Source: Nitrospira sp.
GTDB taxonomy: Bacteria; Nitrospirota; Nitrospiria; Nitrospirales; Nitrospiraceae
Length of the DNA: 64,000 nt
Direction: 5' to 3'
Assembly (NCBI GenBank): GCA_035968315.1
Contig: JAVYIN010000002.1
Span: forward strand, 1-64,000
Part shown: one piece after another, positions 1 to 64,000 of the stretch
Layout: each line of letters begins with the position of its first letter
Numbering within the stretch: the first letter of the stretch is position 1
Made by a program: the position numbers and the translations under genes
The notes under the pieces: generated by a model
What the model saw: only the letters and a program-made list of their open reading frames with translations
The model's database searches: none
Told to the model about the DNA's origin: nothing

Positions 1-325
1 CCCAGTCTTGCGTAATGAGAAGCATCGTGGGCGTGATCCCGCTCGTCACCTGGACGGTGTCCACCTCGCTGAGATCCCAGCCCCAGTCCTGCACTGTATC
101 CTGCCCACTCCCCAGACCAAACACGTAGGTGTCACTGCCACCCCAATCGTACATGATGTCAGCGCCGGTGCCCCCGACATACCAGTCATTGCCCATGTCG
201 CCCGACAAATAATCGCTGCCGCCCCCTCCAATCAGGACATCATTCCCGTCAAATCCATAGAGATAATCGCTTCCCGAAGTCCCGTTGAGATTGTCGTCAC
301 CTGGAGTCCCGTAGATATCAGCCAT
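1..325 (-). CDS. RTX-type calcium-binding repeat protein (partial, C-terminus outside window)
   Basis: The gene runs off the left edge, so only about 108 N-terminal residues are visible. Reading starts at an ATG at 323-325, preceded on the minus strand by a good ribosome site (AAGGAAGGATC). From residue 6 the protein shows tandem Gly/Asp-rich nonapeptides of the haemolysin type (GTPGDDNLNG, GSDYLYGFDGND, GGGGSDYL, GGTGADIMYD). They are followed by a Y-V-F-G-x-G-x-G-x-D-T segment typical of RTX domains. Such repeats bind calcium and fold into a beta-roll after export, usually by type I secretion. There is no N-terminal signal peptide, which fits type I export. The rest of the protein, and so its activity, cannot be judged. 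No secretion genes lie nearby in this window. Confidence 0.8.
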   Translation of the reverse strand, partial: MADIYGTPGDDNLNGTSGSDYLYGFDGNDVLIGGGGSDYLSGDMGNDWYVGGTGADIMYDWGGSDTYVFGLGSGQDTVQDWGWDLSEVDTVQVTSGITPTMLLITQDW

Positions 326-435
326 GATAGATCCTTCCTTCGGTTAACCGATGGTCAGGTTGGATTGAAGCTTCTCGCTTGTTTCTGCGAAGATTTCACG
401 GTCATCAGAAACCGAACACATTGGAACGACAACAA

Positions 436-687
436 CTAACGCTCTTGCACATCCAAGACAATTCCGGCAGCGATATCTCCTATAAACAGGCGGAAGGCGC
501 CTCCCTCCCAACCCTGGACTTGTGCTGTGAGGGCACTACTTGCAGCGGCAACAGATCCGAAATTGAGGCAAGCAATATTACGGGCACTTCCTACTTGGCT
601 AGAACAGCCCACCCGCGAAATCACGCCCCTCCCTCCGGCATGGAGCAGAACCGATGAGATATCCACCTTCCTCTCCCACTCCGCCAT
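436..687 (-). CDS. Small hypothetical protein upstream of the RTX gene
   Basis: An 83-residue reading frame that I do not recognise. The support is contextual. The ATG at 685-687 is preceded by a strong ribosome site (GAGGAGAAGTGC), and the stretch just upstream (about 700-750) is unusually AT-rich for this genome, as promoters are. The frame ends 110 bases before the RTX gene on the same strand, so the two could be co-transcribed. The protein contains three cysteines and an Ala/Ser-rich middle, with no clear signal peptide or membrane segment. It could be a chance frame. The ribosome site is the main reason to keep it. Confidence 0.4.
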   Translation of the reverse strand: MAEWERKVDISSVLLHAGGRGVISRVGCSSQVGSARNIACLNFGSVAAASSALTAQVQGWEGGAFRLFIGDIAAGIVLDVQER

Positions 688-994
688 GCACTTCTCCTCA
701 CGGCAAGGATAATACTCATATACTTACCATTTACTACTATTAGGAAAGCATTCTTTCACAGACGGCGAAGATTTTCTAGATCTTTCTCGCAAAACGTCGG
801 CATCGACTGGCACATTAATACCTGTAATACATGCAGCCGTACGGAACCCGCTTCATGCGCACAGATCAGATCAGGGCAGAGGCCGCAGCCTAGCGGCTGA
901 AGGATTGGCTTACAGGAAATAGGGAGAAGCGACCAAGGCGAGAAGAGCCATGAACAGACTCTTCCCGCATGAGCGCTGGCCAATTGGGGAGGGC
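688..994. other. Intergenic region, no gene seen
   Basis: About 300 bases between the small hypothetical gene and the SPFH lipoprotein gene. The part near 700-750 is AT-rich and likely holds the promoter for the two minus-strand genes to its left. A 75-codon minus frame at 756-983 has no ribosome site and no family resemblance, so it is not called. No tRNA, repeat or clear terminator was found. Confidence 0.5.
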
Positions 995-1831
995 TTACTT
1001 CTCTGCCGAAATGGGCGGCATATTGATGCCGACGCGTTCGAGCCCCATGATCACGGTCAGGGAGGACGGCGCGTGCTGCACGATGTCCTTTTGCACTTCG
1101 ATGCGGCGCAAATCCACGAACTCGGGCGCGGTCAGGCCGAGGGATTCCCGATAGGCGCGGTCCGCAATGCCGCGCTGCCGTTCGGCCTTTTCACGCGACT
1201 CTTCCGCTTTCTGAAACTCCACCATGGTGATCTTGCGCTGTTCTTGAATGATGGTCTGAGTGGTCTGCTCGACCACGCCCTTGGGCGGGAGAATGCTGCC
1301 GACAACGACACGGTTCAGCCGCACCGGAATGCCCTGTTTCTCGATCAATTTGGTTTGCACTTCTTTGGCAATGGCATCCTGCAGCTTCTGTCTGGTGGTG
1401 GGATCGGTCGTCAACTGGAAGAGCGGATACTTTTGCACTTCTTCCCGCACAAACGTGCGGAACGCCTCTTTGGCATTATTGGCATACCAGTTCGGCCCAT
1501 ACTTGCTGATCAATTCCGGCGAGCGGCCTTCGATGACGTTGGCGATCAGGAACGCATCAAAGGAGACGGGCGCATTCTCCGCCGAAATGATATCGAAATG
1601 TTCCGCGTACTGAATGGGCCGGATATCGACATCGACCACCTTGGTCGTCGGCGCGACCCACAGGCGGCCCGTCTTCGTTGGCACCGGATCAACGCCGCCA
1701 TGCCCGAAGAACGCCGGCTGCTCGACCAGGACCCCTTCATGCCCGGCTTCAATCGCCACACAGCCGGTCCCCGCGCCCACAACCCCGACGGCGAGAAGCA
1801 TCCCCAGCATTCCACGCATGAGACTCTTCAT
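995..1831 (-). CDS. SPFH/prohibitin-domain lipoprotein
   Basis: A 278-residue protein of the band 7/prohibitin (SPFH) superfamily. The N-terminus is a lipoprotein signal with a lipobox ending at about Cys24 (AGTGC), so the domain would be lipid-anchored facing the periplasm. Most SPFH proteins are instead held by a transmembrane helix. The SPFH domain spans roughly residues 30-210. It is followed by a charged, coiled-coil-like segment (QEQRKITMVEFQKAEESREK) as in prohibitins, which mediates oligomerisation. The start is fixed by a strong ribosome site (AAGGAGGGTGGT). The role is probably as an envelope scaffold or protease modulator, by family analogy only. It stands alone, with no NfeD-like or protease partner beside it. 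Confidence 0.82.
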   Translation of the reverse strand: MKSLMRGMLGMLLAVGVVGAGTGCVAIEAGHEGVLVEQPAFFGHGGVDPVPTKTGRLWVAPTTKVVDVDIRPIQYAEHFDIISAENAPVSFDAFLIANVIEGRSPELISKYGPNWYANNAKEAFRTFVREEVQKYPLFQLTTDPTTRQKLQDAIAKEVQTKLIEKQGIPVRLNRVVVGSILPPKGVVEQTTQTIIQEQRKITMVEFQKAEESREKAERQRGIADRAYRESLGLTAPEFVDLRRIEVQKDIVQHAPSSLTVIMGLERVGINMPPISAEK

Positions 1832-2061
1832 ACCACCCTCCTTTGGATTGCCACACTTTCACATGTCACAGCCTGGGTGAATGGGCTACCCCATCGCACA
1901 GGACGGTTTCGATGAGATACCTTACGAAGCAGGCCGGTTCGCTGTCAAACCAGACGGTCGCTCTGTGTGATGCCGCACTCGGGGAGCAAGAAGATAGAAT
2001 CTGTAGGAAGCCCTGCGGCACGAAAAGTGGCCTTGACGCTACCCGAAATCGAACAACGTTA

Positions 2062-2184
2062 CAGGATGTTCAAAATGGCCGTCCAGCAAGGCCGCAGCGA
2101 GGGAAGAGCGAGGCGTACTCAGCGCCGTACGTTGAGCCTCTGAGCGATGCGAGAACGCCGCTGGCGGACATTTTCAACATCCTG
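2062..2184 (-). repeat. Stop-codon-abutting inverted-repeat element, copy A
   Basis: A 123-bp intergenic element. Its left end reads CAGGATGTTCAAAATGGCC. Its right end, read on the minus strand, is CAGGATGTTGAAAATGTCC, so the termini form an inverted repeat with 17 of 19 matches. The right end touches the TAA of the cytochrome gene at 2185 with no gap. Internal landmarks shared with other copies are GTACGTTGAG near 2129 and GAGAACGCCGCTGGCGGAC near 2152 (also in copy B). Orientation is given as the direction of the gene it follows. The 230 bases between this element and the SPFH gene (1832-2061) show no gene. Confidence 0.75.
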
Positions 2185-2586
2185 TTAAAACACTCCGGCT
2201 TGATGCTGGAGCCACCGCACATACTTGATGATTTGATCGACATCTTCGGGGGTCACGGCCTCGATTTTGGGCATGTTGCCGAATTCCCAATGATGCGCCT
2301 TCACCCCATTGGCCGCGGCCCGTTGAAAGGCGGCGTCGCCATGATGATTCGGCTCATAGATCTTATGCACCAGCGGAGGCCCCTGCTGGGTTCCCACTCC
2401 GCCCGCTCCATGGCAGGCTGAACAGTTGGCGGTGAACTTGGCCTCTCCCGGCTGGAGTTCGGCCGGCACGGCGGCGCTCGATTGGCTGCTCGCCGGCTTT
2501 GCCGGCGGCTCGCCCTGACTGCAGGCCGGCGCGACTCCGACGGAGAGCACCAAGAACCCCAGGCCAACGAATTGCGCGATCTTCAT
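2185..2586 (-). CDS. Periplasmic/lipoprotein class I c-type cytochrome
   Basis: A 133-residue mono-haem cytochrome c. Residues 1-22 form an export signal ending in a possible lipobox (APAC), so the protein may be lipid-anchored. A Pro/Ala/Ser-rich linker follows. The haem-binding site is CSACH near residues 55-59. A methionine in the N-M-P motif near residue 104 is the probable distal ligand. It ends with a typical helix (VDQIIKYVRWLQ). It is probably a small electron carrier of the periplasmic respiratory chain. The ATG lies 7 bases after the stop of a tiny membrane-protein gene, which itself follows queC, so the three may form one operon. Repeat A sits directly after the stop. Confidence 0.9.
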   Translation of the reverse strand: MKIAQFVGLGFLVLSVGVAPACSQGEPPAKPASSQSSAAVPAELQPGEAKFTANCSACHGAGGVGTQQGPPLVHKIYEPNHHGDAAFQRAAANGVKAHHWEFGNMPKIEAVTPEDVDQIIKYVRWLQHQAGVF

Positions 2587-2593
2587 CTGCGGT

Positions 2594-2761
2594 CTACCCT
2601 TTATGCGAGGACTGATCCGGCGAGGCCGCCGGCTGGCCGAACTGCTCTTTAAGCATGGCCTGCGTCTTTGCCAAGGTCACGCGCCGATAGAGCCGCGCGC
2701 CGACCGGCACCAGCACGATCAATCCGATGGTCAGATACATGAAAAATTCTTCAGGAGACAT
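2594..2761 (-). CDS. Tiny single-span membrane protein
   Basis: A 55-residue protein below usual gene-calling length. It begins MSPEEFFMYLTIG, has one hydrophobic segment (about residues 8-22), then a basic stretch (GARLYRRVTLAK) and a polar tail ending SSHKG. The positive-inside rule puts the C-terminus in the cytoplasm. A ribosome site (GGAGTGGGC) precedes the ATG at 2759-2761. The gene sits 23 bases after queC and 7 bases before the cytochrome gene, on the same strand. The size and topology recall small accessory subunits of membrane redox complexes, but I do not recognise a family. Confidence 0.65.
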   Translation of the reverse strand: MSPEEFFMYLTIGLIVLVPVGARLYRRVTLAKTQAMLKEQFGQPAASPDQSSHKG

Positions 2762-2784
2762 GCCCACTCCGTTTCTGCCAAGGC

Positions 2785-3501
2785 TTACCCTACCGCATAT
2801 GCGATGGGGTCCTCAACTCCCGCTTGTGCAAATCCCTGCTTGCGAATGACGCAGCTATCACAGCGCCCGCAGGCGACGGTTCCGATCGGATCGTAACAGC
2901 TATGCGTGAGCGCAAAGGGCACCTGCAGCTGCATCCCGGCTCGAATAATCTCCGCCTTCGACCGCATGAGCAGCGGCGCCCGCACTTCAATGCGCTGCCC
3001 CTCTACCCCGGCCTTGGTCCCCAGCGCCACCACCTGTTCGAATGCGCGAATGAACTCCGGACGGCAGTCCGGATAGCCGGAATAGTCGAGCACGTTGGCG
3101 CCAAAATAGATCACCCTCGCCCCCACCACCTCCGCATGCGCGGCGGCAAGGGATAAGAAAATGAGATTACGCCCCGGCACATAGGTGATGGGAATGCCGG
3201 CTGCGCGTGCCTCGTCAGGGCGATTCTTGGGCACGGCCAGGTCGTCGGTTAAGGCCGATCCGCCCAACGCCCGGAGATCGACCTCAATAACCAGATGACT
3301 CTGCGCGCCCAACGCCGCCGCGACTTGCTTGGCCCGCTCGATCTCTACCGCATGCCGCTGCCGGTAGGCGATGGTGAGCAGGTACAGCTCGAACCCGTCC
3401 TGCCGGGCCATCGCCGCGGTCACGGTGGAATCCAATCCGCCACTGGCAAGGACCACGGCGCGTGGACGGGTGGGTGACGGCGTCTCTTCGTTCACAGGCA
3501 C
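2785..3501 (-). CDS. queC: 7-cyano-7-deazaguanine synthase QueC
   Basis: A 238-residue enzyme that converts 7-carboxy-7-deazaguanine to preQ0 with ATP and ammonia, a step of queuosine biosynthesis. The PP-loop motif SGGLDST lies near residues 20-26. The R-N-L-I-F-L-S motif is near residue 110. The C-terminal zinc site CGRCDSC with an upstream cysteine (HSCYDP) is intact. The start is a GTG at 3499-3501, with the conserved core beginning about 14 residues later. The tiny membrane protein and cytochrome genes follow on the same strand. No other queuosine gene is in the window. Confidence 0.95.
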   Translation of the reverse strand: MPVNEETPSPTRPRAVVLASGGLDSTVTAAMARQDGFELYLLTIAYRQRHAVEIERAKQVAAALGAQSHLVIEVDLRALGGSALTDDLAVPKNRPDEARAAGIPITYVPGRNLIFLSLAAAHAEVVGARVIYFGANVLDYSGYPDCRPEFIRAFEQVVALGTKAGVEGQRIEVRAPLLMRSKAEIIRAGMQLQVPFALTHSCYDPIGTVACGRCDSCVIRKQGFAQAGVEDPIAYAVG

Positions 3502-3611
3502 AACGCTCCCGCCGCCGTCGGCACAGGACGCACGGCATGATCACGATGGATAGTGGAGTGAGCGCGGGAACACGGACAGGACGGCTTGCAGCGGAAGACC
3601 CGGCACAGGCG

Positions 3612-4172
3612 TTAGTCGCGGTCTTCTTCCTTCTCGATCTTTTCCAAGAGCTCGGCCTTCGACTGGCACTCGACGCAAAGCTTGGCAAAGAGCACGGCCT
3701 GCAACCGTTTTTCACTGATCTCGACGCCACATTCCGCACAGACGCCATAGGAGCCATCGCGCAACCGATTGAGCGCTTCGTCGATCGCTTGGCGCCGGCG
3801 ATTGCGCATCTCCATGAGCGAGATGCCGAGTTCGCGATCCAAATCCATGAGGGCTTGATCCCCAACATCGCGTGCGGATTCCAGCCGGCGCTGCTGGTCT
3901 TCCGTCAAGGATTGGCCAAGATTCCCCTCGATTTCCTTGATGATCTCTTGCCGCTTGGTCATCAACATCTGGTACAGCGCATCCCGCCGGCGCTCCCGCT
4001 CTTCACGCTCCTTGGCCGTCTCTTTAGGCCGAACCGGCTCCACTTCAATGTGAACCGCGGCCGGCTTTTCAACCCGTGCGGCGGGGGTGCTCGTTTTCTT
4101 CATAGTCGTGCTTGATGATCCTGTTTTTGCTTTGGGAGTCGGTTTCTTCTTCGCGGAGGCTTTGGTTGCCAT
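3612..4172 (-). CDS. dksA: DksA/TraR-family RNA polymerase-binding regulator
   Basis: A 186-residue DksA-like protein. An N-terminal Lys/Ala/Thr-rich extension of about 50 residues precedes the coiled coil. The coiled-coil tip carries DVGDQA, matching the D-x-x-D-x-A pattern that enters the polymerase secondary channel. The zinc finger is C-x2-C-x17-C-x2-C (CAEC ... CVEC), the canonical DksA spacing. It ends in a Lys/Glu-rich helix. By family it works with ppGpp on transcription initiation. An upstream in-frame codon at 4208 would add 12 residues. I chose the ATG at 4170-4172 because AAGGAG lies 9 bases before it and a promoter (4221-4249) sits just upstream. Confidence 0.9.
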   Translation of the reverse strand: MATKASAKKKPTPKAKTGSSSTTMKKTSTPAARVEKPAAVHIEVEPVRPKETAKEREERERRRDALYQMLMTKRQEIIKEIEGNLGQSLTEDQQRRLESARDVGDQALMDLDRELGISLMEMRNRRRQAIDEALNRLRDGSYGVCAECGVEISEKRLQAVLFAKLCVECQSKAELLEKIEKEEDRD

Positions 4173-4220
4173 ATCGTTGTACTCCTTCGGATGAGTCTGG
4201 GCAGCCAAAAAAGTCCGGCA

Positions 4221-4249
4221 TCTATATCATGGCATGGGGGGTTTGACAA
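4221..4249 (-). promoter_or_regulatory. Likely sigma70 promoter of dksA
   Basis: On the minus strand, TTGTCA (4244-4249) and TATAGA (4221-4226) are separated by exactly 17 bases. Transcription would begin near 4214, about 40 bases before the dksA start and its AAGGAG ribosome site. It lies between the apt stop and dksA, so dksA can be expressed independently of the apt-sigma factor genes. Confidence 0.6.
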
Positions 4250-4277
4250 GGGCTTGTGGGGAGAAACCCTGATGGCC

Positions 4278-4802
4278 CTATGGATAGAGGATGGTCGAAT
4301 GGACGTCGTACCCAGCTAACTTCTCCCGTCCCTTGAGATCTTTGAGTTCAACCAGAAAGTCGAGCCCGACGATCTCGCCGCCCAACTGACGGACAAGACT
4401 CACGGTGGCTTCGGCGGTGCCCCCCGTGGCCAGCAAGTCATCGACGATCAAAACTCGTTCGCCGATCGCAATGGCGTCGCGGTGAATCGCCAGTGAGTTC
4501 GATCCATACTCCAGGCTGTACTTGACCTCAAACCGATCAGCCGGCAGCTTCCCCGGCTTTCGCACGGGAACAAATCCAGCCCCAAGCCGGCCGGCAAGCA
4601 CCCCGCCAAAAATAAATCCGCGCGATTCGATCCCGACCACCTTGGCAATGCCACGGCCTTGATAGCGGGCCACCAGCTCCTCCGTCAGGCTTCGGAAGGC
4701 CTCCGGATGTTTCAGAAGCGTCGTGATGTCGTAGAAAAGGATGCCGGGTTTCGGGAAATCCGGCACTTCACGGATGAGGGCTTTGTAATTGATCGCCGTC
4801 AC
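4278..4802 (-). CDS. apt: Adenine phosphoribosyltransferase
   Basis: A 174-residue type I phosphoribosyltransferase that converts adenine and PRPP to AMP in purine salvage. The N-terminal segment with [14 protein letters not shown] is characteristic of Apt. The PRPP-binding loop [14 protein letters not shown] lies near residues 118-131. The flexible-loop motif RKPGKLP is present. The start is a GTG at 4800-4802, 4 bases or fewer after the stop of the sigma factor gene, so the two are probably co-transcribed. Confidence 0.95.
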
Positions 4803-4806
4803 GGGG

Positions 4807-5760
4807 TTAGAGCAAATCTGCTTGTGTCATGGTCTTCCGCGCAATGGTCCCACGAAGCCGAACCAGCGCCGTGGTTTCGATTTGGCGAACCCGCTCACGG
4901 GTCAGCCCCATCTCCCGGCCGATTTCTTCCAGGGTCTTGGCTTCATCGCCATCGAGCCCGAACCGCGACACAATAACAGTTTGCTCTTTCTCAGGCAACT
5001 CCGTAACCCAGCTCATGAGCTCGGCCCGGCGCCGAACCCCGTCCGCCGTCTCGTCGGGAGACTGGCAGAGCGGGTCCTCGATCACATCGCGCAAAAACAT
5101 ATCGGTGCCATCATTGATTGGGCTGTCCAGCGAACAGGTCGTGCGAACCAGCTGCTTCAGATCGATCACTTCGGCTTCGCTGGTCTTCATCTTCCGCGCC
5201 ACTTCCTGCGAGGACGGCTCGCGGCCAAGTTCCTGGACCAACTGCTCCACTCGCCCCAAATACCGGTTCAGCCGCTCCACCACATGCACCGGCAACCGCA
5301 CCAGCCGCCCTTGATTGATGATCGCGCGCTCGATGTACTGGCGAATCCACCAGGAGGCGTAGGTGCTGAACCGGAACCCGCGCTTGTAATTGAATTTCTC
5401 AACCGCCTTGATCAACCCGAGATTGCCCTCTTCCACGATATCGGAAAATGGAAATCCCCGGTTGATGTAGCGTTTCCCGATGCTGATCACCAGCCGCAAA
5501 TTCGACTCGATCATCTGCTGCCGTGCCTGCTCATCGCCGGCAAGCACCCGCTTCCCCAGTTCCTGTTCCTGCTTAAACGACAGCAATGTCGAGCGCCGCA
5601 CCTCGCGGAGATAGCTCTTGAGCGTATCGAGCCCTTCGGATCGATTCGAAGACTTCTCTTCCGGCTCAGGTCCGCTGCCGGCATCCGACAGATCGCCCTC
5701 GTCAGCCTCATGCCGGCGCGCTTCACTCAGATCCTGCAGCTCGTCTTCCTCTCGGCTCAT
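4807..5760 (-). CDS. RpoS/RpoD-family sigma factor
   Basis: A 317-residue group 1/2 sigma70-family factor. After an acidic N-terminus of about 40 residues comes region 1.2 ([10 protein letters not shown]). Region 2 (residues about 80-150) contains the core-binding and -10 recognition motifs ([25 protein letters not shown]). Region 3 follows, then region 4 with the helix-turn-helix [20 protein letters not shown]. The length and absence of the long region 1.1/non-conserved insert favour an RpoS-like alternative factor over the housekeeping RpoD. The initial ATG is at 5758-5760. apt follows closely. Regulation of general stress or stationary-phase genes is the family expectation. Confidence 0.88.
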
Positions 5761-5787
5761 ATCCCGTGTCGTCCTTGACGGATTCCG

Positions 5788-6084
5788 CTAGTACCAGATT
5801 TGAAAATCCGTGAACCGCTCAGAGGGAGGATGCCACACCACCATCACCGCCGTCACGCGTGCCGCAGGCGGCCCCGTGTGCAACTCGGCCACCACCCCCT
5901 CAATGAGATCCTTCGAGCCCTCGACGTCCAACTCAACCCGCCCATCGTCGAGGTTGCGCACCCCGCCGACGAGTTTCCGTTGCGCTGCCACCCGGGCGGC
6001 AAACGCCCGGTATCCCACACCCTGTACTCGCCCGCTCACCAGGATGTGCGCTCGCACATGAGATGCCGCCCTGCAATCCGTCAT
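5788..6084 (-). CDS. acyP: Acylphosphatase
   Basis: A 98-residue acylphosphatase, slightly longer than the usual 90. It has the signature G-R-V-Q-G-V-G-Y-R near residues 18-26 with the catalytic arginine, followed by the catalytic asparagine in GGVRNLDDGRVEL. The family hydrolyses the carboxyl-phosphate bond of acyl phosphates. It lies 27 bases upstream of the sigma factor gene on the same strand and could share its transcript. Confidence 0.9.
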   Translation of the reverse strand: MTDCRAASHVRAHILVSGRVQGVGYRAFAARVAAQRKLVGGVRNLDDGRVELDVEGSKDLIEGVVAELHTGPPAARVTAVMVVWHPPSERFTDFQIWY

Positions 6085-6483
<399 letters not shown>

Positions 6484-6519
6484 ACATGGCGTGAGAATCA
6501 AAACGGGAACCGGATTGTC

Positions 6520-7623
6520 TTACAAGATGGGGGTAAAACGCAAGTCGTGTGCGTCGGCCACTCCCTGACACGTCACCAGCCCATTTTTCAGGTTGACACC
6601 GCGCGCGAAACCTGGATCGGATTGGACCGCCCGATCGACGCCGTCCGAGGCCAGCCGCATGAGGTATGGAAGCGTCGCGTTCGTCAAGGCGAAGGTCGAG
6701 GTCCGCGGCACGATGCCCGGCATGTTCGCGACACAATAATGCAGCACGCCCTCGACGACATACACCGGATCGGAATGCGTGGTCGCCCTGGTCGTCTCGA
6801 AACAGCCGCCCTGATCGACGGACACATCCACCACCACCGCCCCCGGCTTCATGCGGGACAGCAGTGCGCGCGAGACCAGCCTCGGCGCCTTGGCGCCCGG
6901 CACCAGCACCGCGCCGATGACCAGATCCGCCTCGCACACGGCCTGTTCAATCGCCGCGTCGCTGACCGCGCGCGTCACGACCCGCCCCTGATAGAGATCG
7001 TCGAGATAGCGCAGCCGCTCGACATCCAAATTGATCACCGTCACCTGCGCGCCCAATCCGACGGCAATCCGCGTGGCGGCAGCGCCCACAATACCGGCGC
7101 CCAACACTACCACCTTGCCCGGCTCAACCCCCGGCACTCCGGCCAGCAAGACTCCGCGCCCCCCCTGAAGCTTTTCAAGATAATGCGCGCCCACCTGGAC
7201 CGACATCCGTCCGGCAATTTCACTCATGGGCTTGAGCATGGGCAGGCTGCCGTCTTTCGCCACCGTTGTTTCGTAGGCAATCGCCGTGATCTTCGCGTCC
7301 AATAACACCCTGGTCAGTTCCGGAAGCGACGCAAGATGCAGATAGGTGAAGAGCACCTGGCCAGGACGAAAGAGCGCGCATTCGGACAAGAGAGGCTCTT
7401 TCACTTTGACGATCAGCTCCGCCTTTTGAAAGACCTCTTCCTTCGACGAGGCCAGCGATGCGCCCGCCCGCCGGTATTCGTCATCGTGAAATCCGCTTCC
7501 GAGCCCGGCGGAAGGCTCCACCCACACCGTATGTCCGGCCTTGCGGAGCGCCGCCGCGCCGTCAGGGGTCAGACTCACGCGATATTCGTGGTCTTTGATT
7601 TCCTTGGGAACGCCGATGATCAT
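6520..7623 (-). CDS. ald: Alanine dehydrogenase
   Basis: A 367-residue NAD-dependent alanine dehydrogenase that interconverts alanine and pyruvate plus ammonia. It starts with the family signature [10 protein letters not shown] and E-x-R-V (EYRVSLTP). It has K-x-K-E-P near residue 75 and H-L-A (YLHLA) with the catalytic histidine. The Rossmann motif [11 protein letters not shown] is near residues 173-183. The length is normal. The gene starts 8 bases after the stop of the Lon-like protease gene on the same strand, so they are probably one transcript. tRNA-Pro lies just downstream. Confidence 0.95.
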
Positions 7624-7631
7624 CGTGAATC

Positions 7632-8528
7632 CTATAGCGCTGGACGCAATGGACGACCGGTCATGATTTCATAGGCCTCTGCCAGCGTCCCGACTTCTGT
7701 GATTTTGATCGATCGTGCCATTCCTTTATCGGTAATAGCAAATGTGTTTTGTCCGGCGGGGAGCACCATCTCATGGATATTCCGCATCATGTGACACCCG
7801 TCGATTTTATGCTCTAACCCGCCCACCGGCCCCACAACCAAATTCATATCGATGGTGCCAGAAATACAGACATCCGTTCGCACGGGATCGCCGAGTAATG
7901 CGGCAGCGACCGCGACCGCCCACGCGGCACCGGCGCTGGGGCCATCTATTTGCTCACCCATGTGCAGAATCGACCCCACCGGCATCGTCAACTGTGCCTG
8001 CACGAATCGCGGATCATAGTTGACCGCCTTAGCCGCGGCGAGCACCGCCACCGCAAACGTCTGCCTCGGCACATTTTGAAAATGGTGGTCGGTTCCCAGG
8101 TAAGGCCCGTTTCCCGCCGCCCAATGGGCCAAGTCCACCTGAACCAGCGCGATATCGCCTTGATTGGGCTGGCTCCAGCCTTTTGCGGCAAGAGAGGACG
8201 AGATCCGTGTGACATAGAGGTTAGGGACCGTCCGGGAGGATGGTTCAAACGGCCGCGACGATAATTGCGGCGCGACTCGTTGAATTGGGACCGGAATGGC
8301 GCCCGCCTGTTTCTGCACAGACTCAATGGAACCCCGCGCCGCCGAGGTTGGCGCCGATTGCAGTTCGGGCAGAGGGCCAACCTCCCGGCACCCGGCCCCT
8401 CCCCTGTCACTAAAGAGCACGTTTCCGTCAGCCTGTTTGCATTTCCATAAATCGGCGTACCCGTCTCCAGGAATCCCCACACATACTGAGAGCATCCCCA
8501 TCGTCAGGCCCAACGCATGGCTCCTCAT
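7632..8528 (-). CDS. Exported DUF4124 + Lon-type (S16) protease domain protein
   Basis: A 298-residue protein with a signal peptide (about residues 1-25). A short DUF4124-like segment (DLWKCKQADGNVLFSD, two cysteines) and a low-complexity linker follow. The C-terminal half resembles the proteolytic domain of Lon. The catalytic serine is in DGPSAG (Ser198) and the lysine in GPVGGLEHK (Lys241). The 43-residue spacing equals that of E. coli Lon (S679/K722). There is no AAA+ ATPase domain. This would be an ATP-independent protease acting outside the cytoplasm. A ribosome site AGGAGG precedes the ATG at 8526-8528. ald follows after 8 bases. The substrate is unknown. Confidence 0.8.
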   Translation of the reverse strand: MRSHALGLTMGMLSVCVGIPGDGYADLWKCKQADGNVLFSDRGGAGCREVGPLPELQSAPTSAARGSIESVQKQAGAIPVPIQRVAPQLSSRPFEPSSRTVPNLYVTRISSSLAAKGWSQPNQGDIALVQVDLAHWAAGNGPYLGTDHHFQNVPRQTFAVAVLAAAKAVNYDPRFVQAQLTMPVGSILHMGEQIDGPSAGAAWAVAVAAALLGDPVRTDVCISGTIDMNLVVGPVGGLEHKIDGCHMMRNIHEMVLPAGQNTFAITDKGMARSIKITEVGTLAEAYEIMTGRPLRPAL

Positions 8529-8655
8529 GACCGAATTCCTCCTGATTCCTCATCTAAATATAGCAGAGCAATCCGCGCGGCTGGACAGCCGAAAAACCCC
8601 TGGTGTAAGATGCGCCCGCCCACTGAACGTTTCCCTCTCAATGAAGGAGGCACGC

Positions 8656-9039
8656 ATGGACCTCGCAGCTGGATCGTGTCATGCCTGTCAGGAATCGGCA
8701 GGCCCCGTCATTAAGTACTCATTGGGAAAGGACTTTTTCGGCCGTCCCTATGACCGGCTCTCTCCCTCTGCGGACCAAAGTCCGAAGTGGTATTGCGAGA
8801 CCTGCTCCATGCACAAAACCTTGCAGCGAGACTTCCGCGATATCCGTACCGAATACGACAAACTGACTGCGGCCCAGAGCTCTGAACTCTCCAAAGGAGA
8901 AGAGTTTCGCCGGGCCTTCCTTCGCCTCCGGGAAATCCTGACAATCCTGGACGCGCAACCAGGCCGGTCTCCGTTTCTTTCAAGCCCTGACGTGCTGCTC
9001 CTCATGGAGCGGCTCAACACCGCCACCATGCCGGCCTAA
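8656..9039 (+). CDS. Hypothetical protein with two CxxC pairs
   Basis: A 127-residue cytoplasmic-looking protein that I do not recognise. Two C-x-x-C pairs (Cys8/Cys11 and Cys47/Cys50) in the N-terminal half suggest a zinc-ribbon or metal site. The C-terminal half is predicted helical and charged. The ATG at 8656 is preceded by AAGGAGG, so the in-frame ATG at 8641 is less likely. It opens a tight run of four small genes (to 10145), two of which are Fe-S proteins. This suggests a shared redox or metal-related role, by association only. Confidence 0.7.
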   Translation: MDLAAGSCHACQESAGPVIKYSLGKDFFGRPYDRLSPSADQSPKWYCETCSMHKTLQRDFRDIRTEYDKLTAAQSSELSKGEEFRRAFLRLREILTILDAQPGRSPFLSSPDVLLLMERLNTATMPA

Positions 9040-9053
9040 CCTGGAACACACCC

Positions 9054-9404
9054 ATGCCTGGCTTCGCACGACATATTTTCGTCTGTACCAACCAACGCTC
9101 AGCGGATGATCCCCGCGGTAGCTGCTCCAAGCTCGGCTCACAGGCCTTGCATGAGGTCTTCAAGCAAGAAACGAAGCGGCTGAATTTAAAAGGGACCGTC
9201 CGCGCCAACAAAGCCGGCTGCCTCGACCGCTGTGCCGAAGGGCCCAGCGTCGTTATTTATCCCGAAGGCGTCTGGTACTCGGTGAAGACCGAGGCCGATG
9301 TAAAAGAAATCATGGAACGCCACGTGGTGCAGGGTGAGGTGGTGACCAGGCTGGTCATGCCCGATCATCCCGCTCCGGCGACACTCCCTCCGCTCAAATC
9401 CTAA
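9054..9404 (+). CDS. Thioredoxin-like [2Fe-2S] ferredoxin
   Basis: A 116-residue protein of the thioredoxin-fold [2Fe-2S] ferredoxin family. The four ligand cysteines are Cys11, Cys24, Cys56 and Cys60, in the usual C-x12-C ... C-x3-C pattern. Hallmark segments are HIFVCTNQR and NKAGCLDRCAEGPSVVIYPEG. The segment GVWYSVKTEADVKEI follows, as in the related subunits of hydrogenase and NADH dehydrogenase. A short Pro-rich tail ends the protein. It starts 14 bases after the upstream CxxC protein. It is probably an electron carrier whose partner is unknown. Confidence 0.88.
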   Translation: MPGFARHIFVCTNQRSADDPRGSCSKLGSQALHEVFKQETKRLNLKGTVRANKAGCLDRCAEGPSVVIYPEGVWYSVKTEADVKEIMERHVVQGEVVTRLVMPDHPAPATLPPLKS

Positions 9405-9438
9405 GGCGGCCAATTCCAGCATCCGGCAATGAGGGTCC

Positions 9439-9852
9439 ATGGCAGTTGAAGAAAAATGGAAAGCCAACCAGGAAAAAGTGGCCTTCACCAAACAGTTTCC
9501 TGGCCTGACGTTGGACTGGCACACCTGCCAGGGCAAAACCATCCAAGCCGTGGTTCCCTTAACCGGGAAACAGGGTGCCGCCGTGGTCGTATTTACCGAC
9601 GGATCATTTACCGTCGTTCCACCGCTTACGCCGGAACCCTGGGAGCTGGGCCAGGCGCTCGTCGATGCTCGGACTCAGCTTGAACCGAAACATCCCGAGG
9701 CCTATGTGGAGTATGATCGCCTGGTCAAAAAAGATCGGGAGGCGTTGAAATCAGCCCGAGTGGAAAAGATCATGGGCGCGATTCAGAATAATCTGGAGCA
9801 GATTCCCGAACTCAAAGATCGGTTGAAAGAACTCGTGAAGGAGTGGAAGTGA
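9439..9852 (+). CDS. Conserved-looking hypothetical protein
   Basis: A 137-residue soluble protein with no family I recognise. The N-terminal half is mixed beta (VVPLTGKQGAAVVVFTDGS). The C-terminal half is a highly charged helix (KKDREALKSARVEKIMGAIQ ... LKELVKEWK) suited to protein-protein contact. It has a single cysteine (HTCQG), no signal peptide and no membrane segment. Its stop overlaps the start of the 7-cysteine ferredoxin-like gene, which implies translational coupling and perhaps a shared complex. Confidence 0.7.
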   Translation: MAVEEKWKANQEKVAFTKQFPGLTLDWHTCQGKTIQAVVPLTGKQGAAVVVFTDGSFTVVPPLTPEPWELGQALVDARTQLEPKHPEAYVEYDRLVKKDREALKSARVEKIMGAIQNNLEQIPELKDRLKELVKEWK

Positions 9853-10145
9853 GCAGTCTCCCCAACAAAAACATGTTCGAGATCTTCTCGCAAGGTCTCT
9901 TCGAAGGAGTCAAGCCTATGATGGTCATTCGCGATCACCTCGTCCGCCATCCCGACCGCTGCATGCACAACGGGATCTGCATCCCCATTTGCCCGACCAG
10001 CGCCTGGCTTTCGACACCGCCGTACAAATTCGACCCCTCCCGCTGCCTGGAAAGCTGCCGCCTCTGCCTGGATGCCTGCCCCTCGCAAGCGATCTTCGGG
10101 GTATTCAAAAAGGGCGAGAAACTGCTGGAGCCGCAAAAGAAGTAA
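9849..10145 (+). CDS. Seven-cysteine ferredoxin-like Fe-S protein
   Basis: A 98-residue protein with seven cysteines: C38-x5-C44-x3-C48-P and C66-x3-C70-x2-C73-x3-C77-P. The CP-terminated clusters resemble bacterial ferredoxins holding [4Fe-4S]/[3Fe-4S] centres, but the first motif is not the standard C-x2-C-x2-C. The start is chosen as the GTG at 9849. It overlaps the previous stop in a GTGA arrangement and has AAGGAG 5 bases upstream. A GTG at 9843 is the alternative. A long perfect hairpin follows the stop. It is probably an electron-transfer partner within this four-gene run. Confidence 0.82.
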   Translation: MSSLPNKNMFEIFSQGLFEGVKPMMVIRDHLVRHPDRCMHNGICIPICPTSAWLSTPPYKFDPSRCLESCRLCLDACPSQAIFGVFKKGEKLLEPQKK

Positions 10146-10154
10146 GCGAGACGC

Positions 10155-10184
10155 GCAGGCAGCAGGCAATCGCCTGCTGCCTGC
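10155..10184. terminator. Perfect 13-bp hairpin between convergent genes
   Basis: The inverted repeat GCAGGCAGCAGGC with its exact complement is separated by the loop AATC. It lies 10 bases after the Fe-S gene stop and 10 before the stop of the convergent DUF4382 gene. It lacks a T-tract, but its position and strength suit a bidirectional terminator or mRNA-end stabiliser. Confidence 0.65.
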
Positions 10185-10193
10185 AGCCGTTGA

Positions 10194-11528
10194 CTATGGG
10201 GCCAGAGTAAAGTCCTGGTTCAGATTATCACCCGCAGAAATATTCACGGATAACGGCGTCGGGTTCTGGGTCGCGTACGCCGTGGTGGGCGTCTGCGCGG
10301 AACCTTGAACGGTATACCACCCAGCTACTGCCCCCTGAGATGTTGCACTCGGTACAATCGGCAAGGGACCGTACGTGGCAAGCGAAGGGGCTACGATGGG
10401 TAGAACTAATCCATACCCATAATCGCCCACTGGTACTGCGCCGTCATTGACCGTAGCGACCTGCGATCTCACCGTTACAGTCGGCCCACCAGTAAGTGCC
10501 TGCTTCGCGGCAACAACAACCGTCGCATCATCGCGATCATCAACCGCGGGTGGAGGCGGCGGGTTGATCAACGTCACCGTGTCGCCGATTGTGTGAAATG
10601 CGGAGGGCGGCAACGAAAACGGCTGCGCCTGAGTGCTGATTGGAGTGATGCTTGCGCTGCTTGAGACCGGCACTCCAGTTATAACGGCTGTCGCACAGCA
10701 GGTATTTGTCGGGCTGTTTCGCGCCGTGATCACCACATCGTAGTTTGCCGGGTAGTCACCAGGTAACGGATAGCCAGGCAACCGGGGAAGAAAGAATTCC
10801 CCGGTTTGGGGATTCGGCACCGTCGCACGAACAATTTCACCATTCCTCTGAGCCGACACCACGACGTTGTAGGTAAGCAGATTCGTGGCGACAAAACCTT
10901 TGATCCCGTTCAGCACGTATGGGATAGCCTTGATCACGGGTTTCAGTTTGTATCCGCCATTTCCCGTCTTTACAATGGATTGGCAGGCATCGAAGTCCAG
11001 CAACAGATCAACTCGCTGTCCGGAAGGCACGTCGAACTCGTTTATCAGCTTAATCCCAGACTGAACCGCGCTGGGTGTGTCGAGCGGAATTCTATTGCTA
11101 GGATCATTAGGATCTTGGCCCTCAAGGATAATCCAATTATTATTTCTCTCCAAGACTAGCCGCACTTGCGTATAGCGTCCCGCCGCCAATGACGTCTGGC
11201 CAAGACTCTCTAGTGCACCATTAGGCTGCGTCGGATCATTGAGACTCAGCAGATTGATTGGCCTCGGTGAGGGAAGCACGATGTCGGTCCATCCGGCGCT
11301 GTTTTCGTCAGCTGAACTACTCTGATGGACCCGCACCTTGCTGACCGTGACATTCACCTGGTCGTAGCCGCAGGCTGGCGCGTCCGTGAGCGACACACTT
11401 AATGTGCCGGGTTGCGCAGTGGCTGCGGGTCCCCCGTCTCCCCCGCCACTGCATCCAACCGCGAGCGCCGTGAGCATGAAGCCCATTGCCCCTACCAACC
11501 CTTTGTATTTGCCCGTCCATACATTCAT
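10194..11528 (-). CDS. DUF4382-domain lipoprotein
   Basis: A 444-residue lipoprotein. The lipobox (ALAVGC) places the lipid on about Cys26, followed by a Ser/Gly linker. Residues about 40-190 match the DUF4382 pattern, with LSVSLTDAPACGYDQVNVTVSKVRVH at the start and a GQRVDLLLDFDACQSIV end. The remainder is Pro/Thr/Val-rich beta sandwich-like material with carboxypeptidase-regulatory-type character. It is probably an outer-membrane or surface-exposed lipoprotein of unknown function. Codon use looks somewhat less GC-rich than in its neighbours, and the flanking gap is AT-richer. This may mean recent acquisition. Confidence 0.8.
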   Translation of the reverse strand: MNVWTGKYKGLVGAMGFMLTALAVGCSGGGDGGPAATAQPGTLSVSLTDAPACGYDQVNVTVSKVRVHQSSSADENSAGWTDIVLPSPRPINLLSLNDPTQPNGALESLGQTSLAAGRYTQVRLVLERNNNWIILEGQDPNDPSNRIPLDTPSAVQSGIKLINEFDVPSGQRVDLLLDFDACQSIVKTGNGGYKLKPVIKAIPYVLNGIKGFVATNLLTYNVVVSAQRNGEIVRATVPNPQTGEFFLPRLPGYPLPGDYPANYDVVITARNSPTNTCCATAVITGVPVSSSASITPISTQAQPFSLPPSAFHTIGDTVTLINPPPPPAVDDRDDATVVVAAKQALTGGPTVTVRSQVATVNDGAVPVGDYGYGLVLPIVAPSLATYGPLPIVPSATSQGAVAGWYTVQGSAQTPTTAYATQNPTPLSVNISAGDNLNQDFTLAP

Positions 11529-11935
11529 GTTGCACCGCCTATGGCTATAGGATTGACGATCTCATTCGGCCCACTTCACCTGATCAAGGTTCGCAAGGAC
11601 CATGCTATTTCACGATTGCGCCGAATGACAACCACTACCCTCCTTGTAGGGGAGCAGGCGCTAACAACGGAATTATTCCAATTGATTCAACCTGTTACGA
11701 ATTCCAAAACGCCGGAACTCTGAGAGTGAAGACACAACTTGAATCTTCTGGCCCTCACATGCGCTGACTGGATTTCCCTACAGTCTACAATGGGGACATG
11801 AATGGATTCGGCAACAGATTTATCGAAGGGTAGGCAGGAGATCCGCGAACAAGACATAGCGGTGCGCGAGCGTAGAAATCCCCTCGCCAGATCTCGATCG
11901 CTCTTAATTTTCAGGATGCCGCGATACAGGGCATG
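11529..11935. other. Intergenic region, no gene seen
   Basis: About 400 bases, visibly AT-richer than average, between the DUF4382 lipoprotein start and the stop of the squalene-synthase-like gene. No frame here has a convincing ribosome site or family match. It likely holds the lipoprotein promoter and the terminator of the upstream operon. No repeat copy of the A-D family is present. Confidence 0.4.
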
Positions 11936-12967
11936 CTAACTGATTTGTTTCCGTAACCGTCCCCAGTAGGCCGTACCGACATACCCGCAGGCGCCGGTGA
12001 AGGTCGTGAGGGCCATGATTTGGTAGACTGTGCTGCGCGGAATTTTTACTTTGACCGCGGGATTCAGCAGATCCGGCGAATGCAGCACCAGCTTGAGGGA
12101 TTCGCCCCCGGAGAGAATCGGCCACATGCAAGACAGCCGCAATCGCATTTCGTGGCGCGGGATCGACATCGTATAGAGCCAGCCCTGATCGAGATGCTCC
12201 GTAGCCATGCGCACAAGCTGGCTTAAGACAGGCCTGAAACGAGACAGATTCTGTTGCGCCAACAAATCACGAGGCTGAAGTCCTGCCTCGGCGAGCATGG
12301 TCTCCGGAATATAGCAGCGCCCCTTCTGCAGATCGTGCGCGATGTCTTTGACAATATTGGTGAGCTGCAACCCCTTGCCGAATCGCACGCCGACCTCGGA
12401 CATGTGCCGCACGTTCCATGATGCCAGCGCCGGGCGATGGGCGCACATGAGATCGGTCCAGAACTCGCCGACACACCCGGCGACGTAGTACGTGTAGCGA
12501 TCCAGGTCGTCCACCGTCTTGAGGGCCACCAGCTCATCGGCGGATGTTCCGGGAAAGACCCTGAGGTCCATCTCCATCCCCTGCGTCAACGTCCGCATGA
12601 GCCGCTGCACTCGATCGCGGTCATCCTGGGAAAATGATTCGAAGACATGGAAGCAGTCTTCCAGCCGTTCGAGCAACACCCGCTCAGATGAGTCCTGCTG
12701 GAGCGGCCCGACCGCGCGCTGAATGTTCTGCACCTGCGCCCAGGCAATGCGATCGCCGGCAAACTGCCCCCGGAACTGGCTGAGAAACTCCATCCGCCGG
12801 GATCGTTCGACCAACTCGGTATCCGCAATCGTATCGGCGGCTCTAGCAAACAGATACGCCAGCCCGAGCTGATCCCGCACATTGGCAGGCACCACAGCCA
12901 ACGTCGTGTAAAACAGACGGGACACACTCTTCAGAAGCTCGCCCAGAAGTTCTCGTTTAGCAGCCAT
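11936..12967 (-). CDS. Squalene/phytoene synthase-family prenyltransferase
   Basis: A 343-residue head-to-head prenyl synthase. The first Asp-rich motif is ARAADTIADT near residues 41-50. The second lies in QLTNIVKDIAHDL near residue 205, followed by GRCYIP. YTYYVAGCVGEFW is typical of squalene-synthase-like members. The C-terminus carries a hydrophobic segment (IMALTTFTGACGYVGTAYW) that could anchor it in the inner membrane, as in squalene synthases. The likely substrate is farnesyl diphosphate, giving squalene or a presqualene/phytoene-type product; the sequence does not decide which. A cupredoxin gene lies 16 bases upstream on the same strand. Confidence 0.85.
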   Translation of the reverse strand: MAAKRELLGELLKSVSRLFYTTLAVVPANVRDQLGLAYLFARAADTIADTELVERSRRMEFLSQFRGQFAGDRIAWAQVQNIQRAVGPLQQDSSERVLLERLEDCFHVFESFSQDDRDRVQRLMRTLTQGMEMDLRVFPGTSADELVALKTVDDLDRYTYYVAGCVGEFWTDLMCAHRPALASWNVRHMSEVGVRFGKGLQLTNIVKDIAHDLQKGRCYIPETMLAEAGLQPRDLLAQQNLSRFRPVLSQLVRMATEHLDQGWLYTMSIPRHEMRLRLSCMWPILSGGESLKLVLHSPDLLNPAVKVKIPRSTVYQIMALTTFTGACGYVGTAYWGRLRKQIS

Positions 12968-12983
12968 CGCGCGTCCGACCGAC

Positions 12984-13400
12984 TTATGGTTTCACTTCCA
13001 GCTTGCCTTCCATCCCCTTGTCCCGATGGCTGGGCAGAGGCCAAAGACGTTTATCGCAGTAGATGGGAAAGACTCCGGGCTGACTCGGCGTAAACCGGAT
13101 GATCACCGTTTTCCCGGCGCCCACATCCTGTTCAATCGCCAATTCTTTGATCACAAAATTGTGCGGCGTGATGCTCGTCACACTGACCAGCGTAAGTTCC
13201 ACCGGCTTCCCGGATTGGACTACCACATGATTCGGCGAATAGGCATAGCTATCAAGGGTCACTGTGGCGCGCTGCACTCCGTCAGCCTCCATAGGAACAA
13301 CAAACGGAGGACCGAATTGAGGAACATCCGTAGCCTGCCCGCTCGACACGGGCATCGCCAGCAGCAATCCGACAAGCCCCATGCGACGAAAACACTTCAT
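12984..13400 (-). CDS. Exported cupredoxin-like blue copper protein
   Basis: A 138-residue protein with a signal peptide (about residues 1-23). The cupredoxin fold is indicated by TVTLDSYAYSPNHVVVQSGKPVELTL and by a type 1 copper ligand set of His80 (TPHNFVI), Cys115 (IYCDK), His125 and Met130. The Cys-to-His spacing (10) is longer than in plastocyanin. It probably carries electrons or copper in the periplasm. It lies directly upstream of the squalene-synthase-like gene, an unusual pairing that may be only positional. Confidence 0.8.
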   Translation of the reverse strand: MKCFRRMGLVGLLLAMPVSSGQATDVPQFGPPFVVPMEADGVQRATVTLDSYAYSPNHVVVQSGKPVELTLVSVTSITPHNFVIKELAIEQDVGAGKTVIIRFTPSQPGVFPIYCDKRLWPLPSHRDKGMEGKLEVKP

Positions 13401-13560
13401 GCCGCCTCCTCGATGAGACCCTTCTAACAGGAAGATCGAGAAGGGGTCAACTTTGCCTCACAGTTTCAAAGACTTCTGCCATCTTGACCTTATCCGGAAC
13501 GGTCTTATTCTTTCACCACGTCCCGAGCGAATCGATGCGATGCATTTCAGGCGAGCGGTT

Positions 13561-13570
13561 TGTGTATAAT
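13561..13570 (+). promoter_or_regulatory. Possible extended -10 promoter of htpX
   Basis: TGTGTATAAT provides an extended -10 box (TATAAT at 13565-13570), about 60 bases before the htpX start. No good -35 hexamer is found at the right distance, which is tolerated for extended -10 promoters. I see no heat-shock sigma element. Confidence 0.4.
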
Positions 13571-13632
13571 CATAGGAACTCAGTCACTCGCCGCCGATAC
13601 AAGGCGAGTGTTTGTCTCCAAGGAGGATCTCG

Positions 13633-14520
13633 ATGAAGTGGATGAAGGGTATGTTCCTGCTGTTTGCGGCCAATATTCTGATCATGGTGACGCTCTCGCT
13701 CACCGTGCCGCTCGTCATAAATTTCGTGCTCCCGCTGTTCGGAATCGACGTGCGAGGATCGGTCGATCTCAGCTCGCTGGTCTGGGCGCTCATTCTCGGG
13801 TTCGGCGGCGCCTTCATCAGTCTGGCCTTCTCCAAACAAATGGCCCGTGCCATGCTCGACTGCCAGCAGATTACGCAACCGCGCTCCCAAGCTGAACACG
13901 TGATCTACGGCTCGGTTCAGGAGATTGCCCAACGGCTGGGCATTACCATGCCGGAAGTGTGGATCTACGATTCTCCGGATCCCAACGCCTTTGCCACCGG
14001 CCCCAGCAAAAACAATTCGATGGTGGCCGTTTCAACGGGGCTGCTCCAGAATTTGAAGGAAGATGAGGTCAAGGCAGTCCTGGCTCATGAAATGGGCCAT
14101 GTGTACAACGGAGACATGTTTGCCACGACCGTGTTGGCCGGGTTGATGAACACGTTTGTCTATTACATCTCCATGTGGGTGCGCCGGTTCTTTGCCGAGC
14201 GGGATCAAGCCGCGCTGGGTTTTGGGTTGTCCATCGTGCTGCAGATCGTCGTCAGCGTCCTGGCTTCCGTCGTGATCAGCTGGTTCTCGCGCCATCGTGA
14301 ATATGGCGCCGATGCCTTTTCCGCCAAGGTCTACGGCAAAGACTCGATGATCTCCGCCCTGCGCGCGATCGATCGATGGGTGTCACGCGCACAGGTCGAA
14401 TACTCGACGCAGGATGCCCTGGCGACGATGAAGATCTCCGGCAAGTCATCGGGATTCATGCATCTCTTCGCTACGCATCCGCCGATTGAAGAACGGATCG
14501 CCGCCCTCGAACGGCTGTAA
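13633..14520 (+). CDS. htpX: Membrane zinc metalloprotease HtpX
   Basis: A 295-residue inner-membrane M48 protease that degrades misfolded membrane proteins. Two N-terminal membrane segments (residues about 5-25 and 35-55) precede the catalytic domain. The zinc motif HEMGH is near residue 150, with a downstream glutamate in HREYGADAFSAK. Two further hydrophobic segments lie between them. The ATG at 13633 is chosen over an in-frame TTG at 13612 because AAGGAGG lies just before it. An exported glutathione peroxidase gene follows, probably in the same transcript. Confidence 0.93.
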   Translation: MKWMKGMFLLFAANILIMVTLSLTVPLVINFVLPLFGIDVRGSVDLSSLVWALILGFGGAFISLAFSKQMARAMLDCQQITQPRSQAEHVIYGSVQEIAQRLGITMPEVWIYDSPDPNAFATGPSKNNSMVAVSTGLLQNLKEDEVKAVLAHEMGHVYNGDMFATTVLAGLMNTFVYYISMWVRRFFAERDQAALGFGLSIVLQIVVSVLASVVISWFSRHREYGADAFSAKVYGKDSMISALRAIDRWVSRAQVEYSTQDALATMKISGKSSGFMHLFATHPPIEERIAALERL

Positions 14521-14537
14521 CCGGGATGAGGCCCATC

Positions 14538-15131
14538 ATGAAGACGCTGCTCACCGCGACATCAATCGTAGCGCTCACGAGCGGTCTCATGATGGCCGTC
14601 CCTGACGCGCAGGCCGAACAGAAAGGACCACTGATGGCAGCGAAAACGGCGGGCGTCTATGACTTCACGCTGAACGATATCGACGGCAAACCGGTGAATC
14701 TCGGACAGTACAAAGGCAAGGTGCTGCTCGTCGTGAACACGGCCAGCTTCTGCGGTAACACGCCGCAATATACGGATCTGGAGTCCCTCTACGAGCACTA
14801 CCGCGACAAAGGGTTTGAAGTACTGGCCTTCCCCGCGAACAACTTCGGCCAGCAGGAACCTGGCACGAACGAGGAGATCAAGGGCTTTTGCCTCACCAAG
14901 TACAGCGTGAGCTTCCCCCTCTTCAGCAAAATCAGCGTGAAAGGCGACGACAAGCACCCGCTCTACCGCTACCTGACCGAGCACAGCCCCTTCCCCGGCG
15001 AGGTGGAGTGGAACTTCCAGAAATATCTTGTTGACCGATCAGGCCACGTCGTGGCCCGCTTCCCCCACCGGATGAAACCTTCGTCGCCCGAGATTACCAA
15101 AGAGGTGGAACGGGCCTTGGCCGCCCAATAG
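14538..15131 (+). CDS. Exported glutathione peroxidase-family protein
   Basis: About 197 residues with a signal peptide ending near AQA. The glutathione/thioredoxin peroxidase family motifs are complete: catalytic Cys in VVNTASFCGNTPQY, the glutamine in FPANNFGQQEPG, and the Trp-Asn in WNFQKYLVDRSG. The active site has cysteine, not selenocysteine. It would reduce peroxides in the periplasm with a thiol reductant. An ATG at 14526 is also in frame. The ATG at 14538 is preferred because GAGG lies 6 bases before it and it gives a cleaner signal peptide. Its stop is 6 bases from that of the convergent downstream gene. Confidence 0.88.
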   Translation: MKTLLTATSIVALTSGLMMAVPDAQAEQKGPLMAAKTAGVYDFTLNDIDGKPVNLGQYKGKVLLVVNTASFCGNTPQYTDLESLYEHYRDKGFEVLAFPANNFGQQEPGTNEEIKGFCLTKYSVSFPLFSKISVKGDDKHPLYRYLTEHSPFPGEVEWNFQKYLVDRSGHVVARFPHRMKPSSPEITKEVERALAAQ

Positions 15132-15137
15132 ACCGCG

Positions 15138-15425
15138 TCAGGCTTTGCGGTAAAACGCTATGTGTTGGCGGTATTCCTGAATCGCCGCTCCTAATGCGGC
15201 TCCCCCACGAGGAATGTTGACGTCAAGCGTCTCCTCGATGGCCGGATCGTCGATTTCTACCTCATAGCGATCCTGAATATTGGTCCGTACCGGCCCCCCC
15301 TGCGTGATATCCCGCGGCATGAAGATCTCTTTCCACACCTCTTTCTCCACGAGACACACGTCCCGGAATCGTTCAAACAGCAAGGTCAACTTTTCCGGAT
15401 CGGTAATCTTGATACGATCGCCCAT
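15138..15425 (-). CDS. Hypothetical protein
   Basis: A 95-residue soluble acidic protein starting MGDRIKITDPEKL, with one cysteine, a charged helical N-terminus and a C-terminal helix (AIQEYRQHIAFYRKA). I do not recognise a family. Coding character is good: there is a sensible start, it fills the space between neighbours, and its stop almost meets that of the convergent peroxidase gene. No signal peptide or membrane segment is seen. Confidence 0.65.
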   Translation of the reverse strand: MGDRIKITDPEKLTLLFERFRDVCLVEKEVWKEIFMPRDITQGGPVRTNIQDRYEVEIDDPAIEETLDVNIPRGGAALGAAIQEYRQHIAFYRKA

Positions 15426-15472
15426 AGTCGTGCCTGCTCCTTCTTGATCGTCCTAGTCTGGCTGTATGGAAA

Positions 15473-16174
15473 TTATGGCCGAGGCGCTACAGCAGGCCGG
15501 TCGGTGATGGTAAAGCGCAGCGTACCCACTTGATTGACGGCATGAAACGACTGTTGCCCCAGCGGGGCAATGAAGAGCTTTACCAGGTAGGTGCCCAGCG
15601 GCCACTGCTCGCCTGGCCGCTTCAGCTCAAGAAACCCATACCGTTCATAGCCCGGCAACTCCAGAATGTCCTTGCCGAAGGGCTTCGACGGCAGCGCCCC
15701 GCCCTCTCCTTCAAGAAACCATTGGGCGCTGAATTGCGTGGGATCTTCGAGCGGAGCCGATTCAAACACGATGTAGATCGCCGGGGTCTCCGGCGGAAAC
15801 TCGGAGGCCGGATCGACGGGCTTCAAGCGGGGATCCTGCGTATACCATCCCTTTCGCCCGAAGGTATCCCACTCAACCTCATACCCCTTGGCCATCTTGA
15901 TCCAGGTGAACAGGGACTGGGGAATGCCTTTTTTCTGATCGTCGAATGAGGGGCTCTGGGTCGAACCGATCTCCGTCGTTTCCTGCTCCTTCTGCGGCAT
16001 CAAATCCTTCGCGCCGGCCCCTGCCGCAACGAGCATCCCCACGAACAGACCGCCGATCGGCCACAAGAGCCCCCACCGAAACCATCTCTTTTCCTCTCGG
16101 CTCATCCCTGCCATCCTCGTTCTCATACTGGCTATGGTATCGAGTGCATCGTGGAGGGTCAACCGTCTGTCCAT
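15473..16174 (-). CDS. Hypothetical membrane-anchored periplasmic protein
   Basis: Up to 233 residues. One hydrophobic segment (LLWPIGGLFVGMLVAAGAG, about residues 35-53) follows a basic stretch (REEKRWFRW). The bulk of about 180 residues would then sit in the periplasm. That part is mixed beta, with Tyr/Trp-rich motifs (FTWIKMAKGYEVEWDTFGRK, QFSAQWFLEGEG). No family is recognised. The first ATG (16174) has no ribosome site. An internal ATG at about residue 25 has GAGG nearby and may be the real start. It precedes the 95-residue hypothetical gene on the same strand. Confidence 0.6.
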   Translation of the reverse strand: MDRRLTLHDALDTIASMRTRMAGMSREEKRWFRWGLLWPIGGLFVGMLVAAGAGAKDLMPQKEQETTEIGSTQSPSFDDQKKGIPQSLFTWIKMAKGYEVEWDTFGRKGWYTQDPRLKPVDPASEFPPETPAIYIVFESAPLEDPTQFSAQWFLEGEGGALPSKPFGKDILELPGYERYGFLELKRPGEQWPLGTYLVKLFIAPLGQQSFHAVNQVGTLRFTITDRPAVAPRP

Positions 16175-16249
16175 TCGGTCGATGAACGGTTGCGCACCGG
16201 AGAACCTATGATAGAGTGCCCCTAGCGATTTTCAGAACGATTACACACC

Positions 16250-17638
16250 ATGACTTCGCCGAACGCTGGCCGCTCACACCCCACAGACGCCCCTCTTGCT
16301 CACGACTCTGGGAGACGGTTTGGGCTGCGCGACGGACTCTTTCAGGCGACCACGCAAGGCGCGGGGGAGCAATACCTCTCGGCCTTCGCACTCTTGCTTC
16401 ACGCCACCCCCGTTCACCTCGGCCTGCTGTCCGCGCTCCCGCAACTCCTCGGCACCTGGGCGCAATTCATCTCCGTGAAGGTGTCTCACTGGTTTCCCTC
16501 CAGAAAGTCGCAGGTCCTCTGGGGCATTCTTGGCCAGTCGCTGGCGTGGATGCCCATTCTGGGTCTCCCTCTCCTGTTCCCACAATGGGGGCCTGAGCTC
16601 CTGGTGGCCGGTGCCGCGCTTTATTTTGGCTGCGCCCACTTCACCACCCCCGCATGGACCGGCCTCATCACGAATCTCCTGCAGGCCAACGAGCGCGGTG
16701 CCTATTTCGCGCGACGGTCACAACTCATGGCCGTTGCCGGCTTCGCCGCGCTCTGCCTCGGCGGAGTGCTCCTGAGCCTCTTTGCCCAACGCCACCAGCA
16801 CTGGATCGGATTTGCCGTGCTCTTCCTGATCGCCGGAGGCGTTCGCAGTCTCTCCGCCCACGCACTCACCACCGTCACAGATTTGCCAATCCAGCCGGAC
16901 GAACCCGCTGATCGGCACTTTATGATCTTTCTCCGGCACGGCACCTCGTCAGACTTCCGGCACTTCCTCATTTATTCCGGACTCATGCACGTTGCCGTGC
17001 TGATATCCGGCCCGTTCTTTGTGATGTACCTGCTCCAGGACTTGCACCTCCCCTATTGGGAATATGGCACCTGGCTGGCCGCGGCGATCGTCGGACAATT
17101 CATCACGCTCCCGGGCTGGGGCCGGTTCAGCGACCGGTTCGGCAACAAAGCGCTGCTCACGTTCACAGGATTCCTCGTGTCCTTTCTCCCGATGCTCTAC
17201 CTCGTCAGTTCAACCTGGCTGTTTCTCGTGACGTTGAACTTTTTCGGAGGGGTCGTGTGGGCAGGGCTGTCGCTCGGTTTGAGCAACTATGTCTTCGACG
17301 CCGTGCGTCCCGAGGATCGGGCCAAAGGCGTCGCGGTTTCCAGTACGGTCAATGCGATCGGATGGGCCATCGGAACACTGACCGGCAGCTGGTTGATCAG
17401 CACCGTCCCGGGCAGCATTGAATTCGGAGCACTGGGCCTGCACCCTGCCTCCAATCTCCCCTTTATCTTTTTTATATCCGGCGTGCTTCGGCTCTTGATC
17501 TCAAGCGCACTTCTTCGCACCTTCCGGGAACCCCGCCAAGTCGAACACCAATCACCCTCGCGGCTCTTCTGGGAGCTCCCGCTGCTCAACTCCGTCCGTC
17601 GTTGGGCGCTCCAACGGCCACATGGATCCAGCCGCTAG
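16250..17638 (+). CDS. MFS transporter
   Basis: A 462-residue multi-pass protein with about 12 hydrophobic segments and a central loop (residues about 205-225) of the major facilitator superfamily. The segment GWGRFSDRFGNKALL in the second half matches the conserved MFS loop motif (G-R-x-x-D-R-x-G). The N-terminal 30 residues are polar. The substrate cannot be assigned. The ribosome site is weak. The stop overlaps the stop of the convergent small lipoprotein gene within a shared CTAG. Confidence 0.85.
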   Translation: MTSPNAGRSHPTDAPLAHDSGRRFGLRDGLFQATTQGAGEQYLSAFALLLHATPVHLGLLSALPQLLGTWAQFISVKVSHWFPSRKSQVLWGILGQSLAWMPILGLPLLFPQWGPELLVAGAALYFGCAHFTTPAWTGLITNLLQANERGAYFARRSQLMAVAGFAALCLGGVLLSLFAQRHQHWIGFAVLFLIAGGVRSLSAHALTTVTDLPIQPDEPADRHFMIFLRHGTSSDFRHFLIYSGLMHVAVLISGPFFVMYLLQDLHLPYWEYGTWLAAAIVGQFITLPGWGRFSDRFGNKALLTFTGFLVSFLPMLYLVSSTWLFLVTLNFFGGVVWAGLSLGLSNYVFDAVRPEDRAKGVAVSSTVNAIGWAIGTLTGSWLISTVPGSIEFGALGLHPASNLPFIFFISGVLRLLISSALLRTFREPRQVEHQSPSRLFWELPLLNSVRRWALQRPHGSSR

Positions 17639-17853
17639 CGGGGCATAGTCGAACCGGAGGACCGCCCTTGCTCCTCCTGTTTCAGCTTTTCGAACGTGGT
17701 ATCGGCATGCCCGCGCACCTGCTCGGGCGTGACCGTGACCGCAGGCTTGGACGGCTCACTAGCACAGCCGCTCATCCCCGCCGCGAACAACGCCGCCCCA
17801 CTCATCACGACAACCGATAATCTCCCTGCCACATCCTGAATTCGACGCCTCAT
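17635..17853 (-). CDS. Small lipoprotein
   Basis: A 72-residue lipoprotein. A long basic N-region (MRRRIQDVAGR), a hydrophobic core and the lipobox ending MSGC are followed by a 40-residue charged tail (TVTPEQVRGHADTTFEKLKQ). The ATG at 17851-17853 has GAGGGG upstream. A GTG two codons earlier is the alternative. It overlaps the convergent MFS gene by 4 bases at the stops. The function is unknown. Confidence 0.7.
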   Translation of the reverse strand: MRRRIQDVAGRLSVVVMSGAALFAAGMSGCASEPSKPAVTVTPEQVRGHADTTFEKLKQEEQGRSSGSTMPR

Positions 17854-18027
17854 GTCCACCCCTCTTCATACAACACGGCTACCCGCCCCCGCCGTTCTGG
17901 AACGCCGATTCCTCGGCCACATGATACGCCCCAAGATCGATGAATACCATGCCGCCATTTCATTGACTCAACCCTGAGAGCGGGGTATTCTCCTCTCACG
18001 TGCCGAGGCTCTTCCATTGAGGTGACC

Positions 18028-18474
18028 ATGTCCTTACGCGACCGACTGACTGAAGATCTGAAGGTGGCCATGAAGGCCAGAGATCAACTGCGGATGGACG
18101 TGATCCGCATGATCAAGGCGGCCATCCTGAATAAAGAAGTCGAACTGAAGAAGGATCTGGACGATGCGGACATGAGCAAGATCATGACGACGCTCATCAA
18201 ACAACGCCGGGAATCCGTCGAACAGTTTGAGAAGGCCCAGCGCGCGGAGCTGGCCGCCAAGGAGCGCCAGGAAATTACCATCATCGAAGCCTATCTGCCT
18301 CAAGCCCTCTCGCCCCAACAACTGGCCGGCATCGTCGAGAGTGTCATCGCTGAATCGGGCGCCCGCTCGTTGAAAGAGATGGGCGCCGTGATGAAAGCGG
18401 TCATGGCCCGCCTGGCAGGACAACCCGCCGACGGAAAACAGATCAGCGATCTCGTGCGCGCCAAGCTGCAATAG
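18028..18474 (+). CDS. YqeY/GatB-like domain protein
   Basis: A 148-residue protein of the YqeY family, which is related to the tRNA-binding tail of GatB. Hallmarks are the start SLRDRLTEDLKVAMKARDQ, the repeated helical pattern, and the C-terminal MGAVMKAVMARLAGQPADGK. It may act in tRNA-dependent amidation or an unknown RNA-related role. The ATG at 18028 has GAGG 5 bases upstream. A GTG at 18022 is in frame but less likely. It is followed after 79 bases by the signalling gene block. Confidence 0.88.
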   Translation: MSLRDRLTEDLKVAMKARDQLRMDVIRMIKAAILNKEVELKKDLDDADMSKIMTTLIKQRRESVEQFEKAQRAELAAKERQEITIIEAYLPQALSPQQLAGIVESVIAESGARSLKEMGAVMKAVMARLAGQPADGKQISDLVRAKLQ

Positions 18475-18553
18475 GGCGCGATACGGGCACCGCACAGGCA
18501 GGGAGTTGCGCCGCGGCTTCAGTTTTCACGGGAGCAGCCGTTAAGAGTGTGAT

Positions 18554-19192
18554 ATGGCCATCCTGATCGTCGACGACTCCCCAGACCAACACCTCCTGCT
18601 TCGGTCGCTGCTGGCCAAAGCCGGCTACACCGACGTGCTGGCCGCCGACTCCGCTCAGGCCGCCTTCAACCAGCTCAACCTGACGGGATCGGAACCGCCC
18701 CGGCATATCGACCTCATCCTCATGGATCTCTTGATGCCGGATCTCGACGGCGTGTCGGCCTGCCGGCAAGTGAAGCAGGCCGAACACCTGCGCGACATCC
18801 CCATCATCATGGTCACGGCCAATAACGATCTCGGGAATCTCAAAGAGGCGTTCGCCGCCGGCGCGATGGATTACATCAATAAACCCGTGAAAAGCGTGGA
18901 ACTGCTCGCTCGGGTTTCCTCCGCACTGGCGCTCAAACAGGAAATGGATTGCCGCAAAGAACGGGAGCGCGAACTCCGCCGCAGCAACGACGAGCTCCAG
19001 CGCGCGCTGAAAGAAGTGAAGGTCCTTCGCGGGCTGATCCCGATCTGCGCCTCGTGCAAGAAAATCCGCAACGACGGCGGCTTTTGGCAGCAGCTTGAAG
19101 AATATTTGAGCGATCATTCCGAGGCCGAATTCAGCCACGGCCTCTGCCAGCCCTGCATCAAGAAGCTTTATCCTGGTGTTTACCCAGACTAG
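18554..19192 (+). CDS. Response regulator with C-terminal CxxC module
   Basis: A 212-residue two-part protein. Residues 1-125 are a receiver domain (MAILIVDDS, phospho-acceptor Asp in [13 protein letters not shown], Lys in INKPVKS). A coiled-coil linker ([21 protein letters not shown]) leads to a short cysteine module, [18 protein letters not shown] ... GLCQPC, with two CxxC pairs. This module is frequent at the ends of bacterial REC proteins and may bind metal. No DNA-binding domain is present. It heads a four-gene signalling block and is a close paralogue of the proteins at 19237 and 25098. Confidence 0.88.
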
Positions 19193-19236
19193 CTGGTACG
19201 ATTTCTCCAGCTATTCACCCAGAGTATCTCCCCTTC

Positions 19237-20241
19237 ATGGGCATTCTGATTGTCGACGACTCAGCAGACGAACGAACGCTGCTCCAATCGATCCTCTCCA
19301 CGGCAGGATACGAGCAGATCTTTGTGGCTGACTCTGCGGCCCACGCCTTCAAGTTGATCGGCCTCAACGACGCCACCCAGACCGCCACGCGCGTGGATCT
19401 GATTCTGATGGATATTTCGATGCCGGACATGACCGGCATCGAAGCCTGCCGCCACATCAAAGCCAGCGACCGGTTCCGCGATACCCCCATCATTATGGTC
19501 ACGGGCAAGACCGACCCCGTCGAACTCCAGCTGGCTTTTGCCGCCGGAGCCATGGACTATGTCGCCAAGCCCATCAACAAGATCGAATTGCTCACCCGGG
19601 TCCGGTCCGTCCTCCGGCTTGTCCACGAGATCGACCGCCGGCGCGCGCGGGAACAGGAACTGCTGGAGGTCATGCGCCAGTTGCAGGAAGCCAATCAAAT
19701 GCTGTTGCGGCTCTCCTGCCTCGACGGACTCACCGGCATCACCAACCGCCGCCAGTTCGACGACTTTCTCGACCAAGAATGGCGGCGGGCGGCGCGTGAC
19801 TCGACCCCGGTTTCGCTTATCATATTCGACATCGACCGGTTTAAAACCTATAACGACGCCAAAGGCCATACCGCCGGGGACGAATGCCTCAAGCACGTCG
19901 CCACCGCCATCTCCGGCGCCGTCAATCGTCCGGGCGATCTGGTCGCACGCTACGGCGGTGACGAATTTGTCATTGTCCTGCCGGGGACCGGCCTTGAGGG
20001 TGCCGCGCAAGTCGCCGAAAGCCTTCGCCACCGGGTCGAATCGCTGGAAATCACCCATGCCGACGGCACACGGGTGACCATCAGTGTCGGCTATGCCACC
20101 ATGATCCCGACCCGGCACGCCTCACCGACGGATTTGATTAAAGCGGCCGATCAGGCGCTCTATCAAGCCAAGCAAGAGGGACGCAACCGGGCCAAACCAG
20201 GCGGCCTGCTGTCCCTCGCGCAAGAGACGCACGACCAGTAG
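19237..20241 (+). CDS. REC-GGDEF response regulator, diguanylate cyclase
   Basis: A 334-residue protein. A receiver domain (residues 1-125, acceptor Asp in [13 protein letters not shown]) and a coiled-coil linker are followed by a GGDEF domain with an intact active site ([13 protein letters not shown]). An allosteric I-site RPGD lies five residues before the GGDEF motif. It should make cyclic di-GMP when phosphorylated and be inhibited by its product. It is flanked by a REC-CxxC protein and a hybrid kinase, so it is a likely output of the phosphorelay encoded here. Confidence 0.93.
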
Positions 20242-20287
20242 GGGAAACGCGCCAGACTCATTCCGGAGTGGAGCCGTACAAATCGAC

Positions 20288-22534
20288 ATGCCACGCCCTC
20301 ACCGCCTCACACGGCCAGCGCCCTCCAGAAAGCTCGCCGCTCCAACAGCGGAACCCGGCGGCTCACGCCCTGCGGAGTACCCCCCAGACCTTCTTGGAAA
20401 TCCCTGGACACTGCTCGATCAATATCAGGACGCGCTGCAAGGACTGGCTCAAAGCGACGCCCTCACCAGCGGAGATTTTCCCCTCGCCTGCCGGGCCATT
20501 ACCGAATCCTGCGGCACTCTGCTCAACGTCGAACGGACCAGCATCTGGCTCTTCGAGCACGACCGCCAGTCAATCACACTGGTGGATCTCTATGACGCCG
20601 CCGCGCGCAGCCATCGCGCGAATATGGCCCTGACCGCCCGCCACTATCCGGCCTACTTCCAAGCCTTGACCACGGAAAAACGAGCCATTGCCGCCTGCGA
20701 TGCCAGACAAGACCCGCGAACCAGAGAGTTTTCAGAAGGCTACCTGGCTCCGCTCAACATCGGCGCGATGCTCGATGCCCCCATCAGGCAAAAAGGACAG
20801 GTCGTGGGCATTTTGTGCGCCGAACATGTGGGCGGTCCCCGTCGGTGGACGCTGTACGAAGAACATCTCGTCAGCTCCATGGCCACGATGACCACACTGG
20901 CGCTGGAAACCGCGGAACGCCGCACAGTCGAGCAGGCCCTCCGCATCGCCAAAAACGCCGCCGAGGTGGCCAATCAAGCCAAAAGTGAATTCCTGGCGAG
21001 CATGAGCCACGAAATCCGCACCCCGATGAACGCGATCATCGGCATGGCCGATCTGCTCTGGGAAACCCAGCTGACGCCGGAGCAGCGTAAATATCTACGC
21101 ATTTTCCGCCGGGCCGGCGGCAACCTCCTGAATCTGATCAACGATATTCTGGATCTGTCGAAAGTCGAATCCGGCCATTTGGAACTGGAATCCATCGACT
21201 TCGATCTCAACGAAGTACTCGATCGGGCCATCGAAATCCTCGCCATGCGCGCAAGTGAAAAGGGCGTGGAACTCGCGTGCCATCTCGCGCCGGACGTCCC
21301 CTGCGCGCTCATCGGCGACCCCCACCGGTTGACGCAGATTCTGATCAACCTGATCGGGAACGCCTTGAAATTTACCGACACAGGCTCGGTCACCGTCAGC
21401 ATCATCAACGCTCCGGAATCCTCGGTGCCCGGCACCCTCCAGTTTGCCGTCCGAGACACCGGCATCGGAATCCCCGCCGACAAATTGACCGCAATTTTTG
21501 ACAGTTTCACGCAAGCCCACAGCTCGACCGCCAGGCACTATGGCGGCACCGGCCTGGGCCTGGCCATCTCCCGGCATCTGGCTGAACGGATGAAGGGCCG
21601 CATCTGGGGAGAAAGCACCGTAGGCGTCGGCAGCACGTTTTACTGCACCCTGGCATTCCAGATACAGTCGCACCCCTCGACCGATCCCCCCGCGCCCACC
21701 ATCAACCTGTCCGGCGTGCGCACGCTGGTGGTGGATGACCACCCCACCAACCGCTTGATCCTTCGCGAAACCCTCGCAGCCTGGGGCGCACACGTCGCCG
21801 AAGCAGCGGATGGTCCCACTGGCCTGGCGGAACTGCGCCGCGCCACCGAAGCCGGCGCACCCTACGAGCTACTGTTGCTGGATTGCCGGATGCCCGGCAT
21901 GAATGGATTCGCCGTCGCCGAAGCCGTGAACAATTCCCCCATGCGAACAGGGCTCACAGTCATCATGCTGACATCGGACCATTGGGCGGACGATATTGCG
22001 CGCACCTACGAGCTGGGGCTGGGGGGCTATTTGGTCAAGCCGCTCCGGCGTTCGGATCTCTTTCAAACCATCGGCATCGCACTGGGGCGCACGAAAGGCA
22101 CCGTTCAGGCCCCCGCCGAGAGCAGCGACACACCGCCAACGACCTCCACTGGTTCGCTCCGCATCCTGCTCGTGGAAGACTCACCCGACAATCAATTGCT
22201 GATTCGTTCCTATCTCAAACAGACCTCCCATCGGCTGGAGATCGCCGATAACGGAGCCATCGGCGTCGATAAATTCAAGCAGGGCCACTACGACATCCTC
22301 CTCATGGACATGCAGATGCCGGTCATGGACGGCCTGACCGCGACCAAAGCCATTCGCCGATGGGAGCGCGAGCAGGACCTCCCCAAGACCCCCATCATCG
22401 CGCTGACCGCCCTGGCGCTGAAAGAAGAAGCCGCGAAGATCTTCGAGGCCGGATGCAATACGCACATTACCAAACCGGTCAAGAAACAGACCCTCATCGA
22501 GGTCCTCCACGCATGCAAGGGGCAGCGAACATGA
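20288..22534 (+). CDS. GAF-domain hybrid sensor histidine kinase with two receivers
   Basis: A 748-residue soluble hybrid kinase. Residues about 50-210 are a GAF domain, and a short coil precedes the HisKA domain ([18 protein letters not shown], phospho-His). The ATPase domain has N, G1 and G2 boxes ([28 protein letters not shown]). Two receiver domains follow (Asp in [13 protein letters not shown] and in [12 protein letters not shown]). There is no membrane segment, so the signal is probably cytoplasmic. Its stop overlaps the Hpt gene by ATGA, which makes a four-step relay (His-Asp-Hpt-Asp) with the neighbouring REC proteins likely. Confidence 0.93.
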
Positions 22535-22860
22535 CACACCCGAACCCAGACCCGGCATCGCATGAACCCATCACGGTCCATATCGATCCCGACCTCGAAG
22601 ATATCGTGCCTACGTTTCTCGCCAATCGCCGGAAAGACCTGCACACGATCCGCACCGCCATCGCTGAAAAAGACTTCGAAGTCATCGGCATCCTCGGCCA
22701 TCGCATGAAGGGAGACGGCGGCGGATACGGGTTTAGCGCCATCAGCGAAATTGGCGGCGCCATGGAAATGGCCGCCGGCCGGCGGGACCAGCCGGCTATT
22801 GAGCGCTCGCTCGCACAGCTGAATGACTTCTTAGCCCGCGTCACCGTCGTGTACCGGTAG
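22531..22860 (+). CDS. Hpt phosphotransfer protein
   Basis: A 109-residue histidine phosphotransfer protein. The phosphorylated histidine is in [13 protein letters not shown] near residue 57, matching the H-x-x-K-G-x-x-x-x-x-G consensus. The start ATG overlaps the hybrid kinase stop (22531-22534), which indicates translational coupling. It should carry phosphate from the kinase receivers to the response regulators at 18554, 19237 or 25098. Confidence 0.88.
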
Positions 22861-22941
22861 CGCCGCACCCGGGATACGGGCACCCCAGCGATTTACAGAC
22901 CATTTTGTTTTATTAGTGGAGACTCGAGGAAGAAAGAAGGT

Positions 22942-23017
22942 TGGTGGAGGGCACGGGAGTTGAACCCGCGACCCCTACGTTGCGAACGTAGTGCTCTCCC
23001 AACTGAGCTAGCCCCCC
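22942..23017 (-). tRNA. tRNA-Ala (anticodon CGC)
   Basis: A 76-nt cloverleaf on the minus strand. The acceptor GGGGGGC pairs with GCCCTCC (one G-U), followed by discriminator A and encoded CCA. The anticodon stem CTACG/CGTAG encloses TTCGCAA, giving anticodon CGC, which reads GCG. The D-arm GCTC/GAGC and T-arm GGTTCAACTCC are normal. Confidence 0.95.
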
Positions 23018-23215
23018 ACCCTGGGAACGGGACCTGCGAGCCGGACACTCCGCAGGGTTCGCTGCGCATGATCACGCAGACTGCATACTGCGGAAAAGAG
23101 AACGGGGAGGAAGTAGGCTCGCAGCCCCGAGAGGTCGTATTATACACAAGCGCGTCGCGAGTCTCTAGCAGGATAGTGAAAAAAGCCGCTCGCCTCCCGC
23201 CGGTCTTGACGAGCG

Positions 23216-23890
23216 CTACGACGGACTAATGACCGCCTCACCGGCCGGCTTCCCCCGATCGATGAAGACCCGCCGCCCCTCAACCCGCAGGCGCCCCTCG
23301 GCAAACAATTGAACCGCGCGCGGATAGATCTTGTGCTCCTGCTCAAGAATCCGCGCCGCCAGGGACTCCGGCGTATCCTGATCCAGAATCGGCACGGCGG
23401 CCTGCACGATAATCGGCCCTTCGTCCACACCCTCCGTCACAAAATGCACCGTGCATCCCGCCAGCTTGCACCCCCACTCGATGGCTTTCTTTTGGACATC
23501 CAACCCGGGGAACGACGGCAGCAGCGACGGATGGATATTCATCATCCGATTCGCATAGGCGTTGACCAACAGGCCCGTCACAATCTTCATATATCCGGCC
23601 AGCAGCACCAGCTCCACATCGAGTTCCTGCAATAGGGCTAACAGCGCCCGATCGTACTGTTCCCGGCTATCCGGCTGGCCCGCAAACGGCTTGGGATCGA
23701 CAAACATCGCGTTCAGGCCATGAGTTCGCGCCCGTTCCAGCGCCACGGCGTCTTTTTTATTGCTGATCACGGCCACGATCGTAGCCTGCACCTGCCGGGC
23801 TTCGATTGCGTCGATCATGGCTTGGAGATTGGATCCGCGCCCAGAGGCCAGCACGGCGACCCTGAGCGGCACCGTTCGGCTAGCCGACAT
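23216..23890 (-). CDS. purN: Phosphoribosylglycinamide formyltransferase PurN
   Basis: About 224 residues. It transfers formyl from 10-formyl-THF to GAR in purine synthesis. Motifs are [15 protein letters not shown] near the start, the catalytic Asn-His-Asp set ([25 protein letters not shown]), and GYMKI. The frame is open further upstream, but the ATG at 23888-23890 overlaps the purM stop by about 11 bases and gives a normal N-terminus. purM-purN are therefore probably coupled. Confidence 0.93.
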
Positions 23891-24917
23891 ACTCCACCTG
23901 CGGGTCGTTGTCCTTGGCCGCCACCATCTCGCCGATGAGGTAGGCACGATCGCCCAGCGCCTGCGCCCGGGCCATCACCGCCTCGGCGGATGCAGCAGGC
24001 ACCACGAGGATCAAGCCGATCCCCATGTTGAACACGCGGTACATTTCCTCACGGTCCACCGAACCGAGCCGGCTGATCAGCGAGCAAATCGGCGGGACGG
24101 TCCAGCGGTCACGGTGAATGCGCGCCCGCACCCCGGCTGGAAACACCCGCGGGAGATTCTCCGTAATGCCGCCGCCGGTGATATGCGCGATGCCCTTGAT
24201 GGGCTGCTCCTGAATGAGCGTGAGAATCTGCTTGGCATAAATTCTGGTCGGCACCAGCAGCGCCTCGCCGACGGTGCCCGTCAATTCCGGCATCCGACTG
24301 GAACCGGTCAGCTTCGCCTGATCGAATAACACCCGCCGGGCCAGTGAATAGCCGTTGCTATGCAAACCGGACGAGGCCAGCCCGATAATGACATCGCCGG
24401 GGACAATCGTGCGGCCATCGATGATCTTCGGCCGGTCCACCACGCCCACGGCAAACCCTGCCAGATCGTACTCCCCAGCGGCATACATGGAGGGCATTTC
24501 GGCGGTCTCGCCTCCAATGAGCGCACAACCCGCCTGACGGCATCCCTCGGCAATCCCTTTCACCACATCCTGCGCCTGCGCAATGGAGAGCTTGCCCGTT
24601 GCAAAGTAATCGAGAAAAAACAGCGGCTCGGCGCCGCTCACGGCAATATCGTTCACGCACATCGCCACCAGGTCGATCCCAACGGTGTCGTGGCGATCCA
24701 GCATGAAGGCCACTTTGAGCTTGGTGCCGACGCCGTCGGTCCCGGAGACCAGCACCGGATCCTCGTACTTCTTCGCCTGGAGGCGAAACAGTCCGCCAAA
24801 TCCGCCCAGATCCGTGAGGACTTCCGGGCGAAACGTCGAGCGGACAAGCGGCTTGATGCGATCGACGAATTCGTCTCCCGCATCGATATCGACACCGGCA
24901 TCGCGATAGGTAGTCAT
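23880..24917 (-). CDS. purM: Phosphoribosylformylglycinamidine cyclo-ligase PurM
   Basis: About 345 residues, the AIR synthetase of purine biosynthesis. Motifs are [16 protein letters not shown] at the N-terminus, [13 protein letters not shown] (nucleotide-binding), [20 protein letters not shown], and [13 protein letters not shown]. The frame is open to 24977. I chose the ATG at 24915-24917 because it gives the usual family N-terminus; an ATG at 24929 is nearly as good, and neither has a clear ribosome site. purN overlaps the 3' end. Confidence 0.93.
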
Positions 24918-25097
24918 AGGAGGGCGCATCTTAACGGAGCCGCCGCTGGGGGTCAACGCACCAATTACGGCCTCCATGCCTGGCCCACGGCCTCACCAAT
25001 CATGAATTATATTGGCCGTTATCATCCCGTACCCTATACTGAATACCGGACTCAGGGTATTTCCCGATCACTCACAGAGTTATTTGCGAGCATCTCG

Positions 25098-25715
25098 ATG
25101 GCTATTCTGATCGTTGACGACTCTCCCGACGCGCGCCTGCTTTTACACCAGCTGCTAAAAAGCGCGGGCTATCGAGATCTGCACTCCGCCGCCTCGGCCA
25201 GCGATGCCTTTGCCTACCTGGACCTCGATCACGCCGGTGCCGCCGCGGCAAACGTGGACTTGATTTTGATGGATATTAAAATGCCGGAGATCGACGGGGT
25301 CGAAGCCTGCCGGCGGCTCAAATCCGTCGAAGCCTTCGAGCCCATTCCAATCATCATGGTGACAGCCCGCGATCAGAAGGACTACCTGCAAGCGGCCTTC
25401 GATGCCGGCGCGAACGACTTTATCCGGAAACCCGTGGAACAGTTCGAACTGCTCGCCCGCGTGAAGTCCGCCTTGCGGCTGAAGCAGGAAACCCAAACCC
25501 GCAAGAATTGGGAACAGGAATTAACCAAGACCATCGCCGAACTCGATCAGACGTTGCATGCGATGGAAACCTTGCAGCGGCTGATCCCTGTCTGCCCATC
25601 CTGCAAGAGCCTGTCGCCGGACCAGATATCGAACCACGCGCTAAAAGCCTATATCGAATCCCACCCGCAGGCGACCTTCCATGACCGTGTCTGCGTAGGC
25701 TGCGCCAAGCCATAA
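25098..25715 (+). CDS. Response regulator with C-terminal CxxC module (paralogue)
   Basis: A 205-residue protein built like the one at 18554: a receiver ([16 protein letters not shown], Asp in LILMDIKMPEIDG, Lys in RKPVEQF), a coiled-coil linker, and a cysteine tail (LIPVCPSCKSL ... VCVGCAKP). The ATG at 25098 is the natural start; the longer upstream open frame is antisense to purM. It lies alone between purM and the NtrX-like gene, and ends 15 bases from the stop of that convergent gene. It may receive phosphate from the Hpt protein at 22531. Confidence 0.88.
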   Translation: MAILIVDDSPDARLLLHQLLKSAGYRDLHSAASASDAFAYLDLDHAGAAAANVDLILMDIKMPEIDGVEACRRLKSVEAFEPIPIIMVTARDQKDYLQAAFDAGANDFIRKPVEQFELLARVKSALRLKQETQTRKNWEQELTKTIAELDQTLHAMETLQRLIPVCPSCKSLSPDQISNHALKAYIESHPQATFHDRVCVGCAKP

Positions 25716-25730
25716 CCGGCTCCCCTTCGG

Positions 25731-27125
25731 CTAATTGTCAGGCCGCATTTCCACTTCCAGCAGTTTGATCTTTCGATGGAGATGGCTCCGCTCGATCTGC
25801 AGATCCTCGGCGGTCCGTGAAATGTTCCAATGATGTTCGCGAAGCTTGCGCCCGATATAATCTTTTTCAAAGGCATTGCGCGCATCCCGCAAGGAATCGT
25901 ACGACTTGGTCAATAAGGGGCTCGCGGCCTGATGTCCCGCCGGCGCACTCTGGCTTCCGGCGCGCCCCTGCAGGGACATCGCGGCCTGGGGGGCGTCGAT
26001 CACCGGCCCCGGCACCATGATCATCAGCCGTTCGATGAGATTCCGCAGCTCGCGGATATTCCCTGGCCACTCGTACTGTTGAAACACAGCCATGGCCTCG
26101 GGGGAGACTTCCTTGATGCGCAATCCCTGCTCCTCGGCATGGATCTTCATGAAATGGCGCACCAGCGCGGGAATATCCTCACGCCGTTCCCGCAACGGCG
26201 GCACGATGATCGGCACCACGTTGAGCCGATAAAATAGATCTTCACGGAACTGCCCCTTGGCGATTTCCTTTTCAAGGTCTTTATTCGACGCCGCGAGCAC
26301 GCGGACGTCCACCTTCATCAGCTTAGCGCCCCCCACCCGGGTAAACTGCTGTTCCTGCAAGGCGCGCAGCACCTTCGCCTGCGTGCTCAAGCTCATGTCC
26401 CCGATCTCATCCAGAAACAGCGTGCCGCCGTCGGCCTGCTCGAACTGGCCCCGTTTCATGGACGTCGCGCCGGTAAACGACCCCTTTTCGTGCCCGAACA
26501 GCTCGCTCTCGATCAGCGTCTCCGGAATGGCCGCGCAATTGACCGCAATGAACGGATGCTCCGCCCGCACGCTATGCGCATGGATTGCCCGCGCCACGAG
26601 CTCCTTGCCCGTGCCGTTTTCGCCCCCGATCAGCACACGGCTATTGGTGGGACCGGCGGTTTCAATCAACTGCCGCAATTGCTGCATGACCGGCGACTGG
26701 CCGACGAGCTCGAACTTCCGCTGCACTTTCGTCTTGAGCGTGCGATTCTCCTCTTCCAACCGGTATTGGTCCAGCGCGTGCTTCACCCGCAGCGTGACAT
26801 TCTCCAGCGACAGCGGTTTTTCGATGTAATCATAGGCCCCGAGTTTAATCGCCTTCACCGCCGTCTCGATCGACCCATGCCCGGACATCATCATGACCTG
26901 GGCGGTCGGCACGAACGCCTTGACCCGCTTGAGCGTCTCCAGGCCATCCAATTCCGGCATCCAGATATCCAGAATCATGAGATCCGGCGGATCCGTCGTA
27001 TAAATCTTGAGCGCCTCCGTCCCGCTGGCCGCCACCGCCACCTCGTACCCTTCGTCTTCGAGAATGCTGCGCAGCGAGGTCCGAATCGCCTCCTCGTCAT
27101 CCACGATTAAAATCGATGCTGACAT
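25731..27125 (-). CDS. NtrC/NtrX-type sigma54-dependent response regulator
   Basis: A 464-residue protein with three domains. The receiver is residues 1-120 (LIVDDEEAIR, Asp in LMILDIWMPELDG). The AAA+ sigma54-activation domain has Walker A GENGTGKE, and the sigma54-contact loop reads GSFTGAT in place of GAFTGA. Walker B is GGTLFLDEIGDM, followed by R-fingers. The C-terminal Fis-type helix-turn-helix reads RTAEDLQIERSHLHRKIK. A ribosome site GGGGAGAGT precedes the ATG. It pairs with the NtrY-like kinase just upstream. Promoters in this window using sigma54 were not identified. Confidence 0.93.
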   Translation of the reverse strand: MSASILIVDDEEAIRTSLRSILEDEGYEVAVAASGTEALKIYTTDPPDLMILDIWMPELDGLETLKRVKAFVPTAQVMMMSGHGSIETAVKAIKLGAYDYIEKPLSLENVTLRVKHALDQYRLEEENRTLKTKVQRKFELVGQSPVMQQLRQLIETAGPTNSRVLIGGENGTGKELVARAIHAHSVRAEHPFIAVNCAAIPETLIESELFGHEKGSFTGATSMKRGQFEQADGGTLFLDEIGDMSLSTQAKVLRALQEQQFTRVGGAKLMKVDVRVLAASNKDLEKEIAKGQFREDLFYRLNVVPIIVPPLRERREDIPALVRHFMKIHAEEQGLRIKEVSPEAMAVFQQYEWPGNIRELRNLIERLMIMVPGPVIDAPQAAMSLQGRAGSQSAPAGHQAASPLLTKSYDSLRDARNAFEKDYIGRKLREHHWNISRTAEDLQIERSHLHRKIKLLEVEMRPDN

Positions 27126-27188
27126 ACTCTCCCCCGTGAAACGTAAAACAATACCGACTAGACCATCGTGTACTCAATCAACAGCCGC

Positions 27189-29501
27189 CTACACAGGCAA
27201 ATCGAACGTAAACACGGCGCCCTTCGGCTGATTGTTCCCCGCTTGAATCTGCCCGTCATGATCCGTAATGATCCGTCGCACAATGGCCAGCCCCAGCCCT
27301 GTCCCGGTCTTCTTGCGCGTAAAATAGGGCACAAACAGCTTGTCCTGGTCTTCCGGCGCGATGCCGACGCCTTCGTCGGCAATCGTCACGACCGCCCGCT
27401 TCCGTTTCGTATCATACTTGGTCGTGACCCAGAGGCGGCCGGCCTGATTCATGGCCTGAATGCCATTTTCAATCAGGTTCACCAGGACACGCCGCAATTG
27501 TTCGCGGTCGAAATTCAAGACCGGCAAATCCTCATCCAGCGACACAATGAATTCGATATCCTTCTGCGCGGACCGGTACAGCGGCAGCACGTCCTGCACC
27601 ACCTCATTCAGCGACTGCCTCGCCATCTGCGGGGCCGGCAGGCGCGCGAACTTGGAGAACTCATCGACCATGTGCTTGAGGCTGCCCACCTCGTTCACGA
27701 TCACATTCGTCGCCTCGTCGAAGATCCGTTCGAAGTCCGGCGACTTCTCGAAGAACTTCTTGCGGAGCCGCTGCGCGGACAGCTGAATCGGCGTCAGCGG
27801 ATTTTTGATCTCGTGCGCGACCCGCCGCGCCACCTCCTGCCAGGCCGCGACTTTCTGCGCTTTGATCAATTCGGTCAGGTCGTCGAAAATCAGCACGAAC
27901 CCCAGATCCTTGTTCGCCTCATCCCGCATCCGCGACCCGCTGAGCCGGATCGTCACCAGCTTGCCCTGCACATCCATCTGCCCTTCCATCGACCAATCGT
28001 CCCGGCCATCCGCCTGCATCCGGTCCACCACCGCTTGAAAGACGTCCAGCCCGAATTCCTTAAAGACCTCGTGCGCGGAACGGCGGCGCACCCGCTCCGC
28101 GTCCAGGCCGAGAATCCGTTCGCCCGACGGGTTGAAGGTCGTAATCACACCGGTCCGGTCGATCGACAAGAGCCCCGCCGCAATCGTATCCACCACGGTT
28201 TCAATATAGGCGCGCCGGCGGTCCAACTCGGCGTTCGTCGTCCGGAGCGACAAGTTCGCATCTTCCAGTTTCGACTTGCCGCTATGCAGATCTGCCGTCA
28301 TGCGATTGAACGACTCGATCAACGTGCCGATTTCATCCGTCGCCTTGGCATCGATCTTCACCGACAGATCGCCATGCGCCACCGCTTCCGTCGCTTCCGC
28401 CAGCCGTTGGATCGGCACGGTAATGCTCCGCGCCACATAAAATCCGAACCAGGTCGCGCTGAACAAAATCATGACCGTCACGACCGCGACAAACAGGTAG
28501 GCCCCGGCCTTGATCGGATTCTTCATCGCCTTGAGCTGCTTGTATTCTTCGTACTGGCGGCCGATCCCCTCCATCTTCGTCAGCAGCGATTCCGGCACAT
28601 ACGCCTCCACGACCACCACCCCGGCCAGCTCGCCCCGATTGTTGCCCGCGGCCACCGGCACACCAGCCCGCACCAGCCGGCCGGTCTGCGCCTCCTGCAC
28701 GGAAGTAAACTCCTGCTTCCCATTGATCACTTGTAAGACCAGCTGGCTGATGGGGAGATCGAGCACGCCGGATGGCACCTCCGTATCCAAGGCCTTGGTC
28801 AGCGTCTCCATCTTGGCCGAAAAGACCTCGATGCCGGCCACGCCATACTCCATGCGTTTCCGCGCCATGGCCGCCACCAGCAGATCCCGCTGCTCGGGGG
28901 TGAGCATATCTTCACGGAATAGCTCCTGCCCGATCGCCCGTGCGCTATTGACCGCGAGCGCAATGTGCCCCGCATGCTGCATGCGCGCGACCTCGTACGA
29001 ATCCTTCATGACCCGCTCGATCTGTTCGCTGAACCAGACATCGACCGCCTTGTTCACCAGCCCGCTCGCCACAATCGCCAGCAAGATCGTAGGGATCAGC
29101 GAAAACCCAATAAATGCCGCAATCAGTTTGGTCCGGAATCCGGCGCCCACCAGACGATGCCGCCGCTCGAAATAGGCCTTGATCAAGTTGCGCGACAACA
29201 ACAGCGACAGCACGACAAACCCGATCAAGTCGAGATTCAACAGCAAGAGCACGAGCGCATAGCTGGTGGTCGGCAGGTAGGAGTCGGCTTCTTGGCCGCC
29301 CGGCACCACGATCTGGGAATAGTAGAAGGTGAGCGCCAAGCAGGGAATTAGCAGAATCAGGACGATCCAGACTGGGCGCAGATGCCGCATCTTCCGCTCC
29401 GGCTCAGACCCGCTCGACGGGAATCCCGCCGGACGTGACGCGGCGCCCGCCGACGGCGGAACGGGTGATGGGGAACGTTGAGGATGGTCCAAATCCGGCA
29501 T
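27189..29501 (-). CDS. NtrY-like membrane sensor histidine kinase
   Basis: About 770 residues. An N-terminal Pro-rich cytoplasmic stretch precedes two or three membrane segments (LVLLLLNLDLIGFVVLSLLL and neighbours) and a periplasmic sensor loop. A further membrane segment leads to a HAMP domain (RSITVPIQRLAEATEAVAHG), a PAS domain, HisKA (RVAHEIKNPLTPIQLSAQR) and the ATPase domain ([28 protein letters not shown]). This layout is NtrY-like. Several starts are possible (GTG 29534, ATG 29528, ATG 29501), none with a strong ribosome site. The partner regulator gene follows after 63 bases. Confidence 0.9.
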   Translation of the reverse strand: MPDLDHPQRSPSPVPPSAGAASRPAGFPSSGSEPERKMRHLRPVWIVLILLIPCLALTFYYSQIVVPGGQEADSYLPTTSYALVLLLLNLDLIGFVVLSLLLSRNLIKAYFERRHRLVGAGFRTKLIAAFIGFSLIPTILLAIVASGLVNKAVDVWFSEQIERVMKDSYEVARMQHAGHIALAVNSARAIGQELFREDMLTPEQRDLLVAAMARKRMEYGVAGIEVFSAKMETLTKALDTEVPSGVLDLPISQLVLQVINGKQEFTSVQEAQTGRLVRAGVPVAAGNNRGELAGVVVVEAYVPESLLTKMEGIGRQYEEYKQLKAMKNPIKAGAYLFVAVVTVMILFSATWFGFYVARSITVPIQRLAEATEAVAHGDLSVKIDAKATDEIGTLIESFNRMTADLHSGKSKLEDANLSLRTTNAELDRRRAYIETVVDTIAAGLLSIDRTGVITTFNPSGERILGLDAERVRRRSAHEVFKEFGLDVFQAVVDRMQADGRDDWSMEGQMDVQGKLVTIRLSGSRMRDEANKDLGFVLIFDDLTELIKAQKVAAWQEVARRVAHEIKNPLTPIQLSAQRLRKKFFEKSPDFERIFDEATNVIVNEVGSLKHMVDEFSKFARLPAPQMARQSLNEVVQDVLPLYRSAQKDIEFIVSLDEDLPVLNFDREQLRRVLVNLIENGIQAMNQAGRLWVTTKYDTKRKRAVVTIADEGVGIAPEDQDKLFVPYFTRKKTGTGLGLAIVRRIITDHDGQIQAGNNQPKGAVFTFDLPV

Positions 29502-29638
29502 GGTGCTCGCCCCGCCCCACAGCGACATTGCCACGGCGCTGAGCCCACTATAGCGGAAACCCCGGGGAGTCTCAAAACACCGGCATGGGGGAGGCCCGGC
29601 GGATACGACAGGCCGGAGACGGGGAGATTCCCTCGGGG

Positions 29639-30028
29639 CTACGTCCCTGAGGAGAGGGCGACATACTTCATACGCAAGGCATACAGCATGTCCCGCAGCA
29701 CCATTTGCTCATCCGCCGTCAGGTTCCCTTTCGTTTTTTCGTCAAGGACCGAGAGCAGATCGATGATTTCTTTGGCCTGGGGAAGATTCACCGGCATGGG
29801 TTGCTGCTGGGGATCCAGCCGCTCGCCCATCAGCATCAACGACGAGGAGCCCAGAGAAATCACAAACGAGGAGAACGTCACCGGCATGGCCGGCGCGTGG
29901 CTGGAAGACCCGGCCTCCGCCGGTTGCGTCAGTGGCTTGGGGTCACTCGGCGCAGCCGCACTTGGAGCAGGCTCGCCACCTCCACCCCGCCGGTCTCGAA
30001 CGACAAAGCCCTCTTCCTGTGTCGCCAT
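29639..30028 (-). CDS. DUF1844-domain protein
   Basis: A 129-residue protein. The N-terminal 45 residues are low-complexity (Gly/Pro/Ala). The C-terminal part matches DUF1844: FSSFVISLGSSSLMLMG, LPQAKEIIDLLSVLDEKTKGNLT, EEQ-type end. The ATG at 30026-30028 has GAGGGG upstream. The open frame that continues upstream is antisense to mazG and is not used. The function of DUF1844 is unknown. It is divergent from mazG with about 125 bases between them. Confidence 0.82.
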   Translation of the reverse strand: MATQEEGFVVRDRRGGGGEPAPSAAAPSDPKPLTQPAEAGSSSHAPAMPVTFSSFVISLGSSSLMLMGERLDPQQQPMPVNLPQAKEIIDLLSVLDEKTKGNLTADEQMVLRDMLYALRMKYVALSSGT

Positions 30029-30154
30029 GGCCCCCTCACCTCTGCAACGTGCCGTGCGCGGTACCCTACCATAGGGTTCCCTCGCTCGCAAGCGTGCACC
30101 GGGCGTTGAAGCCACGCGCCAACTCGTTATAGAGTGCGGCAGAGGAGCGCGACG

Positions 30155-31024
30155 ATGTCCGACCGATTTACGAAACTGATCGACCTCATGGCAGCCCTGC
30201 GCGCCCCCAACGGGTGTCCTTGGGATCGCAAGCAAACCCACGCCTCGCTCAAGCCCTATCTCCTCGAAGAGACCTACGAAGTCCTGGAAACCATCGACCA
30301 TCAGGACTTCGCCAAACTGCGCGAGGAATTGGGCGACGTCCTGCTGCAAGTCGTCTTTCATAGTCAGATCGCCGCCGAAGCCGGCACCTTTACCATTGAC
30401 GACGTCGTTGAGCAGCTGTCCACCAAACTGGTTCGCCGCCATCCCCATGTCTTCGGTGGGAACGATGAGGCGGCCAAACCCGCCAACGGCGAACAGGTCC
30501 TGACCCAGTGGGAAGAGATCAAGAAAGCCGAACGCCAGGCGGCCGGAGGCCCCCAGTCCACTCTGGACGGCGTCCCCAAAGCCCTTCCCGCCCTGCTGCG
30601 AGCCTATCAGGTGCAGGCGCGGGCCTCGCGCGTGGGATTCGATTGGTCGCACGATGCGAAGGGACTCGAAGAGGTGTTCAAGAAAATTGAGGAAGAGATT
30701 GCTGAGCTGCGCGCCGCCCTCGCCCAGGCGCAGCCGGCTCCGGGAAGCGGAACCGATGACGTAGCCGGCGAACTCGGCGACCTGCTCTTCTCCCTCGTCA
30801 ATCTGGCCCGCTTTATCAAGGTTAATCCGGAAGACGCGCTCCGCCAGTCCACCAACCGGTTCGCTGAACGATTTGCGCTGGTGGAATCGCAAGCCGCCGA
30901 CCAACAGCGCGCGCTCACCGACATGACCCTGGCCGAAATGGATGCGCTCTGGGAACAGGCCAAGCAACGGCTGCGGGAACAGACCGCCCCTCATCCCTCC
31001 CCATCGCCCCAGGAGAACGGCTGA
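30155..31024 (+). CDS. mazG: Nucleoside triphosphate pyrophosphohydrolase MazG
   Basis: A 289-residue two-domain MazG protein that hydrolyses (d)NTPs to monophosphates, a house-cleaning role. The first domain begins LMAALRAPNGCPWDRKQTHASL and has the metal-binding EETYEVLE ... LREELGDVLLQ set. The second domain has a similar ELGDLLFSLVN motif. The ATG at 30155 has GAGGAG 7 bases upstream. The downstream membrane-protein gene starts 2 bases after its stop. Confidence 0.93.
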   Translation: MSDRFTKLIDLMAALRAPNGCPWDRKQTHASLKPYLLEETYEVLETIDHQDFAKLREELGDVLLQVVFHSQIAAEAGTFTIDDVVEQLSTKLVRRHPHVFGGNDEAAKPANGEQVLTQWEEIKKAERQAAGGPQSTLDGVPKALPALLRAYQVQARASRVGFDWSHDAKGLEEVFKKIEEEIAELRAALAQAQPAPGSGTDDVAGELGDLLFSLVNLARFIKVNPEDALRQSTNRFAERFALVESQAADQQRALTDMTLAEMDALWEQAKQRLREQTAPHPSPSPQENG

Positions 31025-31026
31025 TT

Positions 31027-31644
31027 ATGAGCGACGACCAGCACCCCTACGAAGAAGGCAAGCGCGCGGGCGCCCACCCGCTGGCCGTGGTCCTCGGCAT
31101 CCTGTTCGGCCTCTGGCTCTTTGTGGCGTTGATCGTGCCCAGCTCACGCAACAAACAAGCGACCGGCACGGAAGGGCCGGCCGTCTCGGGCGCCGAAGAT
31201 CTGGAATCCGCCCCGGTGATTTTTAAAGTTCAGACCACCGTCCGCGAGATGAATGCCATCGCCCTCGTCGTCCCGGCGCAGGCGACCGAGAGCCAGGTTG
31301 CCGGACTGCTCAAGCGATTGAAGAGTGAACGGCTGGCCGGGACGTTAGGCGACCTTGTGCCCGCCACCACCCCAGGCCATACATTGGGCGATCATGCCGT
31401 GGCGGATATCTATGTCTTTTCCGACGCGAAGTTCGCCGAACCCGCCGCCATCAAAACCCTCGCGCGGGGCGCCCATGCGCCAGGCACGCTTCTCCCCTCC
31501 GCCATTCCCTTTGAAGTGGCCATGGAAGAAGTGCGGGGCCACTATCGCATCGATCTGAACGACACCGGATCGCCCGATAAGGGGTCGCTCGGACTGGCGG
31601 ACGAGTCAGGGGTGCACTCCAAACACTTCCGGCGGATTTTTTGA
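31027..31644 (+). CDS. Hypothetical membrane-anchored protein
   Basis: A 205-residue protein with one N-terminal membrane segment (PLAVVLGILFGLWLFVALIV, residues about 18-37) and a mostly soluble remainder. The motif VFSDAKFAEPAAIKTLARGA and a charged C-terminus are seen. No family is recognised. The start is 2 bases after the mazG stop, so the two are co-transcribed. Its stop faces a convergent hypothetical gene 21 bases away. Confidence 0.65.
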   Translation: MSDDQHPYEEGKRAGAHPLAVVLGILFGLWLFVALIVPSSRNKQATGTEGPAVSGAEDLESAPVIFKVQTTVREMNAIALVVPAQATESQVAGLLKRLKSERLAGTLGDLVPATTPGHTLGDHAVADIYVFSDAKFAEPAAIKTLARGAHAPGTLLPSAIPFEVAMEEVRGHYRIDLNDTGSPDKGSLGLADESGVHSKHFRRIF

Positions 31645-31665
31645 GGACGGCGGCCGCGGCGGCCC

Positions 31666-32073
31666 TTATAGGCCGGCTCGTTTCTTGATCTCGTCTCTCA
31701 ACGCCGCCTGCTGCTGATCCAGCACCGCCAGCATTTTGGGAAACAGGTGGGCGAGCGGCCCGGTAAACGGATCCAGCATCACATCCCGCCGCTCCGCCAA
31801 CAGGCCTTCTTCCTCGGCGATGCGCAGCTTCCAATCGGCAATCGCACGGGACAAAATTTTGCCGATCACAAGCTGCTGTCCCGCCGACCCGGCCGCCGCG
31901 CCGAGCAACTGTGCCCGCACCACATCCAGTTCATCCGGAATCGACACCTTCACCCGCACCCCATGCGGCGTGGCCCAGGTCGGCCGTTGAACGGAATAGT
32001 CGTAGGAAAAGATCGGCTCACGCGGCTCGCGAAACGGCCCGCTTACATCGGAAATCGTCAGATTCGTGCTCAT
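31666..32073 (-). CDS. Hypothetical protein
   Basis: A 135-residue soluble protein with no recognised family. The N-terminal half is beta-like (RVKVSIPDELDVVRAQLLG). The C-terminal half is helical with many Glu/Arg/Gln (WKLRIAEEEGLLAERRDV, LDQQQAALRDEIKKRAGL). The ATG at 32071-32073 has GGAAGAT upstream; the frame is open further but without a ribosome site. No signal peptide is seen. Confidence 0.62.
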   Translation of the reverse strand: MSTNLTISDVSGPFREPREPIFSYDYSVQRPTWATPHGVRVKVSIPDELDVVRAQLLGAAAGSAGQQLVIGKILSRAIADWKLRIAEEEGLLAERRDVMLDPFTGPLAHLFPKMLAVLDQQQAALRDEIKKRAGL

Positions 32074-32316
32074 GGCTTCATCTTCCAGTAAAAACCACCC
32101 GCTGTCGCGGCACGGCCGTACTATAGAGTCAGCACTCCAGCGATGACAAGAGGCCGCCCAGCGGCTACTCAGCATAGGCCCTCCATCAGCACGCCACCTC
32201 GACAAGGACGCTGCATGAAAACAGATCCCCTAGGTGCAAGGCAGATGGCTGATCGCATCAGATTGATTGACCAACGTCCGATCAGGCGGTAATGTTTGGC
32301 TACCGAAGGAGAGACG

Positions 32317-32769
32317 ATGCTGAAGAGTATTTGGTTCTTGCTGATTCTCGCTCTGGCCCAATTCGGGTGCGGGTACCAATACGGGGATACGTACGAAGTC
32401 GAGCCCCTCGGCGACCCGCTGCGGCAGCGGCTGGAACGGGAAAAGCGAGACTTCGTCCAAATCGAGGATCTGGTGATTGGTACTGGTCCCGTCGCTGCCT
32501 GGGGCCGAAGAATCTCTGCCGAGGTTGAAATTCGGCAGGCCGACGGCCACTTCGTCTTCAGAGGCCCTGTCTATGACCTGGTTGGATTCAAGGGCATGCC
32601 CGAACTCGGCATGTATGACGAACGGTTCCTGAATGGCACCAGCAACCCAGGAATCAGATTGGGGCTGAACGGCATGGCTGTTGGAGGCAACCGCCGGATC
32701 ATTATCGATCGCAAACTCGTCTGTGAAAGTATTCCCGACGATGCCCCCCCCTGGCTAAGTGCCCCGTAG
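32317..32769 (+). CDS. FKBP-type peptidyl-prolyl isomerase-like lipoprotein
   Basis: A 150-residue protein. The signal peptide ends in a lipobox (AQFGC), so it is lipid-anchored. The remainder resembles the FKBP fold: QIEDLVIGTGPVAAWGRR, FRGPVYDLVGFKG, IRLGLNGMAVGGNRRIIID. The central core is longer than usual, and several aromatic active-site residues of FKBP12 are not evident. Isomerase activity is therefore uncertain. The ATG at 32317 has GAAGGAGAG upstream. It is probably periplasmic. Confidence 0.7.
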   Translation: MLKSIWFLLILALAQFGCGYQYGDTYEVEPLGDPLRQRLEREKRDFVQIEDLVIGTGPVAAWGRRISAEVEIRQADGHFVFRGPVYDLVGFKGMPELGMYDERFLNGTSNPGIRLGLNGMAVGGNRRIIIDRKLVCESIPDDAPPWLSAP

Positions 32770-33170
32770 TTGGGCCGGGCAATCATGGTCCCCGTTATGA
32801 TGTTCTCAAACAGAAGCTGATCGTGGAGGCCACCCTGACCGGGTCCTGCATTCCTGTCAGATTCTGGGCTTTCATTTGGATCTTCCACATGAATAGAGAA
32901 GTCTATTGTCGAACTCTGCCCGAACCCAAATTGGACCCCTCCGCCCCCACTTGGCGGTACTATCACTGATGACAATCGGCCTCACCTTCTCTCTTCAAAA
33001 CTCGCCAACTTCGGCTGAATATCCCAGTTGCCCCTTAGCGCTTCATACCGCCCAACACGCTGGCTCGCGGCCCGATACGCACCGATTATGGAGGCTAGAC
33101 CGCTGTGCCAACAGCTCCGTTGCCATCATTCTCCTTGCAACATTGATCTCGTTATCTTCATAGGGGTAAG
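32770..33170. other. Intergenic region with a possible gene remnant
   Basis: About 400 AT-richer bases before the toxin-antitoxin pair. On the minus strand, 32770-32975 reads as a protein-like stretch (VQFGFGQSSTIDFSIHVEDP, LLFENIITGTMIARPNYGAL). It then runs into a frame antisense to the FKBP-like gene and has only a TTG start. It could be the broken front end of a surface-protein gene. No other feature was found. Confidence 0.3.
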
Positions 33171-33404
33171 ATGTCCGCCATGAGCCTCTTAAGCCGTATT
33201 ACGATTAATCCTGAGCAGTGTGGAGGACGTCCCTGCATCCGTGGCATGCGCATGCGGGTGAAGGACCTCTTGGACCTTCTTGCGGCCGGAGTCTCTCAAG
33301 AAGATATCCTGCACGATTACCCCTATCTTGAGAAAGCCGATATTCAAGCGGCGCTTGAATTTGCCGCCGCGCAATCCGATCACGTCATGCTCCGTGCCGG
33401 ATGA
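33171..33404 (+). CDS. DUF433 antitoxin-like protein
   Basis: A 77-residue protein of the DUF433 family (VapB-like antitoxin candidates). It has the pattern RITINPEQCGGRPCIRGMR, then VKDLLDLLAAGVSQEDILHD and YPYLEKADIQAALEFAA. This is a small winged-helix-like DNA-binding fold. Its stop overlaps the start of the DUF5615 gene by ATGA. An ATG three codons downstream (33180) is the alternative start. By family it would neutralise the toxin and repress the operon. Confidence 0.85.
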   Translation: MSAMSLLSRITINPEQCGGRPCIRGMRMRVKDLLDLLAAGVSQEDILHDYPYLEKADIQAALEFAAAQSDHVMLRAG

Positions 33405-33733
33405 ACTTTCTAATCGACGCGCAACTTCCTCCAGCACTCGCTCGCCTCATCACATCCTGCGGCCATCATGCCGTCCACGTCGAAGACGCCCAGTTGCTGC
33501 TGGCCAATGACACGGCAATATGGGACTACGCCGTCAGCCATCAGTATGTGATCATCACAAAAGACGAAGACTTTAAGAACATCCTCTTACTCGCGACCAA
33601 ACGCACAACTCCCGTTGTGTGGATCCGAATTGGGAATTGCTCGAATACCGCATTGACCCAGTGGTTCCAGCCGCTCTTTCCGCAAGTGCTCGAACACCTT
33701 CAGCACGGTGAGCGCTTCGTCGAACTGTATTGA
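33401..33733 (+). CDS. DUF5615 PIN-like toxin
   Basis: A 110-residue protein of the DUF5615 (Mut7-C-like PIN) family. Acidic residues of the putative nuclease site are Asp6 in NFLIDAQLP, Glu/Asp in VHVEDA, and the TKDEDF motif. It ends with a conserved segment (VLEHLQHGERFVELY). It is partnered with DUF433 as in many bacterial toxin-antitoxin operons, overlapping by 4 bases. RNase activity is inferred from the family. Confidence 0.85.
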   Translation: MNFLIDAQLPPALARLITSCGHHAVHVEDAQLLLANDTAIWDYAVSHQYVIITKDEDFKNILLLATKRTTPVVWIRIGNCSNTALTQWFQPLFPQVLEHLQHGERFVELY

Positions 33734-33818
33734 TCGATAGCCGGACGGCTGTACACCAACAGAGTGGATGCCTTGGAGGGCGAACGGGATACCATACTGC
33801 CCGGATATTTTCTGACGG

Positions 33819-35273
33819 CTACTGCGCCCCCGACTGTCCGGCGAAATGCCGCATGACTTTTTCCGCGGCCACGGCTCCGTCACGGATGCAGTCGGGAATG
33901 CCGACCCCGCGATACCCCGCTCCGGTCAGCACCAGCCCGCCGTAGCGGCTGAGGGCCGCCTCGAGCTGGGTAAGCCGGTCGAGATGCCCGATCGTGTATT
34001 GCGGCATGGCCTTCCACCAGCGGTTCACCTCCGTATAGGTCGGCTCCACCGTCAATCCGCATAACGAAGCCAGCTCGGCGCGCACAGTCTTGAGGATTGC
34101 CGCATCGTCTTGCTGCAATATGCCGTCCCGCCCGACTCCGCCGATATAACATCGAATGAGCACCTGGTCCGCCGGCGCCCGATGAGGCCACTTGAGGGAC
34201 GTCCAGGTTGCCGCAATCAGCTCCCTGGCCTCCGCGCGGGGCACGATAAATCCAAACCCTTGCACGGCCCCGGAGACGGCGCTGGCCGGGAACGCCATCG
34301 AGACGGTGCCGGTCGAGGCATAGGGAATCATCTCCAGCAGCCCTCCCGCAATCGGCGTGAGCGGCCGCAGCAGATCGGCCGCCACATAGGCCGGTGTCGC
34401 CAGCACCAGACTTTCTGCGGAGATGGCCGAGCCGTCGCGCAAATTGAGATCGTACATCCAGCGGCCCAGTTGATGGGACCGCACCCGCACCGCATCCACG
34501 GCACAGCCCAGCCGCAAATCCACGCCTTGCTGAGCGAGCCTCGCGGTGAGGGCCGAGACCAGATCGCCGAGCCCGTTCTTCAGACTGACAAACATCGTCC
34601 GCTTCGGCCCCGTGCCGGAGGGAGGCGGCATTTTCTTTCTGGCCGCGGCCATGCCCCGAATGATGCTGCCATACTGCTGCTCCAGTTCGAGAAACCGAGG
34701 GAAGGTGGCCTTCAGGCTCATCTGCTCGGCATCGCCCGCATAAATCCCCGCCATGAGCGGCTCCAGCACCCGTTCAAACGCCTGAGCGCCAAACCGGCGG
34801 CGGAAGAAGGAGGCGAGCGACTCGTCGCCCTCGGCGAATCCGCGCGGGATTATGACATCGAGCCCCATGCGGGCAAGGCCCATCCAGCTCAAGAGGCCGC
34901 TGCGCAAGAACGGGCCTAACTGGCTCGGCACGAAGGTAATGAGGCCCTCGGGCAATTCATGCAACCGGCCGCGTGACAAAACAAAGGCCTTCTTGCCGGT
35001 TTCATTGGTATTGATGAGTTGATCGGAGAGCCCCAGCTTGCGGCACAATTCCAAGCCGGCAGGTTTCTGAGAGAGGAACGAATCCGGACCGGCATCGGCA
35101 ATCAGCCCATCCGTGCGATGGGTCTGAATCTTCCCGCCCCAGGTGGGACCGGACTCCAGCACCGTGCAACGGATCGAGAGCCCTGCCGCCGCCGCTTGCT
35201 CCTGAAGGGCAAACGCGGTCGCGAGGCCGGAAATGCCGCCGCCGACAATCACCACTGTGCGAGGAGTAGTCAC
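33819..35273 (-). CDS. hemG: Protoporphyrinogen oxidase (HemY type)
   Basis: A 484-residue FAD enzyme that oxidises protoporphyrinogen IX (or coproporphyrinogen III) in haem synthesis. The FAD-binding motif VVIVGGGISGLATAFALQE is at residues 7-25. A GGKIQTHRTDGLIADAGPDSF segment, typical of this family, follows. The C-terminal FAD-contact motif is LVLTGAGYRGVGIPDCI. The start is a GTG at 35271-35273, just after the hemH stop. It is third in the hemE-hemH-hemG set. With hemH downstream of hemE, the order does not settle whether the protoporphyrin or coproporphyrin route is used. Confidence 0.93.
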   Translation of the reverse strand: MTTPRTVVIVGGGISGLATAFALQEQAAAAGLSIRCTVLESGPTWGGKIQTHRTDGLIADAGPDSFLSQKPAGLELCRKLGLSDQLINTNETGKKAFVLSRGRLHELPEGLITFVPSQLGPFLRSGLLSWMGLARMGLDVIIPRGFAEGDESLASFFRRRFGAQAFERVLEPLMAGIYAGDAEQMSLKATFPRFLELEQQYGSIIRGMAAARKKMPPPSGTGPKRTMFVSLKNGLGDLVSALTARLAQQGVDLRLGCAVDAVRVRSHQLGRWMYDLNLRDGSAISAESLVLATPAYVAADLLRPLTPIAGGLLEMIPYASTGTVSMAFPASAVSGAVQGFGFIVPRAEARELIAATWTSLKWPHRAPADQVLIRCYIGGVGRDGILQQDDAAILKTVRAELASLCGLTVEPTYTEVNRWWKAMPQYTIGHLDRLTQLEAALSRYGGLVLTGAGYRGVGIPDCIRDGAVAAEKVMRHFAGQSGAQ

Positions 35274-35276
35274 GAG

Positions 35277-36221
35277 CTAGGATACCCGTGCCGATTCATG
35301 CGCCGCAATGACCGACACCAGCGTCTCAATCAGCGGAGACGAGGCATTGAGCATGGGGATTCGCTCCAGCTGCATCCCCTTGGTTTCGGCAAGCTCTTTG
35401 AGTTCGATATCGATATCGAACAGCGTTTCGACATGGTCGCAGAGAAATCCGATGGGCGCCACCAGCACATACCGCTGTCCTTCGCGATGCAGGTCTTCAA
35501 TCGCCGATTCGACCGTGGGGCCCAGCCAGGCTTCGCCGGAACGCCCCTGGCTTTGATAGGCAAACCTGGTAGGCTGACTCCCCAACAGCGCCGTCACCGC
35601 CTCGACCGTGCCGCGCACTTCCTGAGGATAGGGGTCGCCCATCTGCACAATCCGCTCCGGCAGACTATGCGCCGTAAACAAGACCGGCACGCTCCCGCGC
35701 ACGTCGGCGGGAAATTTTTCGAGCCCCTGGCGAATATTCTCCACGATGGCGGCGATCAGCAGCGGATGCCGGTTCCAACTCCCGACATAACTCACGGGAC
35801 AGGCGCTCTGTAAGCTTGCTTGCGCCTCTTCCACCTTTTTCCGATAGGCGCCGGTGCTCAGCGACGACTGCTGCGGCGCCATGCAAAAGCCGATAACGCG
35901 CTCCGGCTGCGCCTGCAGCAACTCCGCGTACGTTTCCTTGATAAAGGGATGCCAGTGCCGCAGGCCCATATAGACCCGATAGCGGCCTTGGCCGGCTTGA
36001 TTCAGCCGCTGCTCCAGCCTCGCCGCCACCTCCCGGGTGATGCCGACCGCCGGGGACTTGCCGCCCGTGGCGCGATAGCGCGCGCGAATTTCTTCGACGA
36101 GTTCAGGAGGGGTTGGACGCCCGCCGCGCACGTCCAGCAAAAATGGTTCGACATTGTCGAGGCAATCCGGCCCGCCCATGGCCATAAGGAGGACGGCGGT
36201 GACGCTCTGAGATTCTGGCAT
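35277..36221 (-). CDS. hemH: Ferrochelatase
   Basis: A 314-residue ferrochelatase inserting Fe2+ into the porphyrin. It begins SVTAVLLMAMGGPDCLDNVEPFL. The catalytic histidine is in VLFTAHSLPERIV, and the acidic glutamate/aspartate set is in GFLCDHVETLFDIDIE. The ATG at 36219-36221 has AAGGA upstream; a longer frame to 36287 lacks one. It follows hemE by 81 bases and abuts hemG. Confidence 0.93.
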   Translation of the reverse strand: MPESQSVTAVLLMAMGGPDCLDNVEPFLLDVRGGRPTPPELVEEIRARYRATGGKSPAVGITREVAARLEQRLNQAGQGRYRVYMGLRHWHPFIKETYAELLQAQPERVIGFCMAPQQSSLSTGAYRKKVEEAQASLQSACPVSYVGSWNRHPLLIAAIVENIRQGLEKFPADVRGSVPVLFTAHSLPERIVQMGDPYPQEVRGTVEAVTALLGSQPTRFAYQSQGRSGEAWLGPTVESAIEDLHREGQRYVLVAPIGFLCDHVETLFDIDIELKELAETKGMQLERIPMLNASSPLIETLVSVIAAHESARVS

Positions 36222-36302
36222 ACCAATCCTTAGACTAGAGGCACGCGGCGAACGGCTAGGGGGCAGGGGGGCCGCTCCAGCGTTCACCCTCTCGCCACGT
36301 GC

Positions 36303-37328
36303 CTATCGTTGGCTGAGCTTGTGAACCATGTCGATGGTGGCGGCAACATGATCGAGCGGGGTGCCCGGCAGAATGCCGTGCCCCAAGTTGAAGATGTGTC
36401 CCGGCCGGTTCCCGGCCCGCCGCAAAATATCCTCCACCCGCCGCTCGATTTCAGACAGCGGCGCGAAGAGCACGAGCGGATCCAAATTGCCTTGCACGGC
36501 GCGGTCATGACCGACCATGGCCCAGCCTTCATCCAAATGCACCCGCCAATCGAGACCGATGACATCCCCGCCAGCCTCGCGCATCTGCCGGAGAATGGCG
36601 GTCGTCCCGGTGCCGAAATGAATCAGCGGCACGCCTTCGTGCTTCAGCCCGTCGAAAATGAGCTGCACGTGGGGTTTCACATACTCGGCATAATCGCCGG
36701 CGGACAGGCAGCCGACCCAGCTATCGAACAATTGCACGGCCTGCGCCCCCGCCTTGATCTGCCGGCGCAAATAGCCGGTGATCACGCGGGCGAACTTGTC
36801 CATCAGCTTGTGCCACGCCGCCGGATCTCCATACATCATCTGCTTCGCATGCTGATAGTTCCGGGAGCTCCCGCCTTCGATGGCATAACTCGCCAGCGTA
36901 AACGGCGCGCCGGCAAATCCGATGAGCGGCACGCGGCCATTCAGCATGCGGCGCGTCTGCCTGATGGCTTCACAGACATAGTCCAGCTCGTCGCCCTCGA
37001 CGACCTTGAGGCGGTCCACGGCGGCGCGGTCACGCACCGGGTTATGGATGACCGGGCCTTCGCCTTCGGCAAACTCCAGACTCAATCCCATGGGCTCCAA
37101 CGGCAGAAGAATATCGGCGAAAATGATGGCCGCATCGAGCGGGAAGCGGTCGATCGGCTGCATCGTGACTTGCGCGGCCAATTCCGGCGTCTTGCACAGC
37201 TCGAGAATCGAATGCTTGGCCCGCAAGGCACGGTATTCCGACATGTACCGGCCAGCCTGGCGCATGAACCAGACCGGCGTGCAATCCACCGGTTCGCGCC
37301 GGCACGCTTTGAGAAATCGATCATTCAT
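36303..37328 (-). CDS. hemE: Uroporphyrinogen decarboxylase
   Basis: A 341-residue enzyme forming coproporphyrinogen III. Signature segments are PVWFMRQAGRYMSEYRALR near the N-terminus, and GFAGAPFTLASYAIEGG in the middle. Others are FDSWVGCLSAGDY and NLGHGILPGTPLD. It leads the hemE-hemH-hemG set on the minus strand. The ribosome site is weak. A divergent desaturase gene starts 362 bases away. Confidence 0.95.
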   Translation of the reverse strand: MNDRFLKACRREPVDCTPVWFMRQAGRYMSEYRALRAKHSILELCKTPELAAQVTMQPIDRFPLDAAIIFADILLPLEPMGLSLEFAEGEGPVIHNPVRDRAAVDRLKVVEGDELDYVCEAIRQTRRMLNGRVPLIGFAGAPFTLASYAIEGGSSRNYQHAKQMMYGDPAAWHKLMDKFARVITGYLRRQIKAGAQAVQLFDSWVGCLSAGDYAEYVKPHVQLIFDGLKHEGVPLIHFGTGTTAILRQMREAGGDVIGLDWRVHLDEGWAMVGHDRAVQGNLDPLVLFAPLSEIERRVEDILRRAGNRPGHIFNLGHGILPGTPLDHVAATIDMVHKLSQR

Positions 37329-37484
37329 AGTGCGCGCATTCTAAGGAGGCCACCGCGGAGCTGTCAAATGCGCGGCTCGCCGCAGGGGCGGCATCCGCGA
37401 GGCCGGAAAAGTCCCGCAAAAGGTGGACAGGCCGGACGGTTCCCGTACAATACAAGAGCCTCTCAAAAAAGCGCGCGGCCGCTG

Positions 37485-37513
37485 TTTCACTTTTCCCATC
37501 AGGCATGTATAAT
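37485..37513 (+). promoter_or_regulatory. Likely promoter of the desaturase gene
   Basis: An extended -10 (TGTATAAT, core 37508-37513) lies 17 bases after TTTCAC (37485-37490). It sits in the 362-bp gap between hemE and the desaturase gene, and would give a leader of about 170 bases. That long leader could be regulatory. A 58-codon frame inside it has no ribosome site. The hemE promoter was not identified. The rest of 37329-37690 shows no gene. Confidence 0.5.
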
Positions 37514-37690
37514 ACGGCCTCACTATCACGCTGGATCCTCGATGAACGAGAGCCGGAGTCCAGCAACTGCGGCCTGCCTGACGCTGATTTTCCCTAGTGC
37601 CGCGATCGTGCCTAGCTCAATCGGGAGACCGGCCTACTCTTCTTTCCTGGGAGCCCCTGCCGTGTCGATCCCTGACCTGGAGGTAACGGA

Positions 37691-38665
37691 ATGTCCGACG
37701 TGCGCCCCCTGCCATTGACCCGCATGCAGGAAGTCCGGATTACGATTCTGCGCTGGTTTGATTCCTGGGCCGGGCTTGATCAGATGAAGGTCGAAGGCCC
37801 GCCGAAGATGGACTGGATCCGCGCCATTCCTCTCATCGCCGTCCATCTGATGTGCCTTGGGGCCATCTGGGTGGGATGGAGCTGGACCGCCGTCGGTGTC
37901 GCGATCGCCTTTTACTACGCGCGCATGTTCGCCATCACCGGCTGGTATCACCGCTATTTCTCCCATCGCACGTTCAAGACCTCCCGCGCAGTTCAATTTG
38001 CCTTTGCCGTGCTGGGCAGCTCCTGCGCCCAACGCGGGCCGATCTGGTGGGCCGGTCATCACCGCCACCATCACATTGCCTCCGATACGCCGGACGATGT
38101 GCATTCGCCACGACAAGGCGGGTTCCTCTGGTCGCATATCGGATGGTTTACCTCCCAGACTCACTTTGCGCCGCGGCTCAAGAGCATTCAAGACTTCGCC
38201 AAATATCCGGAGCTGTGCTTTCTCGACCGGTTCGATACCCTCGTCCCCACCATCGCCGGATTCGGCATGTTCGGGCTGGGAAAGCTCCTGGAGGCCTATG
38301 CGCCGGAACTGGGCACCAATGGTCCGCAGATGCTGATCTGGGGATTCTTCATTTCCACCGTCGCCTTGCTTCACGGCACCTGCACCATCAATTCCCTGTC
38401 GCATGTCTACGGCTCACAGCGCTACGTCACCGGCGACGACAGCCGCAACAATTTCATCCTCGCGCTCATCACCATGGGCGAAGGCTGGCACAACAACCAC
38501 CACTACTATCCCGCTTCAACCAGGCAGGGATTCTACTGGTGGGAAGTGGACATGTCGTATTACTGCTTGAAGCTGATGGAGAAGGTCGGACTCGTCTGGG
38601 ACATTCGTGACGTGCCGGATTACGTGCGGGACGGCAAGACCAAAGCGGAAGCCATCGCCGTCTAA
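37691..38665 (+). CDS. Membrane acyl (delta-9 type) fatty acid desaturase
   Basis: A 324-residue integral-membrane di-iron desaturase. The three histidine boxes are HRYFSH (near residue 93), HHRHHH (near 127) and HNNHH (near 262). Hydrophobic segments lie between them. This is the acyl-CoA/acyl-lipid delta-9 type. The head group carrying the acyl chain cannot be told. It should keep membrane lipids fluid. Repeat B starts 23 bases after the stop. Confidence 0.92.
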   Translation: MSDVRPLPLTRMQEVRITILRWFDSWAGLDQMKVEGPPKMDWIRAIPLIAVHLMCLGAIWVGWSWTAVGVAIAFYYARMFAITGWYHRYFSHRTFKTSRAVQFAFAVLGSSCAQRGPIWWAGHHRHHHIASDTPDDVHSPRQGGFLWSHIGWFTSQTHFAPRLKSIQDFAKYPELCFLDRFDTLVPTIAGFGMFGLGKLLEAYAPELGTNGPQMLIWGFFISTVALLHGTCTINSLSHVYGSQRYVTGDDSRNNFILALITMGEGWHNNHHYYPASTRQGFYWWEVDMSYYCLKLMEKVGLVWDIRDVPDYVRDGKTKAEAIAV

Positions 38666-38688
38666 CGGCTGGCGATTCTGATCGAGCC

Positions 38689-38855
38689 CAGGATGCTCAA
38701 AATGGCCACGGTTCTCACCCTCCCAACCCCGGCGCGCCGAAGCGCGCCGTTCCGCGGGCAAGGCCGCAGCTCGGGACTCCCCCTCGTTTCACCTTTCACG
38801 CCTCACGTTTCACGATTCCTGAGAACGCCGCTGGCGGACTTTTTTCAGCACCCTG
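38689..38855 (-). repeat. Stop-codon-abutting inverted-repeat element, copy B
   Basis: A 167-bp copy between convergent genes. The left end is CAGGATGCTCAAAATGGCC. The right end on the minus strand is CAGGGTGCTGAAAAAAGTCC. The right end touches the TAG of the gene at 38856 with no gap. It shares GAGAACGCCGCTGGCGGAC with copy A. Its middle is longer and contains TTTCAC/TCAC-rich direct repeats near 38790-38820 not seen in the other copies. Confidence 0.7.
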
Positions 38856-39323
38856 CTACACCCACTCAGAGTCTTCGCGTGCAGGTTTCGCCGTCACCTG
38901 CCCCGCTAACGAGGCTCGGATCCGCTGACTCTGGCGGTCCAATTCGGCCAGCCGCTCTCCCGTGACAATCCACGCATCCGCCGGATCGAGCTCGATGCGA
39001 TAGTGATTCTTTCTGACAGAAAACCACTCGATGTAGGGGTGCGGTGTCAGATTGGGATGGGGATCGAACGACATTAGATTCACATCCCCCAGCTGCGGAT
39101 TTTCCATATCGCCGATCACCTGCCCGGCCAGATCCTCATCCTCGAAACGGCTGTTGCGAAACTGAATGAGCGTGCCGGCAATCTCGCCCTTGAAGTTTCC
39201 GCGCAGGTACACATCGACCGGCCCAATGGCGGCAAACGTGATCGTTCCCACCACCGTGCCCTCCACCCGATTGTCCAAGAACCCTTCCTGTACCCAACGC
39301 CCATTGCCAAACTTTTGCGCCAT
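38856..39323 (-). CDS. Hypothetical beta-rich protein
   Basis: A 155-residue protein starting MAQKFGNGRWVQEGFLDNRV, with a repetitive G/V-rich pattern (VVGTITFAAIGPVDVYLRG, GTLIQFRNSRFED) suggesting a beta structure. A second half contains FDPHPNLTPHPYIEWFSV and RIELDPADAWIVTGERLAEL. I recall similar proteins in several environmental phyla but no named function. The ATG at 39321-39323 has GGAGG 8 bases upstream. It follows the DMT transporter gene by 16 bases. Confidence 0.75.
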   Translation of the reverse strand: MAQKFGNGRWVQEGFLDNRVEGTVVGTITFAAIGPVDVYLRGNFKGEIAGTLIQFRNSRFEDEDLAGQVIGDMENPQLGDVNLMSFDPHPNLTPHPYIEWFSVRKNHYRIELDPADAWIVTGERLAELDRQSQRIRASLAGQVTAKPAREDSEWV

Positions 39324-39339
39324 GTGACTCGCCTCCACA

Positions 39340-40212
39340 TTATGATGAAGCGGCTGAAACCTGCACTGCCCGCTCCGGTTCGTTCCGGCTTGACTCCAAC
39401 GACCCGACGATGACGCCGGTTAAAATCAGCCCGCTTCCGACCCACCCCTGCCAGTCCAGCGATTCACCGAGAAAATACCACGACAGCCAGGCGGCATAGG
39501 CCGGCTCCAGGGCAAAGAGCAACGCGACTTGTTGCGCGGGGATCAACTGCTGCGCCCACATCTGTATGGCGAATGCGAGGGTTGCCAGGCCGCCCGTGAC
39601 CGCGAGCCCGATGAAAAGCACCATCGTCGGGGCAAAGGCGCTGACCGGAGGCTGCTCCCACACCGTCGCCAACAGCATCAGCCCCGACATGGCAACCAGC
39701 TGCCACACGAACAACGAGGTGGCATCCACCTCGCGGGTAAACCGTTCAAGACAGGCAATATGCGCGGCAAAGGCCAGCGCGCACCCGAGCGTCAGCATAT
39801 CGCCAAGATTCAAGACCGCCGTCGGCCGCACCAAACACCACAGCCCTGCCGTCGCAATCGCGGTGGCCAGCCAGGAACGCATCCCGAACCGGCGCAGAAT
39901 CAACGGCACAAACACTACATATAAAGTCGTGATAAACGCGGAGTTCGAGGCGCTCGTGTAGCGCAATCCCACCGTCTGGAGCACATACCCGAGAAACAAC
40001 CAGCCGGTCGCAATCGCACTAGCCCGCAGCACCGCCCGGTCGCATGACAGACGCCGGGCCATCAGCAGCACACAGATCCCTACCAATGCCGCGCCTAAGA
40101 GAAAGCGTAGAAACAAGAAGGAGAGCGGAGGGATTTGCTCAAGCACCGCCTTGGTGGCAGGAAACGTCGCACCCCAGATGAGGGTGGTAAGCAACAGCGC
40201 AAGTCGTGGCAT
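39340..40212 (-). CDS. EamA/DMT-family transporter
   Basis: A 290-residue drug/metabolite transporter with ten hydrophobic segments and two EamA repeats. The first repeat begins LLLTTLIWGATFPATKAVLEQ. The second ends with PAYAAWLSWYFLGESLDWQGWVGSGLILTG, a typical EamA tail. The substrate is unknown. The ATG is at 40210-40212. It is probably co-transcribed with the downstream hypothetical gene. Confidence 0.88.
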   Translation of the reverse strand: MPRLALLLTTLIWGATFPATKAVLEQIPPLSFLFLRFLLGAALVGICVLLMARRLSCDRAVLRASAIATGWLFLGYVLQTVGLRYTSASNSAFITTLYVVFVPLILRRFGMRSWLATAIATAGLWCLVRPTAVLNLGDMLTLGCALAFAAHIACLERFTREVDATSLFVWQLVAMSGLMLLATVWEQPPVSAFAPTMVLFIGLAVTGGLATLAFAIQMWAQQLIPAQQVALLFALEPAYAAWLSWYFLGESLDWQGWVGSGLILTGVIVGSLESSRNEPERAVQVSAASS

Positions 40213-40329
40213 AGAATGGAGGATGCGTAACCGGTGAAGAGTGTTCAGCGCTGTGCAGGGGAACTGGATCCCGAAGGACCGTCACATATCCCGCCCACTC
40301 GTTACGCGTCACCCATCACTTATCACAAA

Positions 40330-40533
40330 TTAGGGCTTGCACAACGTGCAGCGGCGCTGGAAGGTCGTCCCGGCCTGTTCCATCGCCCTGAGCGCGCGCT
40401 CCTTATCGGGATAATCGAACCATCCTCCCTCCCAGAAATCACTGTGAGAGACGTTCGAGGGCACTTCCGAGCAGCGATCCTTGTGCAGCGTCACCCGGTC
40501 GATGGATCGGGCGATATGAACCCAGTACGTCAT
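40330..40533 (-). CDS. Small hypothetical protein, HxC/CxxC type
   Basis: A 67-residue protein: MTYWVHIARSIDRVTLHKDR, then GGWFDYPDKERALRAMEQAG, ending RCTLCKP. The Cys and His pattern (HKDRC ... RRCTLC) suggests a small metal-binding module. Comparable short proteins occur in many bacteria, with no assigned role. The start at 40531-40533 is chosen on protein pattern. There is no good ribosome site. A TTG three codons upstream is the alternative. Confidence 0.6.
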   Translation of the reverse strand: MTYWVHIARSIDRVTLHKDRCSEVPSNVSHSDFWEGGWFDYPDKERALRAMEQAGTTFQRRCTLCKP

Positions 40534-40627
40534 GAAAGCCAATCAGAGAGTAAGAGGTGTGAGGATGGGGCAGGCCGTAACGGCGATCACCCGGCTGCGC
40601 CCCATCCCGTGACTGATGGCGCGGAGG

Positions 40628-40804
40628 TTAGGGAACGAGCTGCCATTCGTCCTTTTCGATGAACACCTTGACGCCGGTCTCCAGCTTCTTTACATCGTCC
40701 TTGTCGAAGAGCCGCATGTATCGCTCGATCCGATCCTCGTCATCGATCCGCTCTTCCTGCATGACCCCGTTGTTGCCTTTGTACTTCCGAATCAACACTG
40801 ACAT
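40628..40804 (-). CDS. Small hypothetical protein
   Basis: A 58-residue basic-acidic protein (MSVLIRKYKGNNGVMQEERI ... KVFIEKDEWQLVP), without cysteine or membrane segments. A strong ribosome site (GAGGAGG) precedes the ATG at 40802-40804, so it is likely expressed. No family is recognised. Confidence 0.65.
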   Translation of the reverse strand: MSVLIRKYKGNNGVMQEERIDDEDRIERYMRLFDKDDVKKLETGVKVFIEKDEWQLVP

Positions 40805-40961
40805 CGACAGCCTCCTCTGATTCACACTGGCGGTTCAACTATATGGTTATGCTACAATAAGGCAAAGTTTATCGGCCGGTCAAGAGCGCGTTCGGCACAC
40901 ACGTTGGCCGTCGCGCCGGACAGACCGGCTGTTTGAATGGGAAGAGAAAGGGGCTGCGGCC

Positions 40962-41282
40962 ATGCCTGTGTACGAATACCGTTGCGGAAAATGCGAGAAA
41001 TCGTTCGAAGCCACCCAGTCCCTCCATGCGCGGGCGGAAGATACCGAATGTCCGTTCTGCCATGCCCAAGAAGCCACGCGGCTGCTCTCCGCCTTTGCCT
41101 CGACGATCAAAGGAGACCATAAACCGGGCTTTGCCGAACTCAAAGCCAAGTCCATGATCAACGAACGCATGGATAAGTTCGCCAAACTCCCTCCGCTCAA
41201 CGCCAAACGCAACGTGCCCCAGCCCAACACCTCCTCCGACTCAAACCCCATCACTGGCGCTGGCCCAGACGCTGGAATGTAA
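40962..41282 (+). CDS. FmdB-family zinc-ribbon protein
   Basis: A 106-residue protein. The N-terminal FmdB-type zinc ribbon has CGKC near residues 8-11 and CPFC near residues 30-33 (MPVYEYRCGKC ... ECPFC). A polar tail follows. The family occurs with diverse regulation or chaperone-like roles. It precedes the PstS-like gene by 62 bases. Confidence 0.85.
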   Translation: MPVYEYRCGKCEKSFEATQSLHARAEDTECPFCHAQEATRLLSAFASTIKGDHKPGFAELKAKSMINERMDKFAKLPPLNAKRNVPQPNTSSDSNPITGAGPDAGM

Positions 41283-41344
41283 CCGATGCGCCCAGACTCG
41301 CTGTCCCCGCTTTTCTGGAACCCGCTCAGAAGAAAGGATGTGGC

Positions 41345-42166
41345 ATGATCGCCAGACTGCTGCTCGCATGTGGAATCGTCCTCATGGGCGTGGTGGCCGC
41401 CCCCCCGTCGCCACAGGCGGAGGTGTCAGGCAGTCTCGTCATCGCCGGAAACGGCCCGGAGCTCACGACCCTGGAAGCCCTGGCGCACGCCTTTGAAAAA
41501 GCCAATCCCCGCGCCTATATCGATCTGCTGTGGGAGGATCATTCCAAACCGCTCGATCTTGTCAAATCCGGCCAAGCCCAAATCGCTATCACTGGCGCGG
41601 AAGATCCCGCCTTGACCGCCACCCAGATCGGCTGGGACGGCATCGGCATCCTGGTACACTTGTCCAACTTCACGAAAGAACTGACCAAACAGCAGGTGGC
41701 GGACATTTTCTCGGGCACCGTCAAAGAATGGTCGGATCTCGGCGGCCCGGACACCAAAATCCTCCTCATCACTCGCCCTCGCAACCAAAACATCCGAGAG
41801 GCGTTTGAAGCGCAGCTCGGCATCGCCGGAAAAATTCCCGACTCCGCCAAACTCATTGGCGGGGACGAAAAGGTCGTCAAAACCGTGGTGGGCACATTGC
41901 CGCCCCTCTCCGCCGTCGCCTATATTTCCATGAGCACCGGCTTGTCCGTCGTGTCCACCGGCGTCGCTGTCCGCCTGCTGCCGGTGGATAAAGTCGAGCC
42001 CCAGGCGCCGACCGTCAGAGACGGGCGGTATCCGCTCCGCCGGCCCATTCTGATGCTCTCGAAAAAAGAACCAAATCCGCTGATCGACGCCTTTGCCCAG
42101 TTCGCCCTGTCGCCCCCCGGACAAGCCATCATCGCTGAAACCTATATTCCCATGCCCGGTCAGTAG
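41345..42166 (+). CDS. PstS-like phosphate-type substrate-binding protein
   Basis: A 273-residue exported binding protein. A signal peptide (to about residue 24) is followed by LVIAGNGPELTTLEALAHAF and the segment TKQQVADIFSGTVKEWSDLGG. This latter segment is typical of PstS-family proteins. The C-terminus ends with FALSPPGQAIIAETYIPM. No pstCAB or phoU genes are here. It may be an orphan receptor or phosphate sensor. AAGGA precedes the ATG. The next gene starts 22 bases later. Confidence 0.85.
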   Translation: MIARLLLACGIVLMGVVAAPPSPQAEVSGSLVIAGNGPELTTLEALAHAFEKANPRAYIDLLWEDHSKPLDLVKSGQAQIAITGAEDPALTATQIGWDGIGILVHLSNFTKELTKQQVADIFSGTVKEWSDLGGPDTKILLITRPRNQNIREAFEAQLGIAGKIPDSAKLIGGDEKVVKTVVGTLPPLSAVAYISMSTGLSVVSTGVAVRLLPVDKVEPQAPTVRDGRYPLRRPILMLSKKEPNPLIDAFAQFALSPPGQAIIAETYIPMPGQ

Positions 42167-42188
42167 CCCCTTATCGAAGGAGGTCATC

Positions 42189-42644
42189 ATGCGTGCCGTT
42201 CGGTCATTCGCTCTTCTCGCTTCACTCCTCGCGTTCCCTCTCATGGCCATCACCGTACAGGCCGAAGAGTCTGTCGGCGCCATCGTGGAAGGGGCCGGCT
42301 TCACCCTCTATGACATGGAGTCGATCAAAGGATCGGGCTCCGCCAAAGTTGAGCAAGATCCCGTCTGTGACCGGAGCAAACGGCCCAAGATCTTCAAGGT
42401 CGAACCGGATGAAGCCAAGCCCGGCCAAAAAGTTACGATCAAAGGCGAGAATTTCGGAGCCAAAGAATGCTTCCACGGGGTGGCCTTCAGCGCGGCGGGG
42501 CCGGCCAAAATCGAGTACACCTTCGTCAACGACACAACGATTGAGGCCACGGTCCCCGATGTGAAAGCAGGCATGTCGTTCATCGACGTCGTCGCCGGCG
42601 GCGGCAACGCCCGCTCAAAGGGATTTCTCGTCCAAGCCAAGTAG
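42189..42644 (+). CDS. Exported IPT/TIG-domain protein
   Basis: A 151-residue protein with a signal peptide (cut near VQA). A single IPT/TIG immunoglobulin-like domain follows: PKIFKVEPDEAKPGQKVTIK, GENFG, and NDTTIEATVPDVKAG. Two cysteines (in DPVCDR and KECFHG) could form a disulfide. It has a strong ribosome site (AAGGAGG). It lies 22 bases after the PstS-like gene, so the two may share an operon and act together in the periplasm. The function is unknown. Confidence 0.8.
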   Translation: MRAVRSFALLASLLAFPLMAITVQAEESVGAIVEGAGFTLYDMESIKGSGSAKVEQDPVCDRSKRPKIFKVEPDEAKPGQKVTIKGENFGAKECFHGVAFSAAGPAKIEYTFVNDTTIEATVPDVKAGMSFIDVVAGGGNARSKGFLVQAK

Positions 42645-42826
42645 CGAAAATCTACCGGTCTCCATGCCGAGGAGCAGCCTTGCGCCACTCCTCGGCCCTC
42701 CACCAGTCAACCCCTTTTCAGGCCGCCAATCCCTCGACAGGACTTTTGAGTCTATGCTAGGTTACGCGCTCCCTTGCGCCGGATTGACCCTGTGCGAGGT
42801 TGGTTGTGGCCCAGGCCAGCACACTC

Positions 42827-44245
42827 ATGTTTAAGAAAATTCTCATTGCCAATCGCGGCGAAATCGCCATGCGCATCATCCGCGCCTGCCGCGAGCTGGA
42901 TATTGCGACCGCCGCGATCTATTCCGAGGCCGACTCGACCGGTATTTATGTGAAAAAGGCCGACGAGGCCTATCTGGTCGGCCCCGGCCCGGTCAAAGGC
43001 TTCCTCGACAAGCAACAGATCGTCGATCTGGCCCTCCGAATCGGCGCAGACGCCATTCACCCCGGTTACGGATTTCTGTCCGAAAACGCCGAGTTCGCCA
43101 AACTGTGCCATGAATCCGGGATCACCTTCATCGGCCCGTCGCCCGAGGCGATCAACGCCATGGGCAGCAAGATCAAGGCACGTGATCTGGCCAAATCCAT
43201 CAATGTCCCGGTCGTGCCCGGCACCGAAGGCGGCGTCACGGATGTGAAGGAGGCCTTGGCCTTTGCCAAGGAGGCCGGCTATCCCGTGATGATCAAGGCC
43301 AGCGCCGGCGGCGGCGGGCGCGGGTTGCGCGTCGTGCGCACGGATGCCGAACTGCGCGAAAACATGGAAGTGGCCTCCCGCGAAGCCCTCGCCGCCTTCG
43401 GCGACGGCGCCGTGTTCCTGGAAAAGTGCGTCGAACGGCCCCATCATATCGAGTTCCAAATCCTCGCCGACAAGCATGGCAATACGATCCACCTGGGCGA
43501 GCGGGACTGCTCGATCCAACGCCGCCATCAAAAGCTGATCGAAATCGCGCCCTCGCTGATCCTGACCCCGCGCCTGCGGGCAGAAATGGGCGAGGCCGCC
43601 ATCAAGATCGCCAAGGCGGTGTCCTACGACAATGCCGGCACTGTCGAGTTCCTGCTGGATCAGGATGGCCGCTACTACTTCATGGAGATGAATCCGCGCA
43701 TTCAGGTGGAACATACGGTGACCGAGCAGATCACCGCCATCGACATCGTGCGCAACCAAATTTCCATCGCCGCCGGCAAACCGCTGGACATTCAACAGTC
43801 GGACGTCACCCTGCAGGGCCATGCCATCCAATGCCGGATCAATGCCGAAGATCCGCGCAATAACTTCCGGCCTTGCACGGGCACGATCACGGCCTACCTC
43901 TCACCGGGCGGCATCGGCGTCCGCATCGACGGCGCGGTCTACAAAGACTATACGGTCTCCCCCTATTACGATGCTTTGCTAGCCAAACTCACGGTGCGCG
44001 GCCGCACCTGGGAAGAAACGGTCAGCCGCATGCGCCGGTCCCTGGGGGAATATGTCTTGCGGGGCGTCAAAACGACGATTCCCTTCATGAGCGCGATCAT
44101 GCAGGATCCCGACTTCCTGGCCGGACGGTTCGATACCTCCTATTTGGACACGCATCCCGATTTGTACAACTATGACGAGCTCGAACAGCCTGAGGACTTA
44201 GTCCTGGCGATTTCCGCGGCCATTGCCGCCTACGAAGGCCTCTAA
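42827..44245 (+). CDS. Biotin carboxylase subunit (pyruvate/2-oxoglutarate carboxylase subunit A)
   Basis: A 472-residue ATP-grasp biotin carboxylase. Hallmarks are KKILIANRGEIAMRIIRAC, HPGYGFLSENAEFA, the glycine-rich ATP loop KASAGGGGRGLR, and EMNPRIQVEHTVTE. It carboxylates the biotin on the partner subunit. The next gene (44303) encodes the carboxyltransferase plus biotin carrier, so this is a two-subunit carboxylase rather than AccC alone. A GTG at 42806 with GAGG 6 bases upstream is an alternative start. Confidence 0.92.
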   Translation: MFKKILIANRGEIAMRIIRACRELDIATAAIYSEADSTGIYVKKADEAYLVGPGPVKGFLDKQQIVDLALRIGADAIHPGYGFLSENAEFAKLCHESGITFIGPSPEAINAMGSKIKARDLAKSINVPVVPGTEGGVTDVKEALAFAKEAGYPVMIKASAGGGGRGLRVVRTDAELRENMEVASREALAAFGDGAVFLEKCVERPHHIEFQILADKHGNTIHLGERDCSIQRRHQKLIEIAPSLILTPRLRAEMGEAAIKIAKAVSYDNAGTVEFLLDQDGRYYFMEMNPRIQVEHTVTEQITAIDIVRNQISIAAGKPLDIQQSDVTLQGHAIQCRINAEDPRNNFRPCTGTITAYLSPGGIGVRIDGAVYKDYTVSPYYDALLAKLTVRGRTWEETVSRMRRSLGEYVLRGVKTTIPFMSAIMQDPDFLAGRFDTSYLDTHPDLYNYDELEQPEDLVLAISAAIAAYEGL

Positions 44246-44302
44246 CCAGCCCTCGCGCGATACCCGAACACGATACCGTTAACCCAAGAGCACGCAACGA
44301 CA

Positions 44303-46261
44303 ATGGCGGCACGACGCACAACCCGATCGAAAAAGACCACGGCCAAGAAACCCGCGCGGGGACCGGTCGTGCGCACTTCGCGCACGAAGGCGGCCAAACC
44401 GGCGGAGGTGCAACTCCAGCCCTCGCCCGGCCATAAAGTCCTGATTACCGATGTTGCCTTGCGCGACGGACACCAATCGCTCCTCGCCACGCGCATGCGC
44501 ACCGAGGACATGCTCCCCATCGCGCAAAAGCTCGACGCCGTCGGCTACTGGTCCCTGGAGGTCTGGGGCGGCGCCACCTTCGATACCTGTTTGCGCTTTC
44601 TCAAAGAGGATCCCTGGGAGCGCCTCCGGGCACTCCGGGCCGCGATGCCCAATACCCGGCTCCAGATGTTGCTGCGCGGCCAGAACCTCGTGGGCTACCG
44701 GCACTATGCCGACGACGTGCTGGAGCGGTTCATCGAACGCTCCGCCACCAACGGCATCGACGTCTTCCGCATCTTCGACGCCCTGAACGACGTGCGCAAC
44801 ATGGACCGCGCCATTCGCGAGGTCAAAGCCTGCGGCAAACATGTCGAAGCGGCCATCAGTTATACCGTCAGCCCGGTCCACACCATCGACCGGTTTGTCA
44901 GCATGGCCAAGCAGCTCGAAGACCTCGGCACCGATACGCTCTGCGTCAAAGACATGGCCGGCCTGCTGGAACCGATGGAGGCCTACCACCTCATCAAGCG
45001 CCTCAAAAACGCGGTGAAGGTCCCGATCCACCTGCACTCCCACTACACCTCCGGCATGTCGTCGATGTCGGCGTTGATGGCGATCCTCGGCGGGCTCGAT
45101 ATGCTCGACACCGCCATGTCCCCCCTGGCCGGCGGCACCTCGCATCCGGCGACGGAAACGCTCGTCGCGGCACTGAAAAATACGCCCTACGACACCGGGC
45201 TGGACCTGGCCACCTTCCTGCCGATCACCGAACATTTCAGGACCGTGCGCCGGAAGTACCGCCAGTTCGAAAGCGATTTCACCGGCGTGGATGCCGAAAT
45301 TCTGACCTCGCAGATTCCGGGAGGCATGCTATCGAACCTCGCCGCCCAGCTGACAGAACAAAATGCCCTCGACCGCATGCGGGAAGTGCTCGACGAAGTC
45401 CCGCGCGTCCGGAAAGACATGGGCTATCCGCCCCTCGTCACACCCACCAGCCAGATCGTCGGCACCCAGGCCACGCTCAATGTGCTGACCGGCGAGCGCT
45501 ACAAAGTCATCACGACGGAAACCAAGAACTACTTCCTGGGCCTCTATGGCCGCGCCCCTGGGCAGGTCGATCAGGAAGTCCTCGCCCGGGCGGTCGGCAA
45601 TGAAGAGCCGATCAAAACCAGGCCGGCCGACCGGCTGGAACCGGAGTTGGACGGCATCAAGAAAGATCTGCCCCCGAATGCCACCACCGTGGAAGACCAG
45701 CTCTCCTTTGCGCTCTTCCCCGCCATTGCCCGCGACTTCTTCGAGGCCCGTGAAAAGGGCGATCTCGTGCCGGAAACGCTGGAAACCTCGGCGCCCAAGG
45801 GCCCGGCGGTCGCCGGCGAATTGCACCTGGCACCGGTGGAGTTCAACATCACCGTCCACGGCGAATCCTATCACGTGAAACTTTCCGGATCGGGCCGCAA
45901 GGTCGATGGCCGGAAACCCTACTACATCCGGGTCAACGACAAGCTGGAAGAAGTGTCGCTCGAACCGATTCAGGAAGTGCTCGCCGGCGTGCCTGAAGCA
46001 CCGGACACCGGCAGCGGCTCAAAGCCCAAGCGGCCGCGGCCGGCCAAACCCGGCGATGTCGCACCGCCGATGCCGGGCCGCGTGGTGAAAATCCTCGTCG
46101 CCAAAGACGACCGGGTGAAGACCGGCGATCCGCTCTTGATCATCGAAGCGATGAAAATGGAAAGCCGGGTCCCGGCGCCGATCGACGGGAAAGTGACGGC
46201 CATCCTCGCGGCGGAAGGCGAGAACGTCAAAACCGACGAAACCGTCATCCAGCTGGAATAA
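44303..46261 (+). CDS. Carboxyltransferase/biotin carrier subunit (pyruvate or 2-oxoglutarate carboxylase)
   Basis: A 652-residue protein. After a Lys/Ala/Pro-rich N-terminus of about 40 residues comes the HMGL-like carboxyltransferase domain. It has VALRDGHQSLLATRMRTED, VKDMAGLLEP and the metal ligands in HLHSHYTSGMSS. A PYC_OADA domain follows. The C-terminal biotinyl domain ends in IIEAMKMESRVPAPIDGKV, with the biotinylated Lys in AMKM. The length (652) also equals, as I recall, the large subunit of the Hydrogenobacter 2-oxoglutarate carboxylase. The substrate therefore cannot be decided from sequence alone. Confidence 0.9.
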   Translation: MAARRTTRSKKTTAKKPARGPVVRTSRTKAAKPAEVQLQPSPGHKVLITDVALRDGHQSLLATRMRTEDMLPIAQKLDAVGYWSLEVWGGATFDTCLRFLKEDPWERLRALRAAMPNTRLQMLLRGQNLVGYRHYADDVLERFIERSATNGIDVFRIFDALNDVRNMDRAIREVKACGKHVEAAISYTVSPVHTIDRFVSMAKQLEDLGTDTLCVKDMAGLLEPMEAYHLIKRLKNAVKVPIHLHSHYTSGMSSMSALMAILGGLDMLDTAMSPLAGGTSHPATETLVAALKNTPYDTGLDLATFLPITEHFRTVRRKYRQFESDFTGVDAEILTSQIPGGMLSNLAAQLTEQNALDRMREVLDEVPRVRKDMGYPPLVTPTSQIVGTQATLNVLTGERYKVITTETKNYFLGLYGRAPGQVDQEVLARAVGNEEPIKTRPADRLEPELDGIKKDLPPNATTVEDQLSFALFPAIARDFFEAREKGDLVPETLETSAPKGPAVAGELHLAPVEFNITVHGESYHVKLSGSGRKVDGRKPYYIRVNDKLEEVSLEPIQEVLAGVPEAPDTGSGSKPKRPRPAKPGDVAPPMPGRVVKILVAKDDRVKTGDPLLIIEAMKMESRVPAPIDGKVTAILAAEGENVKTDETVIQLE

Positions 46262-46293
46262 GCCGTTCACCACCCACAAAGGCATGGTCCACC

Positions 46294-47226
46294 GTGCCGC
46301 GATTTCGTCAATCCCTCATCGTCGTGGTGCTCTGCATGCTGCTCGGATCCTGCGCCGCACCCGGCTCGCTGCCGCCCTGGTTCGATGCCATCGAACGCCT
46401 GCCCCTCAAATCTGTCACGGTCAACGGCCACCGCATCGCCTATCTCGACCACGGCCAAGGCCCGCCGGTCATGCTCATTCACGGCTTCGGCGGATCGATG
46501 TGGCAATGGGAATATCAGCAAGCCGCCCTGGCCCGACATTTCCGCGTCATCACGCCCGATCTGCTCGGAGCCGGGCTCTCCGACAAACCGGAGATCGACT
46601 ACCGGCCTGATCAATTGCTGGAATTTCTCGTGGCGTTCATGGACGCGCTGCAAATCCCGCAAGCCGCCATGGCAGGCAACTCCATGGGCGCCGGACTCGC
46701 CATCGGCCTGGCCCTCGACTACCCCACACGCGTTTCCGCCCTCATTCTCATCGACGGACTCCCCGCCCAGGTCATGGATCACCTCGGCAGCCCCACGCTT
46801 CGCCGGGCGCTGACGACATCCGCGCCATCCTGGCTGATCTCCTTCGGCAATTGGCTCTTCGGCGGGAGCGTGATTGAATCCACGCTGCGCGAATTCATCC
46901 ACGATCCGGCCTTGCTGACGCCGGCGGTCATCGACCGGGCCAACCGGAACCGCCAGCGGCCAGGCCTGTTTCGCGCACTCATGACCGTAGGAACCAACTT
47001 GCCGCTGTGGGAACGGGACTTCGCCCCGCGCATCGGAACCATCACCCGCCGCACCTTGATCATCTGGGGGGAGGAAGACCGCGTGTTTCCCCTCGCTGCG
47101 GGAGAGACCATTCATCAGGCCATTGCCGAATCCGCCTTGATCCGCATTCCCAAGGCCGCGCATATCCCGCAGTGGGAACAGCCGGATCTGGTCAACCGGG
47201 CCATCCTGAACTTTCTCGGCCCTTGA
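46294..47226 (+). CDS. Alpha/beta-hydrolase lipoprotein
   Basis: A 310-residue alpha/beta-hydrolase. A lipoprotein signal (LLGSC, Cys near residue 19) precedes the fold. The oxyanion loop is LIHGFGGSMWQWEYQ. The nucleophile elbow is GNSMGAG. The acid Asp is in IIWGEEDRVFPL, and the final His is in AAHIPQWEQPD. The start is GTG at 46294, and the ribosome site is weak. The substrate is unknown. It follows the carboxylase genes by 32 bases. Confidence 0.85.
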   Translation: MPRFRQSLIVVVLCMLLGSCAAPGSLPPWFDAIERLPLKSVTVNGHRIAYLDHGQGPPVMLIHGFGGSMWQWEYQQAALARHFRVITPDLLGAGLSDKPEIDYRPDQLLEFLVAFMDALQIPQAAMAGNSMGAGLAIGLALDYPTRVSALILIDGLPAQVMDHLGSPTLRRALTTSAPSWLISFGNWLFGGSVIESTLREFIHDPALLTPAVIDRANRNRQRPGLFRALMTVGTNLPLWERDFAPRIGTITRRTLIIWGEEDRVFPLAAGETIHQAIAESALIRIPKAAHIPQWEQPDLVNRAILNFLGP

Positions 47227-47295
47227 GCGGATAGACGGCGGCTGGGTATACTGGTGTTCTCAGCTCTCACGCCCATCACGAGTCAGGAGCAAATC

Positions 47296-47964
47296 ATGCG
47301 CGAGACAGCACTAACACTCCGTACGATCACCGCCATCATTTCAATCTTCTTGTTCACCGCCTGCGCCGGCCTGGGCAGCTCAACCGAATCCGAATTCCTC
47401 TATAAGAACCTGCCGGTCGCCGATGGCAGCGCCGTCGCGGGCGAAGGCCACTCCGTTCTCTTCAAAGGCAGCCCCCTGGCCTTGTCCGGGTCAGGGATCA
47501 AGGTAGGCGACACCCTCCGCGACGTGAAGCTGGCGCAACAGGATCTCTCGCTCATGAACATCGTCCATACCAAAGGCGAAGGGAAGGTGCGGATCATCAG
47601 CGTCGTGCCCTCGCTCGACACGAAGGTCTGCGAACAGCAAACCCATCAGCTCAGCGAAAAGAATCATGGCCTGGACAAAATGATCGAGCTCATCACCGTG
47701 AGCATCGATACGCCCTTCGCGCAGAAACGCTTCGCGGAAGCAGCCAAGATCCATAACATCACCTTTCTTTCCGACTATCGCGGCGCGGATTTCGGCAAAG
47801 CCCATGGTTTATTTTTGAAGGACCCGCACATTCTGGCTCGGGCGATCCTGGTGATAGACAGCCATAACGTCGTCCGCTACCTCCAGATCACGCCGGAACT
47901 CGCGCAACTCCCGGATCTCGACGAAGCCTTCAAGTTTGCACGGGCCCTCGTGACGGCCAGTTAG
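47296..47964 (+). CDS. tpx: Thiol peroxidase (Tpx-like), lipoprotein lacking the resolving cysteine
   Basis: A 222-residue peroxiredoxin of the Tpx type. The N-terminus is a signal with lipobox (FTAC). The peroxidatic cysteine is in VPSLDTKVCEQQTH. In classic Tpx the resolving cysteine follows DLPFAQKRxC. Here that segment is DTPFAQKRFAEAAKIHN, with Ala at the position. The mature chain has only one cysteine apart from the lipidated one. It is therefore a likely one-cysteine peroxidase using an external thiol. The ATG at 47296 has AGGAG upstream. Confidence 0.85.
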   Translation: MRETALTLRTITAIISIFLFTACAGLGSSTESEFLYKNLPVADGSAVAGEGHSVLFKGSPLALSGSGIKVGDTLRDVKLAQQDLSLMNIVHTKGEGKVRIISVVPSLDTKVCEQQTHQLSEKNHGLDKMIELITVSIDTPFAQKRFAEAAKIHNITFLSDYRGADFGKAHGLFLKDPHILARAILVIDSHNVVRYLQITPELAQLPDLDEAFKFARALVTAS

Positions 47965-48040
47965 CCGAATGCGGGGCGGCCTCAGGGCCGTCCCGGACGC
48001 AATCCTCCGCAAACCTCACCCTTCACGAGGATGCAGCCTG

Positions 48041-49444
48041 ATGGCCCACTACGACATGTTGGTGATCGGCACCGGACCAGCCGGGCAAAAAGCCGCAATC
48101 CAGGCAGCGAAGCTTGGCAAGAAGGTCGGAATCATCGAGCGGAAAGAAGTCGTCGGCGGCGTCTGCACCAATACCGGCACCATCCCCAGCAAATCGCTGC
48201 GCGAAGCCGTGCTCTATCTCTCGGGATTCCGCCAACGCAGTCTCTATGGCGCGGGCTACCGGCTGAAACGTACGATCACCATCGAAGATCTCGCCATCCG
48301 TTCCCAGCACGTTATCAGAAACGAAATCCGGATCGTTCAGAATCAGATGGCCCGCAATGGAGTCGAGATGATCCATGGCACGGCCGGTTTCGTGGATCCG
48401 CACCGGCTTCGCATTCAAGCCGGGACCGGAACCGTCGAACATACCGCCGACTTCATTGTCATCGCGGTTGGGACGGAGCCGGCCCGGCCCACACACATTC
48501 CTTTCGACGATTCCCGCATCATCGATACCGACGGGCTGCTCACCCTCAACCATGTGCCCTCCTCTCTCGTCATCGTGGGAGGAGGCGTGATCGGGACCGA
48601 ATACGCCTCCATCCTCGCCACTCTGGGCGTCCCGGTCACTCTCATCGACAAGCGTCCCCGGCTGCTTGAATTTGTGGATGCCGAAATCATCGACGCGCTC
48701 CAGCAACAAATGAAAGACATCGGCGTAACCCTCTACCACGACGAAGAGGTGGTCGGAATTCGGAAAGATGCGAACGGAGAGATTACCGTGACCTTGCAAA
48801 AGGCCCGTCCCGTGACCACGACGACCTTGATGTATGCCATCGGCCGGGTCGGCGCGAGCCGCGGGCTGAATCTTAAGCGCGCAGGCCTCGCCGCTGACAG
48901 CCGAGGGCGGCTGGCTGTGAACGAACATTTTCAAACCTCGGTGCCCCACATCTATGCGGCGGGAGACATCATCGGCTTTCCCGCCCTGGCCTCCACCTCC
49001 ATGCAGCAGGGACGCCACGCCTCCTGTCATGCCTTTGGCCAGCCGGACCGCACCGACACCGCCCTGCTGCCTTACGGCATTTATGCGATTCCGGAGATTT
49101 CCATGGTGGGCCGAAACGAGGAAGAACTCACCGCAGCCAATGTCCCCTTCGCGGTGGGCATCGCGCGCTATCGAGAAATCGCCCGCGGCCAGATCATCGG
49201 CGATGAGACAGGCATGTTGAAGCTTCTCTTCCACCGGCAAACCAGGGAAGTCTTGGGCGTCCATGCGATCGGTGAAGGCGCGACGGAATTGATCCACATC
49301 GGGCAGGCGGTCATGGCCTATCATGGAAAGATCGACTACTTTGTCGACACCGTCTTCAACTACCCAACGCTCGCGGAATGTTATAAAGTCGCCGCACTGG
49401 ACGGTATCAACCGGCTGCCCAGGCCTTGGACCCCGCACCCGTGA
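48041..49444 (+). CDS. sthA: Soluble pyridine nucleotide transhydrogenase (SthA type)
   Basis: A 467-residue flavoprotein disulfide reductase-fold enzyme. The FAD motif is MLVIGTGPAGQKAAIQAAKLG. The active-site segment reads GVCTNTGTIPSKSLREAV, in which the second redox cysteine is replaced, as in SthA. The NAD(P) motif is VIVGGGVIGTEYASILATLG. The FAD-end motif is IYAAGDIIG. The reaction is NADPH-NAD+ hydride transfer. The ATG at 48041 is chosen (GAGG about 10 bases upstream) over the longer frame. A dihydrolipoamide dehydrogenase is less likely because of the missing cysteine. Confidence 0.88.
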   Translation: MAHYDMLVIGTGPAGQKAAIQAAKLGKKVGIIERKEVVGGVCTNTGTIPSKSLREAVLYLSGFRQRSLYGAGYRLKRTITIEDLAIRSQHVIRNEIRIVQNQMARNGVEMIHGTAGFVDPHRLRIQAGTGTVEHTADFIVIAVGTEPARPTHIPFDDSRIIDTDGLLTLNHVPSSLVIVGGGVIGTEYASILATLGVPVTLIDKRPRLLEFVDAEIIDALQQQMKDIGVTLYHDEEVVGIRKDANGEITVTLQKARPVTTTTLMYAIGRVGASRGLNLKRAGLAADSRGRLAVNEHFQTSVPHIYAAGDIIGFPALASTSMQQGRHASCHAFGQPDRTDTALLPYGIYAIPEISMVGRNEEELTAANVPFAVGIARYREIARGQIIGDETGMLKLLFHRQTREVLGVHAIGEGATELIHIGQAVMAYHGKIDYFVDTVFNYPTLAECYKVAALDGINRLPRPWTPHP

Positions 49445-49542
49445 AGCGTCGTTCTGAAAAGGGGCCGCGCCAACAAGCAATCCCGCTGTGCCCTGATCCT
49501 GCGAACGGCGAAGTACGTTTCACGAGATACGAAAGGAGCCCT

Positions 49543-50211
49543 ATGTCGTTTTCCACCCATCTCCGCAAGCTGGCGCAACCGATCTGGGAGGCCCAGCTCA
49601 CCCACCCCTTCGTCGTCGCCCTCGGCAACGGCACGCTGCCGAACGAGAAATTCACCTACTACATTTTGCAAGACGCCCGGTTTCTCGGCGACCTCGCGCG
49701 CGTCTTCGCCGCCGGAGCGCTGAAGGCGCCGGACTCAGACAGCGCGCTCCGCTTTGCCAAGCTGGCGGAAGACACCATTGTGGTCGAACGCAGCCTCCAT
49801 GAAGGCTACGGCACAAAATGGAACCTGACGGCGAAGCAAATGGCCGCCGTGCCCATGGCTCCGACCAACTACGCCTATACCCGCCACATGCTCAGCGTGG
49901 CCCAGAGCGGATCGGCGGCGGAAATCACCGTCGTCGCCCTCCCCTGCGCCTGGATCTACTGCGTCATCGGGGAGCATCTCTTGAAGCACGGCCCGCCCAA
50001 GAAGAACCACCCCTATCGGGATTGGCTCATGCTCTACGCCTCGCCGGAGTTCGCCGAGGTCCAGCAATGGATGCGCAAGAAAGTCGATCAATGGGCCAAA
50101 ACGGCGGGCAAAGACGAGATCCGGCGCATGGAAGAATCATTCATCATCAGCTCACGCTACGAGTGGATGTTCTGGGAGATGGCCTGGAACGAAGAGCCGT
50201 GGCCGATATAG
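49543..50211 (+). CDS. tenA: TenA-type aminopyrimidine aminohydrolase
   Basis: A 222-residue helical protein of the TenA family, which salvages thiamine pyrimidine by hydrolysis. The segment PIWEAQLTHPFVVALGNGTL opens the fold. The catalytic cysteine is in VVALPCAWIYCVIGEHL near residue 132, and the conserved glutamate in MEESFIISSRYEW. AAGGAG precedes the ATG at 49543. thiD lies 1 kb downstream, which supports a thiamine role. No TPP riboswitch is recognisable just upstream. Confidence 0.88.
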   Translation: MSFSTHLRKLAQPIWEAQLTHPFVVALGNGTLPNEKFTYYILQDARFLGDLARVFAAGALKAPDSDSALRFAKLAEDTIVVERSLHEGYGTKWNLTAKQMAAVPMAPTNYAYTRHMLSVAQSGSAAEITVVALPCAWIYCVIGEHLLKHGPPKKNHPYRDWLMLYASPEFAEVQQWMRKKVDQWAKTAGKDEIRRMEESFIISSRYEWMFWEMAWNEEPWPI

Positions 50212-50283
50212 CAGCGGCATCCCCTGAACCCCAGTAAGAGGTCTGGACACCCAGCCCAACCTGAGTATAATGGCCCCACGTCT

Positions 50284-51249
50284 ATGAACAAGCTTCCCCT
50301 CGTCATATCGGGCCTGCTGTGGTACGCGCTGCTTCCGGGCTTTGGGTTCGCCGCCGGCAATTACGAAGAGAGCCTCAAGCAATTGGCGGAGGGCGTCATG
50401 GCCGAAGCCGTCAAGGCGAAAAAAGAGCGGCTGGCCATCGTGGACTTCACCGATGCCAAGGGGACGGTCACGCCAGTGGGGCAGTTTCTGGCGGAAGAAC
50501 TCAGCACCCAGTTGCTCGTGGCCGGAGAGTTGACGGTCGTAGAACGCCGCCTGGTGAATTCGACGCTGAGGAAACTCCACATCAAAGAGATCGAATCGAC
50601 ACAGCCGAAAGCCGTGAAAGGGGCCGCCAAGGCCATTCGCGCCGATGTCTTTGTGGTGGGGTCCTACCTGGAGTCTCCGGACGGCGTCCTCGTCACCACC
50701 AAGCTCATCAGTCCCTTAAATGCGCAGGCAGTCGGCGCGGTACGGAAGAGCATCCCCAAAACAGGCCCGCTGGGCGAGCTACTCAAGGCGGCCAATGCCC
50801 CCCCACCGGTGAAGACGGTTCTGCCTCAAGACCTGCCGCCGCCGGAAGGGCTGGGATTTCATCGCAACGACCTCTATGAATTCGTCGTCCGGTCGCTCTC
50901 TGTGCAGGAGCAACAGGTCCGCCTCGACGTGACGGTGGAGAACCGCTCGCCGCGCGACTTGAAAATCCTGTGCCTTCTGCAAAATACTGTGCTGCGAGAC
51001 GAGCACGGAACGCAGTGGATGCAAAAAGTGGAAGACAATCGGGAAGGGCTCTGCACACGAGGAATGGAATTGTCTCCCCGCGAAAAAGACCGGGCGGTCT
51101 TCACGTTCACCGCGCCGGCCAATGCCGCGCCGGCCGCGCATTTCACGCTGGCCTATCATGAAAAATCACCCCGGCGGGATGCGGGATTCTTCATTGAAGG
51201 CTTGAAGGCCGACACGCCGTCCGCACCGGCGGTATCTGTCACTCCTTAA
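50284..51249 (+). CDS. Exported FlgO/CsgG-like protein
   Basis: A 321-residue exported protein. A signal peptide (about 1-24) is followed by the FlgO/CsgG-like domain: RLAIVDFTDAKGTVTPVGQF, LAEELSTQLLVAGELTVVER, and RADVFVVGSYLESPDG. The C-terminal half is a beta domain with two cysteines (KILCLLQ, EGLCTRG). It is likely an envelope protein. The ATG is at 50284. It sits between tenA and thiD on the same strand, but nothing links it to thiamine. Confidence 0.8.
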   Translation: MNKLPLVISGLLWYALLPGFGFAAGNYEESLKQLAEGVMAEAVKAKKERLAIVDFTDAKGTVTPVGQFLAEELSTQLLVAGELTVVERRLVNSTLRKLHIKEIESTQPKAVKGAAKAIRADVFVVGSYLESPDGVLVTTKLISPLNAQAVGAVRKSIPKTGPLGELLKAANAPPPVKTVLPQDLPPPEGLGFHRNDLYEFVVRSLSVQEQQVRLDVTVENRSPRDLKILCLLQNTVLRDEHGTQWMQKVEDNREGLCTRGMELSPREKDRAVFTFTAPANAAPAAHFTLAYHEKSPRRDAGFFIEGLKADTPSAPAVSVTP

Positions 51250-51265
51250 CCATCACGGAACATCC

Positions 51266-52069
51266 ATGACCGCACACACGATGAAACAAGTTCTGACCAT
51301 TGCCGGATCCGATTCCGGCGGCGGCGCCGGCATTCAAGGCGACCTCAAAGCCATGTCGGCCCACGGCGTATTTGCCCTCTCGGTCATCACCGCCATCACG
51401 GCGCAGAACACGGAAGAAGTCACGGACGTCTTTGAATTGCCGCCCTCGATCATTGCCGCACAACTCGATGCGGTCTTCGACGACTTCGATATCTCCGCCG
51501 TGAAAACCGGCATGCTCTCGTCCACCGCCATCGTGGAACTCGTGGCCAAGATGCTGGCCCCGCAGAAGGTGGCCAATCTGGTGGTCGATCCGGTCATGGT
51601 CTCCAAGACCGGGCATGCACTGCTGAAACCGGACGCGATCGAAGCCATGAAGAAGCTCTTGTTCCCGCAGGCCCTCGTCGTAACGCCCAATATTCATGAG
51701 GCGCAGCAGCTCTCCGGCCTCGCCATCGAAAATATCTCCGACGCCCGGCGTGCCGCCAAGATCATCCACGGCTTCGGCAGCAAGTATGTCCTGATCAAAG
51801 GCGGCCACTTGCCCGCCGACCGCGCCACCGATCTGCTGTACGATGGCCGCTTCTTCAACATCTACAAAGGCGAGTTCATCGACACCCCGCATACACACGG
51901 CACCGGCTGTACGTTTGCCTCGGCGCTGGCCGCGCAACTCGCCCGTGGCAAGTCGGTCCCAGACGCGGTGCAAGCGGCCAAGACCTATCTCACCGAAGCC
52001 ATTCGGCACAGTCTGGCGATCGGGCATGGCACCGGTCCCACCAATCACTTTTACTTTCTCGAATCGTAG
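51266..52069 (+). CDS. thiD: Hydroxymethylpyrimidine/phosphomethylpyrimidine kinase
   Basis: A 267-residue PfkB-like kinase that phosphorylates HMP and HMP-P in thiamine synthesis. Motifs are VLTIAGSDSGGGAGIQGDLK, the anion hole/ATP site DTPHTHGTGCTFASALAA with the catalytic Asp, and LVVDPVMVSKTGHALL. The first ATG (51266) is used; an internal ATG at 51281 is possible. It begins 16 bases after the FlgO-like gene. Confidence 0.95.
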   Translation: MTAHTMKQVLTIAGSDSGGGAGIQGDLKAMSAHGVFALSVITAITAQNTEEVTDVFELPPSIIAAQLDAVFDDFDISAVKTGMLSSTAIVELVAKMLAPQKVANLVVDPVMVSKTGHALLKPDAIEAMKKLLFPQALVVTPNIHEAQQLSGLAIENISDARRAAKIIHGFGSKYVLIKGGHLPADRATDLLYDGRFFNIYKGEFIDTPHTHGTGCTFASALAAQLARGKSVPDAVQAAKTYLTEAIRHSLAIGHGTGPTNHFYFLES

Positions 52070-52078
52070 AGGTCCCGC

Positions 52079-53377
52079 ATGCTAAGGCTCCCTGGTCGTC
52101 CGGTTACCTTTCTCCTGACAGGCTTCGCCTGGCTTCTCCTGGCCTCGCTGGTCGGCATGGCCATTCTGGTCGGACTCGTGCGCGGAACGCCGCTGCCCTC
52201 GTGGCTGCGTCTGGCCCACACCCATGCGGCGCTGGTCGGCGGCGTCGCCCAAATGATCCTGGGCGGATTTCTGGTCTTTATCCCCCCGCTGCTCATGACC
52301 GGGCAACACCGGAAGGAATCCCATCCGGTCCTGTTTCTGGCCATCAACGCCGGCGCGCTCGGCATGGTGGCGGGGTTCGGTCTCGGCAACTATCAGATCG
52401 TTGGCGCCAGCGGACTGCTCGTCGTGGCCGCATTCCTCTGGATCGCGCGGGACGCCTGGACGCAGGCCCGCAAGAGCCTGAACTCGCCGCCATTGAATCT
52501 CTGGTTCTACGCCATCGCCCTGTTCGCGCTCTTGGGAGGACTCGCCTGCGGGGAAACCATGGCCTTCCGGTTCACCCAAGAGTCCTACGGATACGTCAGG
52601 CTGGCCCATATCCATCTCAATATTCTGGGCTTCATCTCGCTGGCCATCGTGGGCACGATGCACAACCTGCTCCCAACCGTGCTGAATGCGCCGCTCTATA
52701 GCCCTAAACTGGCGCGCGCGGTGTTGTTCCTGTTGCCGCTCGGGCTCGCGCTGCTGATCGGCGGGTTCCTGAACTCGTCTGTGATCGTCGAAATGGCGGC
52801 AGGGGGGGTGCTGGTCGTCACAGCCACGCTCTACGCGGTCAATCTGTTCCGCACCTGGCTGGCATCCAGCCACAAGGGCAGCGCCGCCTCCGACCACCTG
52901 CTCATCGGCACGTTTTTTCTGCTGGTCACCCTGGTGCTCGGCACCCTGGTTGCCGCCAATAATCTCCACGAACAGCCCATCATGCCCTTCGGCTCGCTCC
53001 ACCTGGTGGCCTACACGCATATGGCGCTCATCGGCTTCATCTTGCAAACCATCATCGGCGCGCTCTCGCACCTTCTTCCGATCACCCTGGCGGTGCGCCG
53101 CGTCCAGAGCAATAAAAAGCGCGGCGCCTATCTCGACCGGCTCACGGCCATTATCAACCGCTGGCGCACGATTCAGATCATGGGACTCAGCCTGGGGACG
53201 ATGGGACTGGCACTCCTCGCCTCGCTGACCTGGAATGTGCCGCTCTCGTCGCCGACGATTCAGATCGCCACCTGGTCCTGTGTTGGCCTCTTGCTCGGCA
53301 GCCTGACTCTCTTCTCCGTCAAGCTCGTCGCCCTGTTAGGCGCATCCCCTGAAGAAGACCAGCCCGCGTCAACCTAA
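52079..53377 (+). CDS. Twelve-span membrane protein with NnrS/haem-copper-oxidase-like histidines
   Basis: A 432-residue multi-pass membrane protein. Paired histidines occur inside predicted helices: RLAHTHAALVGG, RLAHIHLNILGF, AYTHMALIGF, and single ones in MHNLLPTVL and LSHLLPI. This pattern resembles NnrS or the core of haem-copper oxidase subunit I, which bind haem and copper. The catalytic copper-ligand set of a true oxidase is not evident. It may bind haem or act in nitrogen-oxide handling. GAGG precedes the ATG, and it follows thiD by 9 bases. Confidence 0.7.
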   Translation: MLRLPGRPVTFLLTGFAWLLLASLVGMAILVGLVRGTPLPSWLRLAHTHAALVGGVAQMILGGFLVFIPPLLMTGQHRKESHPVLFLAINAGALGMVAGFGLGNYQIVGASGLLVVAAFLWIARDAWTQARKSLNSPPLNLWFYAIALFALLGGLACGETMAFRFTQESYGYVRLAHIHLNILGFISLAIVGTMHNLLPTVLNAPLYSPKLARAVLFLLPLGLALLIGGFLNSSVIVEMAAGGVLVVTATLYAVNLFRTWLASSHKGSAASDHLLIGTFFLLVTLVLGTLVAANNLHEQPIMPFGSLHLVAYTHMALIGFILQTIIGALSHLLPITLAVRRVQSNKKRGAYLDRLTAIINRWRTIQIMGLSLGTMGLALLASLTWNVPLSSPTIQIATWSCVGLLLGSLTLFSVKLVALLGASPEEDQPAST

Positions 53378-53420
53378 AGAGCCCCGCAACCACGGCCACC
53401 ACTCTGCCAGAGTCTCGCTC

Positions 53421-54188
53421 ATGACGGAACACACGCTTTCCTTTATCGATCCACAAGGGCATCGCGTCGCATCGGTGCTCGCCATCCCCGACGGGGGCAC
53501 CGATCGGATCGCGGTGCTCTGCCACGGGTTTCTATCCGGGAAACACAGCACCACGAACAACATGCTGACCAGGCTGCTGGAGCCTCACGGCATCGCCACA
53601 TTCGCCTTCGACTTCTTCGGACAAGGCGAAAGCGAAGGCCCCTTTGAAGTCCTGACCACCACGCAGGCGATCGGCCAGGCCATGGCCGCGCTCGATCTCG
53701 TCCGGCAAAAAGGCTTCGCGAAAATCGGCCTGATGGGCTCCAGCTTCGGCGGCCTCGTGGCGACGCTGGCCGCCGCGCAACGCAATGATCTGGCCTGCCT
53801 GGCCCTCAAATGTCCGGTCGTCGACTTCGCAGAAGAGCTCCGGCTGACATTCGGCGACCGCGAACTGGCCCAGTGGAACGCGACCGATACGATCCCCAAT
53901 ATCATAGGCGGCACCGATCGCATCCGGCTCCGGTACAGCTTTTATGACGACTGCCTGCGGCAGATTGCCTACGAGCCGGCTCAGGCCATCACGGCCCCGA
54001 CGCTGATCGTCCAAGGCGATCAAGACGAATGTGTCCCTCTGCACCAAAGCCGCCGGCTCTATGACGCGCTCCGCGTCACGAAACGGTTGGAGCTGCTGCC
54101 CGGAGCCGATCATCAATTCACCAAGGCCGAGGACTTTCGCCGCATGACGACGCTCATCGCGGATTGGCTGGCCTCCCATCTGAGATGA
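53421..54188 (+). CDS. Alpha/beta-hydrolase (serine esterase type)
   Basis: A 255-residue cytosolic hydrolase. The oxyanion region is LCHGFLSGKHSTTNNML. The nucleophile elbow is GSSFGG. The acid is in IVQGDQDECVPL, and the His in GADHQF. The substrate is unknown. The downstream membrane-protein gene overlaps the stop by ATGA, so the two are coupled. Confidence 0.88.
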   Translation: MTEHTLSFIDPQGHRVASVLAIPDGGTDRIAVLCHGFLSGKHSTTNNMLTRLLEPHGIATFAFDFFGQGESEGPFEVLTTTQAIGQAMAALDLVRQKGFAKIGLMGSSFGGLVATLAAAQRNDLACLALKCPVVDFAEELRLTFGDRELAQWNATDTIPNIIGGTDRIRLRYSFYDDCLRQIAYEPAQAITAPTLIVQGDQDECVPLHQSRRLYDALRVTKRLELLPGADHQFTKAEDFRRMTTLIADWLASHLR

Positions 54189-54637
54189 TCACCACCGACG
54201 AACGGCACGGCACCCTGCTGGCGCTCTATCCCCTCTTCAAGGAAGAAGTCTACCGCCGCCGCCATGAGATGATGCGCTGGACGGCGTTTGGGTCAGCCGG
54301 ATCGATGGCTATGCTCTTGGCGCTGCTATTAAGCCCGCACGCCAGCCGGCTGACATCCCTGGAGACCTTGCTCGCCGGTCTCGCCGGCCTGATCTGGTGT
54401 GGCTTATTCTGCGCACTGATTCGGCAACAAGAGAACCGCCATCGGCAAGCCAAGCAAGTCCTGATTCATCTCGAGCAGGCGCTGAATCTGTACGCGGAAG
54501 GCATCTTTGTGGAGGATCACTCGCTCTACCCACAGACCTGGGCAAGCGACTGGACACGAGACAAGACCGGTCTGCTCTACTATGGCACGCTCGGCACATT
54601 GACTGCCCTCGTCCTGCTGGCGCTCGTCATCACCTAA
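54185..54637 (+). CDS. Hypothetical membrane protein
   Basis: A 150-residue protein with three hydrophobic segments (about residues 35-50, 62-82 and 130-149). It has a charged N-terminal amphipathic stretch (LFKEEVYRRRHEMMRW). No family is recognised. The ATG at 54185 overlaps the hydrolase stop. Repeat C begins 15 bases after the stop. Confidence 0.7.
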   Translation: MITTDERHGTLLALYPLFKEEVYRRRHEMMRWTAFGSAGSMAMLLALLLSPHASRLTSLETLLAGLAGLIWCGLFCALIRQQENRHRQAKQVLIHLEQALNLYAEGIFVEDHSLYPQTWASDWTRDKTGLLYYGTLGTLTALVLLALVIT

Positions 54638-54651
54638 CGAACGCGTCCCTC

Positions 54652-54777
54652 CAGGATGCTCAACTAGGCGATCCAACTAGGCCGCAGCCGACGACAGCAC
54701 CGCAGGCGTACCCTCTGGGGTACGTTGAGGATGTTGTCAAGGCGAGAACGACGTTGGGGATCGTTTTCAGCAGTCCA
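54652..54777 (-). repeat. Stop-codon-abutting inverted-repeat element, copy C
   Basis: A 126-bp copy between convergent genes. The left end is CAGGATGCTCAA. The right end on the minus strand reads TGGACTGCTGAAAACGATCC, with an extra base relative to the others. The end touches the TAG of the SUMF1-fold gene at 54778. It shares GTACGTTGAG near 54720 and GAGAACGACGTTGGGGATCG with copy D (GAGAACGAAGCTGGGGATCG there). Confidence 0.65.
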
Positions 54778-55572
54778 CTATGATTTGGCGCAGCGAAAGC
54801 CCGTATAACTATTGCGTGTTTCAGGCGGCAACTTGAACCGTCCGTACGTCAGCAGGTATTTGGGCAAGTCCGACCAGGACCCGCCGCGCAGCACTTTGAA
54901 CTGGCCCTGCTCAGGCCCTTGCGGATTGTGCTCCGGCGAGCCCTCGTAATAGTTCGCCGCATACCAATCCTGCACCCACTCATTCACATTGCCCGCCATG
55001 TTGAAGAGACCGTACGGACTCCGCCCCGCGTCATAGACCTGCACCGGCATCAACACCTGGCTGTAACTGAACCGCGCACCCAGCGCGAAATTCGCCACAT
55101 CCTTGCTCGGCACGTGATTGCCCCAGGGATACAACCGCCCATCTGTCCCGCGCGCCGCCTTTTCCCACTCGGCTTCGGTCGGCAAGCGCTTCCCTTGCCA
55201 CTGGCAATAGGCCTCGGCGTCGTACCAATCCACGCCGATGATCGGGCGATCCCGATGCTGCGACAGCTTCACCGTCTCCCACAGCCAGGGAGCCGGACGG
55301 CCGGTCGCGGCGAGAAAGGCCGCGTACTGCGCCGTGGTGACTTCATACAAATCCATGAAGAAGGCCGGCATCCAGACCTGATGCTGGGGCCGCTCATCAT
55401 CAAGCGCCTGCGTCCCATCCGATCCCATGGCGAAGGGCCCTTCGGAAATCTTAGCCATCGGGGTGTCGGCGGGAGCCGGTTGCTCCAGAGCCTGTGACCG
55501 CCTGAGCCGGTCCAGCTGCGCGCTTGCATGAGTTTCAAGCAGGAGAAAGAGAAGGATGGTCAAAACGATCAT
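54778..55572 (-). CDS. SUMF1/FGE-fold exported protein
   Basis: A 264-residue protein of the formylglycine-generating-enzyme (SUMF1) fold. A signal peptide (MIVLTILLFLLLETHASAQ) is followed by FMDLYEVTTAQYAAFLAATG, GVDWYDAEAYCQWQGKRLPT, NMAGNVNEWVQDWY and the end RNSYTGFRCAKS. The two active cysteines of FGE that precede the last motif are absent (YGRFKLPPETRNS). It is therefore probably not a formylglycine maker. The open frame extends to 55728, across repeat D. I chose the ATG at 55570-55572 because it yields a signal peptide. Confidence 0.75.
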   Translation of the reverse strand: MIVLTILLFLLLETHASAQLDRLRRSQALEQPAPADTPMAKISEGPFAMGSDGTQALDDERPQHQVWMPAFFMDLYEVTTAQYAAFLAATGRPAPWLWETVKLSQHRDRPIIGVDWYDAEAYCQWQGKRLPTEAEWEKAARGTDGRLYPWGNHVPSKDVANFALGARFSYSQVLMPVQVYDAGRSPYGLFNMAGNVNEWVQDWYAANYYEGSPEHNPQGPEQGQFKVLRGGSWSDLPKYLLTYGRFKLPPETRNSYTGFRCAKS

Positions 55573-55675
55573 CCCGCAAGAAGGCAGGAAGAGTGAACGC
55601 CGAGGCGCACGCGGTTGGTACGTTGAGGCGTTCTCACGACCGAGAACGAAGCTGGGGATCGTTTTCACCATCCTG
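55553..55675 (-). repeat. Stop-codon-abutting inverted-repeat element, copy D
   Basis: A 123-bp copy. The left end AGGATGGTCAAAACGATC and the right end, read on the minus strand, AGGATGGTGAAAACGATC differ at one base. The right end lies 3 bases before the TGA of the methyltransferase gene at 55679. The left end overlaps the start region of the SUMF1-fold gene, so that the ATG and the first residues of its signal peptide come from the repeat. Confidence 0.72.
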
Positions 55676-55678
55676 TCC

Positions 55679-56338
55679 TCAATGGATGATGCCGCCAACC
55701 ACCCAATGCCGATCATCCGGCACATCAATCAGCAACCTGGTCAGATTCATCTGAGCCAGCTGCGCGGCAATTTCATCTTCCGTAAACGCGGCCAGCAGCG
55801 AGTGGTAGAAGTCCCGCCGGAGAATCTCCGGCGCGCCCGATGCGTACCGATCCACGATAGCCTGTGCCTCTTCCGGTGATTCCGGCCTCAAGAGGTCCAT
55901 GATCAGGACCGGCGAGCCGGGTCTCACAATCATTCGCAGTTTGTGCCAGAACTGCAATGGATTGGGCAGATGATGGAGCAAACTATTGGAAATGGCCGCG
56001 TCGGCTTGACTGGCCCCGGCCAGCTCTTGAAACCGTTCACACCTGAACGCCACGCGATCAGACAACCCGGCCTGGCGAACGGCCGTTTCCGCCAGCGCGA
56101 TCATCGGACGCGAGGCATCAATACCCGTAATCCGGCAGGCTGGCAGCAGCCGAGCCAGCCGCACAGGAATATCGCCAGGCCCGCAGCCCACATCCACGAT
56201 ATGGCCCTGCGTGCAGTCAGGGAAGTAGTCACGAAACCGTTCGACGAAGCCCTGATTCTCCGCCGAAAAATCCGCCTCCGCATAGGCCAGCGCCTGCGCG
56301 GGATCATCCATCAATTCCGGTTCAAGGATCCGTTCCAC
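55679..56338 (-). CDS. SAM-dependent class I methyltransferase
   Basis: A 219-residue methyltransferase. The SAM motif is VDVGCGPGDIPVRLARLLP near residues 48-66. The motif LHHLPNPLQFWHKLRMIVRPG is typical of UbiE/Methyltransf_25-type enzymes. The C-terminal part ends VPDDRHWVVGGIIH. The start is a GTG at 56336-56338 with AGGAGGG upstream. The substrate is unknown. Repeat D lies 3 bases after the stop, followed by the SUMF1-fold gene on the same strand. Confidence 0.85.
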   Translation of the reverse strand: MERILEPELMDDPAQALAYAEADFSAENQGFVERFRDYFPDCTQGHIVDVGCGPGDIPVRLARLLPACRITGIDASRPMIALAETAVRQAGLSDRVAFRCERFQELAGASQADAAISNSLLHHLPNPLQFWHKLRMIVRPGSPVLIMDLLRPESPEEAQAIVDRYASGAPEILRRDFYHSLLAAFTEDEIAAQLAQMNLTRLLIDVPDDRHWVVGGIIH

Positions 56339-56440
56339 CCGCCCTCCTCATGGCTCACCGCTTGACCGAATCCGTGCGGCTTGCTATACAGACGCCCGTA
56401 GGGGATACCATCGGCACTCATCACTAGAAAGGGGACTATC

Positions 56441-56713
56441 GTGAACAAGCAAGACCTCATCGATGTCGTCGCCAAGACCGCCGACCTTTCCAGAGCCTCC
56501 GCGGCTCGCGCCGTGAAGGGCATGCTGTCCGCCATTACCACGAGTCTGAAGAAAAAGCAGAGCGTCTCGCTGGTGGGCTTCGGCACCTTCAAAGTCAGCC
56601 ACCGCGCCGCGCGCACCGGACGCAACCCCCAAACCGGCAAGGCGATCAAGATCAAGGCCGCCAAAGTGCCGAAATTCAAACCCGGCAAAGCGCTGAAAGA
56701 CTCCGTCAACTAG
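56441..56713 (+). CDS. HU-family DNA-binding protein
   Basis: A 90-residue histone-like protein. It starts [19 protein letters not shown], has [20 protein letters not shown] and the signature [20 protein letters not shown]. It binds and bends DNA as a dimer. The start is GTG at 56441 with AAGGGGA upstream. It faces the MOSC gene convergently across a hairpin. Confidence 0.95.
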
Positions 56714-56736
56714 CGTCTTCTCGACAAGACCACGAC

Positions 56737-56768
56737 CGAAGGCTAGGCGCCCGAGCGCTTAGCCTTCG
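56737..56768. terminator. Bidirectional hairpin between HU and MOSC genes
   Basis: CGAAGGCTAGGCG and CGCTTAGCCTTCG form a 13-bp stem (one G-U pair) around the loop CCCGAG. It lies 24 bases after the HU stop, and its right arm overlaps the last codons of the MOSC gene. It is probably a shared terminator. Confidence 0.6.
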
Positions 56769-57261
56769 TCTTCATCGGGCCTTGCTCGACCCGCACCTTA
56801 TCTCCAGGCCTGACCACGCCTTCACTCAATACCCTGGCATAGACGCGGCTCCAGCCGGGATTATGCTTCTGCGAAATCCGGTTGTACTCCCCCTCGCGAA
56901 ACCACCGGGCATTGTGGTCGCACGGCACGGTATAGCTCATAATCTCCAGCCGCACCTCCGGCCCAATTGACACCCGCGCTCCGGGCCGCATCTGCTCCCA
57001 CTCCACCCCCGCCAGCGTCAGATTCTCCCCCGACGCACCCGGATCGATCGGATGGCCTTCGTCCTGCAGCCGTTCGATAAGATCGAGCGAGAAGAGACAG
57101 ACCGCGCGATCGGCCCCTCCATGGAATTTCCTGTTCCGCTGCCGGTCTCCCTCGACACCCTGTGCGGTCACCCGCGCTTCCAACACCGGCTTCTTCGGCA
57201 CCCCGCCGTCCGACACACTGATCTGATGCACATGAGGATAGGATGGCCGTCCGCTGCTCAT
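56743..57261 (-). CDS. MOSC-domain protein (YiiM-like)
   Basis: A 172-residue MOSC-domain protein. Motifs are VHQISVSDGGVPKKPV, VEGDRQRNRKFHGGADRAVC with the conserved cysteine in AVCLFS, and GENLTLAGV. The family handles sulfur or molybdenum-cofactor chemistry. The C-terminus ends in a basic tail (MKTKAKRSGA). The ATG at 57261 lies 3 bases after the prmA stop, so they are co-transcribed. Confidence 0.88.
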   Translation of the reverse strand: MSSGRPSYPHVHQISVSDGGVPKKPVLEARVTAQGVEGDRQRNRKFHGGADRAVCLFSLDLIERLQDEGHPIDPGASGENLTLAGVEWEQMRPGARVSIGPEVRLEIMSYTVPCDHNARWFREGEYNRISQKHNPGWSRVYARVLSEGVVRPGDKVRVEQGPMKTKAKRSGA

Positions 57262-57264
57262 GGC

Positions 57265-58140
57265 CTAGCGCCCCCCTTCGCACGGTTCAGCCCGAACCAA
57301 TTCCAGCGCCACCCACCCCTCCTGCTCGCGCCGAGCCGCCAGATAGAGGCCCAGCGCCGCATAACGCGCCACCACTTCAGCCTCTTGATCGGCCAGCACG
57401 CCGGACAACAGCAGCCGGGCACCGGCCAGCCCATAGGCGGCAAGTTCATCGGCCAGCAGCAGCAACGTCTGGCGATCAAGATTCGCCAGCACTAAATCAG
57501 GCCGGGCCTCCCCGCCAAGATCTTGCAGCGTCCCGCAGATCACTTCCAATTCAGAGCCAAATCGATTCTCCCGCGCATACTCGCGCGCGCACTCCACGGC
57601 CACAGGATCGTTCTCAACCTCGACCGCCGACCGCGCCCCCAGCCGCAAGGCCGCCATCGCCAGAATCCCGCTGCCCGCTCCGACATCCAGGACCAATTCC
57701 CCTCCGCGAATCAGATCCTCCAGCCATTCCAGCAACATGCGCGTCGTCGCATGATGGCCGGTGCCGAACGCCTGCTTGGGATCCAGGATGATCTCCAGCT
57801 GATCGAGCTGAAGCGCAACCGGTTCCCAACTGGGGCGGATCACGATCCGCCGCCCGACAAGCAGCGGCTTCACCGACTGCGCCCACTGGCGGTTCCAGTC
57901 CTGATGCGGCAGATCCCCCACGTGCACGGCCCCGCTGCTTCGCCCTGACGGATCGAGTTGATCGAGGGCCGCTCGGACCCGCCCCAGTTGCTCCCCGCTC
58001 CAATGACCGCGAGACCAATAGAGATGGGTGACGCCCTGATCCTCCCAGGCACCCTGCACATGCGGATCGTCCAGTAGCCCGAGCAATTCCCCTGGATCAA
58101 TCGCACTCTGAAAACTGACGTCGACCCACTCATGCGTCAT
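57265..58140 (-). CDS. prmA: Ribosomal protein L11 methyltransferase PrmA
   Basis: A 291-residue SAM enzyme trimethylating L11. The N-terminal substrate domain starts WVDVSFQSAIDPGELLGLL. The catalytic part has DPKQAFGTGHHATTRMLLEW and LVLDVGAGSGILAMAALRLG, with LANLDRQTL (the N-P-P-Y-like region is modified to LANL). The start is the ATG at 58138-58140. MOSC follows immediately. It is divergent from the MutS-like gene with 45 bases between them. Confidence 0.92.
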   Translation of the reverse strand: MTHEWVDVSFQSAIDPGELLGLLDDPHVQGAWEDQGVTHLYWSRGHWSGEQLGRVRAALDQLDPSGRSSGAVHVGDLPHQDWNRQWAQSVKPLLVGRRIVIRPSWEPVALQLDQLEIILDPKQAFGTGHHATTRMLLEWLEDLIRGGELVLDVGAGSGILAMAALRLGARSAVEVENDPVAVECAREYARENRFGSELEVICGTLQDLGGEARPDLVLANLDRQTLLLLADELAAYGLAGARLLLSGVLADQEAEVVARYAALGLYLAARREQEGWVALELVRAEPCEGGR

Positions 58141-58185
58141 GGTTCCTCACACACATTCAATTGACGAGCACGAGCCCTTCCCAGT

Positions 58186-60030
58186 ATGGTCGAGCTCATC
58201 GTGACGACCAGCCAATCCACCACCTCACGCGAAGACACACTCACTCGCTTACTCCGGCGCGGCGAACGCCTGCACCAACGAGGCACCGCAGCCAGCGCCA
58301 GGCTGTCCCGCTGGCGTGGGGTGCTATTTCTCATCGGCCTGCTCGTCACTGTAGGCTTCTACCGGCTCGGACAATACGAGGCCGGCAACTGGTCGCTCGT
58401 ACTCTTCCTCATCGGCTTTCTCACGATCGCCGCGTATCATAACAGGCTCGAACACCGGATTCATCGGCTCGGCTTATGGGCCAGCGTGAAGCGAGGCCAT
58501 CTCGCTCGCCTGCGCCTCGACTGGCAGGCCCTTCCCCCCTGCCGGCCTATCGCAGCCGAGGGACACCTCTACGCTAAAGATCTTGACCTGGTCGGACCCC
58601 ATTCCTTGCTGCACCTTCTCGATACCTCGACCTCCACCCAAGGCCGCGAGCGACTCGCCTCCTGGTTGCTGGAACAACCACCCGCGGAACAGGCCTGGGG
58701 CAACCGGCAACGCCTCGTCCGTGCACTCGCCAGGATTTCCATCTTCCGCGATCGCCTCACGGTCGAAGCCCAACGGATGGGCGAAGCGGAGATCAACGGC
58801 CACCGACTCTCCGCCGTCTTACAGCATCACGTGCATCTTCCTCATCTGCGCATCCTACTCCCCCTACAAGCCCTGCTGGCCGTTACCACGCTCGGCCTCG
58901 GATTCGCCGCCTTGCTCAATCTCCTCCCGGCCTATTGGATGCTGTCATTTGGGATCTATGCCCTGATCTTCTTGCAGACCGATCAGGGAGAAGAATTGCT
59001 CGAACATGCCGTCGGGCTCCATCATGAAGTCGAGAAGCTGGGAACCGTGCTGCTCTTCCTGGAACAGCGCGCCCGAACACCGGAATCGGCCCTTGCCGAG
59101 ACCTGTCGCGCCCTCACAGTGGCAGACACCGCTCCGTCCGCCTTGATTCGCCATCTCGCGCGCGTGCTCCACGGCGTCAGCGTGAAGGCCCATCCGCTCG
59201 TCCATTTGGTCCTGAACGCCCTCTGTCCCTGGGATCTCTTCTTCACCTTCCGGCTGCAACAATTCCAGCGTCGGCTGCACACACTGCTGCCCCTCTGGCT
59301 GGATTGCCTCGCCGAAGTTGAAGCGGCCTCAGCGCTCGCCTCCTTTGCCTATTTGCATCCAGCCTATAGCTGGCCCACACCGGTCAACACCGTGGGAGTG
59401 ACCGGCACCGCACTCGGCCATCCCCTCATCCAGCCAGATCATCGTGTGATGAACGACTTCACCCTAACAGGCCATGGCAGCATCCATCTGGTCACCGGGT
59501 CAAATATGTCCGGCAAGAGCACCTTTCTACGAACCCTCGGCATTAACCTCTGCCTCGCACAAGCTGGTGCGCCAGTCTGCGCGACCCGCTTTGAATGGGC
59601 CTGGAGCCGCCTCGCCTGCTGTATTCGCGTGAATGATTCACTGGACGCAGGACTCTCGTTCTTCTATGCCGAGGTGAAGCGGCTGAAGACCATCTTAGAG
59701 ACAACCCGTGAGAACGCGGCTCCGCCCGCACTGTTCCTAATCGACGAGATTTTCAAAGGGACGAATAACCGCGAACGGCTCATCGGCAGCCGTGCCTACA
59801 TCGAAGGCTTAGCCAAAGGGAATGGGTACGGACTGGTGACCACGCACGACCTGGAACTGACCGACCTAGATCGATCCATTCCAGGGCTCACCAACAGCCA
59901 CTTTCAGGAAACCGTTGCCGACGGCACGCTCACCTTCGACTACCGCCTCCGCCCGGGCCCCTGCCCGACCACGAACGCGCTCAGGATTATGGAATTGGAA
60001 GGGCTGCCGGTGCCGAAACCGCTCCCCTGA
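58186..60030 (+). CDS. Membrane-anchored MutS-like ATPase
   Basis: A 614-residue protein. The N-terminus has two membrane segments (VLFLIGLLVTVGFYRL and LVLFLIGFLTIAAYH, residues about 45-95), and another pair lies near 220-265. The central part recalls MutS domain III, and the C-terminus is the MutS ATPase: Walker A TGSNMSGKSTFLRTLG, Walker B LFLIDEIFKGTNNRER, and TTHDLELTDL. The N-terminal mismatch-binding domain is absent. It belongs to the MutS-related membrane proteins and is unlikely to do mismatch repair. Its role is unknown. Confidence 0.88.
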   Translation: MVELIVTTSQSTTSREDTLTRLLRRGERLHQRGTAASARLSRWRGVLFLIGLLVTVGFYRLGQYEAGNWSLVLFLIGFLTIAAYHNRLEHRIHRLGLWASVKRGHLARLRLDWQALPPCRPIAAEGHLYAKDLDLVGPHSLLHLLDTSTSTQGRERLASWLLEQPPAEQAWGNRQRLVRALARISIFRDRLTVEAQRMGEAEINGHRLSAVLQHHVHLPHLRILLPLQALLAVTTLGLGFAALLNLLPAYWMLSFGIYALIFLQTDQGEELLEHAVGLHHEVEKLGTVLLFLEQRARTPESALAETCRALTVADTAPSALIRHLARVLHGVSVKAHPLVHLVLNALCPWDLFFTFRLQQFQRRLHTLLPLWLDCLAEVEAASALASFAYLHPAYSWPTPVNTVGVTGTALGHPLIQPDHRVMNDFTLTGHGSIHLVTGSNMSGKSTFLRTLGINLCLAQAGAPVCATRFEWAWSRLACCIRVNDSLDAGLSFFYAEVKRLKTILETTRENAAPPALFLIDEIFKGTNNRERLIGSRAYIEGLAKGNGYGLVTTHDLELTDLDRSIPGLTNSHFQETVADGTLTFDYRLRPGPCPTTNALRIMELEGLPVPKPLP

Positions 60031-60071
60031 GAAATCGGCAGGCACGCAGGGCTTAGACCAGCAGAAACACA

Positions 60072-60103
60072 CAGGCGGAAGGAACGAACGTCCCTTCCGC
60101 CTG
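60072..60103. terminator. Hairpin between MutS-like and GNA1162-like genes
   Basis: CAGGCGGAAGG pairs exactly with CCTTCCGCCTG across a 10-base loop. It lies 41 bases after the MutS-like stop and about 30 bases from the convergent lipoprotein stop. No T-run is present. It probably serves both transcripts. Confidence 0.55.
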
Positions 60104-60133
60104 ACTGATACCGGAACCAACGGACCTGAGCCC

Positions 60134-60715
60134 CTACTTGGGCATGTACTTCACGATATATTCCGACAGCTCCTCGGCAATGTCTTTCAACGACGGTTTG
60201 AAGATCATATAGGTCTTGATCTTGTCGTGGCGGCCTTTCCATACAATCGCGCCATTAGCCCCATCGATCAGGCGCACGCCCATTCCCACCTTCCCAAAGC
60301 TATCCCCTTCCGCACGGCCATATTCCCAATTGTTAATTTTTGGGACCAGCAACGCCTCAGCCTGCACCAGCTGACCGAGCTTCGCCGCCATCCCCGGATC
60401 AGATTGCCCCGTCGTGTCCAGCTTGGAGTAGTAGGCCGCCAGCAAATCGCTCGCGTCTTTGGCCGAGAAGGCGCCGTTCACTTGATCAGGATTCACCACC
60501 GATTCATACCGCCCGGACTTGCTCAACGCACTGACCAGCACCGCCTGCGAAGACTCCCGCGCCCCCTCGTAGGCCCCCACCATCGGCGGCAACACCGCAA
60601 TCGTTTTCGGCTTGAACGTGGCCGCTGACGGCCCTTCCCACACTTCCTGCAAGCCGCCGCAACCCGTCATGACGAGAAGCCCGACCCCAACCATCCCTGC
60701 CAGCATCTTCCTCAT
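60134..60715 (-). CDS. GNA1162-like lipoprotein
   Basis: About 193 residues. The lipobox is LLVMTGC. The remainder resembles GNA1162/DUF799-type lipoproteins, with KTIAVLPPMVGAYEGARESS, YYSKLDTTGQSDPG and AEALLVPKINNWEYGRAEGD. A C-terminal region (IVWKGRHDKIKTYMIF) follows. It is likely an outer-membrane-associated component. The ATG at 60713-60715 is preferred over a TTG two codons earlier because of GAGGGAG. It lies 37 bases after the outer-membrane-type gene upstream. Confidence 0.78.
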   Translation of the reverse strand: MRKMLAGMVGVGLLVMTGCGGLQEVWEGPSAATFKPKTIAVLPPMVGAYEGARESSQAVLVSALSKSGRYESVVNPDQVNGAFSAKDASDLLAAYYSKLDTTGQSDPGMAAKLGQLVQAEALLVPKINNWEYGRAEGDSFGKVGMGVRLIDGANGAIVWKGRHDKIKTYMIFKPSLKDIAEELSEYIVKYMPK

Positions 60716-60752
60716 GTTCAACGCTCCCTCATGAAATTACAGATGGTCTGGC

Positions 60753-61883
60753 CTAGAACGTCATCGCCACTGTTCCCGATGCCAACGCTCCCCGTTCACG
60801 GAAGTCGTAGCCGCCGCCCACATCCACGCGCAGCGCCCACAAACGAAGACCGAAGCCAGCCGTCGGCGTGATATACGAATTGGCATCCGCCGTATTCTTG
60901 AAGGCGCCCGCCCGCAGCGAGAACATTTCCGAGAAGATCGTCTGTTCCGCACCAACGCTCAGCACCTGGCTCTTCACCCCAGGGGTGAGTGTGCGATTCG
61001 AGGTGATATCCATATCTGCGGTCAGGGTCAGTGTCTCCCAGGGATTCACCGCCACACCACCGCGCACCTGCGGCTCCAGCTTGAATTGCTGCCCCGGCGT
61101 TTTCGTGTCAAAGGAGGGCGCATTGATATCCTTCGCCACAATCCCCATGCGTAGCCAGGACGACGGCCGATAGACCGCACCCACATCGATCCCAAACGCG
61201 GTCGAGAGCTTCGCCTTACCAAGACTGTCCGTGATATCCACATCCCCGTTCGTCACCGTGGCGGTGCCATTATATGCGGCACCTTGGATCAATTTTCCGG
61301 TCACCCCAATTGCGAAGGTCCGATCCGCAAACGCATAGGCATAAGAAAATGTCGCCTGACGCGCTTCCAGCCCTTGCAACGCTAATTGACCACTCACGCC
61401 TATCGTCCCCCCATTGTTAACAGCAGTCAGCCGAGTTGGAGCAAACATGCCCGCTGTAGCAACATCGGCTACACTGACGCCAAATGCATGATCGCCAAAG
61501 TACCCCTTGATGTAGAGACCGCCCGCACCGATAGCGGAAACCGAGGCTCCCGGACGATTGATCTTGTCCACCAAAGACTGGAGTTGGTTAAGGTTTGCAA
61601 CATTGTTCTTATCTAGTTTATCGATTTGATCCAATGTATCTTTCACGCCCAACCGATCAATTCCTTGAGCGGCGACTCCAATCCGGATATCCACCGTCTT
61701 TGTCATCGCCAAGCCGGCCGGATTCCAGTACGTCGCAAAGGCATCGGTCGTGACGGCCACGCCCGCCCCGCCCATGCCCGCCGCTCGCGCACCGACCGTC
61801 GCAAACTCAACCGCCTGACTTGACGTCACCCCACACAGCCCGCTCGCAAGCGCGAGATAACTTACGACCGCAAGTTTCTTCAT
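60753..61883 (-). CDS. Outer-membrane beta-barrel protein (TraF/PorV-like)
   Basis: About 376 residues with a signal peptide (cut near SQA). The start ATVGARAAGMGGAGVAVTTDAFATYWNPAGLA is typical of the TraF_2/PorV/FadL-like barrels, followed by repeated beta strands (FSYAYAFADRTFAIGVTGKL). The C-terminus ends in a strand with terminal Phe (GTVAMTF), which suits Bam-dependent insertion. The ATG at 61881-61883 has GGAGGAG upstream. Function unknown. It may work with the lipoprotein downstream. Confidence 0.8.
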   Translation of the reverse strand: MKKLAVVSYLALASGLCGVTSSQAVEFATVGARAAGMGGAGVAVTTDAFATYWNPAGLAMTKTVDIRIGVAAQGIDRLGVKDTLDQIDKLDKNNVANLNQLQSLVDKINRPGASVSAIGAGGLYIKGYFGDHAFGVSVADVATAGMFAPTRLTAVNNGGTIGVSGQLALQGLEARQATFSYAYAFADRTFAIGVTGKLIQGAAYNGTATVTNGDVDITDSLGKAKLSTAFGIDVGAVYRPSSWLRMGIVAKDINAPSFDTKTPGQQFKLEPQVRGGVAVNPWETLTLTADMDITSNRTLTPGVKSQVLSVGAEQTIFSEMFSLRAGAFKNTADANSYITPTAGFGLRLWALRVDVGGGYDFRERGALASGTVAMTF

Positions 61884-62205
61884 AACCACTCCTCCCTACT
61901 TATTAAGTGGAGGGCCTCACCACCATGAGACGACAATTCCTTGAACAATGCCTCTCACGAGAACACCCTCATTATCCTCGCGAGCACATTTAACGGCAGC
62001 ATATTCTCATAGGTTTTGGCGAGATACCACCAAAAAGAATGGGGCCGAATAGCCCTAGAGCATGTGCGATATCACAACACCATAAAATCACAAATACCTT
62101 AAGTTGCACGGAGCCCGCCAGGCCATCATGGCCTGGCGGGCTCATGGATCTGTACTTCAGAACGTGCGTCACACCACTCGTTGCCTTCTTGAATCCAAAG
62201 CCTCA
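61884..62205. other. Intergenic region between envelope genes
   Basis: About 320 AT-richer bases. It contains the strong hairpin at 62111-62143 and probably the promoter of the barrel gene. No reading frame has a ribosome site with a family match. Confidence 0.4.
62111..62143. terminator. Strong hairpin downstream of the right-edge lipoprotein gene
   Basis: GAGCCCGCCAGGCC pairs exactly with GGCCTGGCGGGCTC around the loop ATCAT (14-bp stem). It lies about 60 bases after the stop of the minus-strand lipoprotein gene and is followed by a weakly T-rich stretch. It is a likely transcript end. Confidence 0.65.
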
Positions 62206-64000
62206 CTACGGAATAACCCACACCTGGAAAGCACGCCCAGAGAGATCCTGGGTTGTTAGCCCAAGGCCCGAGCTTGTCACCGTCCGACCTGCTCCAGGTG
62301 GAGCCACTGTAAAGAAAGTACTCACAGCGGACGTAACAAGATCTATATCGACGTAATCAAACGTCACACTCCCTCCGCCATTGGGAATCGTCCCCCGGAC
62401 AAACTCGATACTCTCAGCAAGCTGCCCTGCCGGCAGCGTCCAGGCCGCGAGCACATTCCCACCAGAAAGACCCGCCACTGTGACCTGACCAGCTGTTGGA
62501 CTTGTGAACACTGGGAACACACTGGGAAACTCTGTTGATAAATATGGACGTTTAGGCAATGTGACTTGATACCCCGTTCCGTTCAGTGGAACATCATCGC
62601 TCAAATCAGATGGAGTGCCGTTGTCATCGTAGAACACAAACGTATACACCTCGTTATCGCCAAAATTCGCGTTCTGTATTTCTTGGTCCGTCAGTGGCAA
62701 TATGTTGTACCGATCATTACGCCGAAGCGGCGTGGTAACTCCTTGATACGGCGGGGCCGCGACGCCCGGGGAAGCGCCGTTTTGGTAATTCACCAACAAC
62801 AACCCTGGTGAAACGCCATCTGCTCCACCTTTGTTTCCCAATCCCCTCCCCGTGACAACGGCATAACCGATACCGGAACCAGCCGGCATAAACGTATCGA
62901 TAAACCACAGCCCTGAGGTCGTGCCCCCCCCTGCATTTGAAGCCTGCGCTTGCACACCGGCGTCGGCAATCCATTGATTACCGATCGACTTCCAGGTCGA
63001 AACATTGTTGACCGTCACCTTATTCAACTGCCACTCTGCCACGGTACTTGGGATCCGATTCTTTTGCTTGACCGTAAGCTTTACTCTCGCATTAGTGGGT
63101 GCATTGGAGGGAGTAAACGATAATGGGGTCAATGCAAATGTGACCCCAATATTTTGAGCGTCAAGAAACTCGGCGGCAAACTCAGAATAGGTTGCTCCGC
63201 TAAACCGAAATCCTTGCGCGTCGAAGAGCGCAAGCAACTGGGCATCATCGGAAGCAGGAACTCTAGTGGCAAACAAGCCCTCCAATGTTCTAAAACCTTG
63301 GGCAATCTGGTCATAATCACTCACCCCGGCTGCATCGATCACCGTGATATCCGCAATACTGGCAAGATTATCGATGATCTCCTGATTATTGATGAGGTTC
63401 GTGATAATAACCGAAAGGGTTGGATCGTTGGGATCAGGAGCCATTCTCACAATATCCAAGGCCTCATCAATCCCAGTGCCATTGGCCTCAAACGAAGCAC
63501 GCAACAAATCCACGGTGCCATCGAGACCGACACCTTGAAGCAATGGCAGCAGGCGATTCCTCAATTGCTGTTGAGCGCTGGTGAGCGCTTGCGGAGTCAA
63601 ACTGCTGAAATTGCCACTACTGTAATAATTCGCAGCAATTGTTCCCGCGATGTTCCCTATAATCAAATTAGTAAAAGGCGTAATGTTGACGTTGACAGTC
63701 CCCGCTGCCCCCACATTATCAATACCCGAAAAGTAGGTGACGCTAGCACCACCTACCATACCTTCCGCGCGCAACATAAACGGCGGCGTGAGGCCCGTCA
63801 CATCCATGGAATACTTACCCGTAGCTGCTAGATCTACCGCTACGGCTCTTTCGACAGGAGGGAGGCTGCTATCTTTAACCGTCACAGTCCCAACCAACGG
63901 AGCCCCACCCGCGACAGTACCAGTAATCGTCTTCGTCGCAGCCACAGGAGTTACTCCAGGACTCGTCCCGGAGACTGAACTATCGCCTCCCCCGCTGCAC
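62206..64000 (-). CDS. Large Ser/Thr/Gly-rich lipoprotein (partial, start outside window)
   Basis: About 597 residues visible, with the start beyond the right edge. The frame is open to the end and its first complete codon (63997-63999) is Cys, followed by SGGGDSSVSGTSPG. This looks like a lipidated cysteine plus linker, so the true start is probably about 20 codons outside. The GTG at 63945 is therefore not the start. The body has carboxypeptidase-regulatory-like beta parts (TITGTVAGGAPLVGTVTVKD), a helical middle, and an Asn/Gly-rich C-terminal domain. It resembles surface lipoproteins such as the DUF4382 one at 10194. Function unknown. Confidence 0.7.
   Translation of the reverse strand, partial: CSGGGDSSVSGTSPGVTPVAATKTITGTVAGGAPLVGTVTVKDSSLPPVERAVAVDLAATGKYSMDVTGLTPPFMLRAEGMVGGASVTYFSGIDNVGAAGTVNVNITPFTNLIIGNIAGTIAANYYSSGNFSSLTPQALTSAQQQLRNRLLPLLQGVGLDGTVDLLRASFEANGTGIDEALDIVRMAPDPNDPTLSVIITNLINNQEIIDNLASIADITVIDAAGVSDYDQIAQGFRTLEGLFATRVPASDDAQLLALFDAQGFRFSGATYSEFAAEFLDAQNIGVTFALTPLSFTPSNAPTNARVKLTVKQKNRIPSTVAEWQLNKVTVNNVSTWKSIGNQWIADAGVQAQASNAGGGTTSGLWFIDTFMPAGSGIGYAVVTGRGLGNKGGADGVSPGLLLVNYQNGASPGVAAPPYQGVTTPLRRNDRYNILPLTDQEIQNANFGDNEVYTFVFYDDNGTPSDLSDDVPLNGTGYQVTLPKRPYLSTEFPSVFPVFTSPTAGQVTVAGLSGGNVLAAWTLPAGQLAESIEFVRGTIPNGGGSVTFDYVDIDLVTSAVSTFFTVAPPGAGRTVTSSGLGLTTQDLSGRAFQVWVIP

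Follow-up and report, generated by a model that had tools for sequence, protein, structure and literature searches.

The proteolytic domain of Lon (S16) uses a Ser-Lys dyad, S679 and K722, with a spacing of 43 residues, and in passages of a 2008 survey Lon_C stands without a companion domain in 39 of 117 Lon-like proteins (PMC2605481). The same fold, dyad and spacing are found in LonA and LonB, which carry in addition a LON N-domain and an AAA+ module. MtaLonC is an S16 protease without ATPase activity; in the passages describing it, it is hexameric and has a large N-terminal fragment, part of which is proposed to be an inactive AAA-like domain; it breaks down unfolded substrates in the absence of ATP and leaves folded ones uncut, and its authors regard processivity as inherent to the Lon proteolytic domain (PMC3391209). 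Outside the cytoplasm, two proteins without an ATPase domain have been described, each with a transmembrane anchor, a PDZ domain and the S16 dyad. YlbL of Bacillus subtilis, a membrane-anchored PDZ-Lon protein without AAA+, is reported to need its serine and lysine (S234/K279, spacing 45), and its authors take extracellular YneA as its substrate (PMC6051672). SepM of Streptococcus (S235/K280, spacing 45) is reported to act at the cell surface, where it cleaves a signalling peptide (PMC11197336).

The window analysed here is a stretch of 64,000 nucleotides of Nitrospira sp. (contig JAVYIN010000002.1). The product of one of its minus-strand genes is probably a Lon-type (S16) serine protease of the cell envelope that is exported and needs no ATP. 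The gene, its predicted parts and its neighbour are as follows.

7632..8528, minus strand: gene of the predicted exported S16 (Lon-type) protein, ATG start, 298 amino acids
8454..8528, minus strand: residues 1-25, predicted by rule as a Sec signal peptide that is cleaved after Ala25
8376..8453, minus strand: DUF4124-like cysteine module, about residues 26-51 (W28, C30, C47)
8250..8375, minus strand: predicted disordered linker, about residues 52-93 (pLDDT below 50 for residues 53-79)
7647..8249, minus strand: S16 (Lon) proteolytic domain, residues 94-294
7935..7937, minus strand: codon of Ser198, predicted nucleophile
7806..7808, minus strand: codon of Lys241, predicted general base
7866..7868, minus strand: codon of Cys221, predicted disulfide partner of Cys245 from co-occurrence
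7794..7796, minus strand: codon of Cys245, one helix turn after Lys241 (helix position from the AlphaFold model)
6520..7623, minus strand: ald, alanine dehydrogenase, next gene (Pfam AlaDh_PNT_C, E 3.8e-82)

Profile searches, with scores well past chance, and structure models agree that the protein carries a genuine S16 (Lon) domain. It matched Pfam Lon_C with an E value of 1.1e-9 (38.6 bits; cut-off 21.1), and phmmer against solved Lon domains gave a best E of 6e-9 with an alignment that was gapless around the dyad. NCBIfam Lon models matched the C-terminal stretch (best E 4.3e-13) far under their whole-protein cut-offs, which is to be expected of a protein with no other Lon domain. Ser198 lies within DGPSAG and Lys241 within GPVGGLEHKIDGC, 43 residues apart; a sequence-only reading of this DNA had pointed to that exact Lon spacing and to matching motifs around the dyad, and the gapless alignment bears out both. 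AlphaFold models built on 30 sequences (mean pLDDT 72.5) and, for the mature protein, on 43 sequences (mean pLDDT 82.9) each have an S16 core that is mostly above 90. Lon protease domains were the top matches to the model in Foldseek and in VIA-align, the latter with Z scores of 20.3 and 21.1 for the two models to 1rr9_A (E. coli Lon; 2.2 Å rmsd, 173 residues). The presence of the S16 fold had been set beforehand as a test of the assignment, and the models have it. Conservation of the dyad points the same way. Both residues are kept in 30/30 closest relatives, which came from a protein search and were not selected for Lys241 or Cys245, and in 98/98 complete S16 domains from the loci retrieved, even in a divergent clade where little else is conserved. 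The 98 are 99 distinct rows minus the frame-broken L150, and comprise 64 domains with the cysteine pair described below, 32 exported ones without the N-terminal module and two cytoplasmic Lon proteins; the S16 frame of L051 was left out of the counts.

The N-terminus has a hydrophobic stretch followed by GDGYA|DLWKC, where the bar marks the predicted cleavage site. By the same rule-based assessment, Ala stands at -1 in 53 of 59 rows and a hydrophobic stretch is present in 58, a count that takes in the fragment L150, so that the signal peptide proposed in the earlier reading is matched by export-signal features in most members. A lipobox at Cys16 had looked possible and was ruled out, since Cys16 is not conserved among relatives. 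The absence of an AAA+ module likewise stood: Pfam gave solely Lon_C and a borderline DUF4124 in the window protein, and neither AAA+ nor PDZ domains were found there or in 30 members, all 30 of which have Lon_C. Comparison of the gene with those of three relatives gave dN/dS values of 0.09, 0.10 and 0.12 (0.05-0.08 for ald), indicating that it is under purifying selection.

The N-terminal module is less clear-cut. The reading from sequence had described a DUF4124-like front, and a match to DUF4124 (PF13511) does exist, but it is weaker than implied (E 7e-4, 20.2 bits, with a second value of 20.8), borderline under the cut-off of 22; six of 30 members matched at E <= 0.01. The module is modelled as three short strands with pLDDT 84-88. 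Structure comparisons of the protein as a whole listed no match to the module, which says nothing about its fold. DUF4124 is reported in TfpC, a Neisseria envelope protein needed to maintain type IV pili (PMC7593972). In the S16 proteins a role for the module as tether or substrate binder is a guess. The S16 domain can do without it, as L046 of the cysteine-pair clade indicates: its N-terminus is hydrophobic and anchor-like, and the module is missing.

A similar module also occurs in a separate secreted family, with a WxCxxxDGxxxYTNKExxGC-like sequence and a conserved, cysteine-ended C-terminus (for example L053:7994-8557, alignment A2; the window genome's own copy is L168:4226-4852). Each of 30/30 chosen Nitrospiraceae genomes has one full-length copy, four further rows in the count being either fragments or the module that belongs to the S16 protein, and none of 13 aligned members had a Pfam match. 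Of the 23 of these genomes with a module-less S16 gene, 18 have the free-standing protein no more than 5 kb away from it; of the 12 with a module-bearing S16 gene, none does. A split-and-fused link between module and S16 domain was considered and rejected: at the KefB locus the module protein stays with or without the S16 gene (G000, G022, G024, G206), so that the linkage mostly reflects a gene order that was inherited. Placement beside an ScpAB-type S16 gene in genus g12 is the sole separate linkage event.

In a tree of the 98 domains, a well-supported branch splits the cysteine-pair clade (64) from the module-less exported clade (32), in which a hydrophobic stretch precedes the S16 domain in 31 members; the two Lon proteins are the only outside rows, and the deep order is unsure, since long branches meet there. 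Searches for the family point to one bacterial order. Some S16 match was present in 59/59 genomes searched, cytoplasmic Lon counted. Among the matches listed from a 295-genome sample of the phylum, E values below 1e-100 fell in the window's genus, in genus g20 of the same family and in family f2 of the same order; short S16 frames occurred solely in Nitrospirales, and the matches listed outside that order were open frames of about 730 amino acids or more, like Lon. A scan of GTDB genomes returned 59 loci (L071-L129), partly selected for Lys241 and Cys245 since one of its two patterns contains these residues. All but one are titled Nitrospira, Nitrospiraceae, Nitrospirae or Nitrospirales, and the exception, titled 'uncultured Nitrosospira', nests inside Nitrospira in the tree. 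Among the matches listed, the exported S16 family thus appears confined to Nitrospirales in the searches made here, and some Nitrospira genomes show no member of the window's subfamily. Family f3 holds divergent short exported S16 proteins (L066-L069) with YG[DE]SLS at the serine and the lysine kept.

Two cysteines distinguish the window protein further. None of the 30 closest relatives lacks C221 or C245, and across the 98 complete domains both are present in 64, neither in 34 (the 32 module-less exported relatives and the two cytoplasmic Nitrospira Lon proteins) and a single one in none. C221 lies two residues ahead of the position of Lon Thr704 and C245 four after the lysine; by the Lon structure, the two would be expected opposite each other, a helix turn away from the dyad. 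The all-or-none pattern fits a predicted disulfide in an oxidising envelope.

These observations suggest a model whereby the protein would be exported by Sec and cleaved after Ala25, leaving the cysteine module joined to the S16 domain through a flexible linker. Ser198 would attack the peptide bond with Lys241 as base, and outside the cytoplasm the active-site region would be stabilised by a disulfide between Cys221 and Cys245, a helix turn away from Lys241. As the protein has no unfoldase, its expected substrates are peptides or unfolded stretches of envelope proteins, and not folded ones. We infer export, catalysis, the disulfide and this substrate class from the features above, and by analogy the protein may work like MtaLonC, YlbL and SepM.

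A fold shared with non-proteases calls for some caution. In RadA and BrxL the Lon fold is a scaffold that is not known to be catalytic, and their Lon-fold domains matched our models with Z scores of 16-17, so that the fold alone does not show proteolysis, and the window protein could in principle be a scaffold of this sort that binds peptides or other envelope proteins. We consider this improbable, given that serine and lysine persist in every complete domain, the divergent clade included, at the Ser-to-Lys spacing of Lon. The earlier proposal had named loss of either residue among homologues as an observation that would count against it, and no such loss was seen in the complete domains.

The gene neighbourhood bears on two further alternatives. 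In the window, ald starts 8 bases past the S16 stop codon on the same strand, and eight syntenic relatives share this order and orientation; by clustering it is downstream in 28 loci at a median gap of 8 bp, plus L085, about 21 distinct loci once duplicate genomes are removed (20 without L085; some genomes are present twice under different names). Such an arrangement might suggest a joint function with alanine dehydrogenase, in which, for example, the protein would release amino acids for Ald to deaminate. However, Ald is cytoplasmic, and the adjacency is conserved in the ald subclade only. A second, sister subclade has its S16 gene between rnhA (35 loci, 32 distinct) and the gene of a secreted protein, and a third adjoins a gene that we read as formate-tetrahydrofolate ligase in eight loci, some of them from duplicate genomes. 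Moreover, G025 keeps an intact ald block (ald 87% identical), and all that is left of its S16 gene is a C-terminal remnant with a broken frame (L070:6554-6800), lying between ald and the flanking block; in G134 the S16 gene is frame-broken. These losses indicate that ald does not need the protease and that the S16 gene is dispensable in some lineages. The remnant and the loci of the other subclades led us to reject Ald as a functional partner, and we regard joint action with it as very improbable; the position beside ald that the earlier reading had singled out is true of the window, but it marks a single subclade and is dispensable.

The secreted protein of the rnhA-type subclade raises the alternative of a dedicated processing protease, which would mature or remove one particular secreted Nitrospira protein as SepM does a signalling peptide. 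It is OB-fold-like, about 134 amino acids long, and encoded 3' of the S16 gene on the same strand at a median gap of 24 bp in 32 loci (30 distinct by S16 sequence; for example L048:8886-9287 and L050:7635-8033), and SepM and YlbL are themselves described as acting on particular substrates. Against this, the neighbour is missing from ald-type loci, the window included, its OB-fold assignment is under the Pfam cut-off (E 0.047 and 0.011), and neighbourhood clustering found no functional partner common to all subclades. In our judgement, a single dedicated partner is rather unlikely. We favour a predicted envelope protease acting on peptides and unfolded segments.

How does this protein relate to the described systems? 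The earlier reading had called an ATP-free Lon-type protease outside the cytoplasm unusual; SepM and YlbL are precedents, but the architecture differs. Like them, the window protein has the S16 dyad, no ATPase domain and a (predicted) extracytoplasmic location. Unlike them, it has a predicted cleavable-type signal in place of a transmembrane anchor, a predicted disordered linker where their PDZ domain lies between anchor and S16, and a dyad spacing of 43 as opposed to 45. It scored 13.3 bits against SepM_fam_S16 (NF041438), for which nothing in its own genome was above the cut-off of 200. The score, the missing PDZ and the spacing together indicate that it is not a member of the SepM/YlbL group. 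From LonA and LonB it differs in lacking both the LON N-domain and AAA+, in its predicted export and in the extra cysteine pair; by our own reading, an HVP(E/S/A)GA-type stretch before DGPSAG in the two Lon proteins of its genome is also absent. Unlike MtaLonC, it has no AAA-like domain. Passages of the 2008 survey name no exported stand-alone Lon_C member and no DUF4124-Lon_C protein, and the string 'nitrospir' is absent from its text (PMC2605481). A literature search of open-licence papers returned no title naming an exported Lon-type protease of Nitrospira, and protease words led to no passage on one in an order-wide paper on Nitrospirales (PMC12342949). Taken together, the window protein adds a new form to a kind already known, and does not stand for a new kind.

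Key nitrite oxidisers and complete ammonia oxidisers belong to Nitrospira, and little is known of how its envelope is policed. If active, the protein would be a Gram-negative counterpart of SepM and YlbL reached by a different architecture. It would then show that the Lon peptidase domain works in an extracytoplasmic setting with no unfoldase, and would offer a small, naturally occurring S16 enzyme with which to study what the domain can do by itself. A more speculative idea, which we put forward tentatively and think the less probable outcome, is that Nitrospirales evolved their own envelope Lon system: at least one exported ATP-free S16 protease in most genomes, in two clades, one of them fused to the module and locked by a disulfide close to the catalytic lysine. 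Its activity could then serve as a readout of redox conditions in the nitrite-oxidation compartment. The redox cysteine pair of E. coli Lon sits at positions other than 221 and 245. E. coli Lon is reported to be redox-switched by that pair (PMC12288459), which makes a redox-reporter reading of the Nitrospirales S16 proteins testable.

Two other genes of the window deserve mention. Positions 10194-11528 on the minus strand encode a secreted-looking protein of 444 amino acids (DUF4382, E 7.8e-37), which was not found in several otherwise syntenic relatives. Positions 9439-9852 encode a conserved protein of 137 amino acids that matches Pfam Med26 over the cut-off (E 1e-4), probably a helical bundle matched by chance.
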